A DNA stretch of 35,138 nucleotides from a virus, in the IMG/VR virus record IMGVR_UViG_3300037963_001581, positions 1 to 35,138 of that record; one strand, written 5' to 3'. The position numbers were made by a program, and so were the translations under genes. Below, piece after piece: positions 1 to 35,138 of this stretch. The first letter of the stretch is position 1; each line of letters begins with the position of its first letter. The notes beneath the pieces are model-generated. The model saw only the letters and a list, made by a program, of their open reading frames with translations. It ran no database searches and was not told the DNA's origin.

Positions 1-317
1 ATATTTCCTCCAGCAACTATAGTACCTGAAACATCCATCCTTGCACCGCTTATTAAATCTGTGACTGTTAAATCATCCCCTACTGCTAAATCACCAGTAA
101 GAGTTGCATTTACAGAATTAAGTGTACCAGCTATTTCTAAAGTTTTACCACTAGGTATTTTTAAGGTAGTAGTAGATAATTGTATTGCAGTTTCTACACC
201 TTCACCATCTCTTACTGTTTTTAATGAAGATTCAATTCCTTCGTTTTGATCTCCATCAAATACTGTTAAAAGGTCTTTATAGGTATTTGCAACTGGTTTT
301 CCGGATAGTGTTGACAT
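1..317 (-). CDS. Tail fibre, N-terminal part (runs off the window)
   Basis: An open frame starts at an ATG at 317 and reads leftward to the window edge without a stop (105 codons plus two bases). The product begins MSTLSGKPVANTYKDLL and continues with short beta-rich phrases such as TLEIAGTLNSVNATLTGDLAV, typical of phage fibre shafts. It follows the gene for the giant internal virion protein, where T7-like phages carry the fibre gene. On a circular map it points into the open fibre frame at 33085-35138, so both pieces are probably one gene cut by the window ends. A direct join of base 1 to base 35138 is out of frame, so some bases (3n+2) are missing between them. The ribosome-binding site is weak. 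Confidence 0.72.
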   Translation of the reverse strand, partial: MSTLSGKPVANTYKDLLTVFDGDQNEGIESSLKTVRDGEGVETAIQLSTTTLKIPSGKTLEIAGTLNSVNATLTGDLAVGDDLTVTDLISGARMDVSGTIVAGGN

Positions 318-356
318 AGGTAAAATTTCTTTATATAAACATTATGAAAAAATTCA

Positions 357-3300
357 TTAGCGTGTATTTCTGTTATTTCGTCTTCTAGTACTTCTAGTTT
401 TTCTTCTCTTAAAACCACTGCCAGTAATTCCTTCTTTTTTATCTTGTCTTCTTCGAGCATAACCAAATGCTGAAAAAGGTAAATCTTTAGGTACTTTGCC
501 AAAATAGTTTGGATACCAATGTAAAAATTTTCCTACAAATGGTATATGTTTAGGTGTTCTTAAACCGGACTTTGCTATATCAGCTTCTACTGCACTCCAT
601 GTATCTACTAAATTTCTATTTTTATAGTAAGACTTTCCTATTTTATCTATGTCTCTTAGAGGGTCATCTATTATATCTACTGGAGGCATTACTAGTTTTA
701 GAACTGCTTGAGACAAACCATCTTTTCTAAAAGAATAAAAGTGATACCTTGATATACCTATTAATCTTAATAAATTACTCATAACCTTATCGGATAGATC
801 AGAATCACGACTAGCCATTAAATCTTTTATTTCATCAGCAGTTGCTTCAGCTAACATTAAAATAATACCTAATGTCGCTAATTTTTGTGCTTTACTGTAT
901 CTAACAAGTTTTGCCCTTGCAGTATTTCCAGTAGCCTCATAACTATCTGCTACTTGATCCAACACTCGCATTTCATCTTTAAATACATCAAATCTTTTTA
1001 ATTGATATGTTTTAAGCATATAAAATATTCTACCATTTGCTGAGTTAAGATATTTAACTGGCATTTGAGATTTTGCTACTGGCTGAACATTTAATAACTC
1101 ACTATATGCAAGTAACCTTATATTTTCAGACTTTACACCGTTTTTAAGGTCATTTAATACATCCTGAACCTCCATAGATTCACCAAATGTTTCTTCTAAT
1201 CTGACCATAAATTCTCTGTATTCCCTACTGCCCTCTTTACCTGAACGAGCTATCTTTCTGTATTTATCCATTACACTATTAACAGTAGTTTCTTTTCCTA
1301 GCCTATCTAGTGCTTTTATACCACTGATAGTAAATACAATATCTAACGCCCTTTGTAATGCACCTTCGTTTCTAAACTCTTCACCAATACCTTCTATTCC
1401 TATTTCTTCTAAAGTGACCCAATTACTGTCTAATCTTTTTGCTTGAGTTAAACCTTTTAAAAAGTTTTTCATTGTTCTAAAACCACCAGCTCTAGCAGTT
1501 GATATACCTAAGTCACCTAACTGTGTAATTGCTGAGAAAAAACTACCCATTGTATCAATATAACTAAGTGACTTGTAGCCTTTTAAGAATGGATTCATTG
1601 CATCTCTATTAAAGTATGCTTGTAGCAATGTTTGTAAACGCTCTTCTTGTCTACCATCAAGGTTGTATTTCGTTTTAGCCGTTAACACAAAACCCGGTAT
1701 CATATCATCTAAAGCAAGTATTGGCATACCGGCTAGACTTTGTTCAACCATTCTTAACTTATCTAATTCTTTGTATGCAAAATCTCTACTATATCCTTCT
1801 TCGTTTGTATATTTACCTATCTTGTTATCTTTTACATAATATCTGTTTTTCTTTTTATGTACTGTATATCGCTTACTTGAACCCATTAAGAATTGTTTAG
1901 CCATAGCTATTTCACTTACATATCCAGCATATTGCACTAATGCTTGTTGAGGAGGTGCGTAAAACTTTAACATTTCTGGGTCAAGTTTTTCTATTTTACG
2001 CTTTTTAAAATTTCCAATACTTTGAGGGGTTTGATATTGACCATACAGTACCGCATTGGCTATATGTGCTTTTTCTTCAAAAGTTAATTTAGCTTTACGA
2101 GATATTTCAGCTTCCTTTATAGCTTCGCTAATTTGTACCCACCTTGATGTACCGCCATACTTACCTTGTAAATACTCTAGTAAACCAGCATGATCCATAA
2201 CTAATCTTGGAAAATAATTTTCTAAGTACCCTAAATCATACCCCACTGACTTTGCTACTTTATATAACTGTTCTAATGCTTTTCTACTCTGATGAAATTC
2301 AGTAATCATGTCATATTTTTTAAACAATGGTATTGCTTTATAAAAATCACCATTATTTAATGCCATAACAATAGTCATGTAGTCTTGCCTTACTTGAGCA
2401 TCTTTATTTGCCTTTTTATACAAACCATCCAGTTTACTAGCAAATGGCTTTACTTTTTCTTCAAATCTCCTTATAAACTGTACTGTATTAAATTCAAATT
2501 CTTTGAATTGTCTGGGTAGGTCTTTATGTATTCTGCGTATTTGACTACTAAAAGTTGCTACGACATCACGAAATTGTTGTGGTCTATACTCTCTATTACT
2601 CCACCATGATTTAAAACGATCAATAATAGAACGATGATCATTGTAAAATTCACCAACATTATCATAGCTAACTTCGTTATCATAAGCATTATTTTCGTTT
2701 TTACGCATAGTTTTTCCTATTTGATAGGAATCATTAAGCATTGCAAAAAAACTGTCTGTTTCAACGCTATTTTTGTAACTTAAATTTTTATCAGCTCCAG
2801 TCTGTAAGTCCGCTAAATATTTATCTAATTTAATTCTCATTTTAGCTCTACCAGTAGGTAGGGTAGGGTCTTCTCCAAACTCTCTAGCTAAGTCACTATT
2901 TATTTGTTCCATGATAACATCTTGACGATTCATTTGCATCAATTCTTCTTCATCATATAGCAATGATTGTATCTCACCATCTTTTATCATTTTGTTATAC
3001 ATTGCTGAATCACCTACTACTTTTTTTCTTTCAGCTTTATTATTAATAGTAGCTAAGTCATCTAAATACCTTTGCCTACCTTCTTTTTGCCTTTGTTGTG
3101 TAGTCGTAAAATTTTCTCTTAATACATACCTTACCTTCCCACCGTCCATAACTTGTTTACCGGTATTTATATCTGTAAACGAATAAGCAATTTTACCATT
3201 CATCTCCCTCATGCTATCTATTTTTGCTCTACCGTTAGGATTCTTTTTAGTAACATTAGCAATACCTTCTATTACCATACCCATAGGTAATACTTGCTCT

Positions 3301-5768
3301 TTTATATTATCTGCCGTTATAAGGTCTTCTGACTCTTGTTTTTCTACCGGCTCTGTTTGAGTTTTAGGTTTTTGTTGTTGTGGTTTTGCCTTTGGCTGGT
3401 CTTCTAATGTAAGTTGCTCTGTATCTGGTGTTTGTTGCTCAGTTACTGGCAACAGTTTTCGTTCTTGCTCTTGTTGAACTACTGGCTTTTCTTCTTTTAC
3501 TTTTGTTTTTTTCGGTTGCTTTTTACCAACTTTCTTTCTGTATTTTTCTCTTGATTTTTTAGCATCCTCTTTTGTCCATTTTTTTCCTTTATCAAGTGCT
3601 TTTTTACGCTCTTTACTTACAAAAGATTCTAATGTTTCTGTTTGTTCAGCCTCGACCTTTTCCTCTTGACCAACCATAACACCAAGTTCACCAACTTGTG
3701 ATTTACCTTCTGTTTTAAATTCTCTTACTTGGTTAAGTAAATTAGTATTGCCAGTAGTAAATAGATCAAAAATGCCTAATGCAATACCATCTGGAAGTAT
3801 ATCAGACTCAGACATTTGTGAGCCAAAACCCATGTTATTAGCAACAAATGATTTAGATAAAAGTTCTACCCCTTTAAATTTGCTATTAGGAAATTGTTCT
3901 TCATGTCTTCTAATCCATGTATCTATTCTTTCTTTTAATTGTGGGTCTTTTGAGCCAAGCACTTTATAAATTGACTCTACCATTTCTTCAATAATAATGC
4001 TTTCGTCTTTTGTACTATCAATTATTATATCAACTGAACCATCAGCATTCATTTTACTTTGGCCGGGAATAGCTACATTTTTAAAAATAGTTTCGCCTTC
4101 TATATAGCCATCATCTTCTGGTGTTAGTTCCGTTAGTTCACTAAAATCTGTATATCCAGACTTTTCTAAATCTTTTTTATTAACATTATCTACAACAAAC
4201 CCATCAACAAATTTTACATTTATATCATCGAACAATGTTCCAAATATCGATGCCTTTTGTTGCGTTTCAGTTGTATAGTCTTCATTTGCTTTTTCTCTTG
4301 CTTCTTGTCTAGTGTAATAAATTTCTTGTTGCTCTTCAATAATAGCATTTACTTCTTCTGGTGTAGGCTTTCTACTTGCTAATGAACCACCTACTTGAAA
4401 TACTGTACCAAACAATGTGCCTAATGCAAATTCTTCTTTTTGTTTTGGAGTAGCTAAAGACAATGCTTCAATTAGTTCCGGTTCAGCTTCACCAGTTACT
4501 GCACTTTTACCAAGCTCATTAAAATAACCCTGAATGACTTCTTCGTAGCCTTCGACTCCAGCACCTACTCCTACTCTACCTACATTAGCAATAGTCTTTG
4601 CAATTCTTCCTCTAAATGGTTTAGGTACTTTAGCAAATGCTAAAGTAAGCTCTCCAGCATCTAATATAGATAATACCATGTTCTTTTTAAATACATCTGA
4701 CGCACCCACACCAGATTCTTCATGCGTATAACCACTGTCTCTTAACTCGTTATATGTACCTATAGCTTCTGTAGCTGACTCAAATGGTCGCATTAATAAT
4801 GCAGTTGCAACCGCTGATTTTATAAAACCTAATCCAGCTAATTGTGCCCCTCCCATAACTGCTAAAGAACTAGCTACAAACGAACCAGTAATGGGTATAC
4901 CTTGTATAAACTTTGATTGATAAAAATCTGGATTAGTAAAATCACTCCATTCAAATTGCTTTCCTAGTTCTGGCACAAAGTTTTGTTCCATAATGTCTCT
5001 AGCATTTTTACGCATTTGAGTACCGTATTCGCCATAATCAAGTATACCTTCAGCGTCTAAAAATTGTAATCCGCCTCCAGCTAAATCTTTTGCTTGAGCT
5101 ACACCAGACCTCCACGATTTTTCTATTAGTTCTGGATCATATGCTTCTTTTGTTTTATCCCACCAACTCGGGTCTAATGTGTCTACATCGATTTCTGGCT
5201 CTACAGACTCAGTATCTTGGCTCTTTGTAAATCTTTCGTTTAAATCTTCTACTATTTCATTTAAAGAATGATAGCCATCTTTCGCCATTTTTTTTATTTG
5301 GCTAACATACTCTGGAAACTGCTCTATAAGACCGGGTACTTCAGGTTCTACTTCTTGATGATTCTTTACTCTTTTTACTGCATTTTTAAGATTTGTTAGT
5401 TCGTCAAACTTTTTTTTATTTATATTAATTTGTTTTGCGTAGTTTTGTACAACTTCATTATCTATTGGTAAACCCGACCACCCACTAGCAAATTCCAAAC
5501 TATCACCACCGCTTCTATTCCACCTATCTGCAACTATTGTATTAAGAGCCTTTTCACCTGATTCAGCGTCTGGAAACATAGCGGTATGATATGTTTTTCC
5601 TTCATGGTCTGTAAAAGGTTCTCCCGGGGTAGCACCAAACTCTTCACCAAGATATTTGGTATATATCATTGCTCCGGGATTTGCGTGTCTATCACTACGA
5701 CCACCAGTACCCCAGCCTTCAAACTGCTTTATAGCGTCAGTTAGAAATGAAAACTCTTCTGGATTCAT
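357..5768 (-). CDS. Giant internal virion / DNA-ejection protein with N-terminal muramidase-like domain
   Basis: This 1803-residue protein is the largest in the window. Residues 1-120 resemble phage structural lysozymes or transglycosylases: FEGWG with a possible catalytic Glu17, an HANPGAM segment, then FPDAESGEKAL. Hydrophobic stretches lie near residues 290-330 and near the C terminus (LATLGIILMLAEA). A Lys/Gln/Glu/Pro-rich low-complexity part spans roughly 730-870, and the C terminus is strongly basic (KRRKTRSTRRRNNR). Size, position as last internal protein before the fibre and the N-terminal hydrolase match T7 gp16, which is ejected into the cell envelope and opens peptidoglycan; I infer the same role. 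Its ATG shares one base with the stop of the next gene upstream (5768). No sequence-level homology to gp16 is claimed. Confidence 0.66.
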   Translation of the reverse strand: MNPEEFSFLTDAIKQFEGWGTGGRSDRHANPGAMIYTKYLGEEFGATPGEPFTDHEGKTYHTAMFPDAESGEKALNTIVADRWNRSGGDSLEFASGWSGLPIDNEVVQNYAKQININKKKFDELTNLKNAVKRVKNHQEVEPEVPGLIEQFPEYVSQIKKMAKDGYHSLNEIVEDLNERFTKSQDTESVEPEIDVDTLDPSWWDKTKEAYDPELIEKSWRSGVAQAKDLAGGGLQFLDAEGILDYGEYGTQMRKNARDIMEQNFVPELGKQFEWSDFTNPDFYQSKFIQGIPITGSFVASSLAVMGGAQLAGLGFIKSAVATALLMRPFESATEAIGTYNELRDSGYTHEESGVGASDVFKKNMVLSILDAGELTLAFAKVPKPFRGRIAKTIANVGRVGVGAGVEGYEEVIQGYFNELGKSAVTGEAEPELIEALSLATPKQKEEFALGTLFGTVFQVGGSLASRKPTPEEVNAIIEEQQEIYYTRQEAREKANEDYTTETQQKASIFGTLFDDINVKFVDGFVVDNVNKKDLEKSGYTDFSELTELTPEDDGYIEGETIFKNVAIPGQSKMNADGSVDIIIDSTKDESIIIEEMVESIYKVLGSKDPQLKERIDTWIRRHEEQFPNSKFKGVELLSKSFVANNMGFGSQMSESDILPDGIALGIFDLFTTGNTNLLNQVREFKTEGKSQVGELGVMVGQEEKVEAEQTETLESFVSKERKKALDKGKKWTKEDAKKSREKYRKKVGKKQPKKTKVKEEKPVVQQEQERKLLPVTEQQTPDTEQLTLEDQPKAKPQQQKPKTQTEPVEKQESEDLITADNIKEQVLPMGMVIEGIANVTKKNPNGRAKIDSMREMNGKIAYSFTDINTGKQVMDGGKVRYVLRENFTTTQQRQKEGRQRYLDDLATINNKAERKKVVGDSAMYNKMIKDGEIQSLLYDEEELMQMNRQDVIMEQINSDLAREFGEDPTLPTGRAKMRIKLDKYLADLQTGADKNLSYKNSVETDSFFAMLNDSYQIGKTMRKNENNAYDNEVSYDNVGEFYNDHRSIIDRFKSWWSNREYRPQQFRDVVATFSSQIRRIHKDLPRQFKEFEFNTVQFIRRFEEKVKPFASKLDGLYKKANKDAQVRQDYMTIVMALNNGDFYKAIPLFKKYDMITEFHQSRKALEQLYKVAKSVGYDLGYLENYFPRLVMDHAGLLEYLQGKYGGTSRWVQISEAIKEAEISRKAKLTFEEKAHIANAVLYGQYQTPQSIGNFKKRKIEKLDPEMLKFYAPPQQALVQYAGYVSEIAMAKQFLMGSSKRYTVHKKKNRYYVKDNKIGKYTNEEGYSRDFAYKELDKLRMVEQSLAGMPILALDDMIPGFVLTAKTKYNLDGRQEERLQTLLQAYFNRDAMNPFLKGYKSLSYIDTMGSFFSAITQLGDLGISTARAGGFRTMKNFLKGLTQAKRLDSNWVTLEEIGIEGIGEEFRNEGALQRALDIVFTISGIKALDRLGKETTVNSVMDKYRKIARSGKEGSREYREFMVRLEETFGESMEVQDVLNDLKNGVKSENIRLLAYSELLNVQPVAKSQMPVKYLNSANGRIFYMLKTYQLKRFDVFKDEMRVLDQVADSYEATGNTARAKLVRYSKAQKLATLGIILMLAEATADEIKDLMASRDSDLSDKVMSNLLRLIGISRYHFYSFRKDGLSQAVLKLVMPPVDIIDDPLRDIDKIGKSYYKNRNLVDTWSAVEADIAKSGLRTPKHIPFVGKFLHWYPNYFGKVPKDLPFSAFGYARRRQDKKEGITGSGFKRRKTRSTRRRNNRNTR

Positions 5769-7261
5769 TACTTAGGAAAGTATGGGTTAGCGTAACCGTC
5801 ATCTGGTATTTTTGGTAATTTTTCTTTTGCATATCGATGTAAGAATCGTGCATCTTTTGCTAAATCACCTAAATAACCTCGCAATGCTCTTTTTTTGGTA
5901 TCAAGAAATTGCCTTTGTACAATTCTATCATGTGGAGTAGACCCAGTAGCCTCATTAACACCACCAGCATAATAACCAGTTCCTAAATTTGGGTCACCAT
6001 ATTTTTTTCTATGTTCTATTAATCGCTGAACACTTTTTTGATTTTCTAGTGTAGGTGTGCCACTTTTAAAATTAGCAGTTAATGCACTATCGCTTATCTC
6101 TTGTAATCCGGTTGGCATTCCGGTCATACTTCCTACAGTTATTCCACCACTTGTATTTGGAGTTATAGATACACCCATATTTGGCTCAACTACTTTAAAC
6201 TCGCCAGTGTTAGGGTTAAATGATTTTTTAAATTGTCCAGCTCTTTTAGACATCTCTACTCTTTTAGCAAAACCAAAAGGACTTATTTCATCTACACCTC
6301 TTAATGTCGAATCAAAATTTGTAGATTGTTGAAATCTGCCTAAATCATATTTTTGGTAATTTAACTTATCATCTATAGAACTAAATTCATTTATTCCCTC
6401 ATCTCTTAATCTTCGTAAATCATCTTGTTGCTCTTTGCTCATTTCAGAAAAACCGGGAATATTCTCTATAGCATCTGTAGTTGTTCCAGTTAATTGCATC
6501 CCTACTTGTCTTGGTAAACCAGCTAAAGTTGGTGTTTCTGGTAGTGAACTCATTGCATTAAACTGATCCATTACCATGCGTCCCTCTGGAGTATCTCTTA
6601 ACGCTACCCCTTCACTAACTCTATTACCGGTTCTTAAATCATAATACTGGTCAGTCCCTTTAATTTTGGCATAATTAGTACCAATCATATCGTTTTTATC
6701 AAGGGTCATTCCAGCAGTACGAACTTCTGGCTTTATGTTTGGAGATACTTCTAGTTTTTTCTCTTCTTGTTCAGTTTCTTTTTTAATAGCATCATCCGCT
6801 TCAGTTGTTAAGTCGTCAGCAGTTTTACCATTTACGGTTAAATCACCATTTTTATTTTGTTTTATAATAGTATCTTGTTTCCCAGTATCTTTTTTCTTGT
6901 AAGATGATGTATTAGTAAAAAGGTTATCATAACCACCTATGCCTAACGCATACCTATTAGCACCTTCTTCTCTTTGCTTGTTTTCTTCAGCTAGTTGATC
7001 GTATGCAGTTTTTGATATTTTTTGTTCACCTTTTCCATCTGCATTATCAATATAATATTCATCACCATCTTGCCTGATGATATGTTTAGGGTATTTAGCA
7101 ATGTAATCAGTGTATTTAGACATCATATTTACTTTAGATTGATACTGGTCTAATATTCTTTTTGCTTTAGATGTTTCTGTAATACCTTCTCTATAATCTT
7201 GCAAACTTCGAGCTTCTAATAAACCGCCATACGCTTTTCTAAATTCATCACCCCTAGCCAT
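5768..7261 (-). CDS. Internal virion protein (T7 gp15 position)
   Basis: A 497-residue, mainly polar protein rich in charged and Gly/Asn/Thr residues, without recognisable enzymatic motifs. It begins MARGDEFRKAYGGLLEARSL and has helical stretches near both ends. One-base overlaps with both neighbours show tight translational coupling. It sits between a 192-residue protein and the giant muramidase-like protein, the place of the middle internal core or ejection protein in T7-like virions. The function is inferred from position only; it could be another tail-associated protein. Confidence 0.5.
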   Translation of the reverse strand: MARGDEFRKAYGGLLEARSLQDYREGITETSKAKRILDQYQSKVNMMSKYTDYIAKYPKHIIRQDGDEYYIDNADGKGEQKISKTAYDQLAEENKQREEGANRYALGIGGYDNLFTNTSSYKKKDTGKQDTIIKQNKNGDLTVNGKTADDLTTEADDAIKKETEQEEKKLEVSPNIKPEVRTAGMTLDKNDMIGTNYAKIKGTDQYYDLRTGNRVSEGVALRDTPEGRMVMDQFNAMSSLPETPTLAGLPRQVGMQLTGTTTDAIENIPGFSEMSKEQQDDLRRLRDEGINEFSSIDDKLNYQKYDLGRFQQSTNFDSTLRGVDEISPFGFAKRVEMSKRAGQFKKSFNPNTGEFKVVEPNMGVSITPNTSGGITVGSMTGMPTGLQEISDSALTANFKSGTPTLENQKSVQRLIEHRKKYGDPNLGTGYYAGGVNEATGSTPHDRIVQRQFLDTKKRALRGYLGDLAKDARFLHRYAKEKLPKIPDDGYANPYFPK

Positions 7262-7839
7262 TATTCACCTCCAAATCTTTTTTTAAATAAATCTTTATTA
7301 TTTTTATAAAAATTTGCACTACCCATAACATCTGCGTAGTCTGTAAGACCGCCTATCATTGCGTCCCTAGCTTCGCCATAAGCCTGATATTTTCTGTCCA
7401 TAAGGCTTCTACTTAGATTAGCGTCATATTGCGTAGCCATATCTCCATATTGCATTTTAGACATTTCATTGTCTACAGAAAGTCTTAATGCTCTATCTGA
7501 GGCATCTCTAGCCATTTGAGCATCCATGTCTGAACCTACTTGGGTAGCTACTACACTATTTTCTAAGCCTTGCCTAGTAAGATTCCCCATCATATTTGCC
7601 CTACTAGTATTTGCTATATTGAAAGAAGGTCTATTTGCTAGTGCCAATAGTTTACTTTGCTGGTCTGGAGGTATCGCCCCTTCTTTTGCAAGTTTCTTTA
7701 AATAATCTAACCTTGCTTGTTCTGCTGGGGTTTTTTGTGACATTTTTTTCGATTCTGCCCATTTAAAACCGCCTTGTACTACATCACCTAACGCTTTTCC
7801 ACCGTAGGCTAATGTCATCATTGTCAATGGATCAGCCAT
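7261..7839 (-). CDS. Small internal virion protein (T7 gp14 position)
   Basis: A 192-residue protein starting MADPLTMMTLAYGGKALGDV. It has a weakly hydrophobic glycine-containing N terminus, a long helical Met/Ala/Gln/Asp-rich middle (ATQVGSDMDAQMARDASDRA) and a basic end. Length and order match the membrane-associated ejection protein gp14 of T7-like phages, which lines the outer-membrane part of the ejection channel. Start and stop overlap the adjoining genes by one base. This is a positional inference supported by length and composition. Confidence 0.5.
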   Translation of the reverse strand: MADPLTMMTLAYGGKALGDVVQGGFKWAESKKMSQKTPAEQARLDYLKKLAKEGAIPPDQQSKLLALANRPSFNIANTSRANMMGNLTRQGLENSVVATQVGSDMDAQMARDASDRALRLSVDNEMSKMQYGDMATQYDANLSRSLMDRKYQAYGEARDAMIGGLTDYADVMGSANFYKNNKDLFKKRFGGE

Positions 7840-8063
7840 TATATTTTACTCCCTATAAATTTATATACTTGATTATCATTGTCTTTAAAGTAGATACGAG
7901 CCTCATCATTTGAAGGAACTCCGGGACTCTCCATATCTTTCCTTACACTAACAAAAACAAATTGACCAACAGATAGGTCATTTACATTAGGCACTTTATT
8001 AGTAACCCTTACATTATCTTGCTTTGTTCTTACTTTTTGTTCTACAAAATTAATTTTAGGCAT
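7839..8063 (-). CDS. Hypothetical virion-module protein, 74 aa
   Basis: A 74-residue protein beginning MPKINFVEQKVRTKQDNVRV, with predicted short beta strands (VGQFVFVSVRKD, ARIYFKDNDNQVYKFIG) suggesting a small beta-barrel or SH3-like fold. It overlaps the end of the 850-residue tail protein gene by eight bases and shares one base with the next gene, so it belongs to the late operon. I do not recognise the family; a minor tail or capsid-completion protein is possible. Confidence 0.5.
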   Translation of the reverse strand: MPKINFVEQKVRTKQDNVRVTNKVPNVNDLSVGQFVFVSVRKDMESPGVPSNDEARIYFKDNDNQVYKFIGSKI

Positions 8064-10608
8064 CTGTTTCTATCTCCATTCTATTTATGCTAACATCATT
8101 TACTGATGAAGGTGTTGAGGTTTTTATCATTATTTGATTGCATCTTATTGGTACTTTTATTTCTGCTTGTTTTTTAGCTGATGTAAAAGTTGTATTATTA
8201 GTAAATACAGATGTAGACGCATCACCATCTTTATAAAATTGCACTGTCACAGTGTCACCACTATTGTAGCTCATACTAAATCTTCTTAATTGCACATTAT
8301 GAGCGTTTGATAGACTAGAAAAATTTATCCAGCCAGTTGTTCTGGTAGTTTGTAATGTTTCTGAGGATGAGCTACTATCTAGCTTTACAATGCTAGTTTC
8401 TGAATTACCAGAATTGCTAACATAGCAAAGTACATTTTCATCTTTATCAATGAATGTAAATTTTCCAGTATTTGTACCAGTAAAACTATTATTGAATTTT
8501 GACCATGTTCTTGTATCTAAACTATATTCCCAGATACCGCTATTTGCAACTGCCCCACCAACTAAAGCAAATACACAAGACAATGTATTTCTTTTAGAAT
8601 TATATGTAAAAGTTGTAGCTTTTTTTTGATCTTCTGTAAATCCTTGCCATATATCTTTAATTGCCTCACCTATTGGCATTAAATCCCAATTACCAGTTAA
8701 TTCATATATATTATTTTCACTAGCAAAAAAAATACTGGTTTTAGTTCTAACTACGGAATAAGGTGCTATACATCCTATGTTTTCCTCAGATTCTACCAAA
8801 GACCACATTTTAGGGTCGTTTGAAGGTATATATAACTGATATAAACCGTTTTCCATTAATACGGCTAAACTATCACCTATTTTTTTTAAAGATAAAATAC
8901 CGCCACCTTGCTTATCTTTTATCTGTATGTAATTTGATATAGGATGTATATCTGGTTGATTTAAATCGCTATATACTAAGAAATCTGGATGAGATTCTGA
9001 TTCTGTTTCTGGGTCTAAAATAACATTGCCATAAAATCTTCTTGCCCCTACATCTTCAGCAACCACATGCCTTAATGATAATTTAGTTTCATTTATTGGA
9101 TGTGGGGATTGGTCGATAGCTCCATTGTCAATAAAAGTTATATCAACAGAACCGTTATTACTGTTATAGTCATGATATACATTTGAAAATATTATGTCAA
9201 TAGTTTCTGTTGCATTACTTGTTCCAGCGTCTACACTAAGAGATATTGCATTAGAATCACTATCTTTTATTAAATTTAACGATCCATCAGATTGCTTTAC
9301 TAAGTATCCATCATACTCTGCGTATTGAGTAAACGCATTTAATTTAAAAAGTACTCTTTTACCGCTATAGCCTCCTGATTTTGAACCACCAAAACCAGCC
9401 GGTGAGCCAGTAAAAAAGAATTGAAGATTAGGTGTTTGTTCGCCTTGATTTCTTCCGTCATAATATACATTCCAATTTTTTCCAATAATGTCAAAATTAT
9501 GTGAGGTTGTTTTTATGAATTGCTTATTTGAATTATTAGAATCTGTCCCAACAAATACCCCACTACTACCAGCAGAACCTGAAATTGCAGAAATAGCTAA
9601 TGTAGTTATGGTATTACCATCTTCATCATAAACATATATAACTGGAGCAAAAGTAGGGTTATTAGCTACGCTATTATTTATAGCAGTATTAAATGCCGTA
9701 GTATCTGTTATGTCATTATTTATTAAATAAAATCTTCTATAGGCTGGTGTAACACTAGTTACTTGTTGTTGATTTAATGTGCTTTGTTTTGTATTTAAAG
9801 TAGATGAAGCTACTTTGTAAAAACTTTTAGCCGTTGTTGTATTAGCCGTTATTGCTCTATATATATTAACACCAGTCATTCTTTTATTCATATCTGAAGT
9901 ATTAATATTTAATTTGAATTTTATACTTTTATTAGTACCAATATTGTTTATAAATACATCTTTTTTATTATCTTGAAACTTATATTCTTGATTTCCATCA
10001 AATACTGGTACTGCTTTATAGTAATGATAATTTGTGTCACTTAAACTTTCATTATTGTCATCAATTTTTGATATTGAATAATTCCATGTAGACGGATAAC
10101 TAGGTTCTTGTTTATCTATTAAAACATAATCATCATCTGTATTAGAACTTGAATAAGGGTCAAATTGACCATTAAAAAACTTTCTATCTTTTAAAAATTG
10201 TATTATTTGGGAATCTTCATTTAAACCCATAGCAATACGAACTTCTTGACCGACTTGCTCTATCCTAACATTGTCTGGTTGCGTACCGGTAAACGTTTTT
10301 AATAGAAGTATGTTTGTATAATTATAATCTGCAAACCATATTTTCTTTGCAGTTTTTTCATAAAAAATCCACCCATAGCCATTTGTTAGTTTTGGGTGTG
10401 TCCATTGTATAATTCTATCAATAACAAAAGGATTGCCACTATTTAAAATACTTAATGATTGTACAACTGAATGCCCTTTTTGTTTTACTAACTTACCGCT
10501 TACATCAGTTCTGAGGTTAAGCATATTAATACAAGCGTCATTAGATATATCCTCCGGGTCTGCATTCGTAATAACACCTCCATCAAATTTTCCTATAGGT
10601 AAGATCAT
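8056..10608 (-). CDS. Large tail protein, nozzle/stabilisation type
   Basis: An 850-residue beta-rich protein starting MILPIGKFDGGVITNADPED. The opening, in which a short G-G-V-I-T-N-A-D phrase is followed by N-M-L-N-L-R-T and G-x-L-V-K-Q-K-G-H, is typical of phage tail stabilisation or tubular proteins that bind a viral genome end through a beta-propeller. Repeated strand-turn phrases run throughout (for example SGIWEYSLDTRTWSKFNNSF). It follows two head-tail adaptor genes and precedes the internal proteins, as gp12 (nozzle) does in T7. The ATG shares one base with the stop of the upstream adaptor gene. Assignment to tail is fairly secure; exact equivalence to the nozzle is inferred. Confidence 0.58.
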   Translation of the reverse strand: MILPIGKFDGGVITNADPEDISNDACINMLNLRTDVSGKLVKQKGHSVVQSLSILNSGNPFVIDRIIQWTHPKLTNGYGWIFYEKTAKKIWFADYNYTNILLLKTFTGTQPDNVRIEQVGQEVRIAMGLNEDSQIIQFLKDRKFFNGQFDPYSSSNTDDDYVLIDKQEPSYPSTWNYSISKIDDNNESLSDTNYHYYKAVPVFDGNQEYKFQDNKKDVFINNIGTNKSIKFKLNINTSDMNKRMTGVNIYRAITANTTTAKSFYKVASSTLNTKQSTLNQQQVTSVTPAYRRFYLINNDITDTTAFNTAINNSVANNPTFAPVIYVYDEDGNTITTLAISAISGSAGSSGVFVGTDSNNSNKQFIKTTSHNFDIIGKNWNVYYDGRNQGEQTPNLQFFFTGSPAGFGGSKSGGYSGKRVLFKLNAFTQYAEYDGYLVKQSDGSLNLIKDSDSNAISLSVDAGTSNATETIDIIFSNVYHDYNSNNGSVDITFIDNGAIDQSPHPINETKLSLRHVVAEDVGARRFYGNVILDPETESESHPDFLVYSDLNQPDIHPISNYIQIKDKQGGGILSLKKIGDSLAVLMENGLYQLYIPSNDPKMWSLVESEENIGCIAPYSVVRTKTSIFFASENNIYELTGNWDLMPIGEAIKDIWQGFTEDQKKATTFTYNSKRNTLSCVFALVGGAVANSGIWEYSLDTRTWSKFNNSFTGTNTGKFTFIDKDENVLCYVSNSGNSETSIVKLDSSSSSETLQTTRTTGWINFSSLSNAHNVQLRRFSMSYNSGDTVTVQFYKDGDASTSVFTNNTTFTSAKKQAEIKVPIRCNQIMIKTSTPSSVNDVSINRMEIETDA

Positions 10609-11543
10609 TAATACAATGTACCCCCAGATAAATCAGTAACTGTCATAGTCATGTTACTAGCACCTTTACCAATATGTATTTCTCTAGCTTTTTCTCTATT
10701 AGCGTAGTATCTATTTAAAAATGATACAGACTTTTTCTCGTCACCTATATCTTCTGCCATCATACCTTTTGCAAAGTCAACTAGATAGTCATGGTATATA
10801 CTATCAATAATTGGTGTTTGCCCAGCTTCAGAAAAATTATATGCCACTCCCACAACTTTAGCTTTACCACCTAAACCATATGCGTCCCAACTATTAAATA
10901 AAGTATCAAAAGAACCCAATGTTGCAGACCACATACCAACCTTATCATCATTAGTAAAAATGTCTTCATTTTGTTGAAATGTCCCAGACACATTGGATAA
11001 TACCAATGTTCCAGTATCTTCATCAGAATCATCAAACTCCACAGTAGCAGTAGCGTTAGAAACCTTACCTTTTATTTGTGTACCAGCTCTAAACATTCCT
11101 GATGTCAATGTATTGTATCCTAATTTTTTATAAGCAGTAGTGCTTTCTTCAATATTGTGCGGTATAGCCGTATATCTAAAATGTATTTTGCCATCTGCTT
11201 GTGGTTTAGGATATAATGCGACCTTATTGTTTTCAATAAAGTAATGTGACGGCTTACCTTGTAGTAAAGAATTAGATGCGTTTCTTCTTGGGTATTGACC
11301 ATTAAACTGATCAAGAACTAATCCGTCATATTCTACATTGCCTTTTAATTCAATAAAATCATTAGGTAGCTCGTTTTTTACTACTCCAGACTCAGCGTAT
11401 ATAACTCTTTCTCTTTCATAACATTTAGTAAAAATAGAAAAATCTCTTTCAGCTTCTACTAAAAATTTCTTTGCTTTTTTCTTGTGTATCATATCGCTAC
11501 CAAATGGTAGGATAGCTCTGTCAACTAATTCACTCCACTTCAT
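10608..11543 (-). CDS. Head-tail adaptor / tail tubular protein, with inserted domain
   Basis: A 311-residue protein starting MKWSELVDRAILPFGSD. It has the layout of phage connector proteins: a helical N terminus, a phrase like ELPNDFIELK, a beta segment (KVALYPKPQADGKIHFRYTA), and a final helical region with IYHDYLVDFAKGMMAEDIG. A beta insertion at about residues 150-200 (GTQIKGKVSNATATVEF, GTLVLSNVSGTFQQNEDIF) resembles short domains seen in many phage tail proteins. The next gene upstream (11540-12193) has the same order of elements, suggesting the two arose by duplication. Four-base overlap with that gene. Probably forms one ring of the neck. Confidence 0.55.
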   Translation of the reverse strand: MKWSELVDRAILPFGSDMIHKKKAKKFLVEAERDFSIFTKCYERERVIYAESGVVKNELPNDFIELKGNVEYDGLVLDQFNGQYPRRNASNSLLQGKPSHYFIENNKVALYPKPQADGKIHFRYTAIPHNIEESTTAYKKLGYNTLTSGMFRAGTQIKGKVSNATATVEFDDSDEDTGTLVLSNVSGTFQQNEDIFTNDDKVGMWSATLGSFDTLFNSWDAYGLGGKAKVVGVAYNFSEAGQTPIIDSIYHDYLVDFAKGMMAEDIGDEKKSVSFLNRYYANREKAREIHIGKGASNMTMTVTDLSGGTLY

Positions 11544-12193
11544 GATATATATGCCGTTATTATGTCCATGCCATTTGAATAGGCTAAATTTGCTCGTTCC
11601 ATTCTATTATCAGATTTCCAACAGATATATTCTGCAAAGTCAACAATCGCATAGTGTAAAGCACTATTTAATTCATGCGTGGTATCACTGGCAACAATTA
11701 CTGTTGGTTCTTTTAAAAAGAATACTGTTATGTCCGCAGTAGGGGTCGGGTCTAAAAATATTTTTGTTCCTAACCTATGGTAATACCCTAGCTTGTCAGT
11801 AACACTTGGAGATAAAAAACTATTTGTAATTTTTTCAAGGTCGTTAACATTTATCTCATGCCAAACAATATCATTGTTCCCTTGCACAATTCTAAGAATT
11901 GCATTCCTAAATGGCTTTGCTGATAACTTTGGTATTGTACTTGCTGATTCAAAAATAAAATTATTTATAAATGAACCAGTAGCATCCATATTTACAATTT
12001 GATCTTCTGTTAGCTCTGTTAGAAGATTAGGAGGAACGATACTACATACACGAGATAATCCGTCATTTAATGCTTTGAGCATATCCGCACTAGAAAAAAT
12101 ATCTTGATTTGGGTCTTCTAGTCTAAATTTTAACTCAGCAATCATCTCATTAGGAGATAGTCCTATTGTATTTGTGCTTGATTCGTCAGCCAT
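11540..12193 (-). CDS. Head-tail adaptor protein
   Basis: A 217-residue protein starting MADESSTNTIGLSPNEMIAE. It has an N-terminal helix region (DMLKALNDGLSRVCSIVPP), a beta segment YYHRLGTKIFLDPTPTADIT and a C-terminal helix ALHYAIVDFAEYICWKSDN. This is the arrangement of gp6/gp11-type adaptor subunits that dock under the portal. Its position directly after capsid-region genes and before the second adaptor supports the call. Its ending overlaps the next gene by four bases. Confidence 0.55.
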   Translation of the reverse strand: MADESSTNTIGLSPNEMIAELKFRLEDPNQDIFSSADMLKALNDGLSRVCSIVPPNLLTELTEDQIVNMDATGSFINNFIFESASTIPKLSAKPFRNAILRIVQGNNDIVWHEINVNDLEKITNSFLSPSVTDKLGYYHRLGTKIFLDPTPTADITVFFLKEPTVIVASDTTHELNSALHYAIVDFAEYICWKSDNRMERANLAYSNGMDIITAYIS

Positions 12194-12388
12194 TTACTTT
12201 TTCTTTTTCTTTTTAGGAAACCCAGCTTTCATATTCGCATAAGCCTCTGGACTAATTGTTGATTTACTTTTACTACGACTAGTTCCAGCTTTTTTCCTAG
12301 CATTTATATTAGCGTATAAACCTTTTTTCTTTTTCTTTTTACTAGGTCTGCCACGCTTACTTCCATATGTACCCATACCTCTCGGCAT
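12194..12388 (-). CDS. Small highly basic protein
   Basis: A 64-residue product starting MPRGMGTYGSKRGRPSKKKK and ending GFPKKKKKK, with more than a third Lys/Arg. An in-frame ATG further out (12409) exists, but AGGAAG lies six bases before the ATG at 12388, so the shorter start is preferred. It follows another basic protein gene by two bases. The charge suggests DNA binding inside the head or a capsid-lining role; that is inference. Such proteins are often missed or assigned the wrong start. Confidence 0.6.
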   Translation of the reverse strand: MPRGMGTYGSKRGRPSKKKKKKGLYANINARKKAGTSRSKSKSTISPEAYANMKAGFPKKKKKK

Positions 12389-12390
12389 AA

Positions 12391-12699
12391 TTAACTTCCT
12401 TTCTTCCACTTCATAGAACTTGATTTGGTTTTAGAAGGTGACCACTTAGTACGATTTGCCCAGTAAGCTCCTGAAAAAAAGTTTTTAATGTTTTTACGGT
12501 GTCTACTTGCAAACGCTTTTCGTTGTCCTTCTGTTTGGTTTGTTTTAACCCCAGCTTGACCAAATTTGATAGTTTTGATCTTCCCATTCTTCTTGGCAAC
12601 CACTATATGTGACTTCCCACCGGGGTCGTTCTTGAGCCGTTTGGGTTTGTTGTAACCCATTACCCCAGCTCGTTTTAATCTTGAATCTTTTTTTTTCAT
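12391..12699 (-). CDS. Basic virion-module protein with FGQAGVK and AYWANRTKW motifs
   Basis: A 102-residue basic protein. After a basic N terminus it has HIVVAKKNGKIKTIKFGQAG, then RKAFASRHRKNI, then SGAYWANRTKWSP. The sequence of phrases (V-K-F-G-x-x-G, then K-x-F-x-x-R-H, then Y-W-A-x-x-x-W) recalls a small protein found in the structural modules of many environmental phages; I recall it from general knowledge and cannot name it. It starts just after a hairpin downstream of the decoration-protein gene. Its function is unknown, possibly head maturation or DNA packaging. Confidence 0.6.
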   Translation of the reverse strand: MKKKDSRLKRAGVMGYNKPKRLKNDPGGKSHIVVAKKNGKIKTIKFGQAGVKTNQTEGQRKAFASRHRKNIKNFFSGAYWANRTKWSPSKTKSSSMKWKKGS

Positions 12700-12712
12700 A
12701 CATTTTTAATAT

Positions 12713-12736
12713 ACCCCCGAGCAGAAAATCGGGGGT
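12713..12736 (-). terminator. Hairpin after the capsid/decoration genes
   Basis: ACCCCCGA (12713-12720) pairs perfectly with TCGGGGGT (12729-12736) around an eight-base loop. On the minus strand it lies between the decoration-protein stop and the next start, followed by an A/T-rich but not T-only stretch. It may be a weak terminator that lowers transcription beyond the capsid genes, or an mRNA-stabilising hairpin. Confidence 0.5.
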
Positions 12737-12753
12737 AATTATTTACAACTATT

Positions 12754-13137
12754 CTAGTGAATAACTATTTTACCAGCACCAATGCATGTGCCGATTGCAT
12801 CAGCACCATTAGAACCAGATAATGATGCGGATGTTAAAACACCAGCATTGCTTATAGCGGTAACTACTTGTCCAGCAGTTCCACCACTAACTGCACTAGC
12901 TTCACCTCTAACTATAACCCATCCATACTTACCGTCTTCAATAGCTCCTTCTGCAATACCGTATTTACCCGGCATTGATGTAGTAGCGACTGCATGTACT
13001 TTACATACATACTCAGCTCCATCAGAACTCAATGCTATTGCGACTGGGTATCCAGCAGTAACTGCACCACTGGCTTTTGCCCAGACTTTTTGCTTTGCTT
13101 TAGGGTCACCAGCAGATTTACCAAAAGGCATACTCAT
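12754..13137 (-). CDS. Head decoration / capsid-stabilising protein candidate
   Basis: A 127-residue, small-residue-rich (Ala, Gly, Ser, Val) beta-type protein starting MSMPFGKSAGDPKAKQKVWA. It includes AVTAGYPVAIALSSDGAEYV and GKYGWVIVRGEASAVSGGTA, the style of DUF2190-like capsid cement proteins. It directly follows the major capsid gene, and AGGAG lies about eight bases before the ATG. I infer a trimeric or monomeric outer-capsid decoration protein. Confidence 0.58.
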   Translation of the reverse strand: MSMPFGKSAGDPKAKQKVWAKASGAVTAGYPVAIALSSDGAEYVCKVHAVATTSMPGKYGIAEGAIEDGKYGWVIVRGEASAVSGGTAGQVVTAISNAGVLTSASLSGSNGADAIGTCIGAGKIVIH

Positions 13138-13148
13138 ATCAGTAACTC

Positions 13149-14129
13149 CTAATAAGATTGAGCTAAGTCTGTAATTAGACCTAGCCTTGAAGGGTTAGAG
13201 CAAGTCAAAGCTCCTAACCAAAGCATCTTAGCGATTCTAGCATCTTGGTTAACTGGCTTTTGAAAACCTTCAAACGAAAAGTTTCTTTTTCTGTGATGAC
13301 GAAAACCTATGTAATTCTCATTCAAGAAATACATATGTCCCGGAGGACAATGCTCGTCTACAAAAATAGATACTCCACGATATTTCAGTTCTAAAAATCC
13401 AGATTCTCCAACAGATGCCTGAGAACCATTATACCTAACTTGGTCAGAAAGAGCTTCTTCAAGGGCATCAAAAATAATCTGAGTTGTTACTATCATTGTT
13501 GGCGAATCAGACCCTTTAGTTAAAGTACCAAAGGCTTGTCTAATTTCACTCTCAATCACATTAACAGTCTCAGCATAAGTAGCTACAGAACTAGAAACCC
13601 CAGCATTACTACCAGCGTCTCTAATGTAACCACCATCCCACCAAGAGTAATTATTACTATTAATTCCACCAAGTGTTCTGTCAGCTTTGATTATATGTTG
13701 AAGACCCACGAATTTCCCATCAGAACCGTCTCCAGTGCCGTACAAAGTTTCACCATAAAGTTCTTTCATAGCTACTTCCATGTTCTTTACTTTGGCTTCT
13801 AATAGGTCAATTACACGCTCTTTACCATCGTTCAAGGCTTCTTCTTTACCACTAATTGTAATTGTTCCAAAGGCTTGTACCCAGTCATACTGTGCATCAG
13901 TAAAGACTTCACTTGGAGATGTATCTAATACATCATATCCAGAGTAAAAACCTTTAGCAGTTTGCCTAGCATATTCAACTGGTTGCAATACTTTGTTACC
14001 ACTTGCAGTTGGCTTAGAAGCACCTAGAAGTCTCATAGTCAATACATTAGATTTCTTAATGTTATCAACTAAGTTCGGTATATATTGATCTCTAGTTAGG
14101 GCAGATAAATTGTCAAAATTTAAACTCAT
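13149..14129 (-). CDS. Major capsid protein
   Basis: A 326-residue protein, MSLNFDNLSALTRDQYIPNL. It shows the pattern of HK97-fold coat proteins: helical N-terminal arm, an E-loop-like segment (KVLQPVEYARQTAKGFYSGY), the phrase FTDAQYDWVQAFGTITISG, the long spine helix (RVIDLLEAKVKNMEVAMKEL), then YGTGDGSDGKFVGLQHI, and a beta-rich C terminus. It lies between a scaffold-like gene and a decoration-like gene. No N-terminal protease region is visible, so assembly probably relies on the separate scaffold. This is the best candidate for the coat. Confidence 0.8.
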   Translation of the reverse strand: MSLNFDNLSALTRDQYIPNLVDNIKKSNVLTMRLLGASKPTASGNKVLQPVEYARQTAKGFYSGYDVLDTSPSEVFTDAQYDWVQAFGTITISGKEEALNDGKERVIDLLEAKVKNMEVAMKELYGETLYGTGDGSDGKFVGLQHIIKADRTLGGINSNNYSWWDGGYIRDAGSNAGVSSSVATYAETVNVIESEIRQAFGTLTKGSDSPTMIVTTQIIFDALEEALSDQVRYNGSQASVGESGFLELKYRGVSIFVDEHCPPGHMYFLNENYIGFRHHRKRNFSFEGFQKPVNQDARIAKMLWLGALTCSNPSRLGLITDLAQSY

Positions 14130-14140
14130 TTATCTTTTCC

Positions 14141-15037
14141 TTACTTAAATATATTATACTTATCAAAAGCTATTTCCCTTGCCTCATCATAATTACCAGC
14201 TTTTTTTACCTTCACTTCGTGGTCACCACGAGCTTTACCGTCTGATTCTGGTATAGATTTAAGTTCTTTAGCTTTTGCTTCTGATTGAATTGCCTTTAAT
14301 ACTGAACTGTCCGAAGACCCAGAGTTCGATGCCAAAGTAAATGCATCCTCTAAGCTAGGAATGTTACGCTCTAAAGCAGTGTTAATAACTTCTGCCACTG
14401 CGTCAGGACGTTCACCAAGTTCGGGGTGATTATGGATTAGCTGGGCGATTTCAGCGTCCACCGCCTTCTGCACTTCCATTTGAGCTATGCGATCCTCTAG
14501 TTGAGTAACACGATCATCCGATTTAGTGTTTACCTCTTCTGGTTCTGGTTCATTACTAGTAGACACTTCAATAGTTTCATTTAGCGATTTTAATAAAGGA
14601 TGGTCATCCCCAAGCACATCTTTAAGAGTATTCATCGTATCTTCATCATTTACAACGGCATTTATGTCATCAATCTTAGCTTTGAGTGCTTTCCGTTCAT
14701 CTGACAAAATTTGTGCTTTTTGTGTATTCGATGTTTGCCATTCTTTTTTATTTCGATTATCTTCCAGAGCTTCCCTTAATTGATCGACACTATAAACTTC
14801 ATCGTCAAGATGTAATTCATCCAACTGGATAAACTCTTCGTTTTCTTCTATTGAAGGTTCTAATTCAGAACTCTCTGGTTGCTCCTCGGAGGGAGACGCA
14901 GATTGTTCCTCGGTTGTTGACTCACCGACAGTTTCCGTTACAGTATCAGAAGTTTCATCCGTTGTAAACAACGCATCAGCCACTTCGCCCGGTACTTCTA
15001 CACCGTAAGTTCCACCTATTACATTTTCTGAAGACAT
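14141..15037 (-). CDS. Scaffolding protein
   Basis: A 298-residue, strongly acidic protein. The first 110 residues are rich in Glu, Ser, Thr and Asp (for example ESTTEEQSASPSEEQPESSE); a coiled coil follows (DDRVTQLEDRIAQMEVQKAV), and the C-terminal third is basic-helical (KAIQSEAKAKELKS, HEVKVKKAGNYDEAREIA). Acidic, coiled-coil and basic-end composition directly before the coat gene is the hallmark of podovirus scaffolds such as T7 gp9 and P22 gp8. Confidence 0.75.
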   Translation of the reverse strand: MSSENVIGGTYGVEVPGEVADALFTTDETSDTVTETVGESTTEEQSASPSEEQPESSELEPSIEENEEFIQLDELHLDDEVYSVDQLREALEDNRNKKEWQTSNTQKAQILSDERKALKAKIDDINAVVNDEDTMNTLKDVLGDDHPLLKSLNETIEVSTSNEPEPEEVNTKSDDRVTQLEDRIAQMEVQKAVDAEIAQLIHNHPELGERPDAVAEVINTALERNIPSLEDAFTLASNSGSSDSSVLKAIQSEAKAKELKSIPESDGKARGDHEVKVKKAGNYDEAREIAFDKYNIFK

Positions 15038-15093
15038 ATATACTCCATTTTATTATTAAAATTTCTTATCGTTCCCATTACCAAAAAATTCAA

Positions 15094-16842
15094 TTAACCA
15101 GTTACCTCTGGAGGTAAGTTTGCCATTTGGTCTGGATTGTCTCGTAAATTCTTATAAACATCATCTTCTGTATTGCCATATTGACCCAAAGGATTTTCAG
15201 CGTTCTTTGCTTCTTCTTTCTGTTGACGCATCAATGCTATTAATCTTTCCTTTGCCGGTAGATTCATATGTTCAACAATATATTCTGGGTCAGTAACAAT
15301 ACCTAATTGTGCTAACTGCATGATCTTGTTTTCAACAAACTGTTTATTTTCTGGCATCATAGAACCAGCTCTACATCTAACATGCATATCAAAATCAGCA
15401 AACATAATACCCATAACAGAACGCACTTCTTGATTACCTTCCGGGTCGTAGTAAGGAACATTTAATACTGTCGTCCCAAGATTTTTAAACATAGCCATCC
15501 ACATTGTACCCAGACATTGTATAGCTTTTTCTACTGCCCTTGATTTATAATCTATCTTAGTTGTACTTGCTTGGCGATAAATTTGAGCCTGAACACCAGA
15601 TGTTACATTACTTGAGTCTTTACCTTGCGTAGCTTTATTAACACCGCTAATCGTCTCAAATACATTCTCTAATTGTTGGTAAAAGTTGAACACATAATTA
15701 GGCATAGATGCTGGTTGTTGCATCGATACTTGCCCAGCTCCCCTTTTTCGTATGATTTGACCCGGTTTATTTGTTATTTGGTCTTGTACATCTGTATTTT
15801 GATCAACAATCCACATTGGATTAGCGGTCATATGAATATTATCCATTGTTTGACTAATAACCCTATCCATAGCAAGATTAATGGATTTTAGTCTTCTAGG
15901 TTCTGGCTTACCCCAAAAAGAGTGAGCAGAGCCTCCATTTTTAATATTTACGAATGGAAATGGGTGGCCGATATGATTCTTTTTATTAAAGAATGGATAT
16001 TTACTTTGCCCTTCGTATAACAAAACATTATTTGCAACGGCACACATTTTAATTTGTCCCGGTATGTAGTTGTCATCATCTTCTTTATAGTGACCCCTAC
16101 TATATACTTCTATTAATAATGCTCTTTCTTCCAAATCTTTCATTGCGTGAGACTTGTCTTTAAAATAGTTTGTCTCTTTTTTCTGCGTATCTGTTACTTG
16201 CACATAGCTATCACCAGTATTACTTTGATTCATCTTCAATGCTTCGTGCTTAGATAAATTGCTTTCAGACTGTACATACTTACCATTTTCGTACATCTCT
16301 TTTAATCTCCAAATTGGAGTAGGTGTAGCAATTAAACACCAGTCAGCATTTTCTAGTTTGGTAGCAGAAGGGTTTGTATAGAAGTTAAAAGGGTCAACAA
16401 CATCACAATCCGGTAGATCATCGTCTGGATTCCAATGTACCTTTAATATTCCGTTTCCATATATTAAATAATCAAGCAACCATTCAGATACTAGGTTCTG
16501 CATATCTCTAATCATCCAGAACTCATCCATTACGGCTTGTGCCGTATCTGCATAATTCTGTGATTTCTGGTCGTTACCAATAGCGATAACATCAATTCTA
16601 GGCGGTCTAGAGGATAAAACTGGTATCATTGTGTCAATAGCGGATGCAATAAACTCTAATGTTATTTGGTTTTTAAATTCAGGCATATTCATGCCCTCCC
16701 AATGGTGACCCATATATAGAGCTTCAGACTCTCGCCATATTTTTTCAGTGGATTCCCTAGCCTTTTTTGCTACTTGAAACATATCGTTTACTTTATCGAT
16801 AGTTTCTTGCTCTTTTTCGCTAGGCTTATATTCTTTTTCCAT
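15094..16842 (-). CDS. Portal protein
   Basis: A 582-residue protein with recognisable portal features: an N-terminal helical region, SRPPRIDVIAIGNDQ, an extended middle with LDYLIYGNGILKVHWNPD and DVVDPFNFYTNPSATKLEN, then FSGVNKATQG-like SGVNKATQGKDSSNVTSGVQ near residue 410, and a Gln/Glu/Asn-rich C-terminal tail. It forms the dodecameric DNA channel at one vertex. It sits between the terminase genes and the scaffold as expected. Its start overlaps the end of the 49-residue gene upstream by 17 bases. Confidence 0.8.
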   Translation of the reverse strand: MEKEYKPSEKEQETIDKVNDMFQVAKKARESTEKIWRESEALYMGHHWEGMNMPEFKNQITLEFIASAIDTMIPVLSSRPPRIDVIAIGNDQKSQNYADTAQAVMDEFWMIRDMQNLVSEWLLDYLIYGNGILKVHWNPDDDLPDCDVVDPFNFYTNPSATKLENADWCLIATPTPIWRLKEMYENGKYVQSESNLSKHEALKMNQSNTGDSYVQVTDTQKKETNYFKDKSHAMKDLEERALLIEVYSRGHYKEDDDNYIPGQIKMCAVANNVLLYEGQSKYPFFNKKNHIGHPFPFVNIKNGGSAHSFWGKPEPRRLKSINLAMDRVISQTMDNIHMTANPMWIVDQNTDVQDQITNKPGQIIRKRGAGQVSMQQPASMPNYVFNFYQQLENVFETISGVNKATQGKDSSNVTSGVQAQIYRQASTTKIDYKSRAVEKAIQCLGTMWMAMFKNLGTTVLNVPYYDPEGNQEVRSVMGIMFADFDMHVRCRAGSMMPENKQFVENKIMQLAQLGIVTDPEYIVEHMNLPAKERLIALMRQQKEEAKNAENPLGQYGNTEDDVYKNLRDNPDQMANLPPEVTG

Positions 16843-16975
16843 GTGAAATATTCCTCATTTCCCTATTAATAAAATGCGAGTGATCTATGTCTTGCTCCTC
16901 AATCTTAATATTTAAAGTAAAATCAGTAGATTTTCTTAATATTTTAATTTTATCTTTTAGTTTTTTTTTAATCAT
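16826..16975 (-). CDS. Small basic/charged hypothetical protein, 49 aa
   Basis: A 49-codon frame (MIKKKLKDKIKILRKSTDFT...) fills the gap before the portal gene. Its ATG overlaps the TGA of the preceding gene in an ATGA arrangement, and its TAA lies inside the portal start region. Basic N-terminal helix, then acidic residues (KIEEQDIDHSHF). The stop-start coupling and absence of other coding content support it as real. Function unknown. Confidence 0.5.
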   Translation of the reverse strand: MIKKKLKDKIKILRKSTDFTLNIKIEEQDIDHSHFINREMRNISHGKRI

Positions 16976-17163
16976 GCTTTTGCACAGTCAATCTCAAAAT
17001 CTTTATCAATATTTTTAGCAACAGAAATATCCACCACCTTTTCAATCGCTTTCGCAAAGTCGTATTTCTCGCTTTTATTGGTAGGTATTTCCATAAGGTC
17101 TTCCGCATCTATTTCCTTTTCTACCCATTTTTTATTTTTTATGTCATATATTTCTACAATCAA
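16972..17163 (-). CDS. Hypothetical protein, 63 aa
   Basis: A 63-residue acidic protein with a TTG start that overlaps the terminase stop (TTGA). It begins with a beta-like phrase IVEIYDIKNKKWVEKEIDAE and continues helical. A GGGG stretch lies about eight bases upstream. It belongs to the packaging operon by position. No family recognised. Confidence 0.5.
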   Translation of the reverse strand: MIVEIYDIKNKKWVEKEIDAEDLMEIPTNKSEKYDFAKAIEKVVDISVAKNIDKDFEIDCAKA

Positions 17164-18542
17164 TTTCGTACCCCAGTATAATCGTCATCCATTGCCTTTA
17201 ACTTGTCTAATTCTTTTTGTAGCCAAGGCTTTGGTTTTTCAGGCTCATTTGGACTTCCAAGATGCATAAGACCATAGCGTAAAGCGTCAACTGCGTGGTC
17301 TTCGCCTTTTGTATCTAAGTCTTCAGGTCTAGTTTTGCTATATGTCTGCATAGGAAATGTTTTTATTAAGTACTTGCATTGTGGGAATATTTTAAGCATG
17401 GACTCTTTACCTTCCTTTTCATTCCAATCAATATATTCCCTAACAACATTCCACCCAGAAGCACGATCATTATTTGCTCTTTGGCAAGGTATGCCATTAA
17501 ATAACATAATATCAGCGATAGACATATGAGACGGCATTACACCATCAGAACGATTTGTGTTTTGTGGGTTACGAATCCACATAGAAGGGTCACATATAGT
17601 ACCCATATACTCTTCGTCACCACTTAATTCATTTATTTTAGATATATGTCTACTTAATTCTTGTTCTTTTTCAGCGTGTTCTCTGTATACAAAAACATTG
17701 CGGTCATTATCTACGGCTACCCATAAACAAACAAAATAGTTTCTATATCCGTAGTCAATCATTCTGTATTTATACCACGAATCTGGTATCTCAAACGGCT
17801 CTACTACATGATGAGCTTGTCGAAATTTTGTAAAGAATTGCCCCTCATATACATCCCAATCCCCTTCATACCACATTTTACGCATTTCTTCCGGTAGTGA
17901 TTTAAGGTAGTTGACATAATCCGGGTCTGTTTCTACTAATGTAGGGTTATCTTCAATTTTACTTGGTATAAATATCTTTGTTCTGCCAGAATCTTTATCT
18001 GTTACAATTTGGTTTCTACCACCCTCAATAAATCTTTCTTTAACCCACGCATGACCTATGTTACCCGGATTGGTAGTAAGAAAGATTCTAGGCTTTAGAC
18101 TTTTACTTGAACTTCTACATGAACTAATTAACCTTAAATAGTCCATTTCAGTAGGGATAAGAGTAAGCTCTTCTATCAATATAGAACTGTATTCGTGTCC
18201 AAGATACTTTGTGTAAGCCTGATCTTCTGATAAGTGACCAGTTCTAAACTTTGCACCAGAGGGAAATCTAAATTCAGCCGGGTTACCGGTTACTTGCACT
18301 CCCATAGTACGATAAAAATATCTAGCTCTATCAATCCAGTCTCTAAGGTCATCATAATTTCTACGAACAACTAATGCTCTATAATTTGGATTTGTTATAT
18401 ACTCTGGATGTACCAACCATGCCATACCAGCCATAGTTTTACCACCACCCCTTGCACCTCCAAATAATATTTCAAACGCATCAACTTGTAAGGCAAAAGT
18501 CTGCTGACCGGGGTGTGGTTGCCATATTACATTTTGACTCAT
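17160..18542 (-). CDS. terL: Terminase large subunit
   Basis: A 460-residue packaging ATPase-nuclease. The Walker A motif is GGARGGGKT (28-36), the Walker B-like motif ILIEE (121-125), and TTNPGN near 156-161 is the coupling motif. The nuclease part has MIDYGYRN with Asp263, ICDPSMW with Asp318, and GEDHAVDALRYG with Asp415 and Asp419 as probable metal ligands. It docks at the portal and cuts the concatemer. Length is typical. Overlaps by four bases with the upstream 95-residue gene. Confidence 0.93.
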   Translation of the reverse strand: MSQNVIWQPHPGQQTFALQVDAFEILFGGARGGGKTMAGMAWLVHPEYITNPNYRALVVRRNYDDLRDWIDRARYFYRTMGVQVTGNPAEFRFPSGAKFRTGHLSEDQAYTKYLGHEYSSILIEELTLIPTEMDYLRLISSCRSSSKSLKPRIFLTTNPGNIGHAWVKERFIEGGRNQIVTDKDSGRTKIFIPSKIEDNPTLVETDPDYVNYLKSLPEEMRKMWYEGDWDVYEGQFFTKFRQAHHVVEPFEIPDSWYKYRMIDYGYRNYFVCLWVAVDNDRNVFVYREHAEKEQELSRHISKINELSGDEEYMGTICDPSMWIRNPQNTNRSDGVMPSHMSIADIMLFNGIPCQRANNDRASGWNVVREYIDWNEKEGKESMLKIFPQCKYLIKTFPMQTYSKTRPEDLDTKGEDHAVDALRYGLMHLGSPNEPEKPKPWLQKELDKLKAMDDDYTGVRN

Positions 18543-18826
18543 TTGCGTTTCTTTTTAAATCCGGTTAGTGGGTTAAGAGATAATTCTTCATACCAGCTCA
18601 TAACTTTTTCTATTTCTTCTTGGTGTTTAGCTTCTAAAGCGTTTACTCTGTCTTGCAATTCTGCTACATTCCGCTCCAAGAGTTCAATTTTGTGTGCAGT
18701 ATTATAGTATAGACCGCACAACGAGCCGATAAGTATAATGCCGTTAATTGCATAGCGAATGTTGAGCCTAATAATATAATTATCATCAAGTCGATCCATC
18801 TTAATCGATTTCGCATCTGCCTCCAA
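18539..18826 (-). CDS. Small membrane protein with coiled coil
   Basis: A 95-residue protein with one membrane segment (AINGIILIGSLCGLYY, about residues 27-42), followed by a coiled coil (ELLERNVAELQDRVNALEAK) and a basic end (FKKKRK). The frame begins with TTG at 18826, eight bases after GAGG; ATG at 18799 is an alternative. It lies between the terminase genes, overlapping terL by four bases. Membrane plus coiled coil resembles an i-spanin or lysis accessory protein; its place in the packaging operon is odd and the role is open. Confidence 0.55.
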   Translation of the reverse strand: MEADAKSIKMDRLDDNYIIRLNIRYAINGIILIGSLCGLYYNTAHKIELLERNVAELQDRVNALEAKHQEEIEKVMSWYEELSLNPLTGFKKKRK

Positions 18827-18828
18827 GC

Positions 18829-19134
18829 CTAAGCCTCGGCTGGTTTATTTTTAATTTTTTCTATTTTAGGAGTGGTCTGGGACTCTTTTGTAATGCTTTT
18901 TTCGGGTAAGACTATGACCCCCGGAGTTATATCACCTTCTATCTTAAGTTCAGATGCCTTTAGACTTGGAGCGATCCGGTCAATAAGAATGTTAATAGCT
19001 TTTACATGGTTTGGATGCTTTTCATCCATAGCTATATTAAATAGTTTTTGTAAAAGGTCTGGGGTCTTAGGGTGATTGCGTATCCATTCTCCCCAGTGGG
19101 TTGCGTTCTTTTTTATAGGAGGCTTCTTAGACAT
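18829..19134 (-). CDS. Terminase small subunit candidate
   Basis: A 101-residue protein starting MSKKPPIKKNATHWGEWIRN. It has a helical region (TPDLLQKLFNIAMDEKHPNH, then VKAINILIDRIAPSLKA) and a Lys/Pro/Thr-rich tail (PKIEKIKNKPAEA). It is the first sizeable gene of the late operon and lies one small gene upstream of terL, where TerS is normally found. GGAGG is present upstream (rc of 19117-19122 lies inside the gene, so a separate SD is weaker). DNA recognition is inferred by position and helical content. Confidence 0.5.
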   Translation of the reverse strand: MSKKPPIKKNATHWGEWIRNHPKTPDLLQKLFNIAMDEKHPNHVKAINILIDRIAPSLKASELKIEGDITPGVIVLPEKSITKESQTTPKIEKIKNKPAEA

Positions 19135-19216
19135 TTGCGACCAACTTTACTATTATGTATATAGTTAATAAAATACTGATATATACTCCTATTGCTACTA
19201 ATTCATGTTTTTTCAT
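19127..19216 (-). CDS. Possible 29-aa membrane leader peptide
   Basis: A short frame, MKKHELVAIGVYISILLTIY and nine more residues, overlapping the small-terminase start by eight bases. It would be a single hydrophobic helix. No Shine-Dalgarno sequence is visible, so translation is uncertain; stop-start overlap with the following gene is the only support. Confidence 0.28.
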   Translation of the reverse strand: MKKHELVAIGVYISILLTIYIIVKLVANV

Positions 19217-19234
19217 TGTGATAAATTGTGATAA
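19215..19234. repeat. Tandem 10-bp repeat ATTGTGATAA x2
   Basis: ATTGTGATAA occurs twice with no spacer (19215-19224, 19225-19234), near the 5' end of the minus-strand late transcript. Repeats of about one helical turn are typical of a regulator binding site on one face of the DNA. Inference only. Confidence 0.4.
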
Positions 19235-19268
19235 AAGTTAAGCAAAATATCTGGATGAAAAAATTAAT

Positions 19269-19298
19269 ACTATACCATGACTACGATGACCGGTACAA
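19269..19298 (-). promoter_or_regulatory. Candidate leftward promoter for the late operon
   Basis: On the minus strand, TTGTAC (19298-19293) and TATAGT (19274-19269) are separated by 18 bases, close to sigma70 consensus (4/6 and 5/6). It faces the terminase-to-fibre operon and would start near 19262. A phage-specific activator might be needed; not testable by reading. Confidence 0.4.
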
Positions 19299-19560
19299 TT
19301 ACGACTATGGGGAGGGGGGGTCGCTATATATATAAATGTTTGCGTTATGTCCTTTATATGTCAGCTTTCCTTATTTTCCCCTCGGTGCATTGAGGGTCTA
19401 AAACCCTCAGCATGGTCAGAGCCTGAGAAGATGCAACAAGTCTTAAAATATTTGGGACTTAATGCGGACTAAAATTGTACTCTTTGCCGTTCACATTTAC
19501 ACAAATTAACACGCTAAAATAAATTATTTCTCGTCAATCTTTTAACTTATTTTCATTGTA
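19299..19560. other. Non-coding intergenic region with hairpins
   Basis: No convincing gene. It contains an unusual G run (GGGGAGGGGGGG, 19309-19320), a perfect seven-pair hairpin TGAGGGT/ACCCTCA at 19391-19409 with a five-base loop, and a second AAGTC/GACTT pairing at about 19438-19460. These could belong to the leftward leader or to a small RNA; no terminator-like T run follows the hairpin. Confidence 0.4.
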
Positions 19561-19564
19561 GAAC

Positions 19565-19596
19565 TTGACACAAATGTCACAAAGTGGTAATTTGTG
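19565..19596 (+). promoter_or_regulatory. Rightward promoter with overlapping operator-like palindromes
   Basis: TTGACA (19565-19570), a 17-base spacer, and TAATTT (19588-19593) preceded by TG give an extended -10 promoter pointing at the small-gene operon. Two perfect inverted repeats sit on it: TGACA-CAAA-TGTCA (19566-19579) over the -35, and CACAAA-seven bases-TTTGTG (19578-19596) over the -10. A repressor binding either would block the promoter. Confidence 0.62.
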
Positions 19597-19619
19597 GCAT
19601 ATTGTTTTTTGAAAATTTA

Positions 19620-19731
19620 AATTGTTCGCTTCGCTTGGCTGAACGGTAACCACTCCGAGCCTTAGAGGCTACACGATGAAGAATAGAACAATTAACAACC
19701 GTCCTAAGGGGTAGCGGTTGTAAATACCTCC
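19620..19731 (+). promoter_or_regulatory. Structured 5' leader with anti-SD sequence
   Basis: Between promoter and first gene the RNA can form a long-range stem AATTGTTC (19620-19627) with GAACAATT (19686-19693), and a seven-pair hairpin ACAACCG (19695-19701) with CGGTTGT (19715-19721). Just after it comes ATACCTCC (19724-19731), complementary to the GGAGGT of the first gene's ribosome-binding site and of the later ones. It could sequester them in cis. The minus-strand frame overlapping here is not supported. Confidence 0.42.
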
Positions 19732-19742
19732 TCCATTTATGA

Positions 19743-19775
19743 GAGGCGACCCGGGACGCTTTCCCCCTTCCCGGG
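19743..19775 (+). promoter_or_regulatory. Repeated leader RNA, copy 1 (pseudoknot-type)
   Basis: Stem 2 is CCCGGGA (19750-19756) with TCCCGGG (19769-19775). Stem 1 is GAGGCG (19743-19748) with CGCTTT (19757-19762), including two G-U pairs, interleaved with stem 2 and separated by a single A. Six bases link stem 1' to stem 2'. An A/T-rich box and CGGAGGTTATAA follow, then the ATG at 19814. Confidence 0.5.
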
Positions 19776-19813
19776 AAAATTTTATTTCTCAACACTAACG
19801 GAGGTTATAAACA

Positions 19814-20002
19814 ATGCATACTATAACAACACTAGAAAACAAGAACGTAATTATTACAGTTGCTTATGATAATAATTGGCAAGAGTATGTAATAAATACT
19901 ACTAGTAAAAAAGGCATTACATCTATTGAAGGCTCTGCACATGAGACAGAGAAACAACCGGCAATAGATACCGCCAACGCTATTTTAAAACAGTTTGCAT
20001 AA
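19814..20002 (+). CDS. Small hypothetical protein, 62 aa
   Basis: First gene of the rightward operon: MHTITTLENKNVIITVAYDN..., probably beta strands then a C-terminal helix (PAIDTANAILKQFA). GGAGG lies nine bases before the ATG. Small beta-beta-alpha proteins of this style are common among phage early genes of unknown function. It is followed by two consecutive leader-type hairpins. Confidence 0.7.
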   Translation: MHTITTLENKNVIITVAYDNNWQEYVINTTSKKGITSIEGSAHETEKQPAIDTANAILKQFA

Positions 20003-20006
20003 CCAC

Positions 20007-20032
20007 ACCCAGCCGGGGGGTTTATACCCGGC
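20007..20032 (+). promoter_or_regulatory. Repeated leader RNA, copy 2a (no gene directly behind)
   Basis: Interleaved stems: ACCC (20007-20010) with GGGT (20018-20021), and GCCGGG (20012-20017) with CCCGGC (20027-20032), with the single-A linker at 20011. It is followed by AAAATTTTAA but no ribosome-binding site; copy 2b comes next. It could be a terminator-like or orphan unit whose gene was lost. Confidence 0.5.
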
Positions 20033-20062
20033 AAAATTTTAACCTAGAGATCTTTTTATAAA

Positions 20063-20087
20063 ACCCTATCACCGAGGGTAAACGGTG
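20063..20087 (+). promoter_or_regulatory. Repeated leader RNA, copy 2b (pseudoknot-type)
   Basis: ACCCT (20063-20067) pairs with AGGGT (20075-20079), and CACCG (20070-20074) pairs with CGGTG (20083-20087). The linker is AT and the last loop AAA. The box AAAATTTTTCTCAA and AATGGAGGTTAC follow before the ATG at 20126. Confidence 0.6.
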
Positions 20088-20125
20088 CAAAATTTTTCTC
20101 AACAAAAACTAATGGAGGTTACAAA

Positions 20126-20530
20126 ATGGTAACAATAAATAAGACTCTAAAATCATTTGATTTTGATAAATCAGATATAAAAGAAGTTCGCTTAAATATG
20201 ATAAAAAAAACTGATTTTGAAATAAATGATTATCGGTTCATACATGCTGATGATATAGATGATATTTTATCAGATGAGTTACAAAGTGATTTATATATCT
20301 TAGGCTCTTTTAATGCGTGGTTTATTGCTGACATTCTCGATTTAGATATTAAAGTTATCGAAATGATGCAAGAATGCAACGGATACGAAGCTCTAGGTAA
20401 AATGCTAGTAAGACACATTGATACAGTAGTAGAGCAGTACATTAAGCACGATGGCTACGGTCACCACTTCGGACATTATGACGGCAACGAACACGAGTTC
20501 GGTGACTGGTATTTCTTTAGAGTTAACTAA
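20126..20530 (+). CDS. Acidic phage protein with DGYGHHFGHYDG motif, 134 aa
   Basis: A 134-residue protein rich in Asp/Glu/Ile. It has a helical phrase LYILGSFNAWFIADILDLDI, then KMLVRHIDTVVEQYIKHDGY and a His/Gly-rich end (GHHFGHYDGNEHEFGDWYFF). I recall related proteins of unknown function in many phages, with the signature G-S-F-N-A then D-G-Y-G-H-H-F then E-F..YY-F-F-R. The His/Asp end might bind a metal. AATGGAGGTTAC is placed well for the ATG. Confidence 0.72.
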   Translation: MVTINKTLKSFDFDKSDIKEVRLNMIKKTDFEINDYRFIHADDIDDILSDELQSDLYILGSFNAWFIADILDLDIKVIEMMQECNGYEALGKMLVRHIDTVVEQYIKHDGYGHHFGHYDGNEHEFGDWYFFRVN

Positions 20531-20534
20531 CAAC

Positions 20535-20565
20535 CGACCCAACCCGGGGGCGAATAATACCGGGT
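20535..20565 (+). promoter_or_regulatory. Repeated leader RNA, copy 3
   Basis: Stem 2 is ACCCGG (20542-20547) with CCGGGT (20560-20565). Stem 1 is weaker: CCC (20538-20540) with GGG (20548-20550), extended by CG/CG across a bulged A. Single-A linker at 20541. The box AAAGATTTTTCT and CGGAGGTTATAA follow before the ATG at 20597. Confidence 0.5.
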
Positions 20566-20596
20566 AAAGATTTTTCTAATAAACGGAGGTTATAAA

Positions 20597-20842
20597 ATGA
20601 ACATTGAGGAATATTATAGAAAAGGTCACCAAGTTAAGGTAAAAATTGACGGCCAATTTAATGTATTGACTTTAAAGTTTTTACCCGGTGACGCTCTAAA
20701 TAATTCTTATGGTTATAATACTATAAATAATACGAGTTGTCACTCATTCAGCAAACCGCTTGAGTTTATAGCAAAGGGTAAATATCCAACTGTATTTAGA
20801 ACCGGTGGACATGTCTACGAAATACTAGATAGAAGAAAATAA
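20597..20842 (+). CDS. Small hypothetical protein, 81 aa
   Basis: MNIEEYYRKGHQVKVKIDGQ..., mixed charge, beta-rich, ending HVYEILDRRK. The last codons contain the recurring word TACTAGATAG (encoding ILDR). GGAGGTTATAAA precedes the ATG. Not recognised. Confidence 0.65.
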   Translation: MNIEEYYRKGHQVKVKIDGQFNVLTLKFLPGDALNNSYGYNTINNTSCHSFSKPLEFIAKGKYPTVFRTGGHVYEILDRRK

Positions 20843-20843
20843 C

Positions 20844-20869
20844 ACCCTACCCGGGAGGGTAAACCCGGG
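20844..20869 (+). promoter_or_regulatory. Repeated leader RNA, copy 4 (ideal pseudoknot geometry)
   Basis: ACCCT (20844-20848), A, CCCGGG (20850-20855), AGGGT (20856-20860), AAA, CCCGGG (20864-20869): both stems pair perfectly, with no base between stem 2 and stem 1'. The box AAGATTTTTCTTAA and AATGGAGGTAAT follow. Start codon is GTG at 20901. Confidence 0.65.
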
Positions 20870-20900
20870 AAGATTTTTCTTAACTAATGGAGGTAATACA

Positions 20901-21119
20901 GTGCAACATAATACAAACATATACGAAATATACAGAAACCTAGAACCTGAGAAGGGACACAAAAAGACCCTTGAATTTCTGCTTGATGTGGTGACTATGG
21001 GATTTAGTGCCACATGGGACAAAGACCAACGCAAAGAGCAAATTGAAATACTAGATAGGAAAATTAGAAGATGGTTTGATATGGACGGTTCTAATATGTT
21101 TATAAACCCTAAAAAATAA
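20901..21119 (+). CDS. Small hypothetical protein, 72 aa (GTG start)
   Basis: MQHNTNIYEIYRNLEPEKGH..., charged, predicted mostly helical, with a C-terminal WFDMDGSNMFINPKK. The start is GTG at 20901, seven bases after GGAGG. Contains a second copy of the recurring word (TACTAGATAGG at 21049-21059, encoding ILDR). No family recognised. Confidence 0.65.
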   Translation: MQHNTNIYEIYRNLEPEKGHKKTLEFLLDVVTMGFSATWDKDQRKEQIEILDRKIRRWFDMDGSNMFINPKK

Positions 21120-21134
21120 CAGAAGGACACGCTA

Positions 21135-21164
21135 AACCCTAGCCGGGGAGGGTTAGACCCCGGC
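21135..21164 (+). promoter_or_regulatory. Repeated leader RNA, copy 5 (ideal pseudoknot geometry)
   Basis: AACCCT (21135-21140), A, GCCGGGG (21142-21148), AGGGTT (21149-21154), AGA, CCCCGGC (21158-21164). Six and seven perfect pairs. The box AAAGAATTTTCTTAA and AATGGAGGTTAAC follow before the ATG at 21200. Confidence 0.65.
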
Positions 21165-21199
21165 AAAGAATTTTCTTAATAATAATGGAGGTTAACACA

Positions 21200-21574
21200 A
21201 TGAAAACACAAATAATAGACATGAAGCCTAGCGATGTAATGAAAAAAATCGTTAAAAATGCATTAAATATTAATGCTATGGATTTACACCTGAATCAACA
21301 TTCAAAAGTAATTCTAAAGCGTGTATTTGGTGCATTGCGTCCGTGGTGGAATAGTGCATACGATACCGACTTAGAAGGTAATGATTTTAATGTCCCTGAA
21401 GTTCAATATGATTCGAATTATTATTCTTTAGAGCAATTCAGCGACAAAGATAATCAGTTGCTTAGTGATTTTTGCGAGGTAATTGCAGATGCTCTTGGAT
21501 ATGTAAACATGGACGAACACCAAGAACAAATCGAAGACGAATGGCACAAAAGCGAAGAAAGTGATTTTTTATAA
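21200..21574 (+). CDS. Acidic hypothetical protein, 124 aa
   Basis: MKTQIIDMKPSDVMKKIVKN..., with an acidic C-terminal half ending DEWHKSEESDFL. An in-frame ATG at 21185 exists, but it is the ATG inside the ribosome-binding site ATGGAGG; the GGAGG is positioned for the ATG at 21200, which is chosen. Strong excess of Asp/Glu. Function unknown; a DNA-mimic or antidefence role is only a possibility. Confidence 0.68.
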   Translation: MKTQIIDMKPSDVMKKIVKNALNINAMDLHLNQHSKVILKRVFGALRPWWNSAYDTDLEGNDFNVPEVQYDSNYYSLEQFSDKDNQLLSDFCEVIADALGYVNMDEHQEQIEDEWHKSEESDFL

Positions 21575-21585
21575 ATTAACCAAGA

Positions 21586-21604
21586 CCCCGGATTTATTCC
21601 GGGG
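21586..21604 (+). promoter_or_regulatory. Repeated leader RNA, copy 6 (single hairpin)
   Basis: CCCCGG (21586-21591) pairs with CCGGGG (21599-21604) around a seven-base A/T loop. I see no good interleaved stem 1 here. The downstream box CAAGATTTTTCTTAA and AATGGAGGTTAAC are conserved, and the ATG is at 21637. Confidence 0.5.
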
Positions 21605-21636
21605 CAAGATTTTTCTTAACAAATGGAGGTTAACCA

Positions 21637-21858
21637 ATGCCAATCAATGATAAAATAAGTACTATTATTTTACATTCTTGGACTAATGCGAAGCGGTTCG
21701 CTTTGTTGCTTAAATCTATTGATGAAACAATAGACCAAGTAGACAACAACCCTTGTAAGTATGATTCTGAAGACCCATGGGTTTTAGATTTACAGAATTA
21801 TAGGGATAGGGTCGCAATGGTTTACGAGAGAGTAAAAGCAAGGAGTGTTTTACAATGA
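21637..21858 (+). CDS. Small hypothetical protein, 73 aa
   Basis: MPINDKISTIILHSWTNAKR..., predicted helical; no motifs. Preceded by AATGGAGGTTAAC. Its TGA overlaps the next ATG (ATGA), so the two are probably co-translated. Confidence 0.65.
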   Translation: MPINDKISTIILHSWTNAKRFALLLKSIDETIDQVDNNPCKYDSEDPWVLDLQNYRDRVAMVYERVKARSVLQ

Positions 21859-22052
21859 GTATACTAAAAAAACATCCGGAAACAGATATATATCAGCATG
21901 AGTGGGAAGCTTATTTAGACGCTCAAAACTCAGGCGAGTATAATATGTTGACTGATGCAAATGAAGTAATGGAATACTATGGAATCAAAAAGGATACCTA
22001 TTTCACTATTATTAGAAACTGGGATTCTTTATTTAAATACTTTGGAGGTTAA
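21855..22052 (+). CDS. Small acidic hypothetical protein, 65 aa
   Basis: MSILKKHPETDIYQHEWEAY..., aromatic-rich and acidic, no known motif. It has no hairpin leader and is coupled by ATGA overlap to the gene before. The phrase YGIKKDTYFTIIRNW could form a short helical unit. Unknown function. Confidence 0.62.
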   Translation: MSILKKHPETDIYQHEWEAYLDAQNSGEYNMLTDANEVMEYYGIKKDTYFTIIRNWDSLFKYFGG

Positions 22053-22055
22053 TAC

Positions 22056-22087
22056 TAGATAGGGCGGTCAGGATTATCTAACCGCCC
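22056..22087 (+). promoter_or_regulatory. Repeated leader RNA, copy 7 (variant)
   Basis: GGGCGGT (22062-22068) pairs with ACCGCCC (22081-22087). TAGATA (22056-22061), from the recurring word, can pair with TATCTA (22075-22080), interleaved but with no loop before the final strand, so the two stems are more likely alternatives than a simultaneous pseudoknot. AAAGATTTTTTT and AATGGAGGTTATAA follow; ATG at 22122. Confidence 0.5.
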
Positions 22088-22121
22088 AAAGATTTTTTTA
22101 AAATAAAATGGAGGTTATAAA

Positions 22122-22457
22122 ATGATAAAAGCACTAGAAGAGATGCAACCGTATGAATACCAACCGGTTATGTTATGGGAAGATGGAAAAGTAGAACATT
22201 CTGCAAGGGTTTGTTCTGTTTGTGATGATGGAATGTTAAGGGGTTATGTTTTATTTGATGGGCAAGAATATGCGTGTACAGATGAATGTTTATATAAGCT
22301 GAAAGACCATAAAGGTAATTTATGGACATTAGAGTCGTTTAGCGATTATTACGAAAATTATGAAGATGAAAACAGTGATTGCTATTGGACTGATTGGTAT
22401 GAATGCGATGAATACGAGTGCCATATTTGCGAAGCAATAATAGGTGAAGAAGAATAA
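22122..22457 (+). CDS. Acidic Cys-rich (zinc-binding-like) protein, 111 aa
   Basis: MIKALEEMQPYEYQPVMLWE..., with CSVC and later YECDEYECHIC, giving several Cys pairs that could hold one or two zinc ions; a further CTDEC lies in the middle. Very acidic, with many Trp/Tyr. GGAGGTTATAAA precedes the ATG. It may mimic DNA or bind a host protein; not recognised. Confidence 0.68.
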   Translation: MIKALEEMQPYEYQPVMLWEDGKVEHSARVCSVCDDGMLRGYVLFDGQEYACTDECLYKLKDHKGNLWTLESFSDYYENYEDENSDCYWTDWYECDEYECHICEAIIGEEE

Positions 22458-22459
22458 CC

Positions 22460-22485
22460 AACCTAGCCAGAAGGTTAAATCTGGC
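22460..22485 (+). promoter_or_regulatory. Repeated leader RNA, copy 8 (ideal pseudoknot geometry)
   Basis: AACCT (22460-22464), A, GCCAGA (22466-22471), AGGTT (22472-22476), AAA, TCTGGC (22480-22485). Both stems are perfect, with sequences different from copies 4 and 5. AAGATTTTTCTCAA and AAAGGAGGTTTATA follow; start codon GTG at 22521. Confidence 0.65.
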
Positions 22486-22520
22486 AAGATTTTTCTCAAT
22501 AAAACAAAAGGAGGTTTATA

Positions 22521-23150
22521 GTGACAAACTATAATACAATACTAGATAGGGCAAAAGCTCTATTAGAAGCAATAGAAAATAATACAACTACCATGTGGGA
22601 AGGTTCTTTAGAAGAAAGCCATTTAGTCGTGAAGTTTTCTGACGGAAAAGTTAATAATACTCATGAAAATGCAGTTACACTTGACATTGAACAATATGAC
22701 GGTATCTATAAATCAATTAAGGCTTTAAAAGAATCTATAAAAGAGACTGAAAAAGCTATCTATGAAGAAGATGCTAGAAATCACCCGGTTTGGAGAGAAA
22801 CACAAATCAATCCATACCGCAATAGAAGCAATTCACCATTTGAGTTTATAGATGGTGACTACGATTTGGATGCTGGACACGAAAATTGGAAGGTCTGGTG
22901 GGAGTCTGAAGAGATTTTTCTTTATGTCAGAATTGGCTGGACACACGATGATGGTAGAGATTGGAGTGATGTAGAAGTTCATAATTGGAAGTCAGAAGAA
23001 GACACAATCGAATGGCTAAGAGATAGAGAAGTAGATAAAGAAGATGAGTTAAGTGATGAGTTTATTCTTGATGAGGCTCATGGTCTGCAAGAAATAGTAT
23101 GCTTTAATGATGGTTATCTGATTAATGAAGAAAAGGTAAAAGTGGTCTAG
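22521..23150 (+). CDS. Acidic hypothetical protein, 209 aa (GTG start)
   Basis: The largest protein of the rightward cluster. The N-terminal part is a helix-rich Asp/Glu/Lys domain (DGIYKSIKALKESIKETEKA); the C-terminal half is acidic and Trp-rich (VWWESEEIFLYVRIGWTHDD). GTG start seven bases after GGAGG. The third perfect copy of TACTAGATAGGG lies near its 5' end (22540-22551), encoding TILDRA. No family recognised. Confidence 0.65.
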   Translation: MTNYNTILDRAKALLEAIENNTTTMWEGSLEESHLVVKFSDGKVNNTHENAVTLDIEQYDGIYKSIKALKESIKETEKAIYEEDARNHPVWRETQINPYRNRSNSPFEFIDGDYDLDAGHENWKVWWESEEIFLYVRIGWTHDDGRDWSDVEVHNWKSEEDTIEWLRDREVDKEDELSDEFILDEAHGLQEIVCFNDGYLINEEKVKVV

Positions 23151-23165
23151 GGATCATTTTGTAAA

Positions 23166-23209
23166 AAGGTAGTATGGTACTAGATAGGGTTCGATTCCCT
23201 TCCTACCTT
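23166..23209 (+). ncRNA. tRNA-like mini-fold (T-arm on a 7-bp acceptor-like stem)
   Basis: AAGGTAG (23166-23172) pairs with CTACCTT (23203-23209). Between them lies a canonical T-arm look-alike, AGGG-TTCGATT-CCCT (23186-23200), with the conserved TTC and A of a T loop. Only thirteen bases separate the first stem from it, so D and anticodon arms are absent. The stretch includes the recurring word TACTAGATAGGG (23178-23189). It is not a functional tRNA; it could be a deleted tRNA or a tRNA-like regulatory structure. The minus strand does not read as a tRNA. Confidence 0.45.
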
Positions 23210-23211
23210 CT

Positions 23212-23226
23212 GTCGCATGGTGCGAC
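23212..23226 (+). promoter_or_regulatory. Hairpin leader, copy 9 (short)
   Basis: GTCGCA (23212-23217) pairs with TGCGAC (23221-23226) around TGG. It is followed by TAATCTCAACAA and AATGGAGGTAAAC before the ATG at 23257, so the downstream box is only partly kept. No interleaved stem 1 was found, and the tRNA-like fold stands in front of it. Confidence 0.5.
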
Positions 23227-23256
23227 TAATCTCAACAATAAAATGGAGGTAAACAA

Positions 23257-23718
23257 ATGTTTACGATTAATGTAAAAAACGAAATGACCGATAAAACTCT
23301 TTGTAATATCTTGCAAGGAGCTTTTGATGGTGGTATTAATTATTGGTGTAAAGAAGTTGGATTATGGGGTGATAAATACGACCCAGAACTTGATGATATT
23401 GTTTTTGATAAATACAACGAATTACCAGATTATGCATTTGATAATATAATAAAAGAGAAGATGTTGTCATTAGTATTTAACTACGACAATGATGAAGATG
23501 CTGACTATGATAAATACTCTATAGGCTTTACAATGTTAGAGCCAGAAGATTCTTGCCACATAAAATATCTACAGTACGATGGTTTAATTGAAGGTTTGGA
23601 AAAATGGATGCAACAAAATAAAAGGTTTTCTGTTGGACACGATGGTGACCATTTAGATGCCGGTGATTGTGATGAAATAGTCCAGATAGCTCTATTTGGA
23701 ATGGTGATATACGGATGA
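23257..23718 (+). CDS. Acidic protein with GGINYWC motif, 153 aa
   Basis: A 153-residue, strongly acidic protein. Near residue 19 it has LQGAFDGGINYWCKEVG, a signature I recall in phage proteins of unknown function (A-x-x-G-G-I-x-Y-W). Later come DADYDKYSIGF and a Gly/Asp-rich end with HDGDHLDAGDCDEIVQIALF. GGAGGTAAAC precedes the ATG. Unknown role. Confidence 0.7.
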   Translation: MFTINVKNEMTDKTLCNILQGAFDGGINYWCKEVGLWGDKYDPELDDIVFDKYNELPDYAFDNIIKEKMLSLVFNYDNDEDADYDKYSIGFTMLEPEDSCHIKYLQYDGLIEGLEKWMQQNKRFSVGHDGDHLDAGDCDEIVQIALFGMVIYG

Positions 23719-23969
23719 GGAATGATTCAGAAGACCTAATAATAGTCCTAGATAAAATGACTGATTCTTTAGACAAGTTTATTGAAGATATTGGTGACGA
23801 ACCCTACAAACTTCAAGTTGTTTTTGATGGAATGTTAGCACCTATTTTCAGGTATTTATTGTTTTACAAGGGTGACTTTTTTGATGATAATTATGATGTA
23901 ATAGATTTCGTCAATAACAACCTAACTAAAACAATACGATTTATGGAAAATGAAGATGAAATTGTTTAG
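23715..23969 (+). CDS. Acidic helical hypothetical protein, 84 aa
   Basis: MRNDSEDLIIVLDKMTDSLD..., rich in Asp/Phe/Ile, helical. Its ATG overlaps the TGA of the preceding gene (ATGA), so it depends on it for translation. No hairpin leader. Not recognised. Confidence 0.62.
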   Translation: MRNDSEDLIIVLDKMTDSLDKFIEDIGDEPYKLQVVFDGMLAPIFRYLLFYKGDFFDDNYDVIDFVNNNLTKTIRFMENEDEIV

Positions 23970-23993
23970 AGAAAAGAGTAAAGAAAGGGAAAA

Positions 23994-24170
23994 ATGAGCG
24001 AATACAGACAGAGACAGAAGTACATTGAAGAAGAAGTTGATAATGTAGTTTCAATCAGGGCAAACATTACAGAGCAAGATTACTTGCAACTGAAATCCAA
24101 TGCCATGTTAAAAGGACTAACACTACAACAATACTTTGGACAAGTGCTTCGCAAGGTCGTCACATCATGA
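23994..24170 (+). CDS. Ribbon-helix-helix-like small protein, 58 aa
   Basis: A 58-codon frame (MSEYRQRQKYIEEEVDNVVS...), too short for usual ORF cut-offs. The middle VVSIRANITEQDYLQLKSNA then GLTLQQYFGQVLRKV has the beta-strand, helix, GLTL turn, helix pattern of Arc/CopG-type DNA-binding proteins. AAAGAAAGGG precedes the ATG. Last gene before the terminator; possible regulator of the operon or of the palindromes at 19566-19596. RHH identity is inferred from pattern. Confidence 0.6.
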   Translation: MSEYRQRQKYIEEEVDNVVSIRANITEQDYLQLKSNAMLKGLTLQQYFGQVLRKVVTS

Positions 24171-24183
24171 GGAGGTAATTGAA

Positions 24184-24217
24184 AGACCCCAGATTTTACT
24201 CTGGGGTCTTTTTTTTT
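24184..24217. terminator. Strong bidirectional terminator
   Basis: AGACCCCAG (24184-24192) pairs perfectly with CTGGGGTCT (24201-24209), followed by eight or more T on the plus strand and preceded by A residues on the other. It separates the convergent plus-strand small-gene operon and minus-strand replication operon. Confidence 0.9.
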
Positions 24218-24406
24218 ACCTAGACATTGGCAGTGCGTTTACATGCATGGCATAACTAGGTGTTTATTGCAGTATCTTTATCAGTCTCTCATCTCGTAAA
24301 TAAACCTAATACTGAGATATTTTCCACTTACCATGCACCTCGTTTATGTGTTCCCGAGATGCGTTTTATTGTTAAGTATTGTTGATAGACTATCTGTTGC
24401 CAAACA
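24218..24406. other. Non-coding gap between convergent operons
   Basis: No convincing gene on either strand. ATTGCAGTA (24266-24274) is repeated in inverted form as TACTGCAAT (24408-24416), the latter inside the end of the 82-residue gene. Nothing else noted. Confidence 0.5.
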
Positions 24407-24652
24407 CTACTGCAATGCTTTCCACCTCTCTCTAAGTAATGATAATAGCATTTCAAATCGTGCCGGACTTAAATGAATAAGTAAGCCGGGATATTTAAAA
24501 ATTTGATGCTTCACAAATATTAATTCCTTGATCCCTAGATATTCTTCTGCCTGAACATATTTCTTAACACATTCTTGCCATTGTGGGTCATCATCATAAC
24601 ATTCCTTATCTGATAAATTTTGTAACCATTCTGGTCTATTATTCTTCTTCAT
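24407..24652 (-). CDS. Small hypothetical protein, 81 aa
   Basis: MKKNNRPEWLQNLSDKECYD..., charged, helical, ending RFEMLLSLLRERWKALQ. Starts at ATG 24652 (24655 is equally possible) inside the end of the zinc-ribbon gene. Last gene of the leftward replication operon. Unknown function. Confidence 0.5.
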   Translation of the reverse strand: MKKNNRPEWLQNLSDKECYDDDPQWQECVKKYVQAEEYLGIKELIFVKHQIFKYPGLLIHLSPARFEMLLSLLRERWKALQ

Positions 24653-24818
24653 CATCTAAATCATTTCTATCATCATCAATAAAAACTTCAACAGATATAT
24701 CACATCGCATACAAGTATATAAAGTTGCAATGCCTTCTTTATCTAAAATACCTACATCTTGGTATTCATAATCATTTTCCCATTTAAGCATGTCATTGCA
24801 CCTACCGCAATTCCACAT
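24639..24818 (-). CDS. Small zinc-ribbon protein, 59 aa
   Basis: A 59-codon frame just under usual cut-offs: MWNCGRCNDMLKWENDYEYQ... with CGRC and later CMRC, the two halves of a zinc ribbon, and an acidic end (RNDLDDEEE). Its ATG overlaps the TAA of the upstream gene by one base (TAATG), strong evidence of coupling. Role unknown. Confidence 0.62.
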   Translation of the reverse strand: MWNCGRCNDMLKWENDYEYQDVGILDKEGIATLYTCMRCDISVEVFIDDDRNDLDDEEE

Positions 24819-25138
24819 TATACTATTTCCCCATGCATAGGTAAGTTCTCATTACAATCATCACATACAAGATTTTCAGAGACATTATTCTCTGGTTCAG
24901 AAGGTATGTAAGTATAATTAAGATGTTGACATTTATCCTGAATCTGAATCAGTTTAATCGCACAATAAACCAGACCGTCCATTACTTCCTCTAATGTTTC
25001 TTCTACCATATCTCTGGGGTCGTCTAATTGTATCTCATCACCATATTTCTTAGCTCCTACAAGCATTCGTTCAGCTATCATATCAACAATTCTATCATTT
25101 ATAGGTAGCTTCTCCCCTACCCTTTGCACTTTGGACAT
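24818..25138 (-). CDS. MazG/dGTPase-like nucleotide hydrolase candidate with zinc-binding tail
   Basis: A 106-residue protein. The segment MIAERMLVGAKKYGDEIQ with DPRDMVEETLEEVMDGLVY resembles the phage dGTP/dATP pyrophosphohydrolase group (G-A-x-K-Y-G, then E-E-T-x-E-E-x-x-D as metal ligands). The C-terminal part holds CQH and CDDC that could bind zinc. Such enzymes cleanse or alter nucleotide pools during phage growth. Overlaps the upstream gene by 22 bases; AAAGGAC precedes the ATG. Confidence 0.55.
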   Translation of the reverse strand: MSKVQRVGEKLPINDRIVDMIAERMLVGAKKYGDEIQLDDPRDMVEETLEEVMDGLVYCAIKLIQIQDKCQHLNYTYIPSEPENNVSENLVCDDCNENLPMHGEIV

Positions 25139-25377
25139 GTCCTTAATTCCTTTCCAAGTCTAACATAAGACCGGTAATACAAATATAATCTTCTACCATA
25201 CCTATATGTTTCTTCCCAGCCAACATCACATTTACCACAACGCATTACGCTTTTATCAGCGTTATCAGTTGTAGTATCTGTTATAAGATTCTTTTGTGGT
25301 ACTTCTCTTTCTTTACTTATCTCTATTGCATCTATTACCCATTGAATAGACTTTTCCTTATCATATATAGCCAACAA
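25117..25377 (-). CDS. Small zinc-ribbon protein, 86 aa
   Basis: MLAIYDKEKSIQWVIDAIEI..., with CGKC near residue 48 and CPKC at the C terminus, a likely two-half zinc ribbon. Its middle is Tyr/Arg-rich (RYGRRLYLYYRSYVRLG). Position in the replication operon suggests nucleic acid binding; otherwise unknown. Confidence 0.58.
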   Translation of the reverse strand: MLAIYDKEKSIQWVIDAIEISKEREVPQKNLITDTTTDNADKSVMRCGKCDVGWEETYRYGRRLYLYYRSYVRLGKELRTCPKCKG

Positions 25378-25400
25378 GACCGCATCCTATCTACCTCCGG

Positions 25401-25625
25401 TTAGTCACAAACACCTTCCTCACAATTAGAAGGGGCAATGCCTTCGTACTCAATAATCTCACCATTTTCCATGCCCTCATTAATCATCTTTTTCATAATA
25501 TGAGCATTCTGGACATCCTCATTAGAAGCTGAAGATTCTTTACCCTTCATAATTAAAATACCTAATGCTTTTAATATCAGGTCTATACCTTTGTCATCTG
25601 TTATTATGTTAATTTTCATTATCAT
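25401..25625 (-). CDS. Small acidic hypothetical protein, 72-74 aa
   Basis: MIMKINIITDDKGIDLILKA..., acidic, ending SNCEEGVCD. Two in-frame starts at 25625 and 25619; AAAGG lies six bases before the second, which may be the real start. It overlaps the end of the nuclease gene upstream. Not recognised. Confidence 0.55.
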   Translation of the reverse strand: MIMKINIITDDKGIDLILKALGILIMKGKESSASNEDVQNAHIMKKMINEGMENGEIIEYEGIAPSNCEEGVCD

Positions 25626-25893
25626 CCTTTAATCTGGTTATTTTATATATTTCACCTCTGTCCTCTTTAAACAGTACCCAATCACAACTCCCAAGAGCTA
25701 ACCATTTAGGTACAGTCTTACGAACCTTACATTGAATTTTTATATCATCTGCTAAGATGTCTACATCTTCATCGAACCCTAGTGCCTTACCATTAGAACC
25801 CCATGCTCTTTTAGCATCATATCCCATTTCAGTAAGTTTATCAACACACTCTCTTTCAAAACGATTACCTTTTGCTTTAGATTTACTCGACAA
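25609..25893 (-). CDS. Holliday-junction resolvase-like nuclease (Hjc/PD-(D/E)XK)
   Basis: 94 residues from a TTG at 25893: SSKSKAKGNRFERECVDKLT..., with AKRAWGSNGKALGFDEDVDI and IKIQCKVRK. Basic start, F-E-R-E, then D-V-D...Q-C-K resembles archaeal-type Hjc and phage relatives. AGGAGG lies five bases before the TTG; the long frame reaching 26055 has no such signal and is rejected (ATG at 25926 is an alternative). Overlaps the upstream gene by eleven bases. Likely resolves branched replication intermediates. Confidence 0.62.
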   Translation of the reverse strand: MSSKSKAKGNRFERECVDKLTEMGYDAKRAWGSNGKALGFDEDVDILADDIKIQCKVRKTVPKWLALGSCDWVLFKEDRGEIYKITRLKDDNEN

Positions 25894-26395
25894 TGTGTCC
25901 TCCTGAAAATTCCGGGTATCTTTCATACTGCCAGAACCAATTACGGTTACCCTGATTGTTTTTAGCGGTAGTAAGTGCAAGAGTGATGCTATGTGTATTT
26001 TTATATGGTACGAAAGCAACTGCATCTTTTGGTGCAAAGTAAACTGCAACAACATCTACCCTATTTGATTTAATATATTTACCCATTTTGACCTCAATAC
26101 TTGTAGCTGAGTTCATTTTAGTAATGGTTTTGATCTGTACTCTATCAAATTTGTGCTGATTTGTTTCGACAACTAAATCAACATGGTTCTCATCTGATAT
26201 AGGTTTGTAAATCTTAGAAGCGTAGCCTTGTCTAATTAATGTACGATACACGCTTAACTCCCCATATACTCCAACAGTATTTGTAGAATAGGTTTTATTT
26301 GTACCATGTTGACGCTCCCAATTATCTAAGGCAATGTCTACTTCGGTGTCTGAAAAGACTCTACTAGACTGTCTATTAGTTTTTTGCTTTCCCAT
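25883..26395 (-). CDS. PD-(D/E)XK endonuclease-like protein, 170 aa
   Basis: Contains GVYGELSVYRTLIRQGY and, after about 20 residues, DLVVETNQHKFDRVQIKT: Glu in the first helix, Asp in the second strand, then Q-x-K, the layout of the PDDEXK_5-type phage nucleases. C-terminal YFAPKDAVAFVPYKN is also typical of that group. It overlaps the initiator gene by 58 bases and may help in recombination or in host-DNA degradation. Confidence 0.58.
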   Translation of the reverse strand: MGKQKTNRQSSRVFSDTEVDIALDNWERQHGTNKTYSTNTVGVYGELSVYRTLIRQGYASKIYKPISDENHVDLVVETNQHKFDRVQIKTITKMNSATSIEVKMGKYIKSNRVDVVAVYFAPKDAVAFVPYKNTHSITLALTTAKNNQGNRNWFWQYERYPEFSGGHIVE

Positions 26396-27429
26396 ACTTG
26401 TTCTTCTGTCTGTTCCTCTGGTTCTGGTAATTGACCTCGTACTGACCGTTCATGGTCGTACATTCTTTTATTAAATAAATCTCCCTCGCCACATTTAGGG
26501 CAAGTGTTCAAAGCCTCACCCTTTTTAAATTCTGTTGATTGATGACATTCAATACAATACTTGGTAATAGTTTCAGCTTTCGCTACCACTGTTTCCTTCT
26601 GGTACATCTCATTGTGTATGGCAAATATGCCCTCTGTCCAGAAATTCTTTGGGTGTTTGTAGATGTATTTTTTTTCCACGCTACCCTTCCCTACCTTGTC
26701 TAAATAAAAATCAATAGTCTTTGCTACTCTACTTTGCCCACCAATTCCTATTACCGCTTTCTCAACTAGATGTGAATAAACACCAAGTTGTACATGATGG
26801 TTAAAAAAGATTACATCGAGTTTTTTCATAAGATTAACAATCTCTTTTTTATTTATTGTTTCTTTCTTAATAGTATTCTTATTGTCTTCTTTTAGTGTAG
26901 TCTGCCCTGATTCTGCCCTGAAAGTGCCTTCCGTTGTGCCTTCCGTTGTGACCTCCGTTGTGACCGCCATAGGCTCATTTACTGACGACAAATGACTGCC
27001 CTCCGTTGTGACCTCCGGCATGACCTCCATTGTGCCTTCCGTAGCATACACCGTAGGGACTCCCATGTTTGAGTAGTTTTTAGGGTCTTGATACTCATTA
27101 TATTTATTAATAGTAATGACCAGACCCCTGAAACTTTTCTTTGTTTCTATAACATTTCTATCTTTTAAGAAGTCGATTGCAGAGCGGATTTGTTTAGTAC
27201 TATATTTGGTTTTGCGGAATCCTTCGTACCAATGTAACCCCTCTGCAATGTGGTCGAATGTGCCGAACCACTGACCTCTTTTAAATTTCTTACTATCGGC
27301 AAAGTTTGCCTGATGTATTAAATGGTCAAAGACCTCTCGTGTAACCGGGGATGCGTGAGCTATTTCACTTTCCATAATTTTCCTAGCTTTGATATAGTAA
27401 CCACCTCGTATCTTATTCGTCTTCCCCAA
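26338..27429 (-). CDS. Replication initiator candidate: winged helix, repeat linker, C-terminal zinc ribbon
   Basis: 363 residues from a TTG at 27429, six bases after GGAGG. The N-terminal 115 residues look like a DnaD/RepA-type winged helix (TREVFDHLIHQANFAD, STKQIRSAIDFLKDRNVIET). A Thr/Glu/Val linker of near-tandem T-T-E-G/V units follows. Then comes a helical domain (LMKKLDVIFFNHHVQLGVYS) and a zinc ribbon (CIEC...CPKCGEGD). The linker's DNA forms 12-base direct repeats, and lambda O likewise carries the origin within its own gene. Initiator role is an inference, well supported by layout. Confidence 0.6.
   Translation of the reverse strand: MGKTNKIRGGYYIKARKIMESEIAHASPVTREVFDHLIHQANFADSKKFKRGQWFGTFDHIAEGLHWYEGFRKTKYSTKQIRSAIDFLKDRNVIETKKSFRGLVITINKYNEYQDPKNYSNMGVPTVYATEGTMEVMPEVTTEGSHLSSVNEPMAVTTEVTTEGTTEGTFRAESGQTTLKEDNKNTIKKETINKKEIVNLMKKLDVIFFNHHVQLGVYSHLVEKAVIGIGGQSRVAKTIDFYLDKVGKGSVEKKYIYKHPKNFWTEGIFAIHNEMYQKETVVAKAETITKYCIECHQSTEFKKGEALNTCPKCGEGDLFNKRMYDHERSVRGQLPEPEEQTEEQVWESKKLIDSLVESFQTPK
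26924..27043. repeat. Eight 12-bp iterons in two blocks; candidate origin
   Basis: Plus-strand units of the GTGACCTCCGTT type occur as four in a row (26924-26971) and four more (26996-27043), separated by exactly 24 bases, that is two unit lengths. In the coding sense the consensus is AACGGAGGTCAC. A second direct repeat, TCTGCCCTGA, lies at 26901-26910 and 26912-26921, and a long A/T-rich stretch at about 26810-26880 could be the unwinding element. The alternative is merely a repetitive peptide linker. Confidence 0.6.
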
Positions 27430-27880
27430 TGATACCCTCCATTATCATAAAATTATCTATAGGGATGTAAACGCAAGGCTCTCTGTCCTGATCATCCCTC
27501 ATTTGATTCATGCCTCCCCACCTGACTGCCGGTTTACCCATTGTATTATTACCCATAGAGTGCTTTTTTCTTACTTCTAGGTAACTAATGCAATCATTGT
27601 GCCTTATATATAAAAAACTTGGTATTGATGTAGACTCGTATAGGTCTATCATTTTCTTTACTTTATATTGAGCTATCATAAACTCTGGATATTTATTACG
27701 ATTATGTTTTCTCCATCTAAGCTCTATCCAGCCTACCGGCTTACCATTCGCTTCAGCTATATAATCAACGCTATACTTAATCGGTAATTTGTATAAATCT
27801 AAATTGTGTTTATCCTTCATATAATTAACAAAATTAATTTCTCTAATTCTATCTAATGATGTTTCGTATGTTTTTCTCAT
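27413..27880 (-). CDS. Nuclease-like hypothetical protein, 155 aa
   Basis: MRKTYETSLDRIREINFVNY..., with YSVDYIAEANGKPVGWIELRWR: Asp, then Glu-x-Arg at the end of a strand. This resembles a PD-(D/E)XK core with Arg in place of the Lys, so it may be inactive or a divergent Holliday-junction or VRR-type nuclease. Overlaps the initiator gene by 17 bases. No Shine-Dalgarno is seen before the ATG; a long hairpin lies just upstream. Confidence 0.48.
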   Translation of the reverse strand: MRKTYETSLDRIREINFVNYMKDKHNLDLYKLPIKYSVDYIAEANGKPVGWIELRWRKHNRNKYPEFMIAQYKVKKMIDLYESTSIPSFLYIRHNDCISYLEVRKKHSMGNNTMGKPAVRWGGMNQMRDDQDREPCVYIPIDNFMIMEGIIGEDE

Positions 27881-27888
27881 ATTATAAA

Positions 27889-27944
27889 GGGGTGCTAGGA
27901 CAAGAAGGATTGCAACACATGACGCAAAAGAAACCTAACACCCC
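27889..27944 (-). promoter_or_regulatory. Long hairpin upstream of the 155-aa gene
   Basis: GGGGTGCTAGG (27889-27899) pairs with CCTAACACCCC (27934-27944), ten of eleven positions matched, around a 34-base loop. It fills the gap between the SSB-tailed gene and the next gene, whose start has no ribosome-binding site. It could be a cleavage site or translation switch. Confidence 0.45.
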
Positions 27945-27959
27945 ATGACACACACTATA

Positions 27960-28433
27960 TTAAAACGGCAAATCCATATCTTTTAAGACTTGCTCTAGCT
28001 GAGTAATGGCCTTTTGTACACCAGACCTTACTTCATCAACGCTAGTACCGTTATTTGTAACGCTACTGACATTATTTGTAGATGCGTGATTATTTATAGG
28101 TTCATTTACCGCTACCGGAGGACGCATTGTATTGTTCTCTGGGGCAGACCCATTTTGATACCCATCTAAATCCTTACCATCAATATGGAAAATTCCATAT
28201 TTACTTTTCTCACTAGATTTCTTTTCAATAGTGACAGAACTTCCGCTCTGTAGGTTAAGATGTTGGATAAGATCATGTAAACCTTGTGAGGCGGTAAATG
28301 TTACCTTATCACCTACAAAGTATTGTGGCTTACCAAAGTTATCTTCTCTAACAAGATTACCGTCACCCCACGCTTGTAGCGTAACATTAACTGGTACATC
28401 CATATTAAATTTCAACTGTGTCCATTCTGACAT
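27960..28433 (-). CDS. Single-stranded DNA-binding-like protein with SSB-type tail
   Basis: 157 residues. The N-terminal 90 residues are beta-rich and fit an OB fold (VPVNVTLQAWGDGNLVRE, KVTFTASQGLHDLIQHL, SVTIEKKSSEKSKYGIFHID). A flexible Asn/Pro/Ser/Thr linker follows, then QLEQVLKDMDLPF. The last residues D-M-D-L-P-F copy the acidic SSB C-terminal tip (DDDIPF) through which SSB recruits replication and repair partners. Overlaps the nuclease gene upstream by 29 bases; AAGGAAATAGCAG precedes the ATG. Confidence 0.62.
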   Translation of the reverse strand: MSEWTQLKFNMDVPVNVTLQAWGDGNLVREDNFGKPQYFVGDKVTFTASQGLHDLIQHLNLQSGSSVTIEKKSSEKSKYGIFHIDGKDLDGYQNGSAPENNTMRPPVAVNEPINNHASTNNVSSVTNNGTSVDEVRSGVQKAITQLEQVLKDMDLPF

Positions 28434-29250
28434 CTGCTATTTCCTTTCTTATGTTGAATTGTACTCTAGGACTCCATTTTGCTTTTTGCTTATATCCACC
28501 ATCTTTATTCATATACTTATTTTGATATATCTTAAGTATATCTTCCCACATTGTAGTATCAACTGCTTCCATCTTCAGCGTGAATGTTGGTTTCAATTTG
28601 AAAGAGTCCTTAAGATAAAGCACCGCAACATGACCGACCTTGTAATCTGGATTTAATTCATTCCAGAGCATTGCGTATGCATTACCTTGAATTATGTGAC
28701 TATCAGATTGTGAACCGGTCTTTATATCTAAGATTGTCCTTTGAGCTAAAGAACCAATTTCACAAATCTCATCAGCCGTACCGGCAAAGCCTAGACCTTG
28801 AGAATACATCTGATACTCACACGCTAATAATAGTGGCTTGTGTTCCTCGTAATATGCCATATATGACTCAAGGTACATACAGACACTTCTGAGTAACGCA
28901 CTCTTACCACCATTCATGGCAATATCAATGACATTACAGTACCTAAATACTATTTCTTTGATCTCGCCAAAACTTAATGTTTCACCATTTTTTAATTTTT
29001 CTATACAATAATGAACTGCCGTCCCTTTGTTTGCTTTAAAGTTTCTATACCAATCTGAAAAATGACCGTAATTCTTTAACCACATATCAAACGCATATCC
29101 CTTATTTATAACATTACTTAATACTGTAGTAACAGAAGGAACTTTTACCGGAGTAGTTCCATATAGATGATAGTATCTACCCAATGTAGTATTAGACCTA
29201 GCTATACTCTGTTGTTCAAAAGGTGATATTGAGTCTTCTATTATTTTCAT
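28405..29250 (-). CDS. RecB/Cas4-type PD-(D/E)XK exonuclease
   Basis: 281 residues. KGTAVHYCIEKL around residue 75-86 supplies the usual His; CEYQMYS follows, then GFAGTADEICEIG with Asp160, then TILDIKTG with Asp175 and Lys177, and QGNAYAM with Gln188/Tyr192. These are the H, D, D-x-K and Q-x(3)-Y motifs of the family, and all are present. Such nucleases prepare ends for recombination. Next to an SSB-like gene, a single-strand annealing or recombination role is likely, but no annealing protein was recognised. AAAGGA precedes the ATG. Confidence 0.72.
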   Translation of the reverse strand: MKIIEDSISPFEQQSIARSNTTLGRYYHLYGTTPVKVPSVTTVLSNVINKGYAFDMWLKNYGHFSDWYRNFKANKGTAVHYCIEKLKNGETLSFGEIKEIVFRYCNVIDIAMNGGKSALLRSVCMYLESYMAYYEEHKPLLLACEYQMYSQGLGFAGTADEICEIGSLAQRTILDIKTGSQSDSHIIQGNAYAMLWNELNPDYKVGHVAVLYLKDSFKLKPTFTLKMEAVDTTMWEDILKIYQNKYMNKDGGYKQKAKWSPRVQFNIRKEIADVRMDTVEI

Positions 29251-29268
29251 GCTTATCCTTTGTAATTA

Positions 29269-29375
29269 AATCGGTTGCCCACATATCGATAAGTGGAGGT
29301 ATTACTTATCCTGATCGCTCTGAGATGTGATATGCGGAAGGCTTGAATCGGAGCTATAATAGCAGACAACCGATT
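29269..29375. other. Structured non-coding segment (closing stem plus internal hairpins)
   Basis: A nine-pair inverted repeat AATCGGTTG (29269-29277) / CAACCGATT (29367-29375) encloses about 89 bases. Inside are the perfect GATAAGT (29288-29294) / ACTTATC (29304-29310) and a near-palindrome around TATCGATA. It separates the excisionase-like gene from the nuclease gene and could be a small RNA, a leader switch or a protein-binding site. A 60-codon minus frame overlaps it without a ribosome-binding site. Confidence 0.42.
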
Positions 29376-29397
29376 AATAATTTGTGGTAAAAATCTT

Positions 29398-29586
29398 TTA
29401 AATTTTTGTGGTTTTTTGTGATATATATTTGTCAAGTGATTCCTTTGGTATGCGGTAGGAACGATAGCCTTGTTTTAAAAAGCCTATCTCTTTTTTGTGG
29501 ATCATATCAAGAACACTCTGCCTATCTATCTTCAGTATTTCAGCTACCTCCGCAGTAGTGAAATAAATGTATTGCTCTGTATTCAT
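29398..29586 (-). CDS. Excisionase-like DNA-binding protein
   Basis: 62 residues, MNTEQYIYFTTAEVAEILKI..., with the pattern FTTAEVAEILKIDRQSVLDM and YRIPKESLDKYI, matching the HTH_17/excisionase (MerR-type winged helix) family. First gene of the leftward operon, divergent from the repressor, where Cro or Xis/Cox proteins are expected. It could bend attP during excision and also act as a Cro-like regulator. Confidence 0.68.
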   Translation of the reverse strand: MNTEQYIYFTTAEVAEILKIDRQSVLDMIHKKEIGFLKQGYRSYRIPKESLDKYISQKTTKI

Positions 29587-29604
29587 ATTTATTGTTACTT
29601 TGTG

Positions 29605-29646
29605 TTTAACATTGATTATATATTAATAGTATAAATTAGTGTTAAA
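29605..29646. promoter_or_regulatory. Switch region: divergent promoters and an inverted operator
   Basis: TTTAACA (29605-29611) and TGTTAAA (29640-29646) form a perfect inverted repeat, 35 bases apart centre to centre, in the gap between the excisionase-like and repressor genes. Leftward, TTAACA (rc of TGTTAA, 29640-29645), a 17-base spacer and TATATA (or TATAAT, 19 bases) fit a promoter. Rightward, TTTAAC then TAGTAT with 16 bases between also fits. The repeats therefore overlap the -35 boxes of both candidates. Confidence 0.5.
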
Positions 29647-29699
29647 TAGTGGTATGTGCAAATAAATAATTAGTTATGTATAAGTATGGAGGTATTTAT

Positions 29700-30383
29700 A
29701 TGACTATAGAGTTAGGTAAAATGATTAAGGTATTTAGAGAATCTAAAAATCTTAGTAGAAAAGAATTTTGTAAAATAGTTGACATTAGTACAAGTGGGTT
29801 AGCTTATTATGAAAATGGAGGCAGAGTGCCAAGCGGTAAAATACTCCATAAAATAAGAAAGGGTTTCGGATTACCCGAATCTTATTTTACAAGTGAAATA
29901 AAAAAAGAAAAAGAAGGAGAGCTAACAGTGAATCAACAAAGTATGTTAATAGAGTTACAAGCAGAAAAAATAAGATCGCTTGAAGAGCAAATTAAAAATT
30001 TAAAACCAAGCATTCATGCAAAACCAGCCTATCATTTTAAAATGGTAAGTAGATATGTAGCAGAAACTGATGAATGGTTGGATACTGATATATTTGGTGA
30101 TTTTAGTATGACTGGATATACATACGAAGAAATAGTGCCTATTATGAATGAGGAAAATGATAAAAATTCTTGGATCGACCGCTATCATCCTGATTCAAAA
30201 AAACGATTACACAGAGAAACTCTTAAAAATATTAGAACAGACTATCATTATTTAAAGTGGGATCATATGATGTGGAGAGCTAAAAATGGTAAATATGAAT
30301 GTTACAACATTGATTTATTATATATAAGAGCAGAAGAAAAAGTAACAAGTATGTTTTACTGGGTAAATGGGGATAATGATTGA
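29700..30383 (+). CDS. XRE-type repressor fused to a PAS-like domain
   Basis: 227 residues from ATG 29700, eight bases after GGAGG (29688-29692); an upstream ATG at 29676 has none. Residues 5-60 are a lambda-type HTH (LSRKEFCKIVDISTSGLAYY). A coiled coil spans about 75-102 (ELQAEKIRSLEEQIKNL). Residues 125-225 fit a PAS_3 fold: TGYTYEEIV, then SWIDRYHPDSKKRL (the H-P-D signature), then WRAKNGKYECYNIDLLY (R-x-x-N-G-K-Y) and a final strand. This predicts a dimeric repressor sensing a ligand, cofactor or partner, rather than a RecA-cleavable CI; no LexA-type peptidase is present. Overlaps the integrase gene by one base. Confidence 0.7.
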   Translation: MTIELGKMIKVFRESKNLSRKEFCKIVDISTSGLAYYENGGRVPSGKILHKIRKGFGLPESYFTSEIKKEKEGELTVNQQSMLIELQAEKIRSLEEQIKNLKPSIHAKPAYHFKMVSRYVAETDEWLDTDIFGDFSMTGYTYEEIVPIMNEENDKNSWIDRYHPDSKKRLHRETLKNIRTDYHYLKWDHMMWRAKNGKYECYNIDLLYIRAEEKVTSMFYWVNGDND

Positions 30384-31321
30384 TGTCAAGTTTATATAAA
30401 GATAAGAATACATGGCACTATAGCAAAGGTAGTGGTAAGTCAAGAATTAGAAAGTCTTTACAGACAAGTAGTAAGAAAGAAGCAAAAAGAAGACAGAAAA
30501 TTCTTGATGAGCATTATTGGAATGCTAAAGGTATAGTTACAGTTAAACTCAGTCAATTAATAAAAGAGTATAAAGAGACTGTTAAACTTCTTAAAGATTC
30601 AAGGGCAAATAAAAGGCATGTTGATAATTTCTTTGAATGGTTAAAGTATGATCCAAACGTAGATGAATTAAAACCGTCTGTATTTGATGATTATAAAAAT
30701 TATCTACTTATGGATTTAGAAAATACCTCAAAAACTGCTCGTAATAAATTAATGGTATTAAGTGCTATGATGAATTATGCCTTACATACTAAAGAGTATA
30801 CTGAGAGAAATCCATTAAAAGGTATAAGGATGCCGTCTAAAAATGCTACAAAGCCTAGAAGACCTATACCGGTTGATGATATTAAAAAAGCTATTGCTAT
30901 TACTAACAATGAGAAAGATAAAATATTCTGGAGTTTATTATTATATACCGGACTAAGAGTTTACGATGCTGGATGCCTTACTGAGAATCAAATTAAGCAA
31001 GGTGTAATACAACAAAAGAGCGGTATACCTAAACCAATACCTCTTCCACAAAAGATATTAGCTTACGGTGATAAGATATATAATATATATCCAAACTCAA
31101 ATCATATTGCTCGTAGTAGAAAAAGGTATCAAGAGATCATGGCTACATTTGGATATGAGACCGACTTTCATGCGATAAGGCATAGCGTCACTACCAAATT
31201 AGCTAAAGAAGGTATAAGTGAAAGTGATATAAAGAATATTACCGGGCATGATTCTAAAGCAGTAAAGACCTACATTCATATGGATACCGATGATTACAGT
31301 AGAATCATTGATAAAATATAG
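30383..31321 (+). CDS. int: Tyrosine integrase
   Basis: 312 residues from ATG 30383, which overlaps the repressor TGA (TGATG); a TTG three bases upstream is also possible. The N terminus (WHYSKGSGKSRIRKSLQTS) is a short arm-binding type. The core-binding domain follows. Catalytic residues are R192 (YTGLRVYDAG), K about 212 (QQKSGIPKP), H263 and R266 (HAIRH), H289 (TGHDS) and Y297 (TYIHM): a complete R-K-H-R-H-Y set. It catalyses phage integration and excision at the adjacent attP. Confidence 0.92.
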   Translation: MSSLYKDKNTWHYSKGSGKSRIRKSLQTSSKKEAKRRQKILDEHYWNAKGIVTVKLSQLIKEYKETVKLLKDSRANKRHVDNFFEWLKYDPNVDELKPSVFDDYKNYLLMDLENTSKTARNKLMVLSAMMNYALHTKEYTERNPLKGIRMPSKNATKPRRPIPVDDIKKAIAITNNEKDKIFWSLLLYTGLRVYDAGCLTENQIKQGVIQQKSGIPKPIPLPQKILAYGDKIYNIYPNSNHIARSRKRYQEIMATFGYETDFHAIRHSVTTKLAKEGISESDIKNITGHDSKAVKTYIHMDTDDYSRIIDKI

Positions 31322-31499
31322 CTGACACATTTATCAGCTGACATATAGCTGACAGATTATAGCTATAAATGCCGTAGAATGAACTACAATGACAGTCTCG
31401 TTTTCGAGGTAAAACAAGCAAAAGCCTAGTGGAGAGAGAGGGATTCGAACCCTTATTAGATTGTCTATAAATTAGTATAAGCTGACAGATAACTGACAG
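31321..31499. other. attP with tRNA-derived core and arm-type repeats
   Basis: The core at about 31427-31453 holds, in reverse sense, the 3' end of a tRNA gene: the T loop GGTTCGAATCC, then CCTCTCTCTCC and A, followed by CTAGGC. The acceptor strand fits a tRNA-Ser (GGAGAGA-type) host gene, so integration would restore it. Flanking direct repeats GCTGACA/ACTGACA lie at 31321, 31337, 31348 and at 31481, 31492, like arm sites for the integrase N domain. Only the 3' part of the tRNA is present, so no tRNA gene is annotated. Confidence 0.7.
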
Positions 31500-31516
31500 T
31501 TTTTAACTATTTAAAT

Positions 31517-31562
31517 AAAAAAACCCTCGATGAATGGAGGTTACCAAAACCGAGGGTTTTTT
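31517..31562. terminator. Bidirectional terminator after attP
   Basis: CCCTCG (31524-31529) pairs with CGAGGG (31551-31556), with A residues before and six T after, so it works in both directions for the integrase and endolysin operons. The loop contains AATGGAGGTTAC (31533-31544), identical to the ribosome-binding box of copy 2b, although no gene follows. Confidence 0.85.
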
Positions 31563-31623
31563 CTAGCAGTATTATTACCGCTTTTCTCAACCCCTTAATA
31601 TAATAATTATTACGGCATATAAC

Positions 31624-32019
31624 CTATTTTATTTTTTCTATATGAACTAAATCCATAAAAGTTTGATCTGTAATTTTCCCATCATTATCCCAATCAGCAC
31701 CAGATCTGATTTTTATATCCATCATATGAGCAATACCCCTAAGCATTCCAGCCATATAATAATGTCTTTTAATACCCATATCAGATGTCATATCAACTGG
31801 ATATGGCGTTAGGTCGAGTGCATGGCCGATGAGATGTTTTGATTTAAGTGTTTTAGTAGCACCAGTGCGTAAGTAATCTTTTTGTTTTTCTAAACTTCTT
31901 ACACCTTCAATTATAGCAATGTCCATTAAGTTTAGACACTCTTCTGCTACCTTAACTAAATCTGGATGCACACCTTCTAATCTTTTACGACTGCGTTTAC
32001 CAAACTTATACTTAGCCAT
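31624..32019 (-). CDS. Endolysin, peptidase M15 family (L-Ala-D-Glu / D-Ala-D-Ala type)
   Basis: 131 residues. The pattern of T5-type endolysins is visible: SRKRLEGVHPDLVKVAEECL, then IIEGVRSLEKQKDYL, then SKHLIGHALDLTP with His62 and Asp69 as zinc ligands, and DLVHIE with His126. The short form lacks a cell-wall-binding domain. It cuts peptide bridges in peptidoglycan. Its ATG overlaps the TAA of the preceding gene by one base. Last gene of the lysis operon. Confidence 0.85.
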   Translation of the reverse strand: MAKYKFGKRSRKRLEGVHPDLVKVAEECLNLMDIAIIEGVRSLEKQKDYLRTGATKTLKSKHLIGHALDLTPYPVDMTSDMGIKRHYYMAGMLRGIAHMMDIKIRSGADWDNDGKITDQTFMDLVHIEKIK

Positions 32020-32207
32020 TATTTAGGTTTAGATTTAGATTTTTTCTTTGAGGAGTAGTTTTCTACAAAACTTTTTATATCAGCAACCATCGCATCATCT
32101 TTTTTACTTGTAGTTATTCTAGCAATAAACTCCAGAACTTTTACAATGTATCCAGCGACACCATGTCTGCGTACTTGTCTTCTGACATATCCTGATACCC
32201 AACTCAT
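32019..32207 (-). CDS. Small basic hypothetical protein in the lysis cassette, 62 aa
   Basis: MSWVSGYVRRQVRRHGVAGY..., an amphipathic N-terminal helix rich in Arg, and a Lys/Ser-rich end (SSKKKSKSKPK). Overlaps endolysin and upstream gene starts by one and four bases. It could be a membrane-interacting lysis protein; not recognised. Confidence 0.55.
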   Translation of the reverse strand: MSWVSGYVRRQVRRHGVAGYIVKVLEFIARITTSKKDDAMVADIKSFVENYSSKKKSKSKPK

Positions 32208-32374
32208 GCTTCTTTTCCCTTTCCAACTATTTTGCTAACACCTTGCCATAAAACATCTATTATAATATCATCTTTATCAGAAGGAGACATTTTTACAATC
32301 TTCTCTAAAATCATAAATATTAATAAGACCCATTGCCAATTATTAGACATATAGTTGATTAACTCATTTTCCAT
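32204..32374 (-). CDS. Small membrane protein, holin candidate, 56 aa
   Basis: A 56-codon frame below usual cut-offs: MENELINYMSNNWQWVLLIF... with one hydrophobic helix (about residues 13-27: WQWVLLIFMILEKIV) and a basic end (KIVGKGKEA). Its TGA overlaps the next ATG (ATGA). Size, a single membrane segment and position before the endolysin suit a class III-like holin or antiholin. No close family recalled. Confidence 0.52.
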   Translation of the reverse strand: MENELINYMSNNWQWVLLIFMILEKIVKMSPSDKDDIIIDVLWQGVSKIVGKGKEA

Positions 32375-32396
32375 TATTACACCTTTATTTCAGTTA

Positions 32397-32516
32397 CTAC
32401 AAATCAAGACTCCCAACAGACCATCCGCTATCACAACTACCAAAAAATACTAACCCACCAAGAATTAAAAATAAAAATACTATTATCTTTAAATAATCTG
32501 TCCAGTCTTCATTCAT
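32397..32516 (-). CDS. Tiny membrane peptide with lipobox-like end, 39 aa
   Basis: A 39-codon frame whose ATG overlaps the TGA of the upstream gene (ATGA). It encodes MNEDWTDYLKIIVFLFLILG followed by GLVFFGSCDSGW: one membrane helix ending in a lipobox-like FGSC. The mature part would be only about twelve residues, short for an outer-membrane spanin. Coupling supports translation; function uncertain. Confidence 0.42.
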   Translation of the reverse strand: MNEDWTDYLKIIVFLFLILGGLVFFGSCDSGWSVGSLDL

Positions 32517-32842
32517 CGATTATTTCCATTTAGACGACTAATCACTCCTTTGATCTCTGATAATTGATTATCCATATCATTGGTTTCTTTTACCAAGTTA
32601 TCAAAGCGTATAGCCAACCTATCATCTGATTTATCCATTCTTGATAAAAGTTTTAGTAGTATTGACTCTAAATTATCTATTGTTTCTTCTGCTTTAGCTT
32701 GAGAAGTAGCTAACTCATTTAAAGTTTGATTCTGAGTATTCTGGCTTTTTATAATATTGGCTATCATAAAACCAAATAATAATGCCATAACCCCAGTTAC
32801 ACCTAATGTAGACCAACTTTCAATTAAAACAGATGTGTCCAA
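32513..32842 (-). CDS. Membrane protein with coiled coil (holin/hemolysin-like or spanin-like)
   Basis: 109 residues: a membrane segment near residues 13-31 (LGVTGVMALLFGFMIANII) followed by a long coiled coil (ATSQAKAEETIDNLESILL, then FDNLVKETNDMDNQL). Proteins of this build act as XhlA-like holin partners or as inner-membrane spanins. The lysis-cassette position supports either. Confidence 0.58.
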   Translation of the reverse strand: MDTSVLIESWSTLGVTGVMALLFGFMIANIIKSQNTQNQTLNELATSQAKAEETIDNLESILLKLLSRMDKSDDRLAIRFDNLVKETNDMDNQLSEIKGVISRLNGNNR

Positions 32843-33082
32843 TTATGCCTCTACTGCTTTTTTAACTTCAGCCATTTCAGCAACAAGTTCAGCTTTTCTA
32901 TCAGCTAGTCTTTTAGACTCAGCATCAATCATTGCTACTTCGTTTTCAAGTTGCCTATATGAAATTTCAGATTTTACTTTAGCTGGTTGATGCTCTTTTT
33001 CAACTGGAGCATCTTTCCAAGCATCTGCTGGTGCAGAACCTTCTGAAGATTCAACGGCTTTCTTTGTATACTTATCTGCCAT
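32843..33082 (-). CDS. Coiled-coil hypothetical protein, 79 aa
   Basis: MADKYTKKAVESSEGSAPAD..., with a heptad-rich C terminus (YRQLENEVAMIDAESKRLAD). Small Glu/Ala-rich protein located between the fibre gene and the lysis genes. It may be a fibre- or virion-associated accessory. Not recognised. Confidence 0.52.
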   Translation of the reverse strand: MADKYTKKAVESSEGSAPADAWKDAPVEKEHQPAKVKSEISYRQLENEVAMIDAESKRLADRKAELVAEMAEVKKAVEA

Positions 33083-33084
33083 TT

Positions 33085-35138
33085 TTAGTTTTCCTTATTT
33101 AGTTTAGTTTCTAACATATTGACTTTCTCTGTCAATTCTTTAACGGCATTTACTAATGCCCAAATCATTGGTTCTTGATTAGCAGTTAACCATTCACCAT
33201 CATCTTTAATCATTTCAGGTATTGCTTCTATAGCCTCTTGTGCTATAATACCTTGACGTTTTTTCTTGTGGTCATACTTGTATGGATTATCTTCTTTAAA
33301 ATTGTATTCTACAATTCTTAGTTTGTTTATTGCATCTAAGCCAGTAGACCATTCTTCAATATTTTCTTTTAGTCTACCATCTGATGTTGTACTCCAAGAA
33401 GAACCATTATCACCCATATACACATCAGTAACTGCTGAGTTACCTATAATTGCAGTATTATCTCCTATTCCAGTTGCTTCTGCACCAAGAACAATTTGAT
33501 TGATTGCACCATTAGCTGATACATCAGACTGGTCACCAACAATAGTATTTCTTCTGCCTAAAACAATAGTGTCTCCAGTATCTCTACCTATCAATACATT
33601 ACTATCAGCTTGAGTCATATTTATTCCAGCTTGATAACCAAGTAAAGTATTATCATATCCAGTGGTTATGGCTTTACCAACTTGATAACCGACTCCAGTA
33701 TTTTTTGCCCCAGTTGTCATTTCAGTAAAAGCATTATGCCCTACACCTACTTGACCAGTTTCTCCTTCTAGTTTAATTAAAGCATTACTACCAATAGCTA
33801 TGTTTCCACTAGCATCAAAATTAGCTGAACCTTGCAATGCTCTTGTGCCAATAGCAACATTGTTTGCACCTTGTTGTTGATAAAAACTAGTATACAATCC
33901 AATATTTATATTGTCACCACCAGTTGTTACACCAAAAGCTGATGCATGTCCTATTGCTACATTGTTAGAAGCCGTTGTTATTTTTTGAGCTGATTGTGAG
34001 CCTACTGCCGTATTATGTCCTCCTGATGTAGTATTATATAATGAATACATTCCTAATCCAGTATTTCCAGCACCAGTAACATTTTTACCTGATTGATAAC
34101 CTACAAGAGTATTATCATTAACAGTAGTGATGGCTTTTCCAGCCTCATACCCAATAGCTAAATTATTATTACCCGTTGTTAATGCTTTAAGAGCTTCTTT
34201 ACCTATACCTATACTATTGGCTCGTGAAGTATTCTGTAATGCATGATATCCTAATGCAATATTATGATCTGCACTATCATCATTAACTAAATTCATAGCT
34301 TGATGACCAATGGCAATATTATATGATTCTGAACCATTAGCAGATGACATTGCACTTTGACCTATTGCTACATTCTGACTACCAGTTGTTAAGGCTAATA
34401 AAGCACTTTTCCCCATTGCCATATTCTCTTGACCACTCGTGAGAGCAGATAAAGCACTATGTCCAAGAGCAACATTTCTTACTCCACTTGTTAGTGCCAG
34501 TAAAGCATTTCTACCCATTCCAACATTATCATTGCCAGTCATTGCACCACCACTTGCAACTGCACTTCCTACAAAAGTATTTGAATGTCCAGTAGAACCT
34601 GAGTTACTTGCTACCGCATGACCAACATAAGTATTATTACCAACTGTTGTAATTCCTGCACCGCTATTCAAACCTATCAAAATATTTTCACTTGAAGAGG
34701 TTAGTCTAATACCAGCACCATACCCCAATGCAACATTTGAAGTCCCAGTTGAGATAACTTTTAATGTATCTACACCAACGGCAGTATTACTTGAATGTGA
34801 GCTACCACTAGCCCCAAGCATAGAATTAAGTCCAATAGCTACATTTAAACCGCCAGTTGCATTATTGTATAATGCGTATGCACCTAAAGCAGTATTACCA
34901 GTTCCAGTTGTGTTAAAATGTCCACTACTGTCTCCAAGAGATGCGTTATACTGACCAGTGGTGAGTCTATTTAAACTATTATAACCTACAGCAACATTAT
35001 TTGAATGTGAGTTACCACTAACACCAGTCATAGCACCTTCACCAACTGCAACATTACTAGAACCACTTTGATTATGATAAAGAGCATTTCTACCTAATCC
35101 AGTATTTCTAGCACCATCCGTATTAGAATACACTGCAC
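33085..35138 (-). CDS. Tail fibre, C-terminal part with S74 chaperone (runs off the window)
   Basis: An open frame of more than 680 residues continuing from beyond the right edge; no true start is visible. Over twenty-five near-repeats of the type G-x-x-A-L-x-x-L-T-T-G-x-x-N-V-A-I-G fill it, as in trimeric beta-helical shafts (head-type adhesin repeats). The C-terminal 110 residues are an intramolecular chaperone of the Peptidase_S74 type: SDGRLKENIEEWSTGLDAIN, then YNFKE and RQGIIAQEAIEAIPEMI. It self-cleaves before the SDGR serine in known members. Role: host binding. Ends three bases before the start of the 79-residue gene. Confidence 0.85.
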   Translation of the reverse strand, partial: AVYSNTDGARNTGLGRNALYHNQSGSSNVAVGEGAMTGVSGNSHSNNVAVGYNSLNRLTTGQYNASLGDSSGHFNTTGTGNTALGAYALYNNATGGLNVAIGLNSMLGASGSSHSSNTAVGVDTLKVISTGTSNVALGYGAGIRLTSSSENILIGLNSGAGITTVGNNTYVGHAVASNSGSTGHSNTFVGSAVASGGAMTGNDNVGMGRNALLALTSGVRNVALGHSALSALTSGQENMAMGKSALLALTTGSQNVAIGQSAMSSANGSESYNIAIGHQAMNLVNDDSADHNIALGYHALQNTSRANSIGIGKEALKALTTGNNNLAIGYEAGKAITTVNDNTLVGYQSGKNVTGAGNTGLGMYSLYNTTSGGHNTAVGSQSAQKITTASNNVAIGHASAFGVTTGGDNINIGLYTSFYQQQGANNVAIGTRALQGSANFDASGNIAIGSNALIKLEGETGQVGVGHNAFTEMTTGAKNTGVGYQVGKAITTGYDNTLLGYQAGINMTQADSNVLIGRDTGDTIVLGRRNTIVGDQSDVSANGAINQIVLGAEATGIGDNTAIIGNSAVTDVYMGDNGSSWSTTSDGRLKENIEEWSTGLDAINKLRIVEYNFKEDNPYKYDHKKKRQGIIAQEAIEAIPEMIKDDGEWLTANQEPMIWALVNAVKELTEKVNMLETKLNKEN

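Follow-up and report, generated by a model that had tools for sequence, protein, structure and literature searches.

The T2 gene 32 pseudoknot has a first loop (L1) of one base and no base between its two stems. In TYMV, the tRNA-like structure at the 3′ end of the genome contains a pseudoknotted acceptor arm with the strand order S1-L1-S2-S1′-L3-S2′. In the T4/RB69 gene 32 operator, a pseudoknot of ~28 nt precedes a stretch of over 40 nt with little structure, within which the ribosome-binding site lies (PMC535899). H-type pseudoknots are bound by ribosomal protein S1, a nanomolar one having been obtained by SELEX, and the standby site of tisB is made up of a pseudoknot and a single-stranded region, required for S1 and 30S binding (PMC7708055); S1/30S docking has been proposed for both the tisB and timP pseudoknots (PMC7708055; PMC11228461). 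In cluster K mycobacteriophages, the SAS/ESAS repeats lie at many gene starts, with inverted repeats upstream, and head genes of different families (PMC3203893). Here, in a small group of uncultured phages, almost all genes of one early operon follow a knotted RNA leader of one common type. Its layout matches that of the T4 gene 32 operator, but it occurs in multiple copies and not on an SSB gene.

Leaders of the early operon

The operon lies in a window of 35,138 nt, the whole stretch of viral DNA that was analysed, and has the following features:

19565..19593, + strand: putative promoter of the small-gene operon, as read from the sequence (TTGACA, 17 nt, TAATTT)
19726..19739, + strand: anti-Shine-Dalgarno-like ACCTCCTCCATTTA, directly 5′ of the first pseudoknot
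19743..19775, + strand: leader pseudoknot 1, gene 19814; GAGGCG-A-CCCGGGA-CGCTTT-CCCCCT-TCCCGGG, weak stem 1
19814..23718, + strand: leader-headed small genes 19814, 20126, 20597, 20901, 21200, 21637, 22122, 22521 and 23257
20007..20032, + strand: pseudoknot 2, a relic leader without a gene; ACCC-A-GCCGGG-GGGT-TTATA-CCCGGC
20063..20087, + strand: leader pseudoknot 3, gene 20126; ACCCT-AT-CACCG-AGGGT-AAA-CGGTG
20535..20565, + strand: leader pseudoknot 4, gene 20597; CG(A)CCC-A-ACCCGG-GGGCG-AATAATA-CCGGGT, bulged stem 1
20844..20869, + strand: leader pseudoknot 5, gene 20901; ACCCT-A-CCCGGG-AGGGT-AAA-CCCGGG
21135..21164, + strand: leader pseudoknot 6, gene 21200; AACCCT-A-GCCGGGG-AGGGTT-AGA-CCCCGGC
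21586..21604, + strand: hairpin-only leader, gene 21637; CCCCGGA-TTTAT-TCCGGGG, leader model E 5e-9
22062..22087, + strand: hairpin leader, gene 22122; GGGCGGT..ACCGCCC, leader model E 9.9e-7
22460..22485, + strand: leader pseudoknot 9, gene 22521; AACCT-A-GCCAGA-AGGTT-AAA-TCTGGC
23166..23226, + strand: second leader type, gene 23257; tRNA-like part plus hairpin
24181..24220, + strand: canonical intrinsic terminator at the operon end, U-tract immediately after the stem

The entire window was scanned blind on both strands for the geometry S1-L1(0-3)-S2-L2(0-1)-S1′-L3(1-6)-S2′, which yielded H-type pseudoknots at seven places on the + strand and at five on the − strand, the top match on the latter being the mirror of 21135. 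Six of the seven + strand matches (19743, 20007, 20063, 20844, 21135 and 22460) coincide with sites at which the preliminary description had placed pseudoknots. Its seventh copy, 20535, is present as well, and fell under the scan threshold because its stem 1 consists of CCC/GGG and two pairs across a bulged A. Between 19701 and 22600 the scan returned six knots on the + strand, whereas 200 dinucleotide shuffles gave 0.115 on average and never more than three. By a rough nearest-neighbour estimate, the knot is preferred to the best nested fold by 0.9 to 7.3 kcal/mol in all seven copies. The weaker stem 1 reported earlier for some copies is exemplified by 19743, with a GCG/CGC core, one A-U and two wobble pairs. 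The description of one such leader per small gene held for most genes but not for all: 21637 and 22122 have a stem-2 hairpin, 23257 has a tRNA-like leader, and 21855, which sits among the leader-headed genes, has none. A different knot is possible at 22062 in the window phage, the loop of which is not kept in relatives.

The tRNA-like part of the second leader type (23166-23209) comprises an acceptor (AAGGTAG/CTACCTT) that covaries among phages, a GG-bearing connector and a T-arm (GGTTCGATTCC), without an anticodon arm, and is followed 2 nt further 3′ by a hairpin (GTCGC-ATGGT-GCGAC, 23212-23226). Similar tRNA-like leaders were found in other phages too. Upstream, the putative operon promoter is kept in three relatives (TTGACA/TTGACA/CTTGCA with TAATTT/TAATTT/TAGTAT); the promoter scan omitted it owing to the TATAAT rules of that scan. 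The ACCTCCTCCATTTA element is identical in four phages, while the rest of their upstream sequence diverges, and is predicted to pair with the Shine-Dalgarno sequences of the leaders, with energies from -10.6 to -16.7 kcal/mol. Almost no domain matches were obtained for the small-gene products; that of gene 19814 has a moderate AlphaFold model (mean pLDDT 67).

The leaders share with the T4/T2/RB69 gene 32 operator an H-type pseudoknot, with an L1 of one base and no intervening base where the stems meet, 5′ of an A/U-rich, little-structured ribosome-binding site. They differ from the T4 operator in that there are nine of them in one operon rather than a single site, that L3 is short (mostly 3 nt) with no UUAAA repeats as such, that some lack stem 1, and that none was found heading an SSB gene. 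With the TYMV acceptor arm they share the strand order and a stem sum of ~11-13 bp, as for acceptor plus T stem, and the same operon has a tRNA-like leader; unlike in TYMV, the knotted leaders lie 5′ of genes and have no CCA/RCCA tail or T-loop. Like SAS/ESAS, they are a repeated element tied to many phage gene starts across different families, whereas ESAS are imperfect inverted repeats of 17 bp whose sequence is conserved, and for which no pseudoknot is described. The 13-bp SAS (GGGATAGGAGCCC) gave three matches at three mismatches, against 2.7 expected by chance, none of them at a leader. Kinship with the gene 32 leader and SAS/ESAS, proposed earlier as one of idea only, was supported as such. 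The mismatch to preQ1 and SAM-II riboswitches was upheld as well: Rfam 15, which includes both, gave no match in the window at gathering score, and no pseudoknot family at E up to 5. A type III toxin-antitoxin RNA (ToxI), in which pseudoknot repeats lie next to the gene of a ToxN-family endoribonuclease, was rejected, since no ToxN-like match occurs among ten operon proteins and the leaders stand one per gene, not in tandem array.

Covariation and distribution among phages

A covariance model found 39 leader copies at E < 1e-3 in the window phage and four relatives, and none in 12 other phage records; two pseudoknot DNA patterns run against viral_contigs matched only the group of the window phage, apart from chance matches. 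A host search by one scan of genome_contigs returned only a Flavobacteriales-MAG contig (60% capsid identity) and one distant contig. Among the window copies, 20063, 20844, 21135 and 22460 match the model, as does 20535 (E 4.7e-12), which appears as the variant GCTCGG/CCGAGC in the relatives L011 and L014. Covariation was scored on ten leaders of equal length, as a MAFFT alignment of mixed stem lengths is not faithful to the structure. Double-sided changes were seen at three of the five pairs of stem 1 and five of the six pairs of stem 2, and the observed score was reached by 0 of 500 shuffles. Furthermore, 122 stem 1 pairs are kept in 34 distinct leaders, against 56 when partners are permuted. 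The 19743 leader brings no covariation evidence of its own, because it is nearly invariant in relatives. Compensatory variation, first described inside one genome, hence extends across relatives and to both stems, and the covariation across related genomes on which the preliminary description had staked its reading survived shuffle and slide controls. The leader is conserved by shape, not by sequence.

Such compensatory changes bear on a very unlikely reading, namely that the leaders are mainly DNA-level recombination joints between genes, with the RNA structure as a by-product. Several events fit it. The deletion of gene 20597 in the relative L003 spans leader to leader, leaders have been swapped between orthologues, and the relic leader 20007 is followed 3′ by another leader instead of a gene, whereas L009 retains a 57-aa gene between both, headed by a counterpart of 20007 with a double change in both stems (ACTC-A-GCCCGG-GAGT-TATA-CCGGGC). 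Selection for DNA identity would, however, not yield pairing preserved despite sequence change, and all copies keep one orientation and their spacing to the start codon.

Stem 1 is left without a role if the leaders are taken to be intergenic attenuators or leaky intrinsic terminators, which we regard as highly improbable. A GC-rich hairpin is indeed followed by a T run, and 20070, 20850, 21586 and 22466 pass a loose terminator scan, but the T run does not directly follow the stem as it does in the canonical terminator at 24181: a conserved A-rich spacer (AAAGA, CAAGA), present in nearly all leaders, lies between them.

Spacing, reuse and candidate functions

For 42 leaders in five phages, the distance from the end of the element to the start codon is 29-40 nt (median 34). 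The distance from the upstream stop, by contrast, varies from 1 to 16 nt (60 nt where a gene was lost). The knot is followed by an A/U-rich tail with ATTTTT and then by a GGAGGT Shine-Dalgarno. For 8 of 11 shared gene families the leader differs in at least one phage; that is, orthologues often have different leaders, so the leader is gene-independent. Of the roles offered earlier (stability, processing or translation), this reuse, together with the fixed start-codon spacing, points to one in translation initiation. Predicted mean unpaired probabilities at the ribosome-binding sites are 0.46-0.69 and are not raised by the element; insulation of the site from upstream folding was rejected, as predicted accessibility stayed the same after deleting or shuffling the element.

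One rather unlikely alternative is mRNA processing with 5′-end protection, in which the polycistronic RNA would be cut near the leaders, by RNase E at AAG/AUUUU or, in the case of the tRNA-like leader, by tRNA-processing enzymes; the new end would be stabilised by the knot or hairpin. RNA ends would then be expected at the 5′ side of the tRNA-like acceptor or inside AAGAUUUU. The tRNA-like element filling the same slot before gene 23257 is consistent with this, and AAGAUUUUU agrees with the preference of RNase E. There is a precedent in that RNase P cuts an H-type pseudoknot in loop 1, gene 32 mRNA having been claimed as a substrate, but the pseudoknot tested required a 3′ RCCA (PMC12710915), where the leaders carry AAAG/CAAG, and RNase P action on pseudoknots in vivo is unproven. 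Moreover, it is the start codon, rather than the upstream stop, from which the leaders keep a fixed distance.

An operon-wide operator of the gene 32 kind is unlikely. A phage RNA-binding protein, e.g. an SSB, would nucleate on each pseudoknot and spread over the A/U-rich ribosome-binding site, silencing all early small genes. The layout agrees with the T4/RB69 operator (PMC535899), and an SSB candidate with a conserved acidic LPF C-terminus (27960-28433, − strand) adjoins the exonuclease gene. This candidate, though, lies on the opposite strand, overlaps that gene and has no such leader; it gave no Pfam or PDB match, and its AlphaFold model is poor (mean pLDDT 46), too weak for a fold search. 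The genes 3′ of the leaders have no SSB match. A common binding protein would also be expected to fix more stem bases than observed, although L1 and L3 are A-rich.

What the sequences themselves show is the structure with its covariation, the fixed distance of 29-40 nt to the start codon and the reuse at unrelated genes; from these we infer, as the most likely function, that the leader could be a transferable site on which protein S1/30S docks, comparable with the tisB standby pseudoknot, an idea that is plausible while falling somewhat short of probable. Each small early gene would carry a portable RNA translation-initiation cassette, composed of a compact H-type pseudoknot (sometimes the stem-2 hairpin alone), an unstructured A/U-rich AUUUUU stretch and a strong GGAGG. 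The knot and the U-rich stretch would dock the ribosomal protein S1 of the 30S subunit where the initiation complex has its upstream border, assuming an S1 of the right kind in the host. With docking at each leader, every cistron would recruit ribosomes itself, without coupling to its neighbour. The leaders resemble the tisB and timP sites in combining an H-type pseudoknot with a single-stranded region 5′ of the start (PMC7708055; PMC11228461); that of tisB, however, is a single copy and lies ~100 nt 5′ of a ribosome-binding site that is sequestered, whereas the leaders are repeated and end ~34 nt from an open one. By predicted accessibility, no sequestration of the tisB kind is seen at the leaders, which counts against docking, as tisB needs its standby site because its ribosome-binding site is sequestered. 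Moreover, the knot can be dispensed with, since stem 1 is missing from two leaders and a third is tRNA-like, and in E. coli another pseudoknot RNA shows S1-dependent translation without need for the knot (PMC9458429).

Gene exchange and the early operon

A cassette that is generic and repeated would also serve as a recombination joint at which genes enter, leave or are swapped. Tentatively, the operon may be a series of gene cassettes that can replace one another, each under a structured RNA module that loads ribosomes: a pseudoknot in the group of the window phage and, elsewhere among phages, a tRNA-like acceptor/T-arm with a hairpin; we consider this possible but doubtful. If true, any small gene could be inserted and independently expressed, and phage accessory genes would have a general standard part made of RNA that has so far not been described. 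In the window phage, most genes of one operon have such a knot, and these built-in replicates differ in sequence, so they provide a clean natural test of ribosome recruitment versus repressor binding versus mRNA protection. The arrangement suggests that small phage accessory genes can be exchanged with their expression signals intact.

Operon and leader plan

The small genes with leaders form one operon in a phage that has no close DNA-level match among GenBank phages.

Features of the IMG/VR virus record (35,138 bases)
19565-19593: putative promoter, read from the sequence, 5′ boundary of the operon
19.8-24.2 kb, plus strand: small-gene operon carrying the leaders, gene functions mostly unknown
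24181: canonical terminator, 3′ boundary of the operon
Minus strand: major head protein, portal, large terminase, DnaD-like helicase loader
Also coded: PD-(D/E)XK nucleases, HTH_3 regulator, tyrosine integrase, exonuclease, endolysin

An inverted repeat, ATGTCACAAA..TTTGTGGCAT (19574-19600), overlaps the presumed early promoter and may serve as operator for the HTH_3 regulator (29676-30383). Beside the integrase gene (30380-31321), GGGTTCGAATCCCTCTCTCTCCA (about 31420-31451, minus strand) resembles a tRNA 3′ end and is a probable attP, suggesting that the phage is probably temperate. Within 2.4 kb of the operon, TACTAGATAG occurs in five exact plus-strand copies (20823, 21049, 22053, 22540 and 23178), in both coding (ILDR) and leader sequence; the related records L003 and L009 hold three copies and one, respectively.

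A blind geometric search of both strands of the window for H-type pseudoknots returned seven plus-strand sites, six of which were sites named in the preliminary description; in the seventh copy described there, at 20535, stem 1 contains a bulge. The operon region holds six sites, whereas 200 shuffles averaged 0.115 and never exceeded three. A search of other viral DNA (about 1.07 Mb) at slightly tighter settings gave 51 sites, of which only three preceded a Shine-Dalgarno sequence. Stem 1 has 3-6 bp and stem 2 has 5-7 bp, with no base between S2 and S1′; L1 is a single A (AT at 20063) and L3 is mostly AAA or AGA, sometimes longer. The pseudoknot is followed by AAAGATTTTTCTYAAYAA..AATGGAGGTTA and then the start codon. 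This layout matches that of the gene 32 operator (PMC535899), which however sits on its own SSB gene, as the leaders do not, and the SSB of this phage is an unproven candidate; we consider a gene 32-like operator an unlikely reading. The candidate (27960-28433, minus strand; 157 aa), which adjoins the exonuclease gene, has a disordered linker and a conserved C-terminal KDM.LPF, and gave no database match.

Covariation and exchange of leaders

Terminase, capsid and leader-pattern searches showed that the leader set recurs in other viral records, grouped as L003 with L004/L010/L016 and L005; L007 = L009; L008 = L011; and L006/L014. In ten equal-length leaders, 95.5% of cells pair, double changes occur in three of five stem-1 and five of six stem-2 pairs, and the covariation score is 0.584 versus 0.202 when shuffled, falling to at most 0.137 when the partner is slid by one column. 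None of 500 shuffles reached the observed score. In a set of 34 distinct leader rows, which includes a few that lack stem 1 or are not leaders, the contiguous stem-1 pairs number 122, whereas 20,000 partner permutations averaged 56 and reached at most 87. The rows being mutually related, these comparisons do not give strict probabilities. Pairing changes are seen both among copies inside one genome, bearing out the compensatory variation first proposed from this sequence, and between phages. A covariance model found 39 matches (E < 1e-3) in five phages, hairpin-only leaders included; some of the 39 were training copies and match by construction. Another 12 phage records, searched over their full length, gave no match.

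The leaders behave as exchangeable units. For eight of the 11 gene families common to these phages the leader differs in at least one phage, and leaders also precede many genes unique to one phage. L003 lacks gene 20597, and its leader block aligns to the leaders of both 20597 and 20901, which places both ends of the deletion in leaders; the isolated copy at 20007 is a remnant after loss of a gene kept by L009. The map order of leader types, as read off, appears roughly constant in the five phages while the intervening genes change.

Hairpin-only and tRNA-like leaders

The proposal of one pseudoknot per small gene holds for most copies only. Genes 21637 and 22122 have leaders that retain stem 2 and the tail but lack stem 1. 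The leader of gene 23257 is of a different kind, with a tRNA-like acceptor stem and T-arm joined by a GG-bearing connector and no anticodon arm; a small hairpin comes next, and then a related tail. Given this variation, what stays constant in the slot is a stable hairpin, whose end lies about 34 nt upstream of the start codon, together with an A/U-rich tail; in most copies stem 1 converts the hairpin to a pseudoknot.

Mini-tRNA leaders (acceptor stem, short GG connector, T-arm TTCRANT, no anticodon arm), usually with a hairpin and then a Shine-Dalgarno sequence downstream, were also seen in other viral records.

Mini-tRNA leaders
Window: 23166-23226
L014: 2862 and about 4395
L007: 4608 (minus strand)
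L024: 3816, 3010, 2093 and 1256 (minus strand)
Further records: L099, L104, L127, L143, L176, L178, L193

A pattern scan of viral_contigs gave at least 120 matching stretches. With ARAGORN tRNAs removed, the acceptor reached at least 7 bp in 24 of 65 distinct matches versus 1-8 when permuted, among the matches listed. These leaders seem to represent a phage leader type that is widespread but undescribed, and perhaps act as RNase P sites. Because of the tRNA-like leader of gene 23257, mRNA processing is a serious rival for the role of the leaders. We nevertheless consider it rather doubtful; the RCCA needed by the tested RNase P pseudoknot substrate (PMC12710915) is absent from every leader.

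A possible role in translation initiation

Pseudoknots with regulatory roles in phages have been described, and so, separately, have start-associated repeats. A pseudoknot leader that is multicopy, covaries and can be interchanged had no Rfam match and did not turn up in searches of the open-licence literature, which does not prove absence. Just upstream of the first pseudoknot, ACCTCCTCCATTTA (19726-19739), identical in four phages, is complementary to the leaders' AATGGAGGT and might occlude Shine-Dalgarno sequences, either in cis or in trans. Simple insulation of the ribosome-binding site was not supported as the leader function.

The fixed spacing to the start codon (29-40 nt from the element end in 42 leaders), the independence from the gene that follows and the tail running into the Shine-Dalgarno sequence point to action in translation initiation, as judged from sequence. 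Ribosomal protein S1 binds H-type pseudoknots as well as single strands rich in A/U, two features that occur together in the tisB standby site (PMC7708055). On these grounds we tentatively prefer to read the leaders as cassettes in which pseudoknot and A/U-rich tail would dock ribosomal protein S1 and the 30S subunit.
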